Assembly (NCBI RefSeq): GCF_009730915.1
Contig: NC_052478.1
Location: 21,990,387 to 22,054,386, forward strand
Source of the DNA: Dioscorea cayenensis subsp. rotundata
Taxonomy: Eukaryota; Streptophyta; Magnoliopsida; Dioscoreales; Dioscoreaceae
Length of the DNA: 64,000 nucleotides
Direction: 5' to 3'
Under the pieces are notes generated by a model. It ran no database searches, was not told the DNA's origin, and saw only the letters and a list, made by a program, of their open reading frames with translations. A program made the position numbers and the translations under genes. This document shows positions 1 to 64,000 of this stretch, in pieces (the stretch's first letter is position 1; the number at the start of each line of letters is the position of its first letter).

Positions 1-2849
1 TGTGAGAACGTGTGGTATAATTAAAATGTCCGAGCAAAACCATATGGTTTGTTTTAAAAATAAAAAATGAAAAAAAAATAAAATAAAATCCATTGCAACA
101 GTGAAGCAGGAAGCTCTGCTCAGTGCTCACCTAAGTTTGATCATTTCACACTGCATTAATCATAGAAACCAACAAACCAATAAAACACCCGCACTGCAGC
201 AAATCATGAATCAATAGAAAGCAAAAAGGTTGAAAGAGTATTTCCACCAACACATGGTCCGGATATGCATATGCATGATTTTTTATTTCTAAGCAACAAA
301 GGAAAAGGATGGCAATTGTTATCTGTTCATTTGCTCCATTACAAAAATACTTAAAGGTTATGATAAACAGTAAACTAATTGGATTCCAAAGAAGAAGTTA
401 AAGTTTATCTATATATATATATATATATTTCTTTTTTTTTTCTTTTTCTTACAAGCAAAGCTAAAAGAAAGACTCAACCAAATTATGCATGGCAGGAATA
501 TCACAATTGAGGAAACAAAGATGAAAACTTTTGTCATAAGAGCCATAATTCATCTCAAATTAAGCACAACATATCACATGGCATGAGGTGTCCATGTTGC
601 AAAAGAGCTGGTGGAAGTCGCTGTAAGTACATTAATCTTATTTGCATATTTGCCAAGCATTAACAGGATATAAAGAACACATAGACGAAACAAAAGAATG
701 CAAAACATAAACTTTCATAAAGAAGTGGAAACATCTAGGAGTAGAGAAAAGCATCAAATGATATAGTTTGAGCATACCCAATAATCTACACATGGCACCA
801 TGTGAAACAGAACTGATGGACAATAAAAGCTATCCAGTCATCACTGAACATGTATTACCATTGTTCTCACCTGTACGCAAGACCGCAGCCACTGATCAGA
901 TAACATTGTATATAAGAAATACCATGAGACTCCGGCGATGAAAGAACCTGCATCGTGTACATTGGAGAAAGAATGCATCAAGTTTCATATATAGTTCACT
1001 ACCCTGTTGAGCAGTGACATTTCAATTGAGTAACTCATAGAAATGATTGAACTAAAAACTTTCATCAGTCTTTCCATTCTATAGAATTTTTTCTGTTGTC
1101 ACAAAGGCAGAATCATTAAGAAAGAGACCTGTGCATTTCTGAACAATTAAAAAAACTAATGGCAAGAAGGTTTACAAATAATAAGCTCCAATATCAATTA
1201 TCTGAGAACTAGTAACAAGAACTCTACACAGCGAAGCAAAGGATTTGACCCTCTGGCCAGAGTTTCCACTGGGTAAAATAATAAGAATGGATCAGACTCC
1301 TGAAAAATGGTTGAAGACATTGACTCCCCATACATGACATTAGTAATTCGTCCTTCTTAACAATGGCTAATGTTCATTGAAGGGTAATGTGGACAGGGTC
1401 TTGATTGCATTTCGTTTCTCACCATCAAAGTCCAAAACATATGCAATTTGCCCAACAAGTTATTCACTGTTTGCAGTTTGTTGACTGCATTACCAATGAA
1501 GGGAGAAAGTATGTAAACCAGTACAGACAGTACCCCCTTTGCTGGCCAATAATGCCCCTATGTATCATTGCTACACACATTGAATTTGAGTTCAGTTATA
1601 TCACTTAACTCCTCTCTTATCACTAGAGCAAATTGCTATCTCGATAATGGGGCCTAAGGCATCTAGCAAGAAGAATCATCCCTTTACCTTGTAGGAGTTT
1701 TTTCAGTTTGTTCCTTCTTTTCTCCCATATAACAACCTTAAGAAAAATCAACAGAAAGGATCCAGAGGAATGTTTTTCTAAGTTACGTGGATTAATAAAG
1801 TTCAATAGACTACACATACATGTGAATGAAGTGATATAATGAAATTCTCCTGCAAAATCATTATGCATTAACAGCCCAGAATGCAAATGTACAATTAAAA
1901 TAAGAAGAAATATAAGTACAGGAATATGCAATGTTCAAATCAACCAATAAAGACAGATTATGTGTTATGGCTACCATAAAGATTCACCTTCCAAGGAGAA
2001 AAATATACATTTGCAAGAGAGCAATTTATTAAGACAGATTATGTTTGGTTTTAATTCCTAAGTATGAACTATAAAGCAACCACTATCTGAAATCAATCTG
2101 CTAAGCTGGAGCTTACTTGAATCTCCTGGAACTTTAGTTGAGCCTCAAACAGTTGTACCACTAGAAATAGATTGTTTTCTGATGAGGTCTAGCACTTAAT
2201 GCAGCTTAAAAGCAAAATGATAAAGCTAAACTTTTGTACCATTGTTGTTTTTCCAACAGCTCTTACAGAATAACATAACCAGGACGTGATGATGTAAAAT
2301 GACAAACATATAAACTGGTCAATGAGTTTATTTGTATCTAGAACCACTAGACCACCCTCTTCAGAAGAACTTTCGAGTTTCTTGTGAAAGTGTTGCCAGT
2401 GAAATGCACACAAAATTGCAAAAAATGTATATACTAAAACAGTATGATCACAACCCATAACCTTGTAATAGCCAATAAACAAGAAAAAAAGTGATTGCCT
2501 ATGGAAAAAAACATTCTAAAGACTCATTTATAAATCACAAACGAAAGGAGTATACCTTGATGTCCTTGTACACATGAGAGGAAAAAAAAAAAGTACAGTA
2601 AAAAGAAGACCTCATGATGCCAAAAATGTTAATAACAGATGCAACTGACTATTGATATCCTCTACATCAGTTAAAATACAAACCATTTTGATTTTACTCA
2701 TCACCCCATGTTAGTTAATTACCCATTATCTATAAGGATATATATCTCTTCATGATCACATTAATAATGGAAACAACTAACACACACAGCAGAATGTTCT
2801 CATGGAATAGAAGTACCAAGAAAGATGTTCCGTTCCCTCTATCTCTCTC
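1..2849. other. non-coding region downstream of GnT-II
   Basis: I find no convincing coding sequence here. The stretch is AT-rich, with an (AT)n tract near 410-428 and short open frames with no recognisable domain. It lies 3' of the minus-strand GnT-II gene. On the minus strand there is a good donor (CAG/GTGAGA, intron side starting at 870) and a matching acceptor (TACTTACAG, ending at 621). They could bound a 250-nt intron in a 3' UTR or a non-coding transcript. The sequence alone does not decide this. Confidence 0.5.
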
Positions 2850-4142
2850 TCAAATAGATGGTGCCTCTACAAAATGATACATGTGCGCAAAACTCAAGCA
2901 AAGCTTTTGATCCCGCTCATCGCCCCACCCACCCCAACCTTTAAATCCTGCTTGATAGCCACCTTGCTTCTTGACCACATGAAGGGGCCAATTTGAATTG
3001 ATGTTTGGAATTTTATCGGCATCATCCACATCAACACTCACCACACCATTATCGATGCAAGCATTCCGTGAGTCTTGGCCCTGATGCAGTCCGCACTTGC
3101 CAAAATGGGCAGCACTTCTCCTCGGTCCCCTTAGACTATAAACTGTGGTTCCCCAGGAGGGGAAAATAGTTGCCCACATGGTTATGTCCCAATTATAATC
3201 ATCAAATGTGCAAAAGTTCTTGGCTTGTGCATGGATCTTCCTCCACACAGTCCTATTCCAGGCATAACCAACATTGCCCATTTTCTCAGCAATCAAGGTC
3301 TCCCATCCTTCTCCCTTTGAGTTCACATCAGATGGCGCCAAGTTTGCAGCATAACAATCAGGACATTTCCAAGGCTTCATCCTGGTTAGGAGTTGAATAT
3401 TCCGATAGGCATTTGGAAGAACATAATGGTCCTCCTCAATGAAAAGAATGTGACCAGTGTAACCTTTGGTCTCTGGCAGACCATCCCATACAGTATTCAT
3501 CATCCACCACCAATGATGCTTCAAAGAAACAATCTTTGGAGACCGGTGATTTCCATACTGATCAGGATTACCATTACACTTTTTCTCAGCTGCATTCTCT
3601 TTATCATGGCAATCTCCAGGCGCAACACCAGGGAAGCTGTCTGGAAAAAGATGCGGCGAATATGGTGCAAAGATTTGCTTCACCTGACAGAACTTGATAC
3701 CTTGAACAATCTCATCCATCTCCCTGTAATATCCATCATGACTAACAACCAGCAATGTTTCTCCAATCCCTTCCACAGCGGACAAACTCTGAACCACAAC
3801 TTTGAGATACTGTGGGCGGTTGTGCACATACAAGACAATCTTGATATGATCCTTTGCTAAATTAGGGAACAGGTTTAAGTTCCTTGGAGGCAGTTTATTT
3901 CGTTCTTCCAATGAGATGGACAAGACTGTCTGGTTAGGGAACTCGGGCTTGAACTTTGAATCAAGCAACACCTCTTCTTGTTCCAAGACAAGTGGCGCCT
4001 CTTCTCCTTCTACTCGAAAGGAAAGCATGCGCTTGCCAGACAGGGCAATCAGGATAAGAGCCACCAGCAGGACCGAGAGGAGCAAGGGAAGCAGTCGCCG
4101 CAGCCCAGCATCCTTCAATCGAGATCTCTTGTTAAAAGCCAT
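2850..4142 (-). CDS. GNTII: alpha-1,6-mannosyl-glycoprotein 2-beta-N-acetylglucosaminyltransferase (GnT-II)
   Basis: Golgi enzyme that adds beta-1,2-GlcNAc from UDP-GlcNAc to the alpha-1,6-mannose arm of N-glycans, the step that opens the second antenna of complex glycans (MGAT2 family). The gene is a single exon of 430 codons, the usual plant length. I chose the methionine at 4142 (MAFNKRSRLKD) rather than an in-frame one at 4244. It gives the expected type II topology: a short basic cytosolic tail, a membrane anchor at about residues 16-36, a stem, then the catalytic domain. Visible family signatures are IVLYVHNRPQYL (about 102-113), the LFIEEDHYVLPNA block with the metal-binding E-E-D at 236-238, and several conserved cysteines (for example 260, 263, 311, 350, 362). 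The frame is intact. The 5' leader holds a GA/TA microsatellite. Function is assigned by family similarity; I am very sure of the family. Confidence 0.96.
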   Translation of the reverse strand: MAFNKRSRLKDAGLRRLLPLLLSVLLVALILIALSGKRMLSFRVEGEEAPLVLEQEEVLLDSKFKPEFPNQTVLSISLEERNKLPPRNLNLFPNLAKDHIKIVLYVHNRPQYLKVVVQSLSAVEGIGETLLVVSHDGYYREMDEIVQGIKFCQVKQIFAPYSPHLFPDSFPGVAPGDCHDKENAAEKKCNGNPDQYGNHRSPKIVSLKHHWWWMMNTVWDGLPETKGYTGHILFIEEDHYVLPNAYRNIQLLTRMKPWKCPDCYAANLAPSDVNSKGEGWETLIAEKMGNVGYAWNRTVWRKIHAQAKNFCTFDDYNWDITMWATIFPSWGTTVYSLRGPRRSAAHFGKCGLHQGQDSRNACIDNGVVSVDVDDADKIPNINSNWPLHVVKKQGGYQAGFKGWGGWGDERDQKLCLSFAHMYHFVEAPSI

Positions 4143-5648
4143 CACAAAGCAACCTCCTTTATATATAATAAACACTTGCTCGATCAATAACAAAACCAGC
4201 GGCTGCAAAGCTAGTGAGTTGCAAGGAAAACACACAAGATACACATCAAAATAGCATCTTTCTTCTCCTAACTAGCAGAACAAGAGCAACCAACCTCTCT
4301 ATAGGGGAAAAAAAAACCCCACAAACAAAGTTGACATGCCAAGCCAAGCGAAGCCAATCCAAGCGCCAAAATAATAAATCCCAGCTTTCTTTCTCGTTTC
4401 TACTGAAGAACAAATTAATGGATCATGGAGCACCTAAAAACCCACCTTCATTAAAGCTCCACAAAACCTTAATCCTCACAGGAAACAAAAAGCTCCAAAC
4501 AAGGAAATCAAAAAGCCAATTTAACACCAAAAAGAAGCTAGCACTGCCATCAAAATCACAAATTGTTTATCTCAATGCGTTTTGAAGAACACATAGTTGG
4601 ATTCCAAACAAGGCAAGAAGGAGAGAAACAACCAACCTTTTTTGATCTGATGCAAGCAATCAGTCCTCAGGAACTTGGGAACAATTCTAATGAATCAAGG
4701 GCTAGTGAAAGCTTGTTGGGATTTGCCAGTCCAGGCGGCTAGGAAGGAGCGAGGAAGAAGGTGGCATAGGTCTTCTAGTGAGAGACAGAGAGAGAGAGAT
4801 ATATATATATCTATAGAGAGAGAGAGAGATAGAGATAGAGAGATAGAGAGATAGTACGTCTGTGCGTGGTCTAATGGCAATGGTGAGTTACAAAATAACC
4901 AATAACAAAATCATGTTTAATTCGTTATTAAAAAAAATTAAATTTATAAATAAATATATTCAATAACTAGTTTTAATTTAAAATTTTGTCAATATTTATA
5001 AATATTTATTATTATTTAAAAAATAATAATAATTTTTTGACTAATTCAAATTAAAAAAAAAATATATTCCTCTACCAACAAATAACAATGGTTGAGTTGA
5101 GTTGTGGTTTGCATTTCCTTTTCAAATTATTTAGACGAAATGCTTCTATCCCCCGACCCAACAGTCTTCCATAATTATTATTATTATTATTGTTACTGTT
5201 TATTTTTAAACTAAAAAATTAATAAATCATCTACTCAACAACTCATCTTACAAATACGTGCAAGATAATTAATTTTATCTTGCACTCAAATCCAACTCCA
5301 ACAAACCCAATTCCTCTAGTGCAATGTCATTGGCTGATGTCAATATCTAGTTTTTCTTTACTATTTGATATACTAAGCTAATAAGCTATAAAAATTTAGC
5401 CAGCAATAGGTTGATATTTTCAAACAAAGAAATACTAACCAACAGACATCCCATAAAAGACAGAAAGATATGAAAAACCCCAAGAAAAGAGTAATATATT
5501 CTGGAATAACATAAGATAGATATAATGTAGCAAGCAAGCACAGACACCAACTGATAACCAATATCTGCAATACTGAGACATAACCTTAACCAGAAAGGAG
5601 TTTGCTTAATTGCAAATTGTCTTCTATAAGTTCACTTGATTATGATTT
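4143..5648. other. GnT-II leader/promoter and spacer to the next gene
   Basis: Upstream of the GnT-II start codon. The first about 700 bases are probably 5' UTR and core promoter (purine- and A-rich on the plus strand, pyrimidine-rich on the transcribed sense). They contain a compound GA/TA microsatellite at about 4779-4853. From about 4900 to 5300 the DNA is AT-rich with no genes. From 5300 to 5648 it is the 3' flank of the neighbouring minus-strand gene. Confidence 0.5.
4779..4853. repeat. compound (GA)n/(TA)n/(GATA)n microsatellite
   Basis: Runs of GAGAGA, then ATATAT, then GAGAGA, then AGATAGAGATAG, seen directly. It lies about 640-710 bp upstream of the GnT-II start codon, in the likely leader or core promoter. 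Confidence 0.9.
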
Positions 5649-7076
5649 TCAGCGGGAGTATTTATCAAACTGAGATTCATGGCAATGCGGATCGAGCCAA
5701 TCACGAGGTGAACCCTTTGACATGGTGCCGGTGCTGTAACTGTTGCTTACCTTACTGCCTACTAGCTCTCGCAAAGTTTCCACCTTGTTTTCTCGCCCTG
5801 TCCCACGAAACTTACGATCCGCTACCTTCACTCTATGCTTCAATTTCTGCTTATAGCCAGTAGCCGTCGGGAGCTCTGGTTGTTTGGTTTGAGAAGGTGG
5901 CGCACCGTGAGGCCCCAAGTATATCTTCTCTTCCTCCTTGATTATCTGTTTCTAAGCATAGAGAAGTAGAGGACATTCAAATCAATCCCTGATTTCTTCA
6001 AAGTAAAAAAGATGACACCTTAACAAAAAGAGACCTTACCTGTGGTGGAACTTTAGGATCCCTCACTACAGGAACATTGTTGTTAATGAAGTCAGAGTCC
6101 TCAATAGACAAGCTCGGGATCACAAAATCTTCACTGTCTGTTGCATAAAAACCATCTCAATCAGTAAAGTTTGGTTTTAACCAGCAGGAGCTCATTATGA
6201 AGCCATGACTGACACTCAGGCTACCACTTAACAGTCAATTAAGAATGTCATTGTCATATTAAGTTTCCAAACAATTTAGATTGCTAGGACAATATGAAAA
6301 CCAGACCACCAGAAAAACCATGTACCGTGTCCAGATGACAAATTAAAGATAAATTACATAATGTGACCAACACAAACAATTCAGTTAATCATGTGTGTCA
6401 TGTGGCATCATGCTTTTTCCTGTCCTAGACTCCGTAAGATTACCTCAAAGTTTGCATCTGATAGTAGACAACTACTCGAGGTTTTAACAGATGACCATAC
6501 CATAAACTTTCACATAAAGAATGTTTTATACAAGTAAGAACTAGTTGCATAATAAGGGTTAAAAAAACATAAAATCCTTCGGAAGTCTTTTCAGGTATTA
6601 ATGGATCATCAATGAGACTACAACAAGCTTGCATGTATGACTTGAGTTTGTCAGATGTTTGGTTGAAACAGAAGTTGCAGAAAGTATGGTCAATGGCAAA
6701 GTAGAATGTTTACTCTCTGCAATTTAAAACCCAATTTGGTTATCAGTTTTACAAATTTCCTAACATTCCTCTGTACGGGCCTTTTTGCACAACTATTTTG
6801 GCTGATCAATTGTTCAGGAAGCTTGATCTTCCTTCCTACCCAAAGTCAAAGTGCACAGCAAAGCCAACCCCTTTGCATTTGACATGGATAGGATCATTAG
6901 TTGACATTGCTAACTGTCTACCAAGGAATCTGACCAACAGTTCAAGCCATAAAAACGGAGGAGTTTGACCATTGATCATGCCTAAATTGGATCTGGAACT
7001 CTCTTGTTCTGCAATCATTCAGTTGTCAGACTTAGACTTTAGTAATGTACTGATTAATGACATCTGATTGAGAATA

Positions 7077-7107
<31 letters not shown>

Positions 7108-7751
7108 ACGCAAATTAAAGCATGGCTCATGATGGTGAAGGATTCTAAAACTTTAGGAACAAACTAGTAATCCTAATTTCCATCTAGAGTTTTCTTGATT
7201 CAGTGAGAACAGACTCCTTTAATATATATATATATATATATATTTGTTTTTTGATACTCATCTCTTTCTATTCATCTCCAATATTCACATGCATGGTTTG
7301 CAAGACCAAACACACTAGTGTTTCTGCTCAGATATCATCATGCCTCAGACCTCCAAAGTGGATACAATGATTCATCCCCACACAATTCACAATGGAAAAA
7401 GACTTCCAATAGTCCAACAGCTAAGAATTTTAGACACGTTTTGGATATCAGAAGCATATCTTTCCATTTGGTCCATTGGCATTGTGTCACCACACCACTC
7501 TGTTGATATGAACAACACTATATAGCACAAAAATGATTAAAAATAAATAGATAAATTGTCCAAATTGGTAGAACGATCCAAACGAAGATAAGTCCATTAG
7601 CAGTGGATTGAAACAGAATATACTGCACATCACCAACTGATCATACAGGAAAAAAAAAAGGAAATAAAATAGTAAAAGTGAGACCTTTCAGTCCCAAACA
7701 TCAAATTAACATCCAGATAACCATCATTGGATTTATAACTTCACCAATCCG

Positions 7752-7792
<41 letters not shown>

Positions 7793-7921
7793 CGCAAATA
7801 TAAAATTTCTTAAAAAATACCTAAAAATCAGAATTTTAGATGAAAAAAAAAACACAAAATCGATCTCACCCCACTCGTGTTCTTCGACAGATGGAGCGGA
7901 TTGGCTCAGAGACGGATCCAT
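5649..7921 (-). CDS. conserved plant protein of unknown function, 150 aa (three exons)
   Basis: I do not recognise a named family. Exons, in transcript order: 7921-7870, 6137-6040 and 5951-5649. Donors are at 7869 (G/GTGAGA) and 6039 (CAG/GTAAGG); acceptors end in CAACAG and GCTTAG. The phases match exactly: 52 nt, then 98 nt, then 303 nt including the stop. The first intron is about 1.7 kb. The product is soluble, with no signal peptide or membrane segment. It starts MDPSLSQSAPSVEEHEW, continues with an acidic SEDFVIPSLSIED stretch (about 19-31) and a PHGAPPSQ motif near 64-71, then a strongly basic central part (KQKLKHRVKVADRK) followed by GTGRENKVETLRELVG. It ends with a GSPRDWLDPHCHESQFDK motif. 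The acidic-then-basic layout could suit a nucleic-acid or chaperone role, but that is a guess. An internal exon missed in the long intron cannot be ruled out, although the phase needs none. Confidence 0.8.
7752..7793. repeat. (AAC)n microsatellite
   Basis: Fourteen consecutive AAC units, read directly, inside the first intron of the 150-aa protein gene and about 75 bases downstream of its donor. Confidence 0.95.
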
Positions 7922-8131
7922 GGATGACAGACAAACATGGATTTCAACAACCACCGGGGCACAAGAGCCCGGAAAAAAAGGAAAAGATATAACTTTGATG
8001 AAGAAATCGAACAAGAGTATTTCGGCGGAGATAGAGCGAGAGGAGGAGGAGATTAGGGAGCTTTCGCTACCTCTCTCGCGCTTCCGCCTCTCTTTGCTCG
8101 AGGAGATATCACGATGAGTATTATGACACAA

Positions 8132-8989
8132 ATACCCCTATAAATTCCTCAAATCACGAAACCAACCACGTGGGCCGGCATTGAAACTAATCAACTAATT
8201 TAAAGCCCAATCTGATAATATATAATATTATTTATAAATTAAAAAAAAAACAAATAAAAATTTTTAAAAAAACAATATAGGACCAACAGCCATTTAGGTT
8301 ATTAACACTGTATAAGATATTTGTGTATTATTGATAAAACAGTTTGAATCTCAACTCACGTGTGTATATATATATATATCTCTGATATGCGATTTTTTTA
8401 TAATTATCAAAAAAAGAAAAAGAAATAAACAAATAAAAAATAGCCATTTTTATACATTGGACCGCCACTTGTGTTGTTTATATGTGGGTTTAGATTCACT
8501 TTGGGTCATGTATGGGCGGTGCAATAGTGGTCCTATTGCTAGACTTACCATTAGATTCCATCCATCTGTTCATTAATTAAGAAACTAGTCATGTGTATAT
8601 ATATGTGGAGTATTATAAACATGCAGAGGTACGTCATGGTGAGAGAAATAAAGTCTTATTCCTTTATACATATCATGAATGAATATATATATATATATTA
8701 AAGGATAGCCTTATCATTTTAATCAACATATTCCTTCCAGTCATGATCATAACAATATGGAATCTGATGCCATTTTTTTTTTCCATGGATGGTAGCTAGT
8801 GAATTCTATTTCCATTGAAACATTGATCACTGTTGATGAGTTAATAGATAGATCTCTTGCTACCTCTCAATCACATGTTCAAGAAGAATCTTGTGTGACC
8901 ACTCACTACTTTACATGAAAACAATGACACTTTCTCTTTCTTTCTTTCGATGAGAGTTTTTTTCCCCTTAATATTGAGCTCTCTCAAAA
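8132..8989. other. AT-rich spacer
   Basis: Upstream flank of the 150-aa protein gene. Contains (AT)n tracts near 8363 and 8684 and no recognisable gene. Confidence 0.5.
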
Positions 8990-10975
8990 TTACCAAGTCC
9001 AATGACAGAATTACATTTAAATGCTTGATTTTTTTTAAAATTATTTTTACTCATTGAAAACAAACTTTATAAATTATATTTTTTTTTACATGATTATATA
9101 TATATATTTAAATATATAAAAATTCATTAAAACAAATGAAGTTTTTTCTTTTACTACCACTTGGAAAATTGCTAAAATCTCAATAAAAAAATCACACTTA
9201 ACCCCTTATAAATTTTTTGTTTATGAAAAAAAATGTTTTTTTAATAATTTATACTTTTTACAGCCTTTATATTAAAAAAAACATCCATAAAAAAAGACGA
9301 AGTTTTTTCATTGCTTTCTTTTATTCCATACTTTGAAAATTAAAAAAAAAAATCAATAAAAAGATACACTTAACCCCTATAAAATCTTATTTATATTTTT
9401 TAAAAGTGAGATTTTTGTAATATCTTTTTAACAAGATTATATATGAAATTTCCTATTCAAAAATATGATTTTTTTTTTTAATTACTATATAGCCTTTGAG
9501 AATATCCAAGTCTCAGTTATAAAATTACACTTAACTCCATATACATTTTTTAACTTTCTTCTTTGAAATAAAATTTTTTTTAGTAATTAATACTTTTTAT
9601 AAGGTTATACATGAAAACTATCCATTTAAAAGGTTAAACATTTTTCATTACTCTAGTCAAAATCCAAATCTTAATTACAAAGTTACACCCCTTATAACAT
9701 TTTTATTTTTATTCTTTGAAATAAAAAGATTTTCGTAATTCATGCTTTCTGGAGGATTATATATGAAAACACCCATTCATAATCTTTTAGTTTTTTCCCA
9801 TACCATAGCCTTTGTAAATTACACAAATCTCAACCATAAAATTACCCAAAAGCTTTATTTTATTTTCTAAAAGAATTTTTTTTTTGTGATTTATATTTTT
9901 TATAGGGTTATATATGAAAAATATTATTCAAAAAGTTGGAGATTTTTCTTTACCTTTAAAAATTTCTCAAATCCCAAATTTAAAATTATACTTAACCCCT
10001 TGTAAAATTTTTAATTTATTCTCGAAATGAGATTTTTTTTATAATTTATACTTTTTGTAGGGTTATAGGTGAAAATTACCCATTCAAAACTTGAACTATC
10101 TTTTCTTATTATATCCTTTGAAAAGTGCTCGAATTTTAATTATAAAGTTATATTTAAACCCATATAAATTTCTTTGAAGGAAAATTATATATATATATAT
10201 ATATATATTACACGAGCATGTAAATGAAAATAACCATTCAAAAAGTTTGAGTATTTTTTCCCAAAAATTAGCCAAATCACAATTTTTTTTCCATTTAAAT
10301 ATGATTTTATATCAAAAATGTCATTCCAAAATTTGAAAGTTTTTTCCTTTAATATAGCCTTTAAAATTTTTCAAATCCCAATTTTAAAATTATTATTAAT
10401 CTTTTTAAAATTTTTAATTTTATTCTTTGAAAGAGGAAAACCTTTAGTTTATACATTTTGTGGGATTACATGTGAAAAACTATTCATTCAAAAATTTGAG
10501 TTTTTTTTTTCCCTTATTATAACCTTTGAAAATTGTTCAAATCCTAATCACAAAATTATATTTAACCCCCTATAAGATCTTTTTTTTATTTTTTTATTTT
10601 TAAATGATTCTATAGTTTATATTTTATACAAGTTTGTATATGAAAAATATTCATTCAAAACGTTTTTTATTTACTATAATTTCTGAAAATTAACCAAATC
10701 CTAGTTATGAGATTACTCTTTTACTCTCTATAAAATTTGATTTTTATTATTTGAAAGAGAATGTTTTTTGTAATTTATATTTTTTATAAGGTTGTGTATG
10801 AAAAATATCCTTTAAAAAGTTGGATTTTTTCCATATTATAGCCTTTGAAAATTGTTCAATTCTCAACTGCATAATTACACTCAACCCCTTGTAAAATTTT
10901 TATTTACATTTTTCTGAAAGAAAAAAAAACTATATAATTTTTTATAATTTTGTTATCTGGTAACATTTGAAAAAT
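8990..10975. repeat. degenerate AT-rich tandem satellite, about 160-bp unit, about 12 copies
   Basis: A recurring block is seen directly. It holds an ACACTTAACCCCTTATAAAA-like box, a TTCTTTGAAA box, a GTAATTTATACTTTTTATAG box, a GGTTATATATGAAAA box, a CCATTCAAAA box, and TATAGCCTTTGAAAATT followed by CAAATCTCAATTATAAAATT. Successive TTAACCCC boxes fall near 9198, 9368, 9528, 9686, 9842, 9988, 10149, 10390, 10556, 10715 and 10880, so the spacing is usually 146-170. One unit near 10240-10325 looks shortened to about 90 bp. Units are perhaps 65-80% alike, so this is an old array. No open frame or terminal repeats are visible. Confidence 0.85.
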
Positions 10976-13505
10976 ATTTTCTTTCTTTCTTTCTAGTTGA
11001 TCTTTCTTCACTTTCGCTGATAGTACACTGCATCCACTATTCAACTTGGCTTTTTTAACTTTCAATTTCTTCATCATTCATAAAACAACAAATTAAGTAG
11101 TTATAAACTTATATAATATTAATGGAAAGCTTTCTCCCTCCTCATCCTGTTTGTACGCCCTTCACTGTACGTACGCACACCAATTGCAAGCTCAGGGACA
11201 ACGTGTTGGGCCAGTAATTAATTAATTAAATACAACGTTTATGTTGTAGATTATGAATAAATTATTATTTCTCACTTAACAATCAACATATATATATATA
11301 TATATAACTTGACCTCTGTGCTCTATTGAACTCATTGATTGTGTTCTTCAAGGCATCATTCATAAGACTACAAATTAATGATAAGAGCTCAAAACATAAA
11401 TATATACATATATTATATAAGCTCCTTCTTAAAGATATCACATGATTGAGCATGGATTAAGGACAAGATACAGCTGTATTTTGATTAATTAAGCAAGATG
11501 AGTTGATAAGCTTGTTTGTTTCCCAATAAGACGGTAATATATATATATATATATATAGTTATTAAAAAGAAGAATTTGGACTAACGTGGTTCCTAAGTTG
11601 TGCCCTCCCCCAAATTGCATGCAAACAAACAGCAGTCATACTTTCAATGTTTATCTTGTGAACTAATTAATCATCGTGCATTTTAGTATTCCAATGATTT
11701 ACTTGTCCTTTTTAATTAAATAGACAAAACAATATCCATGCATTATAACAACATGTTTTCTTTTCACTCGAAGGATAACAATAATATTATGGGATAAATA
11801 TATAAAACAATTCTAATGCCAAAATAAGAAGAAAAAAAAAAATAGAAAAAACAACCAAGTACGTCCTCTCTCTGATCCACTTGACATGGAACGGAGTAAG
11901 TAAGATGCATGGTAGTGAGACGACAGAGAAAATGACTCATTGTTTATCATATATCAGTCTGTGGATTATTAAAACATGTCTCTTTCTTTAGTTTTGCATT
12001 GTTCCAGGTAGTACACTCCCCCAATTCTTGCCTCTTAATTGGATATGATCTGGATGCATGCCATTATATATATATATATTGTTTTTAAATTTTGTTTCTT
12101 ATATAATATTCTCCATCTCTGTACGTGTAGGGACAAGGACTCTATTTTCTTCAATTATTTGCCAACATCTCATTATTATTATTATTATTATTGCATGTAT
12201 AAATTTTTATGTTAGACTGGTTTTTAAATTAAAAAAAAAAAAGGAAGAAATATCCAGCTGAACCGAACCAAGTTAATTGCATGGTCAGAGAGAAGGGTCA
12301 GATTAAGGGTGGGGCCGTGGGGGGTACCAGTACCAGATCGATGAGGTCAACAAAGACGACTTGTGAGTCAACGTCGAACGCAATGGTCATTGGTCAGTGA
12401 CAACGCTTGGTTGGAGTGAAGGACCACATACACCCAATCCACTCAAACGTTGCCCGGTGGATCACCTCCACCATCACCATGCTTTTCTTTAAGATTAGCG
12501 CTGGTGGGCCCCGCAGGAATCCTTCATAATCAATCATGCTGTTACTGTTAGACTGTTTAGTCGTTGTACAGTATTGGAAAGATATATAGAGAAAGAACGC
12601 CACGTTTGATGGCAAGACTAGTCGATCATAAAGGACGTGGCAGTACATACTGGCCCCATTAGAACCCAATCACACCGTCCGAGAGTCTCAAACCGATCCA
12701 AACGTGTGCCGCCGTCGCGCACCCCGTGACCACCACGTTCTGCCCAACCCGGAGCCTTTTCTTTCACACTCCCCCATCGTGCTTCTCTTAAATGTCCAAT
12801 ATACCCCTGCTTCTTCCCCTCTCTCTCTAAATCATATATATATATATATAATTATAAAAAAAACCAATGATAAATAAATTATACAGTGTGTGTCTACTCT
12901 ATATATTTATGATGATTGCCATTGCCCATCGGTGGTCAGATCAACATTAGTCCCTTAATTCATTCAGAGTCTTTGGTGATGGCTGCTCGTGACCACTCAC
13001 TCACTCACTCATCCATGGACTACTAACAAACAAGCTTAGTCTATTTCTTTCTCTCCACTTTTTGACTCCAGACTCATGACAAACTAAATTATTTCTTTCA
13101 GATCTCTGTGTCTTTTCCTCCTCCTCCACCCCAAAGATTCCTATTCATTCATGTCCATTTCCATCACTCCCACAGTCCCACCCCATCTTGTCCTTTAACC
13201 TTACCTCTTTATTATTAATATTATTATTATTGGTGATTGTAGTTATTCATTGATTAACAAGGGCAATGTGGTCATTTACGTGGTATTTTCTCTTTGATAA
13301 ATAAAATAAATTAAATAAGAAACACTCATCAGCTCTTCTTCTTCTTCTTCTTCTTCATTGCTATTATATGATATATATATATATATAGCCTCACAGGCAG
13401 CACTCATCCATATTCCATATCCCATATTCCAGATATATATATATATATATCTACTACTACTACTACTACTACTAGACTAGACTAGTATTGCAAATAATTA
13501 ATTAA
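10976..13505. other. upstream region of the OPT transporter gene
   Basis: No gene is seen. Contains several (AT)n tracts (near 11289, 11539, 12066 and 12836), an (ATT)n run at about 12172-12193, and W-box-like GTCAAC cores in the 12340-12380 stretch. The last 150 bases hold a CTT/CTA/AT-rich leader-like tract. Regulatory meaning is not shown by the sequence. Confidence 0.4.
13364..13388 (+). promoter_or_regulatory. possible TATA region of the OPT gene
   Basis: An alternating TA run ending in TATATATAGCC about 120 bases before the start codon at 13506. The position suits a TATA box with a leader of about 90 bases. (AT)n tracts are common in this window, so the call is weak. Confidence 0.35.
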
Positions 13506-16500
13506 ATGGCTTCGAAAGCTCCGAGCGAGGAGACGGAGAGGTGCCCAATTGAGGAAGTAGCCCTAGTGGTGCCGGAGACTGATGATCCCTCACTTCCAGT
13601 GATGACATTCCGGGCATGGAGTCTGGGTATCACCTCCTGCGTCCTCCTCATCTTCCTCAACACCTTCTTCACTTTCCGGACCCAACCCCTCACCATCTCC
13701 GCCATTCTTATGCAAATCGCCGTTCTCCCCATCGGCCGCTTCATGGCCGCCACTCTTCCAAATAGGCAAGTCACCCTTTTCAGAATTTGGACCTTTAACC
13801 TAAATCCAGGGCCGTTCAATATCAAGGAGCATGTGATTATCACCATTTTCGCCAATTGTGGGGTTTCTATTGGGGGCGGAGATGCTTACTCCATTGGAGC
13901 CATCACCGTCATGAAGGCCTATTATAAGCAAACCCTAAGCTTTCTTTGTGGCATTCTCATTGTCCTCACTACTCAGGTCAGGTTCTCTTCTCTCTATTAT
14001 TTCATCCCTTTTTTCTTCCTTTCTTTCTTTCTTTCTTTCTTTCTTTTTTTATTATTTATTTATTTATTTCTTTGCTGGAAATTTTGATTTTTGTATATAT
14101 ATATATATATTTATGTTTTGTTTTTGTTAGTTCCTGAATAGCATTTTCAATAAATTTTTATTTTATTGTAATTACGGATCTATTTGTAAAATTTGCTGCT
14201 TTTTTTTTCCTTATTTTTAAATGGTGTGGTTAGGCTTTTGCTTAGTTAGTTTCCCTTCTGTTTTTTATTCTCTTAATTATATTTACAACATGATGGCAAG
14301 TTTTTTTTTAGTTAATAAAATTATTTTGACTAATTGCTGTACGATGAGCTTTTACCCTGTTAAATTAATTTTAGTTTTCCATATATATATATATATATAT
14401 ATATTGGCAAAATGAGCAAATTCTGGTTAGTCAAGTGGAGTTGATGCTTCATGGGTTCTCATTTTTGGCTCCTCCAAGCTTTCACAGAGTTTTTCATATT
14501 TTCTTTTGGAAAATATTTACTTCTTATTTTCTCCTAATAGTTTTTCAACCTAATGGTTTATTTGACCATCTATAAAAAAAAAATATTATTTTATTTACCC
14601 CCCAATCTATTTTGATCTGTCGTTTGTTCAGATTAAAAAAAAAATGTTAATTTTTTAATTTGATTCAAATGAATATATATATATATATGCTTTCTTTCCC
14701 TGGAGCAATCAAGATGGTGGACAGTATTGTTAAGTGAATGAAAGGACTATTAAGTTGGTGGCGGGTGGCGACATGACATTCCTGACATACTACATTCTTT
14801 TGTTTGTTTTTGAAGAAATTAGAGGTCTCTTGAAAATTAACGCACGAGTTCAATCATCTCAGAATTGTTCAATCATTCTTCCTTTGACTATGAAAAGAAA
14901 CCACCAATCAATGCTCCTTTGAACTAATATCTAATTTTAATTGACAGATGTTGATATGGGATTAGATCTCCATCATATCCAAGGTTTTAATTGTGTTTAA
15001 GAGGTTTCAAAGTCTATATAAGTAAAATAAAAAATCAATAGACTATATATTGATTTTTATATCCAGAACTAACCATGATATCAAACTACTTATCTTCATT
15101 TCTTATTCATTATGTTTTTGTTTTTCTGTATTGGTGCAGATATTGGGATATGGATGGGCTGGAATGCTGAGAAGGTATCTGGTTGAGCCTGTTGAAATGT
15201 GGTGGCCTTCTAATCTTGCTCAGGTTTCTCTCTTCAGGTCACTTCTCCTCTTCCTTATTTTTGAGATTATTATAATTTTGTCCTATCTGCTTGTAATGCT
15301 TGCTGTGGTCACCCGTTACACTACACTGAGATATATTGTCATATATTTATGACTAAATTGTCATGAAAAACAAAACAAAACAAAACAATACAATAAGAAT
15401 AAGACAATAAGTAACTTGGCTGTATAATTATGTGGATAAGGATTTTTTGATATCTAGTAATCTAATGTTAGTTACAAGAGCATATAAAGTGTCATTTTTA
15501 GTGCATGTCTTTCTCATGGACAAAGCTAAAAGGTTCTTGTGAAAGTCTTACTAGTTACTTGTTAGGCTTCCTTTTCTTCTCCCCTGCTTTAGAATGAGAA
15601 TATTCAATACTAGAGAATGCTGACAAAGAATTAAGTGATGGGGAATAGTCATCCTTCACCATCAAAGTTAATGTTGATACTTGATACTTGATACTTGATA
15701 AGAAGAAGAAGAAGAAGAAGAAGAAGAAAAAGAAGAAGAAAAAGGTAGATGCTGAAACGAGTGTTGGTTATGGCTTGTGATTGTTCCAAAGCTTGGTCAT
15801 AATCATTTATTAAAATGTCATATAATTTAAAGGCTAACTAGTACTTATAACAAGAAGATTGACTGACTCTTGTTGTCCCAGGGCTCTACATGAGAAGGAT
15901 GCCAAGTCAAAAGGACCAACAAGGATGCAGTTCTTCCTTATATTCTTTGTGGCGAGCTTTGCTTACTATGCTCTGCCGGGCTATCTCTTCCCCATGTTGA
16001 CCTTCTTTTCATGGGTGTGCTTGGTGTGGCCTCATAGCATTACTGCTCAGCAAATAGGATCAGGTTATCACGGTCTAGGAGTTGGTGCTTTCACTCTGGA
16101 CTGGGCTGGCATATCTGCATACCATGGCAGCCCTTTGGTTACTCCATTTTCCTCCATTCTCAATGTAGCTGTCGGTTTCATAATGTTCATCTACATTATA
16201 GTTCCTTTGTGCTACTGGAAGTTCGACACTTTCGATGCTCGGAAGTTCCCCATATTCTCCAATCAGCTCTTCACCACCACAGGGCAGAAGTATGATACAA
16301 CCAAGATATTGACACCAGACTTTGATCTCAATGTAGCAGCATATGAAAATTATGGGAAGCTCTATCTCAGCCCTCTGTTTGCACTGTCTATTGGTTCAGG
16401 TTTCGCCCGGTTTACTGCAACCATTACCCATGTCTTACTCTTCCATGGAAGGTTGTATATAATATAACTAAATTAATAATTAATTTGCTTGTTTCCATAA

Positions 16501-17842
16501 GACTAAACTTAACTGATGATATAATTGTATTTAAATGCTATGCACTTGTGCAGTGATATATGGAAGCAAAGCAAGTCAGCCATGAGTTCTGTGAAGCTGG
16601 ATATCCATGCCAAGCTCATGAGGAATTACAAGCAAGTTCCTCAGTGGTGGTTCCTTATCCTTTTAGCAGGAAGCATAATTTTCTCACTGTTGATGTCATT
16701 CATCTGGAAAGAGGATGTGCAGCTGCCATGGTGGGGCATGCTCTTTGCTTTTGGATTGGCTTGGGTGGTTACTCTTCCCATTGGAGTCATCCAAGCCACC
16801 ACAAATCAGGTGGGGCGGGGCTCTTGTTCTTACTTCTTATTAAGCAAACTATATATCTATACTTAACATTCATCTGCTGTTACTGATGAAATCAAAACAT
16901 GGATGTTATGTTGTTCACACAGCAACCTGGGTATGATATTATAGCGCAGTTCATGATTGGTTATGTCCTCCCTGGAAAGCCCATTGCCAACCTCCTGTTC
17001 AAGATATATGGACGCATAAGCACTATCCATGCTCTGGCCTTCCTCTCCGACCTCAAGCTCGGCCATTACATGAAAATACCACCCAGATGCATGTACACCG
17101 CTCAGGTACTTTAATTAATTTAAGTTATTCATTTTCTGGTCAATGCATTGCTGCAGTGAAGTGTAGCATATATATATATAACACATAATTATTATTATTA
17201 TTATTTTTGACTACTTTGCAGCTTGTAGGAACCGTTATAGCAGGGATTGTGAACCTGGGTGTAGCATGGTGGATGTTAGATAGCATTGAGAACATCTGCG
17301 ACGTGGAATCATTGCATCCTGATAGTCCATGGACTTGTCCTAAATACAGGGTCACCTTTGACGCTTCAGTAATATGGGGGCTCGTTGGTCCCGGTCGGCT
17401 TTTCGGTCACGGCGGGCTGTACCGAAACTTAGTGTGGTTGTTCCTCATTGGAGCAGTGCTACCAGTGCCAGTATGGGTGCTCAGCAAGATATTCCCTGAC
17501 AAGAAGTGGATTCCCCTCATCAATGTGCCTGTGATCTCATACGGGTTCGCCGGCATGCCTCCGGCGACCCCTACAAACATAGCAAGCTGGCTTATCACCG
17601 GAACCATCTTCAACTACTTTGTGTTTAAATACAGGAAGAACTGGTGGCAGAAGTACAACTATGTGTTGTCAGCTTCACTGGATGCAGGGACAGCGTTTAT
17701 GGGGGTCTTGCTCTTCTTTGCGCTCCAGAATGAAAACAGAAACTTGCACTGGTGGGGTGCCAGCGAAGTTCTTGATCACTGCACACTGGCATCATGCCCC
17801 ACCGCACCTGGAATTGCCGTCAAAGGATGCCCCGTGTTCTAG
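13506..17842 (+). CDS. oligopeptide transporter (OPT family), 732 aa, six exons
   Basis: Proton-coupled plasma- or endo-membrane transporter of the OPT family, whose plant members carry small peptides, glutathione or metal chelates. Exons: 13506-13976, 15140-15237, 15882-16451, 16554-16809, 16923-17105 and 17222-17842. All junctions are GT-AG and in phase (total 2199 nt including the stop). The protein is strongly hydrophobic with many membrane segments. It carries both family signatures: NPG (residues 100-102, in [13 protein letters not shown]) and KIPPR (516-520). [15 protein letters not shown] lies near 114-130. The C-terminal part includes the conserved [13 protein letters not shown] and [18 protein letters not shown] stretches. 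Length fits the PT-clade OPTs of plants (about 730-760). No breaks were seen. The exact subfamily member and substrate cannot be read from this sequence. The gene converges tail-to-tail on ADA2, about 0.9 kb away. Confidence 0.95.
15701..15744. repeat. (AAG)n microsatellite
   Basis: A long AAG run with AAAAG interruptions in OPT intron 2. It is directly preceded by three TTGATAC units. Confidence 0.9.
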
Positions 17843-18757
17843 GGACTAGAGCAATATAATAATATTTTTATATTTTTATATTTATTTGAACATCGTAGTG
17901 TGCTTACTGCTGCTTAATTGGTGGTTCTCTTCTTGCATTCTGTGCCTCATTAATTAGTGGTTCTTCTTGCATGGAGGAGAATGTACAGTCTACAGCGGCT
18001 ACCTTCCTTTGTCCTAAATGCAATAACTAGTGTTGGCATGACCCACCTTTGTCCTAAATGTAAGCTAGGCTCAGCAAATATATAATCGAGAAAGCACAAA
18101 GTCCCAGAAGCCAGTTTTTTTTTTTCATAAAAACCGTCTTCCTTGGTCTGGTCTCTTTCTCTCAAAATACTGTTTTTTATTTTTTATTATTAAATAACCT
18201 GCTACCATTTAATTTTAAATTACTAGATTTAAGATAAACATATTTAATTTTAATTTCAGACCCTTTACAAGCATCACGGACCCTGAGCAATGTTATTTTA
18301 TTATTCATTTGGAAAGTCCAATTTATAAAAACGAAACTAGTTTTCAATTAAAACCAATTTTCTCCTAATTTCTTATATTTTAATCTCAAAGTAAAAATCC
18401 ATACATATATATTGTATATTTTCCATCTCCACTTTCATAGTTTCATGCATGTAAATACATCTACATATATTAACAACAGCACTCCATGATTTTAATGTTC
18501 AAATGCAAAGCATGCGCACAAGGCTCAGACACACATATATACAGCATCAAACAAGCCGGGTATCATATGACCACAATGTGACAAACTTTATATAAATAAC
18601 ATAACTCGAGCATAGAAATAGGAACACAAATTGATTATGCATATAATTAATGGTCAAAACATCTATCAAGGCTCTATATCTAGAGATGGCACAAAGCAAG
18701 ATGAGATAAAACAAATAATCAAAACATTAAGGGGGAGGGATGATGATCTACAACAAA
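17843..18757. other. convergent 3' flanks of OPT and ADA2
   Basis: Both genes end here. The AT-rich stretch TAATAATATTTTTATATTT just after the OPT stop is a plausible plant poly(A) region. A short imperfect repeat of CCACCTTTGTCCTAAATG sits near 18001-18061. No gene is seen. Confidence 0.5.
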
Positions 18758-21700
18758 TCACACTAGTTGAGATTCATCCAAGTGACCCAACTTTCTAATC
18801 ACAATATCATAAATCCTATCTACTTTACTTGGGTCTACCTTGAACAGATGATGGGCATCAGATTTTTTCAGAAGAGCACCTTTGAGTATTTCCTGCACCA
18901 AAACCTCCTGAATCTTAAGGTAATGGCTTGGGAGTAACCTGCTCTGGCAGCATAATTGTTGCTCCTAAAAAGATCATGAAATATCAGTAAACATTTACAG
19001 GGCACCTTCAAACAGAGACAACTGATTATTTATCATCTATGTACTGTGCTCTATGCATGGTGATCAAGAACATACAACCCTTGTTATCATTGAAATGCAC
19101 AAAGATTTCAAATTCAAGATTGATAAGTGAGAAGATAGTTTAACAAATTTTAGCCTTCAACATTAGGGCAGGAAAGTCGTCAATCTGTGAGTCTGTGACA
19201 ACCATAGCAATGGTTCTATCTTCTTGGAACAACTTTCACAAACAGGATACTTTAGTTTTATCATGAGATGAAAGTTCACAGGATAAGAATAGCTAACAAC
19301 ACAGCAGTCATGAAAAAAGCATACTTAAAAACTGAACGCATAAATTGCTAAAGAGGAATAACTTACCGTTTCATTTAACAAATCCGCCCCAGGAAGTCCG
19401 GTGATGTCCCACTCATCAAATGATTTTGGTGTAGGATGTCCCATAGTTGCAGAAGGTGAATCCTTACTGCTGCTGTCAAAACCTGCACCTTTTATTTTAT
19501 GGCTATCAACAATATTTCTGGGGCTTCCATCAGATTCCAATTTTTCTCTGCTCATGGGTCTGCCTGCCTTTTGAGGCAGCTTACTAGCTGTAACTACCTG
19601 CCCACTTTCCTTTGTTTTCTGAGCACTCATCTCCAACTCCCTTTTCCTCTTCTGCTCAGTATACAGTTTCGCTTCAGCAAGTGTACGGCATCCAGCAGCA
19701 CGGCATTCCTGAAAACCATACATGGATGAAACAAACTATACTCAAAAACATTATTCATTAAAAAAAAAAAAGAAAAAGAAAAATCTGCTTATAACTGATT
19801 AAATATCATTAAACTGGTTTAGAGGCTTAACACTTGTACAAGAACCATGCTGCTATGCAAACTTATGAGCTGGTATTTTTCTGATCATGGTAGTAACTTG
19901 GTTAAGCAATCTACTCATGCAGATTTCAGGATGCACAGGTGAGTTTTGTTCTTTCACGTAGCGCTTCACTACAGAACTAAACTCAACTACATGCAACCCT
20001 TGCAAACAAGATTAACAGGGAGAGTTGCATGGAATCTATGAAACCCATTAGTGGATAGAGATATTAATCTAACAAAAGTAGCTAATTAAACTTCACACAA
20101 TTAATTGAAACCCATAGACTCAAAAACCCACAATTATGCAGTAAAAAATGATAAAACCAACAATTTTGAAAGACAGCATGCATGTCTTCTCACAACTAAA
20201 TTTACAACATACAAAATAGAGAACACGGAAGAACATGTCATTGACAAGAGCCTCCACATGGAAAATAAGCAGTGAAAAGATAGGAAAAACTGAAATGCGG
20301 AATGCTAACTCCAAATAATAGCCAGTGAAGATCTTTTGGGCAGTAAGCATGTACAGGCTAAGCAAGCAGTTAAAAGCATTCACACCTGAAGCTCTTGAAT
20401 TCTTCTTCGAATTTTGCGCTCTTCAATAACACTTCTAACCAAAGCCTCATGCTCTTCTTGTGATTGAAAGCGCATAAAAACCTTGTATCGCTGATACAAT
20501 TCTCTATCTTCAATCGACAGTTCCTTCTCAAATGGATTGGGATAAAGCAAATTCCTTTCCAAGATGAAATCCTTACGCCTTTTCCTCTCATCAAGCCTAT
20601 ATCAAATATATATATATATATATATATAGCAGATAAGTATGGAAACCAAAAACAATACCCTTTAAGATAAGATCTGATATGTGGAAGTTTGTTTGCCATT
20701 CTTTCTTTAGTAAAACCTAAAAGCATCTATTTTGATTTATTGTCCAACAAAATGTTCTAATAGTGCATAAGCCTCATAAGAATTAAATTCATCTATGGGA
20801 TATACACTAACTTACTATTAAAGCAGTCGAACCTCATATTAGTTGTTGCTCAAAATCTCGATATTTGACATGACATCATTTATAATTTATACACCTCACA
20901 GCGGGGTATGACCACCATAAAAATTGTCAGCATTGCATTGGTTATTCAAATAAACTAAAAAAATATCCCTACAGAGAACTTATGAGATTTTACACTGACA
21001 GAATTAAACTTTTGCCAACCATAACGCCTAAAGCATGATATACATAAGTTTTAAGATCATGAAGATGGAACCCACCAACCTTGATAAATAAATACGAAGC
21101 ACACGGAGTTTTAGTTCACGATCAGCTTCCGAGTCATTTTCCTTGAACTCCATCTCAGCCAGTGATTGCTCCGCATCATTATCATATTCAGGATCAAACT
21201 CCTGCCGCTTGGGATTGTATCCACTTAACTCAGTCATTGAAGGCCCTTCATCTCCAGAATACTTGGGCTTCTTGACTCCAACACTCCTATCTAGTTGAGG
21301 ATCTGCGAAATTAAAAGTACCAGCATAAATAATCTAAATATTCAATTCCAAATCTCAAAAACATATCAATCCTTATATTTTATCAGTAAAGTAACACAAA
21401 CTTCAAAAACAGTCTCTTTCCAACTAGCTGCATAAGTTGCTGATTCACATCTGCATGAGATTTTGATGACAGAAAAAAGACGTAGGCCAAACTCAGCATC
21501 AGGAAACAACAATAGAAACAAGGCAATTCTATGATGAATAAATACCCAGGGCTCACTGCAAACTCCAACTTTTCATCTCAACCACTAATCCAACTAATGT
21601 TTCATTACCTACAATCACCCAGCTTCTTCGTGATCTAAATAAGTCTTGCACATCATTGTGGATACTTAGCAATGCATTCCTAGATTTTCCACCATAGCAA

Positions 21701-24700
21701 GAAGCAACACAAATCTAACCCTTATTCCTTTTGCCAGAAAGAAGGTTGATAAAACAACCAAACTAAACAAGAGGGAAAGAGAAACATTATTATTGCAGAA
21801 CAATGTGGTATGCATTTGTGAATCATGAGAATAGCTAACATGCCATAAAAGAAAATGTCCTTTGATAGATAGGTAAGGGAAGCAACTCAAAATACATAGA
21901 GTAGAAAGGCAAAAGTTGATTTATGAAGAAACAATAAAACATTCATTTACTGGTCATGACTGCAGAAAATATTGACTTCAATCAGAGAACCTAAAACCTC
22001 ACATTAAATAAATCAATCTAATACAATAGGGATTAATGAAATAAATTTAGAAGAATGTTACAGCTACACCTTCTGTTTTTGATCCATCAGGCCCATCCTT
22101 GGACATACCCATGTTAGAAGCCTTCTTACTAGCACCTGCATATGGTATAAACAGTCATGTCAGAAATTAGAAATCTCGACCTTTACTTTACAGGTGGATT
22201 ATTAGTACAATTATATACCGTTTACAAAATCACTAACACAAATAAATCATCTATTTAGCATAGAAAGGTTAAAAATTGGTCCTCGCATTACCAGCACCTA
22301 GGCTTGAGGGTGACCGCCCAGCTGAAGCTTCCCCACTCAGATCTTCGACTCTATGGAGCACAAAAGATGGGAAAATACTCAGTACAGAATCTTCCCATTA
22401 AAAGCAAGCAAAAACACTTAAAGGAAGCTAGCACACTTGACCCTTGAAGGAGAGAATGGAGATTCTTCTTTTGGAGTGACATCACTGAGCAGAGAAATTC
22501 CTGCAGAAAAGCCAAAATGTAGCACATGGTACATAAGAAAAAAAAACCCTCCAAGCTAAATGTCTATTCAAAAGCAACAATGACAATACGTATTAATATT
22601 TCTTAAAGAGGTTGATTCTAACAAATTTAACATATCCAGGATCATACATATAAGATAAATAATATGGATCCAGGATTTAGTTTGTTCACTTATTACTGCA
22701 AACTGGGATTTGGGAAATACATACCCACATAAGAAACGACATAGAACCAGTACACTATATGCTAACTTATTATTGTAAGCAGTTACTTATGGAAGCACAA
22801 ACACTGTATCAGTAAAGAAACAGGAGAAAATAAATTCACTTCATGGTGCCAATCGACAATTGTGGATACATACACACATCATAGACAAAATTGACCCAGG
22901 TTGTAATTTGCTCACTCAGATATACATACATATTCTCCATAAAGCCTAAACAATATGCATATGGAGTTCCACAAGTATGCTAATTACCAAAACTTTCATC
23001 TTCAAATACATGTATCAAACCAAAATGGCCTTTATATTAACTTATTTTTCAAATTATATACATACATGGACGCCATAGAGCCTAAACAGTATGCATATGG
23101 AGTTTCACAAGTATGCTAATTACCAAAACTTTCATTTTCAAATACATGTATCAAACAAAAATGGCCTATATATTAACTTATTTTTCAAATTATATACATA
23201 CATGGACGCCATAGAGCCTAAACAATATGCATATGGAGTTTCACAAGGATGCTAATTACCAAAACTTTCATTTTCAAAAACATGTATCAAACCAAAATGG
23301 CCTATATATTAACTTATTTTTCAAATTATATACATACATGGACACCATAGAGCCAAAACAATATGCATATGGAGTTTCACAAGTATGCTAATTACCAGAA
23401 CTTTCATTTTCAAAAACATGTATCAAACCAAAATGGCCTATATATTCACTTATTTTTCAAATTATGTTATACAAGACACCCATTTCATTGCCAATTAACA
23501 AAACCATACCCATGTCAAATAAATCAGTGTAAAATGTACAAACATATCTAAGATACATCAAATTAAATCCTAAAATAATATTCACACAGTTACTTTTATA
23601 TAAAGGCTACTTGGCACAGCTTCACATAAGACCTCAACATGAAAGATGAGGCTTATCTTTCCATTACTGGTCAGACAATCCGATAGTCTCACACTTAACT
23701 AAAATGCATGAATGCCCAGAAATAACTGTGCATCTATAATCATCAGAAACAGACCATTTGTCCTAAATAAACTTTTCGAGCATACAAACAGGGATCATGT
23801 TTCTTAAATTACTAAACTAGAGCAAATAATGGCCAGAGTTAGTTGCAGGCACCAGCTAAAAGAATAAATGAAATATGAATAATAAACATGAGGATGATAT
23901 TGAAAATGAAATTACAACTGAACCAAAACACCAAAAGATCACAAGAAGAAAATCCCTACACACCTTTCTTGCCCTCACCTTGCACTTTAGCCATAGCAAG
24001 AAGCTCTTTTCTATTCTTCCCGTTTACACGAGACATATCCTATGCAACATAGAAAACATCAACAAAAGAACTAGGTGGCTTGCATAAAAGAACTTAAATA
24101 AAGTACAAATATAGCACCGGAAGAGGATAGCAAGGGGAGTTCATGTATGCTGTTGTGTAATGCTCAATGCATTGCGTTTTGCTCTTGGTACCTACATGCT
24201 CAGCAACTTCGGTCCAGTTACCAAGTCCATACATTTCAATACCCTAAAGTCAAATAGCATAATCTGTCGGTCATCCTTGCAATTATTGTTGATGTACAAG
24301 AAAATTACAATTGTCAACAAAATGCCAAGGATCTGATCCCAAAATCTCAAGCCAGAGAATTGATGTACCTCTAAAAGCAGTATTTCCTCATCTGCATTCC
24401 AATCTGGACAAATCAAGGGAAATGACAAGTTGTCCTGTTGGAAAAATATAAGCAAAATGAATCTATCACAGGAAAAAAAACTGACAAAAAGAGGTATCGG
24501 AAGAAACAATTCTCAAGAAATGTACAAAAATCATAAGACACTAAATGAAGTTGATTTCACATGAGACTAAACTGTCCCGGGTTGCTTCGTTGCGCCCCAC
24601 CCCGCCAATCCTATGTTGTACTTTACTTGACTCTCCCCCGATAGCAATTGAGTAACTAAATATTTTATTACCAAACAAAAATAGAAATGAATATAACCCT

Positions 24701-27700
24701 AAAAATATTGGAATGTTGCAAAATTTCCAAGGATGTAATGTGGAGTCCTAAATTGTCAAATGATTGATTCAAACAATCTGGTAATCCAGATTGGTGGAGT
24801 TTCAAGATTCATATGTGACATAAATTTTAGCAACACATTAAACAAATTTTTTTGTCCAACATGAAAAAACATACATGATCGGAATCCTAGTCCACTTCTT
24901 ATCCATATTAGTAAGGACAACCTGGTTTCTAGAAACCTCATCGTCTAAATTGTTCTTTATCTCAAATTGATCTCCTATTAAATTTAAATTAGTTCTGTAT
25001 ATGAAACAAAGGTAGAAGGATTCAATGAAACGGTGACCCCGCATTAGATTTTATTCCCTTAAATCAGATGTTGCCACATCAGAAGTTTTTCTCTCAATTT
25101 TTCTTTATCATATAAACCCATAAACAGTAAGCATGAAACCCCTTCCCTTTTCCTTTTCCTTAAACCCTTAATTGTAAATTGGGGGAAGAGGTTGGGGTTT
25201 ACGGTTTAGGGCTTGGAGTTTAGGATTAGTGTTTAGGTTTTTAGAATTTTGGGTATAGTATTTGGGTTTAAGATTTTAAGGCTTTAGATAGGGTTTATAA
25301 TGATTTATAATTTTTAGAATTTAGGGATTTACATGGTTTGAATTTAAAATTTATGGAAAAAAAGAATTACATGGATGATTACATGGATGCCAAGTTGGCA
25401 TCCCCGGTGTGAAAACTTATGACGTGGCAATCTCTAATTGAAGAAGGATAAAATTTGGTGTGTGTCAACCTTTCATACAATCCTTCTCCTTTTTTTGAAA
25501 CAAAGTTGAAGCAAGATAACGTGTTCAAATTTAAAATAATACATAGAATATCTAAAGATTATTTTAAGATTCTAACTTTGACTGAGATCTTAACAAATAA
25601 AATATTTTTTTTTTTCCAACTTTCCCGGAAAGAATGGAAACACTTCAAACTTACCTCTATCTTTTACAATGGAGAAATTTAACTATGGATCATATTAGAG
25701 TATATATTATTTAATTTAACATATTTTCTAGATGATGCTAAAATGACCTATCACAACATGAAACAAAACTTAATTAGAAAATCATTTTAAATATTTGCTC
25801 AAATTTCAAAGGATGATTGAATAGTTATTTGTAATTTTTTGAAGTTACTAAATTTGAGATGCTGGACTAAACCAACCATCCACAATTCAAAAAGTTGAAT
25901 GCATAAGAGATGATAGCCCGATACCGTCTAGGAAATTGAGGAATGAATTGACTAAATTTATATTAAAAAAATAATTTGGTGTTAGGTATTGTTGTTCTTA
26001 TTTTAATTCAAGTATTTTTTTTATCCTTAAGCATGAGATTAGCTTCAACATGAATATGATATGACGTATCTTGATACTTTAATGGGGGAGTGTTTGTTTC
26101 ACGGACTTGGAGGATGAAATATGACTTCATCACTTCCTCCACTGTCCACCTTGAAAAATGAGTGATGTGAATATACAAATTAGAAATAATCGGTTTCAAG
26201 TTTTATATTTGTTCAACCAAATATCTCATATTTACATTTACAACACTCTTTAAGACAGGCTCCTATATGAACCCATTAAATTAATCTTAAATTCCTTGTG
26301 ATGACATTCCCATATTCCTAAGAATCCTACTCTATAAATAAATATTGAAACCCCATTACCAAATGGGCCTAATGAGAATTTATAATTTTCAGAATATAAC
26401 TAGCATTTTTCAGTGAAGAAAACCATCATGTATATCTTTCTACATTCCTCAGAAACCAGGAAAACTACAGGATTGTAACCTTATTGAGCTTTATTTATTA
26501 ATTGCACCGGCTTACTTTTCCCAATAGTTTGCCAGATTTTGCACATGTATTTACAGAGAAAAAAAAAAGAAAAAATTACATATGCAAGTTATATACTGGG
26601 CTATATAAACAAGAGTATCCCCAAAAATCTTCCCTGATGTCAAATTGGCCTCTAAATTCTTTATGATTGCAAACACCCGTATGAAGTATTTTAAACACTT
26701 TAACTAGCTTGCACTAGTTCCCTGCAGTTAACTACACATGAGTCATATGGCATACTAAGGAATAATCTCATGAGATTGGACAATTTTTTCTTCGCCCTTA
26801 CAATACCAAGTAACCAAACTAAGCGGTAAGGCAAACTGAGACGCTTTCAAGTATGTTTTGTCAACTTAGTTAAGGACATCCCAATATGTGAAGAAAAGGA
26901 GTCCAGTTATGGGCATAATTGGTAGTGAATTCAGAAAGTAATTCACAAATAATTCTAGATAAAAATTTATGCTGTGCAAGATTGATAATGACAAGTTCAC
27001 CTGGTGCTTGCAAGATAAGGGACCTATTCAGACAATAGTAGGTACAAATAACAAACAATAAACAGAAAGAAGTCACTGTAAATTTACCAACCATAACCCG
27101 ATAAGGATGATTGCTTTTGTGTGGGGTGACTTCAGCACCCACTGAGAAGCACTCCACGCAAAGATCGAAGTCTGGGCATTTTGTGCACTTTATACGGATC
27201 TTCCCTGATATGTCTTTATTGCAATAATTGCAATGATACAAAGCCTTTTTCCCTTCATTAGGTCCTGTACCTCCTACCAACAACATAATGGAATACAAAG
27301 TTAAAGAAATCCAACCATTCCCAAAACTAAAACAATACAATTTTTTTGTCAGCGCACACAATAATAATAACATTAACATTATTAACAACAACAACAACAA
27401 TTATTAAAAAAAAAAAATAGTCCAAGGAAAGCAATAATTACAACACAATTACAAATGTGTTGGCCTTCTAATAAGTAAATATCTTTTCAGTCATCAAATG
27501 TGAAACAATGGCATAAATAAGAGAAGCTCATAGTAAAAATTCTTATGGGATATCAGCTTTGCAAGATAAATTAACTTAAAATCATAAATCTCAATTAAAA
27601 AATTTAGGAATTTCCCATAATTAACTAATCTGTCGGCCACAATAAAATTACACGCTGTTCACTTATATTGTTCTAACCACATAGTGTTTCTCTTGCAAAT

Positions 27701-28997
27701 CAACGTCTCAGCCTGGATGACGAGCATAATAAATCCATCATTAGAAGAAAACGCACAATAGTTAATAATCTATTCATAGTGATAACAAACTCAAAATTTT
27801 GCTAACAAAGTTCAGTTCTCAAACAAAAATAAATAAATAAATAGTCTGTGCTCCAAAAAAACACTACATCTGCTCCTAGCTGTTTACTTTGTTAACGTAT
27901 TTTGTTCAATATGAACTCATGATAACAGACCTGCAACCATAGGTTCTGTTGCTTCACCAGTTGAAGTAGCTCTTCTTCTCTTGGATCTGCAAAAGTAGAA
28001 TATGACAAATTTTAAACAAAACTGGACAATGGTAATACATTAATAGCTATAGAGACCGATGGCTCTTAGGAACTTAAAAACTTATTAAAAAAAAAAAGTT
28101 AACCTCATGTTTAATAAGTATGAAGTGCTTTGAAACAAAAGACACTAATAATACGACGTAAATAAATAAATAAGTAAAAATTCCACCCTTATTTTTTTTT
28201 CTTCCTTTTTTCTTCTTTCTATTTTTGTTTATGTATTTATTTATTTATATATTTATTTGAGAAAAAAATTAATGCTAAAAGAGCTTTCTCTCACTCCTAA
28301 TGCTCCAAAAAGACAAAATTATATGGGGTCAAAAACTCTTTATAAAACACTTGCCTATGGTCAAGAAGCAACTATTCAAAAATAAAGCCAAGACACACTC
28401 TTAAACTAACATAGTTTGTTCTCAGTTATATACCTATTCATCATCAATTTTAAGTAGAGAACTTTCATCCTAACGTCTACTTTTGCTCCATTATTCAAAA
28501 TAAACACGACACTCCCCATACAAATATTTTCTAGATAAATCTCTCAGCTTTAAAACTTGAAAGAACAGTTCAACACTGAAACTATAATCTTGATATCATT
28601 TTGGCAGAAGGAAATCAAGAACAATGACAAAAAAAAAATACCCAAGCAAAAGAAAGCAATTTCGACTCCACATCTGATTCACCACACCGCAAGACACCAC
28701 AACTAAGAAGTGAAAAACAAATAAATTCCAAGAAAAATCGGACAAAAAGTAATCCCAAAAATCCTATAATAAAGAAAGGGTAAGTAAGGGCTGGAGAAAT
28801 TCAAAGCCGCTGTTTGGAGAATATATATATTTAGCGAATTGAGAGAAACACTGGCCCCAATATAAACTCTGTCGCGGCATCGAAACCACAGAGAATGTCC
28901 AAGAAACGAAGAATTGAAGAGGGTGAGGGGGGAGAGATGCAGACCTTTGAGTGGCATCGTCGTCGGTGGAGTTGGGGACTCCGCGAGAGCGACCCAT
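18758..28997 (-). CDS. ADA2: transcriptional adaptor ADA2, 576 aa, 13 exons
   Basis: Subunit of SAGA-type histone acetyltransferase complexes. It binds GCN5 and stimulates nucleosome acetylation in the nucleus. Exons in transcript order: 28997-28945, 27986-27931, 27273-27092, 24434-24369, 24243-24118, 24039-23964, 22500-22437, 22350-22292, 22135-22070, 21302-21080, 20596-20386, 19708-19367, 18964-18758. Phases are continuous (1731 nt with the stop). Domains: a ZZ zinc finger with C51, C54, C66, C69, C75, C78, H88 and H92; a SANT/Myb-like domain at about 98-155 (PDWNADEEILLLEGIEMYG, then WTEVAEHVGTK); the ADA2 central region (SLAEMEFKENDSEADRELK, then LDERKRRKDFILERNLLYP); and a C-terminal SWIRM domain (about 490-576, with LKKSDAHHLFKVDPSKVDR). 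The length is close to plant ADA2 proteins. Intron 3 is 2.7 kb and intron 6 is 1.5 kb; both contain repeats listed separately. The donor of exon 5 (CCG/GTGCTA) is weak. Confidence 0.95.
22925..23465. repeat. 136-bp minisatellite, about four units, in ADA2 intron 6
   Basis: The block CATATGGAGTTTCACAAGTA recurs at about 22959, 23094, 23230 and 23366, so the period is 135-136 bp. Each unit also carries GCTAATTACCAAAACTTTCA, a CATGTATCAAACCAAAATGG stretch, TTAACTTATTTTTCAAATTA and CATACATGGACGCCATAGAG. Identity between units is very high, so this is a young expansion. Confidence 0.93.
25140..25345. repeat. degenerate telomere-like repeat tract in ADA2 intron 3
   Basis: Many near-copies of the plant telomere unit TTTAGGG/AAACCCT are seen: TTAAACCCTTAA, GGTTTACGGTTTAGGGC, GGAGTTTAGGATTAG, TGTTTAGGTTTTTAG, TTGGGTTTAAG, AGATAGGGTTTATAA and GAATTTAGGGATT. 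There is no uninterrupted array. This may be an old interstitial telomeric tract or only a compositional drift. Confidence 0.5.
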
Positions 28998-29958
28998 CGC
29001 CGCGAATGGAGCCGGATATCCGAAACCCTAGATCAACTTTAGGTCTCCGAGGTCGGGAGGTGAAGGTGATTTTGAGTCATCAGCCGTGCGTGTATGTGTA
29101 TGACGTGTCCTAATGTGAGGCACCTTTATTTATACTCTCCACTTCTCACATACCACATCCATGATCCATCACAAAGATGGATAAATCTCTAATAAATACA
29201 ATAAATAAGTTTCTTGTTTTATTGGATAAATATCTAAACAAAATAAGTGATTTTGTTTTATAGTATTTTTAATGTGATGATTAGTGTAGTGAGAACCTAA
29301 AAAATCCATAAATTAAAATATATATATAGGAGAAAGGGAATATATATATTTATTTGACGAATGTAAACAAATCATAAAAAACAGACATAACGTGTAATAC
29401 TTGTAAACTTAACAATACATTGATTCAATGCTAAAAAATTAAAAGGTCATAAGCACTATTTATATTATTTTAAATTCAAAAATTTTCAATTAATTTATAT
29501 CAGAAAATCTTATCTTGAAGCAATCTCTTCAATTGACAGAGGCTATTAACATTACATCCACACTCCAATGATTTTTTGTTTGATTTGTGTTTGACACTAT
29601 TAGGTCTAAAACATTCTTCATTAATTTTTCTCTCTGCTTATCTCTCTTTTTTATCTTTAGTGAATAATGACAATCCTACATGATAATTTGGTGCATTTGG
29701 ATAGAAATATATAAACCATGTGCCTTTGAACACATTTCTCCAACTTCATGATAATAACATTGTGAATCATACATTAGTGAATTGATTTGTTAAGAGAAGT
29801 GTACAAGAGTGAGCCTCCACTAATTAAGCATGACCCCAGGTTCTTCATCAATAGTTTGTGCCATGACTTTAGTCATATAAATCGTCCTTTTTATGTTATT
29901 ATTGTCTTTAGCTTTATTTTGTGTTGAATGTAGAATGTAGTTTATTAATAATTTTAAA

Positions 29959-30002
<44 letters not shown>

Positions 30003-30304
30003 GAGATGTAATTAATCGATGAACAGTGAAAGATAATTTACAGTGTTTGAGAATGCATATAATATTCATAATTAATTAAAGAGGCAAACTATAAATTCCT
30101 CATCAAGAAACATGATTTTGTCCATTGTTCAAGAAATACAAGTAGAAACACCACACTCTGTTATCATCAAGTCAACACAAGATAATAACACCCAAGTATG
30201 ATGACTTGTTGCAAGGAAAAGTAAACCACCAAAGTATACATCATTGCACAACTAATAAATAGAATTGGATGGAGAGAGATATGGCCCCCTAGAGATCTCC
30301 TCAA
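28998..30304. other. ADA2 upstream region and spacer
   Basis: The ADA2 promoter and leader run upward from 28998. The rest is AT-rich spacer with an (AC)n(AT)n microsatellite. From about 30250 it is 3' UTR of the X8 gene. No other gene is seen. Confidence 0.5.
29960..30002. repeat. (AC)n(AT)n microsatellite
   Basis: Fourteen or so AC units run directly into an AT run, read from the sequence, in the spacer between ADA2 and the X8 gene. Confidence 0.95.
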
Positions 30305-30935
30305 TCAAGGAAGTGTCTCATACTTGCATGATCCATGACCTGCAATATTCCAACATGATGAATATATAATTGCCATCAATCCATGCATGCATATATATAA
30401 GTCAGTGATCAAACATATAAATATCTTATATATTTATACATACTTGGATCAAGATCAGTGACCATTGCAGCAGCATCAAAGTAGCATGAGCCACCTTGGT
30501 GCTTGTATTTTTGCCAGTAGCTGTTGAAGGCATAGGAGGCATGGTCCTTGAGAGTGTTGGGAACAAAGCACTCTTTGTTCTTCTGGATCATTTTGCAATC
30601 AGCTCCACCAAATCCACAAGCCCAGTCAAGTGCCTTTTGCAGCACATCATCCGGTGTTTGTTCATCAGCCACACACCAATGCTTCTCTTCATTCGCCGCA
30701 TCTGTCCACACATGCATGCACACATCCAACTATTTATGATCCCTCATAATAATAATTTTTTTTTTTTTACAACATTATATATACATAATATCTAATTAAT
30801 AAAAAGATCTGATAATGGATAATTAATAACAAAATGACAGAGCTTAACTTGATTACCTGATCTTGTTGTAATTAGCAAACAGAGTAGCAGCAGGTAGAAC
30901 AATAGTGGTAGTATCTTTGCAGAAAGGTTGGTCAT
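30305..30935 (-). CDS. small secreted X8 (CBM43) domain protein, Ole e 10-like, 123 aa
   Basis: A single X8/CBM43 module protein. The family binds beta-1,3-glucan (callose) in the cell wall, and the closest layout I know is the olive pollen protein Ole e 10, also 123 residues. Exons: 30935-30857, 30701-30444 and 30339-30305, all GT-AG and in phase. Residues 1 to about 25 form a signal peptide (ILPLLFYLLLLCLLI). The mature part has the six X8 cysteines at 36, 55, 62, 71, 99 and 117, the HWCVADEQTPDDVLQKALDWAC opening in parts, and the FNSYWQK and DPSHGSCKY motifs. There is no hydrophobic tail for a GPI anchor and no attached glucanase domain, so a free secreted protein is likely. A TATA box sits just upstream. 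Tissue of expression cannot be read from the DNA. Confidence 0.93.
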
Positions 30936-31010
30936 TGATGCTTTGATTAATAATATCTGGTTCTTCCTTCTAGCTAGCTGTTGCTCCTGGTTGAGATGTA
31001 GAAGATTGAC

Positions 31011-31018
31011 TTATATAT
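31011..31018 (-). promoter_or_regulatory. TATA box of the X8 gene
   Basis: On the minus strand, CATATATAAG lies about 80 bases before the start codon at 30935. The spacing suits a short leader. No competing TATA lies closer. Confidence 0.6.
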
Positions 31019-32657
31019 GCAATCAGATTCAGAAGAGAAGGCTACTGGTTCCGGGCCACCGCTAAAAGAAAGAAACCTCCAACTTTTTTCAAAGTAAGTC
31101 CAATTGATGTTTGATTCTTTACTTGATGCTGAAAGCAAACAACCACTTGACTTTCCATGCTGTTCCTTGGGGCAGACAAAGAGCTAGTGTATACTCTCAA
31201 ATAGAGATCACACTTAACTTATCATGGAATGGATCCCAAGGGAATCCAAATCTTGGTGGCCTTTCCTTTTCTCATTTAAGCTCCTTTAATCCTTTAATGA
31301 TTCTTATGGAAATTTCTAGTTGTGGAGTTCACCACTTTCATTTTCAAATAAAGCATAGGTTTGGAAGTAAAGACACTTACCAGCTATCTTATTCAATGAA
31401 CCAACAAATCAAGCCTCTTGATGAAGAAAGCTAAATCATTCATTCATTCTCTCTCTGTAAATTTAACTGATATTATTATTATGTTTTCCTTTTTTCTAGA
31501 TTCGCTTCGATGTTACCACCTCACATTTTTTTTTTTCTGGAAAAGCAGCTGGCCTGGATTGAGTATTTTTGAAGCCAAATCCAGATGACATATAAAAAAC
31601 AAATACCATATTATGGGCAGCAGTTCATGGTATATTTTGGTTTTGTTCTCAAATGCCACATGATGTTTTGCCCTGCAGAGAAAGCAACCGTGTCATGTTA
31701 TAAAGGAAGATTAGACTCAGAGCAGGAAAGCAGTTATGATGAGTTCTCCACTCCAGCAACTAACTAAGCTGTAGTGGAAGAAAGCATGCAGCAACTAGGA
31801 AATAATTATTATTGAGAAGAGGATGGGTCCAACACATTACTACTATTGCTTACCACAAGCGTTTGGTCTTTCTGTGTTCAGTTATAGTGGTTCCATAATC
31901 CATAAACATGCTGTTCAGTGTTTCATTATTGCCGTTTGTTGTTTAGGAGCTTGGGCTTGCTGTCAATGAGAACATCCAAAAGACTTTATAAGGAAAAGTT
32001 GATGGGTGAGTGCCGGCTATCCCAGTGTCATGATATCAACATCTAAGAACATACGATCAACAACACAATGATACTGTAGTTATGAGGAATAAGAAGCAGT
32101 CCCAGACAAACTGATCAATAATTAAAGAGTGGCTGCAAAAAATGAAAGAGGGGGAAAAAAAAAAGGGAAAGATACAACAATGACAATATCACATAACCAT
32201 GATAATTATTTGATTTACATTTCCTCATCCACAAGAAATTAACTGACAGGACAGGACCTCCATTTCTATCTAACATCCCATCATAAGCTGCGAGAATTAC
32301 AAGCAAAGGACTGCTTAGATACAAACCAATCTCTCAGAGAACTCTTTGCTTTTCATTAGCGGAGAAAACTAACAAATTGAACTTTCTTGTATCACTTTGT
32401 TCGACAAAATTTCCAGCATCTACTCTTAACTGCAAGCAATGAAAGGCTGCCTTTAATCCATCTTCAAAGAACTGTGTAAGCCAGAACTACTGACAAGCAG
32501 AGAAACAGGTGACCAATCACAAGATCATAAATGACACCACCAAAGATTTCAAAATCAGTCAACTAAAAAAGCAAGATTGCTTGATGGCTTCACCATGTAT
32601 TGACAATGATAAATATAGCACACACCAACACAACACTTAATCCAAACTTGGTTAAGT
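31019..32657. other. spacer between the X8 gene and VPS11
   Basis: X8 promoter region up to about 31500, then spacer, then the likely VPS11 3' UTR (from about 32100 to 32657). No open frame with a recognisable domain was seen on either strand. Confidence 0.45.
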
Positions 32658-35600
32658 TCAACTATCGCCAGACTGGAGGACCTCTGGGGGCTTAATAGCA
32701 GTTTTGCTCAATATGCCCTTGCCAAAATATTCAGCAATCACAGAGAAACCATCCTTTGAGTTTTTTACTTGCTGAAAAAATAGTTCATGATCTTTTGCAT
32801 TTTGCTCCAAGTTCCGTTTGGTTTCTAGAACAGACCGGATCTCTGGTGCACATTCTGGGCATTCCTTCTCATTGTCACCAAGGCAGCGAAGGTGAAACGA
32901 ATGCATGCACATGAAATGGACAGCAGGTAGATCGAGAGTGAATGTGCAAGCTGTGCACTTGCTAAGCTGAAAGATTCTAGCATTAGTCCTGAGATCCTGA
33001 ATTTCCTTCTTCATTAAAGCAGTCTCGTCCTGCACGGCCAGGTATAGAATGAGATAGATGAAAATAGCAACACTGTTTCATGTCATACAAATATTGCAAA
33101 CACATGGTTTAGCAAAATTAACATTGAAATGTGTCCTGAAAGGGTTATAGCTTCTTGTTTTGCAAATATCCCTTGTGAGCAGATGATGGCAACATCCTGA
33201 CATTTCTAAGACATGAACTGACCATTATCAGACATAACCCCTAGAAGTACCAAAGCTATGTTTTTAAATCTTTGTTCCATGAATAAGAACTTTTGTATTG
33301 CATGTGTTTTTAAGCGGATGAACGAAAGGTTGCTGCTTCCGTTGAGTATAGAACTCGTAACAGCTTACCTTTAAAATTTATGTATCACTTTCGCAAATTT
33401 AAACTGCAATTTTCTGGTGTTTCCCCTAAAAACCTACCTATAATAACTACTGAAGATACATTTCTTTTTCCAAAAACTCATTAGTGTACCTACTCTATTA
33501 CTAGTGTTCTGGTTGACAAGCGGTTGAAGCAGTAAACCAAGAAAACATAGTAATTGGCAATGATCTCATAAAACTAACCTGGTACTTCTCGATAGCCTTG
33601 CGGTCATCTTCAATAAGCTTTGATTCTTCTTCAAGTTTTCGAGCAATGTAATCCTTAACCACAGAGAGTGTCAAGCAGGGATTCTTGGCTAGCGTCTGAA
33701 GAACAATAATCGGAGGCAGTATATCATCCCTTTCAATGTAAGTCAAGACCTCTCTTACTTCTTTGGAGCAATCCTCTCCAAGTTCACCAAAGTACTTCAA
33801 AAGGTCACCCCAAAGAGATGGGTCCCCACCCTGGGTTGAGTCACCCAGCTTTCTGCAGCAAGCTATTAATCCTTCATGGTCATGAACCTGCATATAGCAG
33901 GCAATCACTTCTTTGTAAAGTTTCATCTTCTCATACAAAAACAATAAGCCATCTTTAAATGCATTCATTTCACAAAGAATAACAGCTAAATCAACATCAT
34001 ATAGAGGATACTCCATTTCAGATGTCCATGCACTCTTCAGCAAAGCCAGTCCTTTTTTAAATCTTTCCAGGCGATCCTTATCTTTCTTAACATCCTTAAT
34101 GTCAACAGTTGACTTGCCCTTGCTCTCTGCTGAAGAACCATTAGCCAAATATTTTGTACTTCTCACACTTTTGTCACAATCATCACCACCATTTTCTTGT
34201 GAAATCGATGGAAATGTCAAGGTACTTGAAAGGTATAGCTCCAACAGGGTGTTGTGAATTTCTGCTTGAGCAGGTGAATCTTTAACCTTGGCAGTATACT
34301 TTTCCAGAAAATCCATGAGAGATTGCGGGCTATGAACAAAAATGTTGATAAAATCAACAGGGGATGGCAGCAAACTCATGTGCACACCATTGGAGACCCT
34401 CCTCTTTCTTGATTCCTCGTTCTCAGTGCAAAGCCTCATTAGTATATTAATAGTTTCAACTGGCCTATGTTCTACAAGGATTTTACCATACTCTTTCACA
34501 GTGACACCAGCTTGGTTGGGTTCAAGGCTAGAGATATATTCCAGTGCTTCCTGGTATCTACCCAGGTCTTCAAGTAATATCTTCAAATACCATTCATGCC
34601 GTTCAGCTTTCTTTGCAACATACATTGCATGCTCATGATACCCAGCTGTCCGACAAACTCTTATGGCAGTTTCAACATCAAACTTGTGGTCACCAACACT
34701 ATCATCACCTTTAATGAACTTATTGAGTTTTTCTACATCCTTCAGTTTTGTATAGCAGTTCAAAAGAAGAGTTGTGTGATCTTTAGAAGCCAGCCCTCTT
34801 TCATGCAATTTCTCCAAGTAATTAGTAAGATTGTAGATACGTTGTGCATCCAAAAACTTCTGAATCACATATGATGGTTCAAGATGGCCAATAGTGTGGA
34901 TATATTGAGACATTGCCTCATCATAATCTAGTTTCCCATATAAATGATCACCGTATTTCCGAAGTACTTCAGCGGTGGCTGCAGCATCAGCTTGTTGACT
35001 CTGAACTAGATTGATTGCCACTGTATACAGATTCTTTTTAAACAGCATATCCAATTTACTCTCCATATCCTTTTCGCCGATGCACAAGATCTTTTTGTCA
35101 TTCATTATAAAAATTATATAGCCCCACTCACAAAGCATATGTGAAACTTCTCCAAGCACCATACTGTGAGCAATCAAACGGTTTTTCAAATCATAAACAT
35201 TGAAGGTGTTTTTGTTGCTCCTCTGATCTGCAATAACACATAATAAATACCCACGAAACCAACCCAAGAATTTCTTCTCGCCTTCAAATGCCCAGCAAGG
35301 ACCTCTTCCATCAACTTCATAGAAGTATACAGCTTCAGGACGACCAAGTATTAGATCCTGGTTGAAGTACCAAAATACAGATTCAACACAAATAAGCTGT
35401 AGTAAAAGAAGAAATTGAAACACAAGTAATTCACATACCAGACGATCACTCATAATAACAGCTTTCGTGTCACATCCTATTTGGTCTAGAGTCTGCCTCT
35501 TAGGTGGTTGATCATGCAAATTGAACAGACTTACAGAAGTAGGAGTGACAGCAAACAGTTGAAGTGCTCTCCCTTCAACCCGGAAACCTAGCCCATTGAT

Positions 35601-36991
35601 TGAAGAAAGGCTATTGTCCGAAGAAACCTCCACCTGCAGCGTGAAGCGACTGATACGCTCACGTGCAATATCACCCTTGATGCAATAAATTGAACCATTT
35701 TCCAGACCAATGGCAATCAGTAATATTGGAGGAGCTTCCTCTAGAACTAAAAATGATGCTATCTGTGAACATTGAAGTTCCATAACCCATTAGAGATAAA
35801 TTATCTGCAGTCCCATAACAAAACATGTGTAATTATTGCTCATGAGGCAGATTGATAAAATTTAATAGACTATACCTTTGATTCAGGAAATTGGTTTGTG
35901 AATATACGCAAGATCTGGAGACAAACAGGACTTGTCATGCTAGAACCCTCAGGCTCCATCTTATCAAGGTCAAAAACTTTTAAGCAGATGGAAGATAGCT
36001 GGGGAGATGTCTGCTCTTCCTCTCCAACAGTAACAAGGTAATTGCGTTGCTAATTTAACGAGAAAAGAAAGAGAATGTAACATGAGGTGAAAAGTGAGTT
36101 TAGCTTAGAAAATAAAATTCAATCTTTCTCATTAAATCAATATGAACTGCAATATGCGAATGTTAATCAGATGGCAAGTGCAATGAACTAGCTAAAATGA
36201 GGAGATGAATCATGTCTATCAGAAAAACTTTTATTGGTGCACAGATGCATCCTCATAATGTATTATAGAGGAAAACTCATAGTGATTAATAACTCAAAAG
36301 AAACTTTGAGCTAAGATGCAATCTTTCTTTTCCCATAAGAAGATGTTGTCAACGGCCATGCCTCAGGTCATGGATAAAAGGTTTCCCCTTTTCATTCATG
36401 CAATAACGATGTCAACAATAGGGCTTTGCTTGGCCCTATTTAGCAACTAATGTTGGATGAAAATGATAAAGATGACATAAAATAATGGTAAAGGTTTGCC
36501 CTTTCGTTCATGCCTAATATGATTTTTCTACAATTTTGATCATCCTAGAAACAATCTTTTCCCTTCCGAACAAAAATTATAAAAAGAATGAGAAAAAAAT
36601 AATCTTGGCATGTACAATCCTAATGCAGGAGAAACACGAAGCATACAGTTGAGTTAGATCCAGAAAAACAAAACAAATTCACACAAAGCAGACAACTTGG
36701 ACTCTGAAAAGAAAAGGGAAAAAATAAAAAATAAAAACATCAAGATCCAAGGTAGAGGCGGGGATATACCTTGAGCTGCTGGAGAAAGAGGACGGAGGCA
36801 GCGTGGGCCTGGAAACCATAGAGGAGCTTGAACCCCCGATCGATGAGGCTGACAGTACCGTCACCACATCCGACGGCGATCCTACCCCTTCCGCTAGAGC
36901 AGCACTGGATGGTTCCAGTGATCTCGGCGGAGATGGAACTCTTGCCACCGGATTTCTCCTCGAAGAACTCGAACTTCCTCCATTGATACAT
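32658..36991 (-). CDS. VPS11: vacuolar protein sorting protein VPS11, 956 aa, five exons
   Basis: Core subunit of the HOPS and CORVET tethering complexes, needed for endosome-vacuole and vacuole-vacuole fusion at the tonoplast. Exons in transcript order: 36991-36770, 36049-35876, 35762-35439, 35357-33579 and 33029-32658. Every exon is a whole number of codons (74, 58, 108, 593 and 123 plus stop). The N-terminal about 330 residues suit a beta-propeller (IAVGCGDGTVSLIDRG, SIYCIKGD). An alpha-solenoid/clathrin-repeat region follows (YGKLDYDEAMSQYIHTIG, ADAAATAEVLRKYGDHLYG). The C-terminus carries a C3H2C3 RING-H2 finger: C858, C861, C874, H876, H879, C882, C890 and C893. Arabidopsis VPS11 has about the same length. 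The frame is intact. Its promoter side is odd: a Mutator-like element begins only about 240 bp above the start codon. Confidence 0.96.
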
Positions 36992-37220
36992 CTCCGCGAA
37001 GGAGAGAGAAAGAGAAAAGAGAGCGAGAGGAGCAGAAGAAGGGTTCTTGATTGAAATTGAGAAAAAATTTTGCTTTAAAAATGCTAATAAAATAAAATAT
37101 TATTAACAAATCAAAGTTAATCTAAATTAAAATTCATTTCGAATTTTTTTTTTATGTAAGTAGCAATTAAAATTAAAATGTTATTGTGAAATAAAAGCTT
37201 AATTAATTATATTGTTGGAA

Positions 37221-37229
37221 TTCTATTTA
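37221..37229 (+). repeat. left target-site duplication of the MULE (TTCTATTTA)
   Basis: Nine bases, TTCTATTTA, identical to 46057-46065. Nine to eleven base pairs is the duplication length made by Mutator-like transposition. The flanking bases differ (A before and G after here; C before and T after on the right), so the match is exactly 9 bp. Confidence 0.8.
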
Positions 37230-37375
37230 GGTAAAATTACTGTTCATCACTTGTCATTTTCAAAACTTCCCAAAAACCCCCTCCAACTTTTGCACACTCC
37301 GGACAGCCCTCCGTTATATTTTGCATTCTCTTTAACCCCCCGCCGTTAAGTTGAAGTAGGTCCATAATATGAAAT

Positions 37376-37810
37376 TCCTTTTTTGCCCTTGCAAAAGGAG
37401 GGAAAAATGGCGCACAATCATATCATGTCCGAACTTTATGCGTAATTTTCCAATTTTGTTTGCCTCCTGCTTGCTTTGTCTCAAACAAAGTTTAGAAGGC
37501 TCATATCTTGTTCTTGTTGTTCTTGTTCTTCTTGTTCTTTTTCTTCTTTTGATTTAGTGTACTCAATTTTAGCTTTTGCCACGCTAAAATTTGGCACGCT
37601 TTCGGTGTACTCAATTTTAGCTCTTGCCACGAGAAGGCAACTTGGGCGTCCTAGACGAAAGAGGATCGAGTCGTAAGCGTCCGAGGACGGTGAGTTGCGT
37701 TGTAGCCATTGCCACGCTTCCGGTCCACAAGTTGCGTTGTAGCCATTGCCACGCTTCCGGTCACAATCGCAGATCGTGCAATGAATCTGTTGCCGAGTAG
37801 GCATTGTGTA
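37376..37810 (+). pseudogene. internally deleted copy of the MULE transposase gene (leader fused to 3' end)
   Basis: The first part (37376-37560) resembles the transposase leader at about 39190-39370: a run like CCTTTTTTGCCCTTGC, then GGAGGGAAAAATGGCGC, an ATCATGTC box and a pyrimidine (TTCTTGTTCTTC) tract. It then switches to a near copy of the transposase 3' end at 41560-41700: CGAGAAGGCA, CTAGACGAAAGAGGATCGAG, and the zinc-knuckle codons CGGTCACAATCG and GATCGTGCAATGA. The segment GTTGCGTTGTAGCCATTGCC is present twice in a row (about 37692 and 37732). It cannot encode a working protein. Confidence 0.7.
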
Positions 37811-38059
37811 TATACTTGTTAGTATTGTTTAAATATTGAACTCTATATTTAAATACATCTGCTTAAATATTGGCTTCTCTATTTAAATTTGTTTTTTTTA
37901 TCGTTTAACCTATATTTTTATTGGCTTAAAATATACAACGCGATGGTGCCAGCGGTTCCCCAAGCGTAATTAATGCACGCTCGGTTACCCAAGCGTTTCC
38001 ACTCCCGTCGCACATAAAAATCGGAAGCCGAAGCGGCAGCAGGCTGTTGGATTTCGCAG

Positions 38060-38067
38060 TATAAATG
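38060..38067 (+). promoter_or_regulatory. possible TATA box inside the MULE
   Basis: TATAAATG within GCAGTATAAATGGGAAGG, about 140 bases before the fold-back and 1.3 kb before the transposase start. It could drive either, but the link is only positional. Confidence 0.35.
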
Positions 38068-38197
38068 GGAAGGAAGAACCATTTCGTTGAACATACTCTA
38101 CTTGCGCAACCACTCCTTTTCCTCTTCCTCTTCTTCTTGTGTGATGGTCATCCTGTCGAGTCAAACATTTGGCGTTCACGATATTCGCTGAATTCAA

Positions 38198-38467
38198 ACC
38201 ACATTTTTTAGATCATAAACTTTTTACAGGATGTGTCATGATTGTCTTCATCTTGTCATCCGTAAACAACCTGTAAGTGAAAACTTTCTTTTTCTTGCCC
38301 AAGGCGAAATGCTCGCCTTCTTGCTCTACGGGTAAGCAATGACGGAAGTGCGTTTCGCCTTGAGTCAAGAAAATAAGGTTTCACTTACAAGTTGATTGTG
38401 GATGATTACCAGAAGAAGGTTCATCACATATCCTTTAAAAAGAACTTGATCTATAAAAAAATGTGGT
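38198..38467. repeat. long imperfect inverted repeat (270-nt fold-back) inside the MULE
   Basis: Arm 1 is 38198-38312 and arm 2 is 38351-38467. Read on the opposite strand, arm 2 starts ACCACATTTTTTTATAGATC, like arm 1 (ACCACATTTTTTAGATCATA). Later matches include AGGAT(G/A)TGT, TTGTAAGTGAAA against CTGTAAGTGAAA, and CAAGGCGAAA. The arms are about 75% complementary by eye. The short middle also pairs (TTGCT with AGCAA), leaving a loop of about 9 nt. Similarity seems to continue outward for another 20-40 bases (ATTCGCT against ACTCGCT). An RNA from here would form a long mismatched hairpin like a young MIRNA or siRNA precursor. Transcription is not shown. Confidence 0.8.
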
Positions 38468-39029
38468 CTGACTGGAGCGAGTGTTGTGGACACCCTATTC
38501 AAAGGTATACTTGGACGATTCCGAGGTCCGTGTTGGTTACGTCGTCCGTTAAACGGAGAGTTTGAAGCTTAAACGGAGAATTTTTGTATTGTCTTACATT
38601 CTATTTTTATCAGAGATTTGTATTTTAAGTAAAAGTCATTGTAATTACGCTAATATTTAATAATAAAATGAATGTTGTATTGTATTGTATTAAATATATT
38701 TTTATCAGAGATTTGTATTTTTAAGTACATTTCATTGTAATTACGTTGATACTTTATAAGAAAATGTTAAACTGAGAAAATGAAATTTAAACAGAGCAAA
38801 ATAAATGAAATTTAAAGGGAATGAATGTTATCAGAGATTTGTATATTAAGTAAGTTAATATTGAATAAGAAAATGAATGTTGTATTGTATTGTCTTAAGT
38901 GAACATTCTACTTTTATCAGAGATTTGTATTTTAGGTACATTACATTGTAATTAAGTTGATATAATACAATAAGAAAATGTTAAACATAGAAAAATCATG
39001 TTAAAGGGAGAAACTGATACTTAAACGGT

Positions 39030-39112
39030 ATTTTAAACAGAAACTTTGTTCTTTTAAATAGAGACTTTATTATTTTAAATAGAGACTTTGTTATTTTAAA
39101 TAGAGAGTTTCA
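39030..39112 (+). repeat. 21-bp iterons TTTTAAA(C/T)AGA(A/G)ACTTTxTT, four units
   Basis: Four successive 21-bp units upstream of the transposase gene, each opening TTTTAAATAGAGACTTT or a close variant. The same word appears singly or in small arrays through the non-coding parts of the element. Confidence 0.8.
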
Positions 39113-39391
39113 ATACATGCAGGACATGTTGAGGTGAGAACTTTCATTCGAGCGATGACAATATGTCTTCCTCGCGACAGTGACATATATTTCCCTTTTT
39201 TCCCTTGGGATGGAGGAAAAAATACCGCCAAATCACATCACGTCTAGTCTAATCTCTATGCATACAACTGTGCAGTTTTTTGTTTGTCTATCTGACTGTT
39301 GTTTGTTGTTTACATCTTCTTCTTCTTCTTCGTCTTCTTTTTGTTCTTTATTTCATTTGGTTTGTACAATTTGGTTTTCGGCCGATATATT

Positions 39392-41694
39392 ATGGAGAGT
39401 TTTTGTGGTATTGCTAGATTCAACGGGGAGGGAAAAGTGTTAATGTTCACGGCTCAAACTTCTTGGGAGTTGGTTTTAGCTGAGATATGTGAGCGATGGG
39501 GTCTCGAAGTTTCCCTTGTCAGGGTGAAGTTTATCACACCAGATGGATATAAAACGGTTTGTCCAATAGAAAATGATGTTGACTTCCGGGACGGATGTGT
39601 CACGCTGCACTCCATCTTCAAATGCTGCTGTAGTTGATCTTGTTGTCGAAAATGCATAATGTGCCATCGTCGAATCTCTAATGAAAACGAGTTTTTACTC
39701 GTTGTAAGTTCCTTCTCTTTTATTTAATCCAGCTTGTATGGGTTCATTATTGTTTAAGTATGTCGACTCACTGGTTAACATCCGGGTACTATTCGCTTTT
39801 ACGTTAATTGGTCATCTGCTTTAAGTATTTACGTTAACGCTTTAAATGTTTGCATTATCACTTAAACATCATATTCTCCGCTTAACATATTGATCTTTTC
39901 ATTCGATCGAAGTGTTGGCAGGGAATTCGGATTCTGCGAGTGCTCCCGCTCATCCCCATGGTGACCTCGACGCGTGGGATGTCTTCCTTCCTCGCCGGAT
40001 CATTCGAAGTCGTCGTCATTAGATATTGGACAACGTTTTGACTGCGTTGAACATTTCAGGGATGTACTTCGAAATCATGCAATCAAACGGAATTTTGACT
40101 TCAAATTCATAAAGAACGCAAAACATCGGGTGACTGTGGAATGCGCTGCCGATGGTTGTCGTTGGCGCCTTTATGCATCAAAAGAGTATAATAAAAATAC
40201 TTTCAGAATCAAGACAATCAACCCGTCACACACTTGCGGTGGTGGTATAGGTTCGGCGTCACATCCGAAAGCGTCCAAAAAATGGGTTAGCGCACGAGTG
40301 ATTCAGAAGCTCAAGGACCGGCCCTTGTACAAGGCCATCGACATTCAGAAGGACATGTTGCGGGAATATGGTGTCCACATACCATACAAGCAGGCTTGGT
40401 TGGGGAATGAGCATGCCCGGGTGGTCCTCGATGGCAGTGACATCTCCAGATACGACTGTTTGCTTTGGTATGTGGATAAGGTGGTTGAGACAAATCCCGG
40501 CAGCGTTGCGATCGTGGAAAGATACGGTGATCGTTTTAAACGTGCATTCTTTTCTTTCAGCGCGTGTATTATGGGATTCAAGAGGGCTTGCAGGTCCACG
40601 GGCCTTGTGAACGCAATTGCGAGAGTCTTCCCTTCTTCGCCACATACATACTGTCTTCGACATTTGGAGGCCAATTTTATGAAAGCCAACGTCAGACTTG
40701 GGAAGGCATTGAGGGAGGAGTGCTGGTGTATATGCTTCCGCATTGCGTGGGCATCCACGGCTAAATATTTTGATGATACCGTGAATGAACTTCAGGCCAC
40801 ATCACCCGAAGCTCATCACTGGTTGATTAATAAATCGGATATGACACATTGGTCGAATTATCTGTTCAGAGGTGATCGTTGGGGTGAGATGTATTCAAAT
40901 CTCGCGGAGTCGTTCAATGCTTGGATCAAAGAAGCTCGTCATTTACCGGTGACGAAAATGGTCGACTCCATAAGGTCTGCGAATGTTGATTTACACTTAA
41001 CATTTAGTGTTACCCTTTAAACATTTTCAATATTTGTTTAATTCGACTTGTCTGACTTTAAATATTAATCTTTTCGTTTAACTATTTACAATAATGTTTA
41101 AACATGTTTACGAATTATTTAACCATCATTGTCTTTGTTTAACCTTATTTGCCAGGTTCAAGTTGATGCGCATGTTATGTAACCGGCGTGAGCAAGCGCA
41201 AATGGGAGACCTACTTATACCCAGACATACATTCGAAGGTAGAGATCATTGTTGAGGATAGCCGAAATCTTCGTGTTGGTCGTTATGTCAATGATCGTTA
41301 CGAAGTGATCAACCAATGTAGCAACTTTGTAGATCTTGCCATCAGAACTTGTTCATGTCGAAGGTGGCAAGTTTATGGTATCCCTTGCAAACACGCTTGC
41401 GCTACAATAATGCAGACAGACACCAACGTTCATAGATTTATTAGCGGCTACTTCACCGTCGACAATTACAAACTGGCGTATAAGGAAGTTATATTCCCCA
41501 TACCCGACGATGACAGGCCTTCAGACGGAAATCGTGAGCTTCGTTTGCGACCGCCTGTGACGAGAAGGCAGCCTGGGTGTCCTAGACGAAAGAGGATCGA
41601 GTCGCAAGCGTTAGATATCCGCGAGTTACATTGCAGCCGCTGCCATGGATCCGGTCACAATCGTAGATCTTGTAATGAAACTGTCGCCGACTAG
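39392..41694 (+). pseudogene. MULE transposase (MURA-like), broken
   Basis: Parts seen in order: an N-terminal PB1-like segment (39392-39620, starts MESFCGIARFNGEGKV); an intron with donor about 39704 (GTT/GTAAGT) and acceptor about 39921; the MuDR DNA-binding domain (about 40027-40245) with a CAADGCRWRLY zinc-ribbon-like motif; the MULE transposase core (about 40400-40985), ending AESFNAWIKEARHLP; an intron at about 40977-41155; then a SWIM zinc finger (CSCRRWQVYGIPCKHACA) and a CCHC knuckle (CSRCHGSGHNRRSC). The frame is broken near 39620, between the about 39921 acceptor and the DNA-binding domain, and near 41200. The core lacks the middle block holding the first two catalytic Asp residues: CR runs straight into STGLVNAIARVFP. 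The remaining catalytic Glu (LAESFN) is present. The protein cannot be active. Confidence 0.85.
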
Positions 41695-41785
41695 ACATTG
41701 TAAATAAGCTGACTTCTAAAGAGAAACAATCTGAATTGACTGGAAATTTTTCATACTTAAACTCTTATTCTTTATAGTGTTATCG

Positions 41786-41900
41786 GTTATTTAAACAGAG
41801 ACAGTGTTATTTTAAACAGAGAAACTGTAATGTTAAATGTTTCAAACTGATATTTAAACGATAGATGGTAAAGTTAAACATTTAAACTGAAATGTAAACA
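41786..41900 (+). repeat. TTTAAACAGAGA iterons 3' of the transposase gene
   Basis: ATTTAAACAGAGACAGTGTT and TTTTAAACAGAGAAACTG follow each other at about a 21-bp step, then looser TTAAAC words. Same strand and same core as the units near 39030 and 45236. Confidence 0.7.
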
Positions 41901-42058
41901 ATGACATTGTAAATTAAACAATAAATTGAATTTGAATGGAATTTAGTCTAACTTTACAATTAAAAAATGAATTGAATTTGAATGGAATTTGTCCTGGTTT
42001 ACATTCGAAAACAAAATTGACATTAACATATACAAGTCCTGTCCTGCGAAATCAAAAT

Positions 42059-45000
42059 TTAACCCGCTTCGGATGACCCCCCTTTCTCATGGACGCCGGC
42101 TGCCCTCCGCTCCTTAAGTATGCCGGTAACATACTTTAATCTCAGGTAAGGGACGTCTGTCTGCGGTAGCCGTAGCTTCTCACCCTAAAGTAATTGCTCG
42201 ATAAACCGCATGACATAGACGGTGCAATCGACGCTTCCTTGTTTTTGCCGTGGGGTTTCCATGTCGTAAACGAGTGGGTACTTTGCGGTCGCCGACTCGC
42301 CGAACTGCATATCGACAGCCGTATCGAATAGATTCCGCTGTCGAGATATGCAAGTTGAGATTAAGATACCGATTAAATAACAAACACTATCAATCTGACA
42401 TAATTAAAGAACTTACCATGTCCAACGCGTCTGTTTCGTATCCCACGCATGAAGAATAATGCATGTATTCTTGTTTGTCATTGTCAAGGACGACGACATG
42501 GAAGTGGGCATTCATTATTATCGGGAGGATGACAATTTAAACTTCATGCAAGCTGCGCACAACATCTCCGATCATAACCATAGTTGTTTCATGTGCGTCA
42601 TCCTGCTTTGACATAAACAGTGCCAGCGGTCTTGTGATGGAGGCGCGCTTTTTGTAGGGATATGGCACTTTGCTCATCGACTTTTGTATTATGCATACAA
42701 AAGCGTCCATCACATCATCTGTCACCATCTCCTTACTCTCAAGCAGCGTGTATAATTTGTCCCGTGTGGTGCTGACAGCGTCATTCTTCCACACGACAGT
42801 GCTGAGATTAAACGATAACAGATATAATTAGACCATATTCTAAATATTTAAATGATGTTATCAATGCTCAAATGATATTATAAATAAATAAACGTTAAGT
42901 ATATAAATTAAATGATAACATATAAACATTTAAACACTATCACAAAAAAGTTAAACACTATCATAAAAACTTTAAACACTATCACGAAAACTTTAAACTT
43001 ACCTGTCCATACGGCAGTTAAGGAAGATCCTTATCAACTCCTGCTCGTATTTGTTAAGACGCGATTGGCCAACCTATTTTTTCTTCTTCAGAACGAAGAC
43101 TTGCCGAGCCGTCTTGTCACAATTTTGATTGGCCTTGATCATCTCCCTCGTTGCTCGGTCGGGGTCTTCATGGGGCACTGTCGTTGAGCCTTCACGGTGT
43201 TGAGCACCAGCAGCATCTTCCTTCGATGCGGGGACGGCGACAGCATCAACCGCAGACACATCCTTACATGGTTGTTGTTGTTGTTGGATTGTGTCTGGCT
43301 TCGATGCGGTACTGTCCACCACGGCCACGGAAACAAATTCAACGATCTTCTCAGCCGTGGCCACGGCAACAACATCAACGGGAGACACACCCTTAGCTTG
43401 TTCTTGTTCTTCATGGATTGTGTCCATCTTTGATGCCGCAATCTCGGCAGCCGGTTCCACCGGGTCGGGGATTTCGTTAACAAGGGAGTAAACGATCTTC
43501 TCAACCGCGGCAACGGCCACATCATCTACGATGTCCTCCACCGTCATGGCCATATCATCTCGACGGCAGACTCGATATAACATCGATCGCCCGATGGTGT
43601 TGCTATTGTTTCATCGTCACCCGGCGGTGGAGACAGAGGCAGTATTGTTCTCCTCTTTTTCGCAAGTCTCTTCGAATGTGGCCGTCTTGGAATGGCCACC
43701 CCGATGATGTCATCGTCGTCAAATTCCGACGGCTCGTCCGTCCCGGGTGGTTCATTTCTTTGGAGGGACGACGCAGTCGGTTGTGAACGTCCTTCCAGTG
43801 CCTCAACACGAGCGACAAGCGAGGAAACTCGGTCATCAATATCTGGCACGCCTGCATAAGAGTTGCAGTGACATCTTCGCCTAAGATAGTCGGTGGGGCT
43901 GCCACGGTCGGAGGGGCTGCCATGGTCGGGGAGGCTGCCACAATTGGGGGGACTATCGTTGTCGTGGTAGGGGTGGGGGAGTGCTTATCCGACGTCGAGG
44001 AATGCGTGCGCGTGGTGGGCTGAAAGTAGGAGAACGGCGTTGAGCGCGCACGATAGAGGCTACCCTCTCATCCTGCCTTCGAGCAAGTGGTTCCGGAGCA
44101 AAAGCATCCATCCGTCGGTTGGCCCCAACAAATATTTCTTCTTCAGCTTTCGCCAGAACCAGCTCAGGAAACTAACATATGTAAATTTTAAAGTTAAACG
44201 GAGAACAAAATATTTACACCTTTATGAATAAATTTTAAACTATAAATAATAAAGTTAAACGCTAAATAAAATGGTTAAACATTAAAGACTTCTGTTAAAC
44301 ATTGTCCATGATTTATTACCTCTTTTTCTTCGAGCGATAACAAATTGGTTTCTACCGTCGCTTGCTTCATGTAACTACTTTCACCGTAGCACAGCATCCT
44401 TGGGATCTTGCCAAAACGGACTTTCTTTCCCGTTCCGGTCAGCTCGTAAAACCATATGTTAAGCGGGACCGAGCACCCCTTAATATATCCTGTGTTGGTC
44501 TTCTTCCCGGCGCATCTATCTTGTACTCGAGCGGCTGCGTGTGGAATGTCCTCCATCAGCCACTTGTGCGTCGTCTGCGCCCATGCGTATCGCCCCATGG
44601 CGGGTAGATCATCGACATAATCAACGATCCAGTTCGGAACCGAGCATGATTTATTTGGGAAGAGGACTGTACCCATGAGGTGCACCATTAGGAGTTTGAC
44701 AAAATTATCTTCTTCCCCCCTCTATCAAACAAGTTGAACAAGAGTGCTCTAGATGGAGTCTCTGTGTCTCTCGTAGGTTTTTGATAAATACCTCCCTTCG
44801 AACGCTGAGCGGGTTTTCTTCTTCTGAAACACGACTTCGTCGCCATCGCAACGCAGACCAAGAACGAGGGCCACATCCTGAGGCCTGAAACTCAGCAGGC
44901 TTTTCCCGATCCTGAATTTATTGGTGCGACCATCGTACCTTTGCAGTAGAGGATCAAGAAGGGCCCTCTCTTGGTATATAGTTTCCAGCTCAGTGAATGC

Positions 45001-45120
45001 TGCAAACGGTGTCCTTCGGATGATCTCCCAGTGTCGAGGGGTCATGTTATCTTTCAATTCAGCTAAGGTCTCCACTACCGGTGTCAAATAACATCGCCCA
45101 TTAACTAGGTTGACCGCCAT
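42059..45120 (-). pseudogene. ULP1-like cysteine protease (peptidase C48) gene carried by the MULE, broken
   Basis: ULP1 enzymes cut SUMO from proteins; MULE-borne relatives are of unknown role. The relic starts MAVNLVNGRCYL at 45120. A conserved N-terminal mobile-gene region follows (TPRHWEIIRRTPFAAF, LLSFRPQDVALVLGLRCDGD, MVHLMGTVLFPNK). Next comes a low-complexity acidic linker (43.0-44.2 kb), then the protease domain at the C-terminus: an NAHFHVVVLDND stretch (His and Asp candidates, about 42470-42510) and QKQGSVDCTVYVMRF with the catalytic Cys codon at 42224-42226. Donors are visible after LLSLEEKE (about 44320) and after ETDALDM (about 42417). Broken by stops at 44749-44751, 44725-44727, 44722-44724, 42537-42539 and 42185-42187 and by likely frame changes in the linker. 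The natural stop is taken as 42059-42061. Confidence 0.8.
42925..43000. repeat. TTTAAACACTATCA(C/T)(A/G)AAAA tandem repeat
   Basis: Three units of 20-21 bp (TTTAAACACTATCACAAAAA and variants) followed by a fourth TTTAAAC, within an intron of the ULP1-like relic. It shares the TTTAAAC core of the other iterons in the element. Confidence 0.85.
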
Positions 45121-45213
45121 AGTCACAAGCCTGCGACAATAACAACACATTCAACATGCACTATTGACAAATGTTTAAGAGAAAATATAAGATTTTAAAT
45201 GGTAACCTTCAGT

Positions 45214-45300
45214 TATTAAATAGAGATATCAATTGTTAAACAGAGACCTAGTTTATTAAACAGAGACAATAATACTTAAACAGAGACAAGAAAATTTAAA
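45214..45300 (+). repeat. TTAAACAGAGAC iterons upstream of the ULP1-like gene
   Basis: TTAAACAGAGAC occurs at 45236-45247, 45255-45266 and 45275-45286, a step of 19-20 bp, preceded by a TTAAATAGAGA variant. The word is in the same strand orientation as near the transposase gene. Confidence 0.85.
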
Positions 45301-46056
45301 CTGTAACATCTCATTTCTTAAACGTAAACCTCATTTGCAAAACTGCAACCATATCAAATGAAAGGGGAAATGTATATTATAAATATTACACAAATCATAA
45401 CAATCGAAATAACTATTTCGATAGTGTATACAGACGAAAGCGCAAAACAACACAAAACCCTAGCCGAGAAATTGCCCTACAGACTAACAAAACCCCAGCC
45501 GAGAAATCCCCCTGCAGACTTCAATATCTTCCAACAAAAATATGAGCACAAAACGAAACCGAAAAAAATCTTTCTTTTGTAATGGAATAGTTACCATAAA
45601 ACCATACTCAATACCTTAGATTGCAAACAGATTAAATGCCAACTACTTGCGTGGGACTTCTCCTTCGAGATACCGGTGGAAAGGAAAAAAAGTCTGCAAT
45701 TACGGAGGTTGCGCGATGAGAGACAACTCGGAGGCAGCTTGGAAATGGAAAAAGCGAAGACGCGAGTTGAGAAAAAAATTCGATAGCTGACTCGATGAAA
45801 TTCCTCTCTTGGGGTTACCATACGGAAACCCCCCCCCACCCACTTCCTCTTATACCGCCGAAATGGCTGCAGTCATGACTCCCCATGCAAGGGCATTTCC
45901 GTCCATAAAATTTGAAATTCACTCTGTTGACATCCTTTTTTTTTTTTGGGTTGAAAAACATAGAATTAAAAAGGCAGGGGTATTTGGGGAGTACAAAACT
46001 AACGGGGTGTTTTTGGTAATATGGCAAATTTAGGGGGTGTTTTTGACAATTTCCAC

Positions 46057-46065
46057 TTCTATTTA
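46057..46065 (+). repeat. right target-site duplication of the MULE (TTCTATTTA)
   Basis: Exact 9-bp copy of 37221-37229. Confidence 0.8.
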
Positions 46066-46570
46066 TGACTCTAGCATTTATTAATACCTTATTAAGAAAA
46101 TATTAGTAAACAATGTTATTTTTAACAACTAGTATTCTAGTATATAATAAAATATTTGATTAAGCTTTCAAGTAAGTGAATTTTATGAAAACTTTTGTGA
46201 TTTTTTTTGTTTTACTTTTAACAAAATCTACAGGTTACGTTGTGATTTGTGTAAGTATAGAATTAATATCTCACACATCTTTGCTCTTATTTTGTATAAC
46301 TGTATAAGTAAATTTTTTTTAGTATAATTTATATACCTGATAGAAAGGACCTGATATCATAAACCAAAATATTATTGGTAAAATTTATAATTATTGCTTA
46401 TAAATTATTATTTAATTATTCAAAATATTTTCAAATATATCTATTTTTTCTCAATACTCAATTATTTTTAAATTTGCAAAAATATATATACATATATATT
46501 TTTTTTTCTTAAAAATCAAATGTTTCCAATAAATTTACCTATGCCAGGGAGGGAGGGTTGCTTTTGGATC
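46066..46570. other. AT-rich host DNA between the MULE and the LINE
   Basis: About 500 bases of AT-rich DNA with no gene or repeat that I recognise. It appears to be pre-insertion host sequence. Confidence 0.5.
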
Positions 46571-46585
46571 AACACAAGCAAATTA
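46571..46585 (+). repeat. left target-site duplication of the LINE (15 bp)
   Basis: AACACAAGCAAATTA, identical to 49779-49793. Confidence 0.8.
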
Positions 46586-49500
46586 TGCTAAACTTTCCGC
46601 TCTTCAACGCCAGAGCAACATTAAATGGGCTCAGCGTGCTCGTTTAAGCTGGGTCTCTGACGGCGACAAAAACACTAGCTTCTTTCATGCTATTTATCGA
46701 ACCCGTTCTCATTTCAATCACATTTCTCAAATCGAGGATGTTAATGGTATTGTTTATAGGGATCCCAACGGCGTTGAACAAGCTTTTACAAATTATTATA
46801 AAAATCTCTGGAGCAGCCCTTCGGATAATATCTGCATCAATTTGGACGAGCTTCCACCTGATATTCCCAGAATCTCCGATTCTGATAGCGATTTCCTTAT
46901 CCGCAATGTTACTCTCGAGGAAGTCCATCAATCTTTGCTTGATCTTCCTTGCGTAAGTCCCCCGGACCCGACGGTTTTAATGTGGAGTTTTTTTCAAAGC
47001 TTATTGGTCTATCGTGGGTATCCATCTTTTTTTAAGGCTATTCAATACTTTTTCAAAACTTCTTTCATCCCTTCATCTTGGGGTAAAACTTTCGTCGTTC
47101 TCATTCATAAAAAAGATAGTCCTAAAACGGTTTCAGATTTTCGTCCCATTTCTCTTTGCAATGTGTGTTTCAAAGTTCTTTCTAAGTTGCTTGCTAATAG
47201 ACTCAAAAGAGTTCTTCCCAAAGCATCATTGGTCGAGAGCAAGTTGGTTTTGTGTCTTCTAGGTGCTCTTCCGATAACATCATTGCCGTGCAAGAGGTTG
47301 TTCATTCGATTGAGTCTGATACTAATAGCCCCCCTAGGATGATTCTTAAAATTGATATCGAAAAGGCATACGATACCATCAATTGGAGTGCAATTCTTAC
47401 CATTCTTAGGAAAATGAATTTTCCCCAACTCTGGGTCTCTTGGATTGAATCTTGTCTTAAGGCTTGTTCATTTTCTCTTCTAGTTAATGGTAACCCATCT
47501 CCATGGTTCTGTTCTTCTAGAGGAGTGCGGCAAGGTGATCCCATTTCTTCTTACTTGTTCATTATTGTGTCTCAAACTCTCACTACCTTGCTCAACTTCG
47601 GGTCTTGACGCAATCTCATCCCACGGCTTTAATAACTCTCTCGAGTCAAAAATTTCAATCACTTAATGTATGCGGATGATTTAATTCTTATCACCCATGC
47701 TACCGTGAAAAGTCTGCTCGAAACGTTTGCACTTGCTTAAAAATTTACGGCAATTACTCTGGCGAGTTTCCTAACTATACTAAATCCAAAATTTACTTCC
47801 CTTCTTGGATGAATAAGCATATTATCAGTCGGATTTGTAACGTTTTGCATCTCAGGCAAGACTCTTTCCCTTTCAAGTATCTAGGGGTTTTTATTTCTCC
47901 TAAAAGGTTAGCTCCGATTACTTTTCAGCCACTGATTGATAAAGTCTCTTGCTTAGCTTTTAAATGGTCCAAGTATCACCTTTCCCCTGCTGCCAAAGAG
48001 ATCATGATCAATTCTGTCATGTTAGCAATTCTTGTTTACACTCTTATAGTTTATCCCATCCCTGATTCAATCCTGACTGACATTTCCAAAGTTGTGAGAA
48101 AGTTCTTCTGGTCCAGGAATGGTAATGGAAAGGGCATCCACAATGTGAGTTGGAGTATTATATCCGAAGGTAAGTCTGATGGGGGCTTAGGTATCAAAAA
48201 TATTCACCTTGCCAAGCATTCTCTTATGTCTAAAAACATTTTCAAATACTTAAACAAGCATGATTGTCTTTGGGTTGATATTGTGCTTCATAAATATGGT
48301 GAAATGAATTTCTGGCTTGATCCTGTCCCGGCCAAATGCTCTTGGTTCTTCAGGGGTTTATGCAAATCTGCATTTGTTATCAAAAATCATTGCAAAATCA
48401 ATAATGTTAATCCTCTAAACACCTCTTTTCTCTGGGACCCTTGGCTGTTTGAGATCCCACTTGCACTTAAGCCTACTTATCTTAACATGAATGTTGATTT
48501 GAATGGGATTTCTCTTTCTGATTTTACTTCTTCTGATCACTGGTCTGTTTATGAATTTAGTCATATCTTTGGTAATACTGCTGATAATTTGGAGTTGCCT
48601 TCAGTTACTATCAATCAAAACTCTGAGAATCATTGGATTTGGTTCTCTAATGCTTCTAATATCAAAATATCTTCAGCTGTTTATCACACGTTGAATAAGC
48701 ATCCTGTTTGTTACAATGATTGGATTGGTTGGAATATTATTTGGAGCATTCCTGTTGCTCCCAAAATAAAACACTTCATTTGGCTTTGTTTGAGAGGCAG
48801 GCTATCCACTTCTGTTTTCCTGCACAGCATTCACCTTGGTCCTGACAATCCCTGTGTTTTCTGTGGTATCCATCATGAAACTATTGATCACATTCTTTAT
48901 CAATGCGATAGAATTAGAGAAATTTGGGAGCATGTAAACAGAATCCTTAAATCCTCCTTTAATTTCTCTGGTGGCTTTTCTTCTGGTAATTGGGTTATTG
49001 AGCATAAGCATTCCAAGTTCAATTTAGCAGTCATTGCTGCTTGTGCTTTGTTTATTTGGGTGTGCCGTTGTGATTATATTTTCAGGGACACTCGTCCCAT
49101 CTTTTCCAGCATTGTCTCCAAAGCTGTTGCTCATGTTGAAGAATACCATTGGTGTAATTCTAAAATGTTGGGTAGAAAACTCATGCTGTCCAACTTCTCT
49201 TCCGAGGATGACTACTTCTTGTTCTCTCATGCAGCATCTGATCAATCCACCGGGGTAAGTTCAACAGGATTCTTTTTTTCAAACGCTAATTATAAAATTT
49301 CTCTTGCTGGCAGCTCCTCCAGACAATTTTCTAACCGGCATTTGGACGCAATTATTGCTGTGGAAGTCGCTCTTCAAGCCGCGCTGGATCTCCACATCCC
49401 GGTGAAGCATGTTCTTTGCGATCACGCTGCCGTCATACAACTCCTGAATTGCTCGGATCACATCTCTTCGTGGCGATTCGAGGCTCAAGTTAGCAACCTT

Positions 49501-49778
49501 AAGTTCTTACTCGACGCATGCGGTCATCCCCAAATACACATTATACCCTCGCTGGACGGATATCCGGCAGCCAACCTCGCAACTTACGGACTAATACATC
49601 ATCAGCTCAATCTTTTTCTATTCGGCAAAGACCTTCCGTTTTGGATTATGAAATCATTTCGTAGTTTCGGTTTTAGCTTTTAATTATGTTTCTAGTTTTG
49701 TGTTTAGTTCTCAGATTAGTATCTTTGTCTTCGTTTACTTTTAATACATAGCTTCCCCAGTTGGAGAGGTTCTTCAAA
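46586..49778 (+). mobile_element. 5'-truncated L1-type LINE retrotransposon
   Basis: A 3.2-kb non-LTR retrotransposon copy flanked by a 15-bp direct repeat, as made by target-primed reverse transcription. The endonuclease part of ORF2 is missing. The copy begins in the linker before the reverse transcriptase (RARLSWVSDGDKNTSFFHA). A 3' tail of about 95 bases follows the stop at 49683. I see no long poly(A): the end is GTTCTTCAAA. Lone 5'-truncated copies of this kind are common in plant genomes. Confidence 0.9.
46587..49683 (+). pseudogene. LINE ORF2 relic: reverse transcriptase, zinc-binding domain and RNase H
   Basis: Reading along: the RT palm begins near 47095 (KKDSPKTVSDFRPISLCNV). A frame change near 47223 moves to IIGREQVGFVSSRCSSDNII and then KIDIEKAYDTINW and RGVRQGDPISSYLF. 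A second break lies near 47605. The YADD active site is at 47669-47680 (HLMYADDLILITHA). An open frame from 47809 to 49683 covers the RT thumb, the zf-RVT zinc-binding domain (IKHFIWLCLRGRLSTS, CVFCGIHHETIDHILYQC) and a C-terminal RNase H-like domain. It is closest to plant L1 LINEs. The N-terminus and endonuclease are absent and the frame is broken at least twice, so it is inactive. Confidence 0.88.
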
Positions 49779-49793
49779 AACACAAGCAAATTA
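49779..49793 (+). repeat. right target-site duplication of the LINE (15 bp)
   Basis: AACACAAGCAAATTA, exact copy of 46571-46585. Confidence 0.8.
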
Positions 49794-52700
49794 ACGATAT
49801 AAATTTTGTTTGCCTCCAAATAAACATTAAGGCAAGTCCCTGTGAATAACTTGACGAGCTAGGGAAGAACACCCCTTAATGAAGACATACAAAATCAGTT
49901 AGACTAAAATCCCACTTAGCTAGACAATGGAGCACTTAATTGATTGCTCGCTCTTCTAACAAAAGCAAAGGAACAAGATGTAAAACATCTCCTCAGGTAA
50001 AGTATGTCTTCAATTAGCAAACACACTGGAGGTGTGTTAGAAAAGTACTCAAGTTCCATAATTGAGAGATTAGTAACATGCAATCAGCATCCACAATTAA
50101 TTGAGAGAAGGTAACATCCAAAGCCATATGCATACCCATTAAACTGCAGTTCTTTTAGCACATTCTGGTGAAATTGGTGCAAAGATTTTATTTTATTTTA
50201 TTTTTTTAAAATTACAAAAGAATTCCCAAGGAGCTAGCTGACAACAAAAACAAACTTAAACAGAAGATACAATTGAATAGATGCGAGCTCAGCTTCTAGG
50301 CTTGAATGTTTAATATCACTTGAAGCTCTTGTGACTTGTGAGGATGTTTGACACTCTTTACCTCCCAGAATAATGGAAACCTAGACCACAAAATAAATCT
50401 CTATCAATCCAAGATGCATCAGTCAATATTGAGATGTGAACATTAGGGTGCAAAGATCTTCTTAGCAGCAGATAACATTACAAGGCCTTCGTTAAGTTAT
50501 TCCTGGTTGCAGCCCCAATTCAAAGCAATAATTTCCATTCTGTCTCATGTTTCCCTTTTTTAATTAAACTGTCTGAATTTGCACTCTTTGCATTTGCATT
50601 AAATACCAAAAAAAAAAATAATAAAAAAAAAATAAAAAAAAATAAATCCGTTGTCTTTATTATTATCTCCAAATCATCTTCGTTTAAACTTTGAACTCAT
50701 GAGCCGGTCTCTCGTTTGCTCATCTAAACATCCAAGTGATTCAGATTTGTCACGCATGCAATGTGGAATTCTTGAACATAACATTACATTTTTCACATAA
50801 ATGCTTTTGTAGTACTTTTGGGAGGTAAAATAATAACCGGTAACAGGATAACATTTGAAAAATCTGAAGCTTATTTTGAAAAAAAGTTGAGCTCATCATA
50901 TGATGATGCTGCTGCTCGCAGCTCGCTATTTATATTTATCTATTCCTTTTCATGTATAATCATTGATCCTTTCCTCACACTTAACAAATTCGTTGCTTAT
51001 TCATTTTTTTTTTTTTAAAAAAAAACCTTAACCGGCAGCAAATAAAACATCTGTTAAGAAATAGGCTGGTCACTGGTGAAGCACCAGTTTATCTAAAAAA
51101 AACTGTTGTTTTGATTTCTGGTCATATATCTTGTAATTAATGCATTCTAAACACTGCTGAGAATTAACCCAAGTTGAACGCGCGGCGCAACAGGTGCTGT
51201 CCATCTGCCACCTTGTTCCTATGTGATATATTGGCTCGCTTACATATGTACTTGCTTGTCTGGTTTTTTCAAAACCATAGTTCGATAAGTCCATCAAAGT
51301 TCAGTGCAAAAACTAAAAGAGTATAGGAAGAAGGAGAAGAACGAGCAGCAGCAGCAGCAGCAGCAACAGTTACAGAACAAGGGGACAAGCAAATATATTA
51401 ATATAAATATCATAGTGTTATGTGATCGATGTGTGATAAGAAGCAGGGCATTGGTGGCAGTGGTGACCATTCTTTGGCTTTGGTCTTGGTCTTGATGAAG
51501 AAAAGACAGCGATTAGCACAACATTTGAAGCAGAAGGACATTGTGTTTTGTGATTGAAACATGCAGCAGCGCATTGACACATTTTTCTGGCTTGGATTTT
51601 CCCACCCTTACACATCATTCAGGCCCTTGCTAGGGACCATCACTTTCTACCTCCCTAGCCACAGCATGTCCTCCAATTTCTAGGCCACTACCATCTCACA
51701 CCATTTGCTTTCATTTGTCTTTAAATTATTATTCTTTAATTATATGCAGATATATTGATAAGCTTGAAGTATGAAGACAAGACAGGGCAATAGTTAAAGC
51801 CAAGCACAACTTGGCTTCCTTTCCCCCATGCACTCAAATGCACTATATAAATGCAGCCACCCCCACTCCCCAAGGACAGGACAGGAGGCAGGAGCCATCT
51901 GATGGAATCAACTCATGGACCTCTCATTAACAATTACTCACAATTAACTATTAACTATACTAACAAGTAAGAATCAAGAATCCTGGTTCTCTGTTTTCCT
52001 TGGACCTCTCATGAACTTATTGTCCTGTGCTAATTAAATTTGTGTTTGTTTTTCGGGACATTGATGAGAATCTGGTTATATGTAAACGTGCCCCGCCAAG
52101 GGAGACCAGGAAACGGAAGGATGGTGACAATGCGAGTTAATAATGGTCTTTGTTTTGTTGAGACAGGGCATGCATGAACATAATAATACTAGAACTAGCA
52201 CTAGCAGTAGCACTAGCAGTAGCAGTAGGGGGCTCAACACTACAGCAAAAGGGTGGACAGGGTTTATATACGTACACAAGGGAGGAACAAATGGTGGCCA
52301 TCCCATCCCATTCTGTTCATTTAAGTTAAAAGCCTTGGTTGGACCTAGTATACATTTGGTCCCCCCTCTGCACCATTACTAGTCTACCACCACATTCAAT
52401 GACAAAATTAAACAACCATGAAGAGGTTGGGGGTTGGTCCATAGACTCCATACTCCATTTGGACTATTGCCATTGCCCACTTGTAGTCTTGCACTAACAA
52501 TCAATCAATGTATGCTTCATGCTTGCCTTTATTTTAATTTACCAAACCAAAACCAAAACAGATCTCGTGACTCCAGTCTAATTAGTGCAAATTAACGGAA
52601 CCTGGATCAAACTCTCATTCACTCACTTACTCACTGGGTCTCAACTTCACTGATTTCCATGGAAATAGAATGCCAATGTTGGAATCTGAACCATATGATC

Positions 52701-53059
52701 GGATGGATCTGGCGGGTCTTACATGAAAAGCGTGAAGAAGAAGAGGAATCCATGGCATGAGATCATCACATATCCATTTGATTTGATCATAATGTATATG
52801 AGCCGTCACTGTTCCGAATCCGGTCAGACTTTGTATTTGCAGTCGCAGTTGCAGTGGTCCAACGTGCTAGGACAAGCTCCATCAACCACAGTTGCAGGCC
52901 TACCCATATATATATAGTTATTTATTTATTTATTTATTTATTGGGTCTAGGTTGCGCACCCACCCAAAATCCACCCAGGAGATTTTGGCCCCAGATTTGG
53001 CTCTTGTATGGTCCATAGGGACGTGACGGACAAACTTTGGGTTTAGCCCGGTCGACATG

Positions 53060-53095
<36 letters not shown>

Positions 53096-54240
53096 GTAAC
53101 ACATAAACATCCTCTACTATAGATATGGTGTAGGCACTAGGCAGGCTGCAGCTCCAAGGCGAGGACGTGTCAAGCATGTCTGACTCCACTTCACTCTATT
53201 GCTACTTCACTGTTATATTGTCACATGGCAAATCCCAACCATATGATTTGACTCATCAGATGAATCAATCCATTTCATTAGTTCTTCCAATATATATTCA
53301 TCAGTTTGGTTTGCAGGTTCACGAGGAGCAACAGTCCTCCTTATTCCAATAGTGTGTGTGTTTGTGTGCAATGTGCATACTTATTCCTTACTTGGATCCA
53401 TCGTATCTTTCTTTCTCTCTGACACAAACCAACTACATTTACAAGTAATCCATTAATCTTTACTGGCAGTAATAGTAGTAGTAATAATAATAATAATAAT
53501 ATTTTTTACTATTCCGAGCGTGTCCTGAAACAGAATGCCAGAATTGAAAACATGTTAATAAATAATTACAGTAAAAAAAAAAAGGCTAAAGACGTGGGGC
53601 TCGAAACGCAAATGGGAATGCAAAAGGCATAGGGGTGGGTGAGGGTGAGGCATGGTTCGTCCCCGTCCCTCCGATTTAGAGGGCGGTGTGGATAGATGAG
53701 TGCGTTGGTGGGGCCATAATGCTTTACGAGTGGACAAGGACAGGGACAAACAAATCTTTGGGTGAAGGCCAAGCAAGGGATCATCCACGCACGAACACAA
53801 CAAGCCAATTTTCATTCTTGGGAACAAGGAAGAAGAGATCACTTTTAAATTTCTTTACCCTCTCCAATCATCCACTTCTTCATGCTCCCCTCCCACATCT
53901 TATCATTCATTTCAATTTCAATTTCAATTAAGAATCTCACTTCCCAGGTACCACCTTTCTATTTATTTTATTTATTCTCATTACTAAATTAAATAGAAAT
54001 AAAAAAAGGAAAAAAAGGAATTTTTATTAAATGATTTATTTAATTTATTTATATATTATTAGCTGGTGTTGTGCCTATTTATTTCTTCGGTTACACCGCC
54101 TTCTCTCGTCTACCTTGATGCCTGAGCCCGTTCTCCCCCCAAAGTAATCAATCTGACTCTCTCTCTTTCTCTCTCTTTCCCACCCACGAGTTCGTGACCC
54201 AAAAACAAAGACAACGACAATATAAAAAAAAGCCCTATTT
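49794..54240. other. gene-free spacer
   Basis: About 4.4 kb without a recognisable gene on either strand. Holds an A-rich tract near 50608-50645, (CAG)n at 51344-51365, a CTAGCA/GTAGCA run at about 52192-52228, and (TTA)n at 53061-53094. I checked by eye for common conserved plant miRNA sequences and for tRNA B-box patterns and saw none. A CTTCCCAG/GTACCACC donor-like site near 53947 might belong to an upstream leader exon of the Rab gene; this is unproven. Confidence 0.4.
53061..53094. repeat. (TTA)n microsatellite
   Basis: Eleven TTA/ATT units read directly in the spacer upstream of the Rab gene. Confidence 0.95.
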
Positions 54241-56757
54241 TTGCCTTGCCTTGCCTTGCCTTGCCTTGCATCTGCTTCTTCGAATACCTCATTCACAATC
54301 ATCGTCATCATCTTCATCAATCTTATAAACCAACCAGAGACGAGGCCGCTTCTTCATTTTCAATTCCAATTCCGATTCATTGTGAGTCAGTTCTCTTCTA
54401 TCCTTTTTTCTGGGTTTTTTTTTTCTTCTCCTGCAATTGTACTCCCTTTGTGCTTTCGTTGTCATCCCCAAGAAGAATCCTGGAAAATCTATATGCTGTT
54501 GGATGGGAAATGCATGCATTGGCTTTCTCATCTTGGCACGAGCACGGAGGAGTTGTCCAAATTTTGGGGTTATCGCGATTTGGGCCTATTTTTGAAACCA
54601 ATACCCAATCTTTCCTCTTTACAAACTGGTAGAATTGTCAACCAATACAGGGAATGCTGCTAACCTTTGTCTTCCGTGCGTATTGTAGTTGAATTGAATA
54701 TGTACGTCATGACCTTGCTTTTATGTAGTTGAAAATTGAAAAGCTGGCTTTAAAAATGAGAGCTTTATCTTTATGGACTAATGTGCATCATACTGTGAAG
54801 GTTGGATTTTTTTTTTTTTCTCAATTATTTCAACAATGACAAGAAAAATGTGCATCTTTCTTGACAATTTTTTTGCTGACTTATTACATTTGGGTGCCAG
54901 CTTGTCATCGCCTGGTGTCTAGAAGCGTTATCTATTTATACGTAAATTGTTTATGTTCTTCTATTGTTCCTTCATCAAGAGCCTGTTTTTTAATATAGCA
55001 TTTTCAGTGAGTTTATAAGCGTGTAAACAATACTAGTTTAGATTTTGGTCTTATTTGATAACAGTTTGCATTATGGTGTCAATTATATCTTCTTTTTCTT
55101 TTTTGATTGTGTGTGCATGGACGCCATTTTGGGCTGCTATTTCGAATCTCTGTTTTTCTAACTTGTAAATTTGTAACTGACAGGTCAGGCCTCACACTGT
55201 AGCTGAGTTTCACATATTTTCTTCCCGAATAAGGTAAGGTAGTTGATTTCAAGGATCCATTTTTTTATTTTGTAATTTGTATCTGGACGAACCACACTTT
55301 TTTAGTGCTGATCATAGCCTGCATAACATACTGTGGTATTGGGTGCCAGTAGGTGGGTATTCCAACTAGCTTGATTTTGTTGAATGAGATGGGTTTTTGG
55401 CATTATAAACCTTTTGGCCTTCCTGAAGCACATAGTGGACGGGTGATATGATCATGAACATCAAGTGATCATATCATCAGTTTAAGGGCAGAAGCCTTAT
55501 TATGTGACATATGTTGGAAATTTTTATTGTGCTGCCTTCATTCGTTCCCTTGTTATTCTTCTTTACTTTTAAGGTTGAGTTGTGTGGCCGTGGCAATGGC
55601 ATTGCTTTGACTCAGCAATCATAGATGAAGACACTTCACCCCTAGCATGCCCAATATTGAAATGGTTGGGTGCTATATCAATAATTTTTTGTAACACATT
55701 GTTACTCAGCTTTGTGGCTAAGGAACAATGATGGGAGATAGTATTGCTGAAGTGATATTGATTTTCCAATTTGAAGCTTGCCCATGGCAGAATAATTGTT
55801 CCTCAAGAACAAGAAATAAATAATTTGTTCCTATTTGACTTGAAGAATTAACTATGACAGGCATGGATAGGGCAAAGTAGGGAAATAAAAATCTTTAATT
55901 CATCTTGACATGTTGAATTTGATGTTGGGACCCAGCACTAGACCATAACTTTACATGATGCTTAATCTTGGCAGCAATGGCATAGACTTGCATGTATGGT
56001 TCTGACTTTTAAAATATTTTTGGCAAGCCCCTCTTTCATCATGAATCTGCATGGGTTGTTTTTGAGGTGCCACCTTTGAAAGGTCTTACTTAAAGTAAAA
56101 AATTATCTATATTTATCTGTTCGTTGCTTTGGGATCTTCTTGACCATGCTTTATGCTGTAAAATGGGTTGATGATAATGGTAATGGTTTTAGTGATCGTA
56201 CTTCTGGTTAATGATGATTAAGATGTTTCTATTTAGAAGTGCATACTATTTAGTTTAGTTTATGAGAACATCTTTATCTGCAAGAAGGAAGATGTCACGC
56301 TGGCACCATGACTTTGAATTGCGTATGTATCCGCAATGTGCTGCGAAGTGCTTCTTATTCTCTGTTCAACTGCAGTACATTAGTTTGTTCCATCTGGGGC
56401 TTGTTTGTGCTTGGAAATCTTGACAAATGTTGTGAACTGCTCTGCCATTAGGGGAAGAAAGGTGTGGTAGAAATTGTTTGTGAAAGAAGATAACGTTTTC
56501 CCTAACAAGCTTAAGAAAGCATTTCAAACCATTTAATCCTAATCTATCTTGTCACCTTTCTTTTTTATATATATTTTATTTGCATTACAATCTCCGATTC
56601 ATTTTTCTTTGCTTATCATGTTCATTTGGATCCTCTAAATTTTGTTGTCATATTTGTTCTTGTGGCTGTATTACCAGCAACCTATATTGCAGTGTCCCCT
56701 ATGCCCTTCTTGTGAGCACTTGCCACAGACACTGATAAAGGGATAAGCTATAGGAAG
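54241..56757 (+). other. probable leader and 5' UTR intron of RABA5a
   Basis: A pyrimidine-rich stretch with five CCTTG units (54243-54269) is followed by leader-like sequence ending at a good donor (ATTCATT/GTGAGTCAG, about 54380). A plausible acceptor, TATATTGCAG, lies at about 56692, some 65 bases before the start codon. This would make a 2.3-kb 5' UTR intron. An alternative acceptor is near 55183. No coding sequence is seen. Inferred from splice consensus only. Confidence 0.4.
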
Positions 56758-57817
56758 ATGGCTTACTATGGAGATGAGGAAGAAAGCCAGGATTATCTTT
56801 TCAAAATTGTTCTGATTGGTGACTCTGCTGTTGGCAAATCAAATCTACTCGCCAGATTTGCTCGGAATGAGTTCTATCCAAACTCAAAGTCAACTATTGG
56901 AGTTGAATTTCAAACTCAGAAGATGGACATTGATGGGAGGGAAATCAAAGCTCAGATTTGGGACACTGCAGGACAGGAGCGTTTCAGAGCTGTGACATCT
57001 GCATACTACAGGGGAGCTGTTGGAGCGCTGGTGGTGTATGATATCAGCAGGCGGCAGACATTTGATAGTGTTGGCCGGTGGCTTAATGAACTTCACAGTA
57101 AGCTCTAACCTTAAAATAGCATCAAATCAAACTGCCTCACAGGTGAACTTGAATTAAATGACAATTATTGTTTCTTGGTGTTGATTGATGATGTCTACAT
57201 TCATATTAATCTGTGACCTGTTGTTCTCTGAATATTTTAATGAAATTGCATTGAAACAATGGGGCAATAGACTATTCTAGCAAGTAGATATTTTAATGAA
57301 ATTGCGTTAAAACAATGGGCAATACAATAGAATGGTCTGGCTAATTCTTTATGCAAGAGTTTCGTGTTTGGAAGAAATATCTACTTGCTCGAATCATCAT
57401 CATGATCAAGATTTTGTTGGAAAACAATTTTATCCAGGAACTAATTTAATTTCATCATGCGTCTTGTTACTTTTAACAGCTCACTCTGATATGAATGTTG
57501 TGACTATTCTGGTGGGCAACAAAACTGACCTTGAGGAGGCCAGGGAGGTTAGCACTGCAGAGGGGAAATTACTAGCTGAGGCTCAAGGCCTCTTCTTCAT
57601 GGAAACCTCGGCATTGGACTCGTCCAATGTTAAAGCAGCCTTTGAGACAGTTGTTAAAGAGATCTATGATATATTGAGGAGGAAGGTCTTCCAATCCCAA
57701 GAGCACAAGAAGCTTGAAAGCTCGTCACTGGGGAATGGCAGGACAGTGGTTTTGCAAGGGGGCACAGGTGAAACAGATGACAAGGCCGCTAGAAACTGGT
57801 GTTGTTCTTCATCTTAG
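56758..57817 (+). CDS. RABA5A: Rab GTPase RABA5a (Rab11 group), 225 aa, two coding exons
   Basis: Small GTPase of the plant Rab11/RABA group, acting at the trans-Golgi network and recycling endosome in traffic to the plasma membrane and cell plate. Exons 56758-57097 and 57480-57817 join in phase (codon A/CT, giving ELHTHSDMNVV). Motifs: P-loop GDSAVGKS (21-28), switch I Thr46 in STIGVEF, WDTAGQE (68-74, Gln73 present), NKTD (127-130), ETSAL (155-159) and C-terminal double-cysteine prenylation site CCSSS (221-225). The start [20 protein letters not shown] and the second exon match the RABA5a branch rather than RABA5c/e, judged from remembered family features. It is complete and intact. The 382-bp intron holds a small direct duplication. 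Confidence 0.95.
57232..57323. repeat. direct duplication in the RABA5a intron
   Basis: ATATTTTAATGAAATTGC followed by (A/G)TT(G/A)AAACAATGGG(G)CAATA is present at 57232-57269 and 57288-57323, a 56-bp step with a few differences. Confidence 0.85.
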
Positions 57818-58522
57818 GAATATTGTAGTCCTTTACTTTTCCTTTTCTTCTGCTGTTTATGTTTCTCATCCTCTAGTTTGTTCCTTGTGTTTGTAAAGGA
57901 ATATTTATTTTCAGATATATGTGTTGATGATAAATTTTGTTATTTTGGGCTGGAAGGAAGGTTAGGGATGATTGGAAATTTGGAATAGGAAAACCATCAG
58001 TAAAAGAAAAGTCAGATATATGTCTTGTAGCTTTACTTTACTATATATGAGAGCTCGCTCTTAAACTTGAAGTCCATGTGTTGTGTTGCCTTGCTTTCCT
58101 CAATTTCAGCAACAAGAATTGGATTCTTGGTTTTTTTGCGCAACTTTTATATCATTCATAGGTGCTATGAGGGGATGTGTGTGTGTGTGTGTGTGTGCAT
58201 ATATGGAGCTGGAATTGATGTCTTTACGTGTAAATTATTGCAACATGCGCTTATATTATTATGTTCAGAAGAAAGAATATGGATGGGATAGATGTTTGGA
58301 CTGGCGGTTGGCAAGTAGTTCTAAATTGAATATAATTTGGTGGAGATTCCAAGATGATCCCGCCACTTTCAATTCAATATGGATTTCATGGTTAACAACG
58401 TGCCATCAACTTCACTCACAGGAATTAAAGTGAACGGAATTCCCAGAGAAGAAGTGACTAGAATCCGTTGTAATGCACATGTCAGTCAGTCTTGCAAGTC
58501 ATGAATGATCTGCTTTCTGCTG

Positions 58523-58523
<1 letters not shown>

Positions 58524-58558
<35 letters not shown>
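58524..58558. repeat. (TTA)n microsatellite
   Basis: About eleven TTA units, read directly. Confidence 0.95.
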
Positions 58559-58559
<1 letters not shown>

Positions 58560-59036
58560 CATTTAAACTGGCATGTAAATAATACGTATAGCTTATCTAT
58601 ATATAGATGCCGGCAAAAAGTAATGATAGGGAGGAAGGAGGAGGCTGCCGAAGAGTCTGGGCTGCATGTCATCCAGCTGCAGCCACATGCGCTGCAAGCC
58701 ACATTCATTTCTAAAATATATAAGTGAGGTATCTTTTTCAAACTCAAAAGGTGCTTCATTTCATATGTCTACGAATAACAAATTTATGTAATGTGATTTA
58801 TTTATCATCTTTAAATTAATATATATATATATATATATCATAGATAAGTTGGAGAAGCAAGCTCTTGCTCATGTATTATATATATATATAGTCTGTGCCC
58901 GCTGCCATTACTGGTAGAAAGACAGATAGATTCACAAATTAAAATAGGCCATTGCCATTCTTTATGATGATTGATGATCATGCAAGTTCCATCCAGCCAA
59001 ATCCCAGTAATTTGCAATGGTAATAACTAGCATCAT

Positions 59037-59073
59037 CCTATACCTACACCTACACCTACACCTACACCTACAC
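59037..59073. repeat. (TACACC)n hexanucleotide array
   Basis: Five to six CCTACA/TACACC units in perfect tandem, read directly. Confidence 0.92.
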
Positions 59074-59094
59074 TTAGAGAGGCGCACATAGTTG

Positions 59095-59130
59095 TGAAGT
59101 TGAAGTTGAAGTTGAAGTTGAAGTTGAAGG
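59095..59130. repeat. (GTTGAA)n hexanucleotide array
   Basis: Five to six GTTGAA units in perfect tandem, starting 22 bases after the (TACACC)n array. Confidence 0.92.
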
Positions 59131-60744
59131 CGGTGGCCACATAAAGGGAGGTAACGTTGCAACAAACAATGCGTGCACAAGTACCAAAAGGATGAAACCA
59201 ATATCTTGATGTTGGATGTGTCATCGGAAATAACAACCCACTTATACACATTGTTCGGATGCATGACATGGTCACTGCTCACATTGATTTGGATGCTCTG
59301 CTAGCCTATATGTTATTACTGTATATATATTTATATATATAATCCCTTACCTAGTATAGTTTGTTTGATTTTTTTTTCTTAAAAATGTTTTTTTGGTTAG
59401 TGAAATACCAGATTTTTTTTTTTAGTGGATGAGGATGAAACATTCAGGAATCAATCTCCATTCACTACCCAACAAGGCCTAGCACTGCAATCAAAATGAA
59501 ATGACCGACTACAACCTACATGATTAAGCAGAAAATCAGAAAATAAATAAACAAATACAATAAATCACCAGGCAAACTACCTTTCTGGTGGGGATGGATG
59601 GGCATATGCTTCTCTATCCGCAGAAGCAGGCAATAAAAGGAAGAATAAATATATATAATATTAATAATAATAATAATTATAATAATTATTATCAATAGTT
59701 AAAACTGAAAGAGAAAGAAATGTAAAGTGTTTTCTGGACAAGAATCATTCACCATCCACATGAGCCACAAGATCAGATCAGACGGACCAGAATTTCACAA
59801 TCATTTGTGATTTAATTTTACATATAAAAAAAAAGAAGAGGGAAAAAAACCAAAAAAGAAATAATATTTACAAATTATTCAATCAAAGTTTAAAGTTTTG
59901 AAAAAGGAAAATAAATTTGAAATCCAACTCAATACTACTAACACAACCCTCAACGCATCGTCTCCTCCTCTTTCCATTCCTATATTATATTTATACTCCC
60001 TCTCTTTCTCTCTATTTATATATACTCTCTTTTCTTCCTTTTCTCTCTGTTGTTGTTGTTGTTGTTTTTTGGGTATATTTTCTCTCATTCATCGTTTCAG
60101 CTTCTTCCCATCCTCAACGAATACAACAGAGAACGGAATTGGAGGACAAGAGGATTCATCATCGATAACAACGATGATGGCGATGATGACGGTGATGGCG
60201 ATCCTTAGGAGATCTTCTTAAGCTACGGTGGTCGGGCAGAGATCCTCAGAAATTCGGTAAGCGGTTTGTCCGATCTCATAATCTAATGCTCCTTTCTATC
60301 TATTGTACCGAATTGGCTATCCAAAATCCAACGTTCCATTATCCATCGTATTACTGTTGGTTGATCGCTGTCTGATTAGATTGTTGCTGCCCCTTTTGGA
60401 CAAAAAATAACTGTTTCTCTGTTTCTTTGATCGATCGATCTAAAACTCTTTTTTTACCTTCTTTCCCACAAATCCTTTTGCTTTTTTTTGGCACCTAATC
60501 CATCCGATGCTTCAAAGTTTCGTTTTTTCTTCTTCTTCTTATCGCTCTTCTTTGTCTTTCCCTTTCTTCTTTGTCATTCGTGTCTGTGTTTGTTCCCCCA
60601 AATTCTACATCTCTCGATTGGATCTGGTGCGTTTTTAACACTGGATTGCGGAAATGAATGTGCTTTTGAATTGGATTGCGATCTAACAATCAAGTAATGA
60701 GCTTTTCTTCTTCTTTTTTTGCTTTCTATGTGGCAGAAGAGAGG

Positions 60745-62434
60745 ATGGAGTCAGATCTCGGTAAGCTTTTTATCGGTGGCATCTCTTGGGACACTGATGA
60801 AGGCCGTCTCCGGGACTACTTCAGTCACTTCGGGGAGGTATTAGAGGCCGTCATCATGAAGGACCGGGCCACCGGCCGAGCTCGTGGTTTTGGCTTCATT
60901 GTGTTTTCTGACCCTGCAGTTGCTGAGAGAGTTGTCATGGACAAACACATGATTGATGGCCGCATGGTAACCATTTGCATCCTTTCCTCCTTCCGTCCAT
61001 AATACAGCGTGCTCCTGTCAGACACGCTTATTGGCAGAACTCTCAATGGTTGTTGAAATTCTAATTCATTCCCTAGCATGCTGAACACTATTATGAATGC
61101 AATCCTTCTTTCTCAATTCTTCTTATTTTGAATAATATATTTTGGATTTGCAGTATTATTTATGTTCAATATTTAAACTTACACCCGACCTTAATATTTA
61201 TTCACTGTTGCCTTGGACCGATGAACTCTTGGACAGGTGGAGGCCAAGAAAGCTGTTCCCAGGGATGATCAGAATATCCTCAACAAGAGCAGCAACAGTG
61301 TTCATGGTTCTCCATCCCCTGCTCGTACCAAAAAGATATTTGTTGGAGGCCTGCCGTCCACTATAACGGACAATGACTTCAGAAGGTACTTCCTTCAGTT
61401 TGGGTCGATCGCTGATGTTATTGTGATGTATGATCACAGCACACAGAGGCCTAGAGGTTTTGGTTTCATTACATTTGAATCAGAAGAAGCTGTGGACAAG
61501 GCATTGCTGAAAACATTTCATGAGTTGAATGGTAAGATGGTTGAGGTCAAGAGGGCTGTACCTAAGGAACTATCTCCAGGACCCACTATGCGTTCCCCTA
61601 CCATGGGATACAACTATGGTATGAATAGAATCAATAGCTTTCTTAATGGGTATACCCAAGCATTCAGTCCAAGTTCTTTAGGTGCTCATGGAATGCGGAT
61701 GGATGCTAGATTTGGTACAGTTCCTACTGCACGTAATGGTTTCCCAGCAATTTCCCCTGGCTATGGAATGGGGATGAATTTTGATCCTGGCTTCAACTCA
61801 AATTTTGGAGGAAATTTAAACTACAATGAGAGTATTAGTTTTGGGAGGGCCAGTAGTCCTTTTTACAATGGAAACTCAAGTAGATATGGAACCCCTGTTG
61901 GCTATGGTGGGGGTAATGTTGGTATAGGGGCAGGTATTGGCTCAATGGGTCGCAATGTTTGGGGCAGTGGTCTTAACTACACAATAAACCCTCCAAATTC
62001 CAATGCTTACATGTCCTCTGGAAGTGGGAGCCCTGGTGCCTTTGACTATGGTAGCCTGAAGTGGGGGAGTTCTGCTTCTCCTATATCTGCCCAAATTGGT
62101 GGTAATAATGCAGTCTTTGCTACAGAGAACCTTGGTCTCGGGAGTAGAGAGAATAGTTTCAGTTTAGACAGCAATGGTTTTGGAAGGAGCTCTGGAGCTG
62201 GTGTTTCTAACGCACCTGTGAATGTTCCTACCAATGGGCATGAAGGAAATTTCACAGATCTTTATGGTGCTAGTTCGATCTATGGAGACCCAACCTGGCG
62301 GTCAGGATCCAATGACCTAGATGCTCCTGGGACATTTGGTTACGGGCTACGCACTGCAGCTTCAGATGTCACCACCAAGGGCTCTGCTGGCTATGCAGGT
62401 GGGTGTATTGGTTCTGATAGACAGCGAACTAGAG
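60745..62434 (+). CDS. heterogeneous nuclear ribonucleoprotein / Musashi-like protein with two RRMs (3' end not found)
   Basis: RNA-binding protein of the plant hnRNP A/B-like group, expected to act in mRNA processing or translation control. A non-coding first exon ends at about 60256, and a 5' UTR intron ends at 60736 (GTGGCAG). Coding exons seen: 60745-60966 (74 codons) and 61237-62434. RRM1 has RNP2 KLFIGGIS (7-14) and RNP1 RGFGFIVF (47-54). RRM2 has RNP2 KIFVGGLP (107-114) and RNP1 RGFGFITF (147-154). A long Gly/Ser/Asn-rich tail follows from about residue 185, with repeated GYG, GMG and NFG-type motifs typical of low-complexity, self-associating tails. The second exon ends at AGAG/GTAAGA in phase 1. 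Relatives finish with a very short last exon, which I could not place before 64000, so the gene probably runs past the window. Read-through of the intron would stop at 62550. Confidence 0.9.
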
Positions 62435-64000
62435 GTAAGATATGCTTTTTGTTTATTGATGAGTTATTTTTTGAACTGCAGATGTTATGTCCATTGTACT
62501 GGCATGCAACTGATGGATTGAGACACTGTTACAATGCAGATGCCTTGTAATTTTGATTGAATTATAATGTTCACATTTATATGCATGTAGATATAAAGCA
62601 AGACAAACTCTAATAGTGCATGAACAGATAGTTTCACTTTGACTGCTAGCTATACTATGAGTAAACAAAATATGAGTTCAAACATTTACTTAATGGTTAA
62701 ACAGAATTTATGATATAGTGACTATTTGCTTGCTTGATTATCTGCTGCTGTACTAGCACGAACATTTACTGCTGAGACCTAGTGACCAAGGGCTTGCATG
62801 GGACACAAATCATCTGTTAGCTTGGTGCTAGGCAGTTTATCGCGCATGACCTATAACCATTATCAAAAGATAAGAAACATTACGAATCAAAATTAGAGGG
62901 TATTATGTTTTTTTGTGAGAAAACATCCAATCTCTTAATACTGGGTTTCTACATGGAAGATATCTTAAGAAACCAAAATCTTTTCTTGTGGAACTGTTTG
63001 ATCCAAATCTATCCATCTCATGTGGCTCTCTTTCTCATTAAAGGTGCCAAAAAGGATAGCTGATATGCATCCACAGTTGAGAGAAGGCTGTAAATTTTTC
63101 CCGTGATAATTTGTACAACATGGAAGTAGTTCACTCAAATCTCTCTTCATTTTTGCATTCTTTTAATGTTTTTAGCCTGCTTCAATACTAAAGACTTAAA
63201 CAGATCCTTGGTATAGGTCGGGAACCTTGAACGATTTCCCTTGTTTGCTAGGCTTTGTCTAAAGCTACTTATTGAGGTTAAGCTCTGTAAGGTCTGAACC
63301 ACTAGTGGACCCAAAACCTAACCATCCTGCTTACTATCAACTTCACTCCATGGATTTACTGCATAAAGGAAGATCTTCAATGCCATTTAAGATAAAGGAT
63401 CTATGCTCATTTTTGTCTTTGGGTTGTTCTTTTCAAAGATAATTGTTGCCACATTAGTACATACCAGATATCCTAGTTGTTGGCATCATGTTCATAATAT
63501 CCTGGTCCAGTAATATACAGATTTTATAAATCCTAATTGCTGATATGTATGTAAATATGGAACAAAGATTAAAGCAAAATATAATGATTTTGCAAATCTT
63601 GTATATCCATGTCATCAAGTCTGTAGTTCTTTGTCACCTGAGGCATTTCCTTTGTTGCCTACCATCTGACTTCTTGGACTGTTAGATCTTGTAATGTTTT
63701 TTCCGTTCTCCTTTGGGTTGTGGATACTTGTTGCACTAGTTTGAAGTGGCATTTAGATGTCATCGTATTTAGATCTATGCCATCTGGATGCGGCATTTAA
63801 ATTTAGTCTTTACGTGTACATAAGCTTATTTACTGGTGTCTGAGCAGATATATGCCTTCTTTTCCAGAGTAATGCTAATGAGAAATTAGTCTTTGCTTCA
63901 ATTTTATCTATCTTCTGCCTTTGCATAAGCATTTGATTGACATCAAATCCTTTGGTGGAAATTTTTTTTGCTGATGGTGAATGGGCAATTTTCTGACTTT
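62435..64000 (+). other. last intron or 3' region of the RRM protein gene
   Basis: AT-rich, with no convincing coding exon on either strand. Most simply it is the last intron of the RRM gene continuing past the window edge. Confidence 0.45.

What the first reader, a model, noticed from the sequence alone, without database searches (positions are those of the whole stretch)
38160..38530. A 270-nt imperfect fold-back inside the MULE, shaped like a young MIRNA or siRNA precursor
The arms 38198-38312 and 38351-38467 pair over almost their whole length with spaced mismatches, and the pairing continues into a short terminal loop (TTGCT/AGCAA). Similarity seems to fade outward rather than stop. Long, partly mismatched hairpins arising from inverted duplication are the proposed origin of new plant MIRNA genes. 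A candidate TATA box (38060) lies about 140 bp upstream. No named feature of MULE genes explains this structure.
Basis: partly seen in the sequence, partly recalled or inferred. Interest (0 to 1): 0.72.

Follow-up and report, generated by a model that had tools for sequence, protein, structure and literature searches.

The report
Old decaying palindrome inside plant transposon
A real 324-base fold-back sits inside a broken plant jumping gene, but it looks like an old mirror-image insert that is slowly decaying, and nothing found here shows that it makes a microRNA.

Summary
The fold-back is real and longer than described: 38171-38494, arms pairing inward to a small loop near 38330. It is the strongest local inverted repeat found in the window (149 bits, next 53.6) and folds far better than shuffles on both strands (z -14.2, -13.2). 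It does not fade outward: pairing stays dense to the outer end and the flanks are unrelated. The arms differ at 29 of 143 aligned sites (K2P 0.24), so it is not young if they began identical. Its stability matches a perfect palindrome decayed neutrally by the same amount (235 of 400 simulations as stable); no strand is favoured beyond chance. No Rfam family reaches cut-off, no target in the window exceeds chance, and open frames across it match no Pfam family. It lies in a defective, probably ULP/PMD-type MULE (about 37230-46056, 9-bp direct repeats), between a truncated transposase fragment and the main transposase gene. Best reading: an old MITE-like or inverted-duplication passenger that could feed siRNAs if transcribed. 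A microRNA gene is neither shown nor excluded; small RNAs and sister copies could not be examined.

The parts
38171..38494 (.). whole imperfect palindrome (fold-back)
   Evidence: self-BLASTN inverted match, 72.8% over 338 columns, 149 bits, E 7.6e-37; folding; 123 pairs in the + strand fold, 10 of them G-U
38171..38329 (+). 5' arm
   Evidence: local alignment to reverse complement of 38332-38494
38332..38494 (+). 3' arm
38060..38066 (+). TATA-like word upstream; weak evidence
   Evidence: 45 (+) and 49 (-) such words in the window
38662..38667 (+). AATAAA word downstream; possible poly(A) signal, not tested
   Evidence: another at 38800
37629..37807 (+). truncated, diverged copy of the transposase 3' end, upstream of the fold-back
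   Evidence: 80% identity of 37629-37730 to 41560-41660 and 87% of 37756-37807 to 41650-41701
37375..37555 (+). diverged second copy of the transposase leader region 39191-39363
   Evidence: gapped local alignment, its 3' part low-complexity; significance not tested
39965..41020 (+). transposase (MURA-like) main exon; most of the MULE core domain is not matched
   Evidence: DBD_Tnp_Mut E 3.1e-20; PF10551 matched only at 73-98 of 99, below cut-off
41167..41694 (+). transposase C-terminal exon, SWIM zinc finger
   Evidence: PF04434 E 4.4e-10
42188..42403 (-). remnant resembling the Ulp1 protease catalytic end
   Evidence: PF02902 E 0.031, below curated cut-off; weak
44275..45150 (-). plant mobile domain-like ORFs (two pieces)
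   Evidence: PF10536 E 0.0025 and 0.01, both below curated cut-off; weak
37221..37229 (+). 9-bp direct repeat TTCTATTTA, left (proposed target-site duplication)
   Evidence: the word also occurs at 53957 and 56227 on + and twice on -
46057..46065 (+). 9-bp direct repeat TTCTATTTA, right

Best explanation
It is an old palindromic DNA segment, MITE-like in size and in its sharp complementary ends, or else a sharp-ended inverted duplication. It is carried as a passenger in the 5' part of a degenerate MULE, probably of the ULP/PMD-bearing type. It arose as near-identical mirror arms (inferred), which have since drifted apart about as neutral decay predicts (simulated). If the region is transcribed from either strand, the RNA would fold into a long, imperfect double strand and be cut by Dicer-like enzymes into a mixed set of siRNAs acting mainly on the element and its copies; this last step is inferred, not shown.
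For: Sharp limits with complementary GG..CC ends and unrelated flanks; dense pairing along the whole stem; both strands fold strongly; observed stability is typical of 400 neutral-decay simulations (235 of 400 as stable or more for +, 364 of 400 for -); arm-swap test shows no strand preference (67 of 400 swaps as stable on +; strand difference reached in 38 of 200); G-U 10 against A-C 5 on + (by hand a one-sided binomial gives about 0.15); no Rfam family at cut-off; none of ten open frames of at least 35 codons overlapping the fold-back matches Pfam (five, five); the host element is visibly degenerate. MITEs, Mutator-type among them, as sources of fold-backs and of some MIRNA genes are described in PMC10004981 (12 of 17 passages shown).
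Against: No target-site duplication beyond chance at the fold-back ends: one search lists five overlapping candidates, all from one TCAAA match (best a 9-mer with 2 mismatches), at uneven offsets from the two ends; by hand about 0.5 such 9-mers are expected by chance. No second copy in the window, and copy number in the genome could not be tested. So MITE and plain inverted duplication cannot be told apart. The tests of selection have low power with one sequence.
Confidence: 0.6

Rival explanations
1. A MIRNA or proto-MIRNA gene with its own promoter: transcription from the TATA-like word at 38060, processing of the stem by DCL1, polyadenylation near 38662.
For: Long stem; TATA-like word about 110 bp upstream of the stem and AATAAA words at 38662 and 38800; 167 of 261 duplex placements of 20-22 nt with both ends paired (+ strand) meet the duplex limits applied (limits recalled; the paper was not held); + strand somewhat more stable than - (-150.1 against -139.0).
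Against: Stem longer than the 300 nt usually allowed (recalled); no single favoured register; no excess stability over neutral decay; no significant strand preference; no Rfam match at cut-off; no target in the window beyond chance; TATA-like words are common.
Confidence: 0.12
2. A Mu killer-like self-silencing hairpin: the fold-back makes siRNAs that silence the transposase of its own family in trans.
For: It lies in a MULE beside a rearranged transposase fragment; [quoted passage not shown]
Against: The arms match nothing in the window but each other at E up to 0.01, and none of the small-RNA-like sites lies in the element; so it has no visible transposase target here.
Confidence: 0.05
3. 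An inverted duplication of a captured host-gene fragment (as in Pack-MULEs), i.e. the classical route to a MIRNA that targets its founder gene.
For: An open frame of 62 codons crosses the 3' arm, 38377-38562; MULEs with captured gene fragments are reported (PMC2528002 passages).
Against: No Pfam match for ten frames overlapping the fold-back and only chance-level hits of that frame among solved structures (E 0.58 and 3.2); differences between the arms do not gather at third positions of that frame (8, 13, 4 at positions 1, 2, 3; uneven, but by hand chi-square p about 0.09). Non-coding captured sequence is not excluded, and no plant gene set could be searched.
Confidence: 0.13
4. A functional DNA palindrome of the MULE, for example a cruciform or transposase-binding subterminal structure.
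For: It lies about 940 bp inside the proposed element end, and no clear terminal inverted repeats were found.
Against: No other local inverted repeat at E up to 1e-3 in the proposed element, so no counterpart near its other end.
Confidence: 0.05

Closest known systems
[quoted passage not shown]
   Same: Size (324 nt), near-complete palindrome, sharp complementary ends
   Different: No target-site duplication beyond chance, copy number unknown, terminal sequence not assigned to a superfamily
KAONASHI-type / ULP1-bearing MULEs (PMC2528002, passages), for the host element
   Same: mudrA-like transposase, Ulp1-like remnant in reverse orientation downstream, no clear TIRs, 9-bp direct repeats
   Different: Ulp1 and PMD matches are weak and below curated cut-offs; transposase core largely unmatched; carries the fold-back and a second truncated transposase fragment. 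Published KI-MULE sequences were not compared
Maize Mu killer (PMC3440606, start of abstract in search listing)
   Same: Inverted repeat within Mutator-family DNA
   Different: Mu killer carries mudrA and TIR sequence, proposed hairpin about 4 kb; these arms match no part of the transposase gene
Plant MIRNA genes from inverted duplication (PMC10004981, passages)
   Same: Long imperfect stem
   Different: No small RNA, target or founder gene shown

Membership tests
Plant MIRNA | precise 20-22-nt miRNA/miRNA* reads | not testable with these tools
   no small-RNA data
Plant MIRNA | duplex with at most 5 mismatched and 3 asymmetric bases (limits recalled) | tested here: met
   167 of 261 placements on +, 100 of 230 on -; met so widely that it does not discriminate
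Plant MIRNA | fold-back of at most 300 nt (recalled) | tested here: inconclusive
   whole palindrome is 324 nt, though an inner part would fit
Plant MIRNA | match to a described family (not required of a new MIRNA) | tested here: not met
   0 Rfam matches at gathering score in the window
MITE | short element with terminal inverted repeats of at least 10 bp | tested here: met
   324 nt; 14 of the outermost 19 aligned positions identical (counted by eye on the alignment)
MITE | target-site duplication | tested here: not met
   nothing beyond chance; hence called MITE-like only
MITE | multiple copies in the genome | not tested
   genome search unanswered; no second copy in the window
MULE (host element) | MuDR-type transposase | tested here: met
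   DBD_Tnp_Mut E 3.1e-20, SWIM E 4.4e-10; core domain only partly matched
MULE (host element) | 9-bp target-site duplication | tested here: met
   TTCTATTTA at 37221 and 46057; the word is not unique in the window
MULE (host element) | terminal inverted repeats (not required of non-TIR MULEs) | tested here: inconclusive
   best local match between 37100-37450 and 44900-46600 lies outside the element; by eye the termini share weak similarity; [quoted passage not shown]
Mu killer-like silencer | arms homologous to the transposase gene | tested here: not met

The most novel reading that the evidence does not exclude
A MULE that has carried its own hairpin small-RNA gene (promoter, stem and poly(A) signal) for a long time, kept through several rounds of transposition, acting on a host gene or on rival elements.
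Probability: 0.06. Interest if true: 0.6.

Novelty: new member of a known kind. Interest (0 to 1): 0.2.

Why it matters
Fold-backs in transposons are one proposed raw material for plant small-RNA genes. In this one the arms have already diverged widely, so conservation in sister copies would quickly separate a kept function from neutral decay. As the evidence stands it is ordinary transposon debris.

Tried and rejected
Tried without result: Rfam with a lax threshold on 37000-39500 (6 matches, all below their cut-offs) and with curated thresholds on the whole window (0). Target search by a plant-type pairing score over the whole window except 38100-38560, with 12 shuffles of the + strand fold-back as control and none for the - strand: 6 hits for +, which are two places (48969-48972, best score 3.0, and 35181-35182, score 4.0, on the strand of the VPS11-like gene), and 1 for - (10799, score 4.0); the shuffles gave 0 to 17 hits with a best score of 2.0. 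Pfam on seven frames (the five that overlap the fold-back without a match; the other two, outside it, weak: zf-C2H2_10 E 0.05 and PB1 E 0.043) and on the remaining five frames of at least 35 codons that overlap it (none). Solved structures with one frame (two chance-level hits). Viral contigs for relatives of the transposase (24 pattern matches, none confirmed). Six short words of the stem as RNA in the paper library (0 papers). Papers were also searched; in the titles and abstract starts listed there I saw no fold-back like this one in a MULE, but only open-licence papers are held and I did not read them through. PMC4858842 (passages) speaks of hairpins formed by MULE terminal repeats as siRNA sources, which is a different structure.

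Rejected: 'young' (arm divergence), 'fades outward' (flank test and pairing count), strand-specific selection (not significant), coding origin of the arms (not supported). A first count of pairs near the loop was cut by a filter in my script and was redone. The window-wide energy scan in steps of 100 nt missed the register of the fold-back, so its ranking was not used.

Not possible: looking for sister copies; the genome search did not complete in eight tries.

Full report
OBSERVATION. The stretch 38160-38530 folds as RNA at -159.7 kcal/mol against a shuffled mean of -84.9 (z -14.2, 0 of 100 shuffles as good); the opposite strand gives -145.9, z -13.2 (0 of 100). A self-comparison shows one inverted match, 38171-38494 against itself, 72.8% over 338 columns. 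It is the highest-scoring local inverted repeat of the window: 149 bits against 53.6 for the next, among 20 rows at E up to 1e-3 within 1.5 kb. In register the 324 nt fold at -150.1 (+) and -139.0 (-), lower than any of 637 windows of the same length on either strand (lowest -132.5 and -117.6); that scan ran in steps of 100 nt and missed the register of this fold-back, so it may have missed others too.

BOUNDARIES. The arms align from 38171/38494 to 38329/38332. In the fold of 38160-38530 the stem runs from the pair 38174-38491 to 38325-38335, with 123 pairs of which 10 are G-U; paired bases per 20-nt step from the outer end inward are 16, 19, 15, 12, 17, 17, 18 and 9, the last step reaching the loop. 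The 60-nt flanks are unrelated to each other (local score 10; 284 of 300 random pairs reach it).

AGE AND SELECTION. Over 143 aligned sites the arms share 114; K2P is 0.24. At plant neutral rates recalled from the literature this is of the order of ten million years, if the arms began identical. Of the 15 transition differences, 10 give G-U and 5 give A-C on the + strand, not significant by hand. Swapping the 35 differing blocks between the arms at random gives + strand folds as stable as the observed one in 67 of 400 cases, and a strand difference as large in 38 of 200. Decaying a perfect palindrome by 29 substitutions and six indels, as between the arms, gives a fold as stable or more in 235 of 400 cases against the + strand value and 364 of 400 against the - strand value. 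So nothing beyond neutral decay is needed, though one sequence gives little power.

SMALL-RNA TESTS. No Rfam family reaches its cut-off in the window; the best weak match on 37000-39500 is MIR812 at 36.5 bits against 80. Duplex limits for plant miRNAs (recalled) are met by 167 of 261 placements on + and 100 of 230 on -, so no register stands out. Target-like sites elsewhere in the window number 6 for + (two places) and 1 for -, while 12 shuffles of the + strand give 0 to 17. One of the + places, 35181-35182 with score 4.0, lies in the VPS11-like gene and on its coding strand; at chance level I do not build on it. A TATA-like word is at 38060 and AATAAA words at 38662 and 38800, but the TATA-like word is common in the window.

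SETTING. The fold-back lies inside a Mutator-like element that I delimit at about 37230-46056 by the 9-bp direct repeat TTCTATTTA; the word also occurs twice more on + and twice on -, so the limits are probable, not proven. The transposase has its DNA-binding (E 3.1e-20) and SWIM (E 4.4e-10) domains, but only the last quarter of the MULE core domain is matched, below cut-off, so this copy is probably not autonomous. On the other strand lie weak plant-mobile-domain matches and a weak Ulp1 protease match, a layout like that of ULP-bearing MULEs; in the non-TIR KI-MULEs the ULP domain also runs opposite to mudrA, and 9-nt duplications are reported for a grapevine family without TIRs (PMC2528002, passages). 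Upstream of the fold-back is a diverged fragment of the transposase 3' end (37629-37807) and a diverged copy of the leader region (37375-37555), so the 5' part of the element looks like a rearranged, truncated second copy. The host is taken to be a flowering plant from these families (inference); the species was not determined.

INTERPRETATION. The most economical reading is an old MITE-like palindrome or inverted duplication carried as a passenger and decaying. It is not filed as a MITE because no target-site duplication was found and copy number is unknown. It would act as an siRNA source only if transcribed. A MIRNA gene remains possible but has no positive evidence here beyond the stem and common promoter-like words. 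A Mu killer-like role against the transposase is disfavoured because the arms match no part of it.

LIMITS. The genome search that would have shown sister copies did not complete, and no small-RNA data were available.

Noticed in passing
37557-37762: In and beside the truncated transposase fragment there is an exact 33-bp direct duplication (37693 and 37730) and an 18-bp word repeated at 37557 and 37605, pointing to later local rearrangement.
   Followed up: partly
38584-39110: Diverged duplications of about 90-180 bp in an AT-rich spacer (38584-38994), followed at 39029-39110 by a 21-bp repeat that recurs at 41787 (75%) and more weakly at 45170-45230 (65-68%).
   Followed up: no
37228-41694: CpG observed/expected is 0.87 to 1.35 in the five segments measured, high for a plant transposon if it had long been methylated (expectation recalled).
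   Followed up: no
46533-49683: Remnant of a LINE-type reverse transcriptase about 470 bp beyond the proposed MULE end (RVT_1 E 0.00039 below cut-off, zf-RVT E 1.6e-15).
   Followed up: no
33501-35789: VPS11-like gene on the - strand. By eye its first exon may lie near 37000, which would put the MULE just upstream of this gene; not tested.
   Followed up: no
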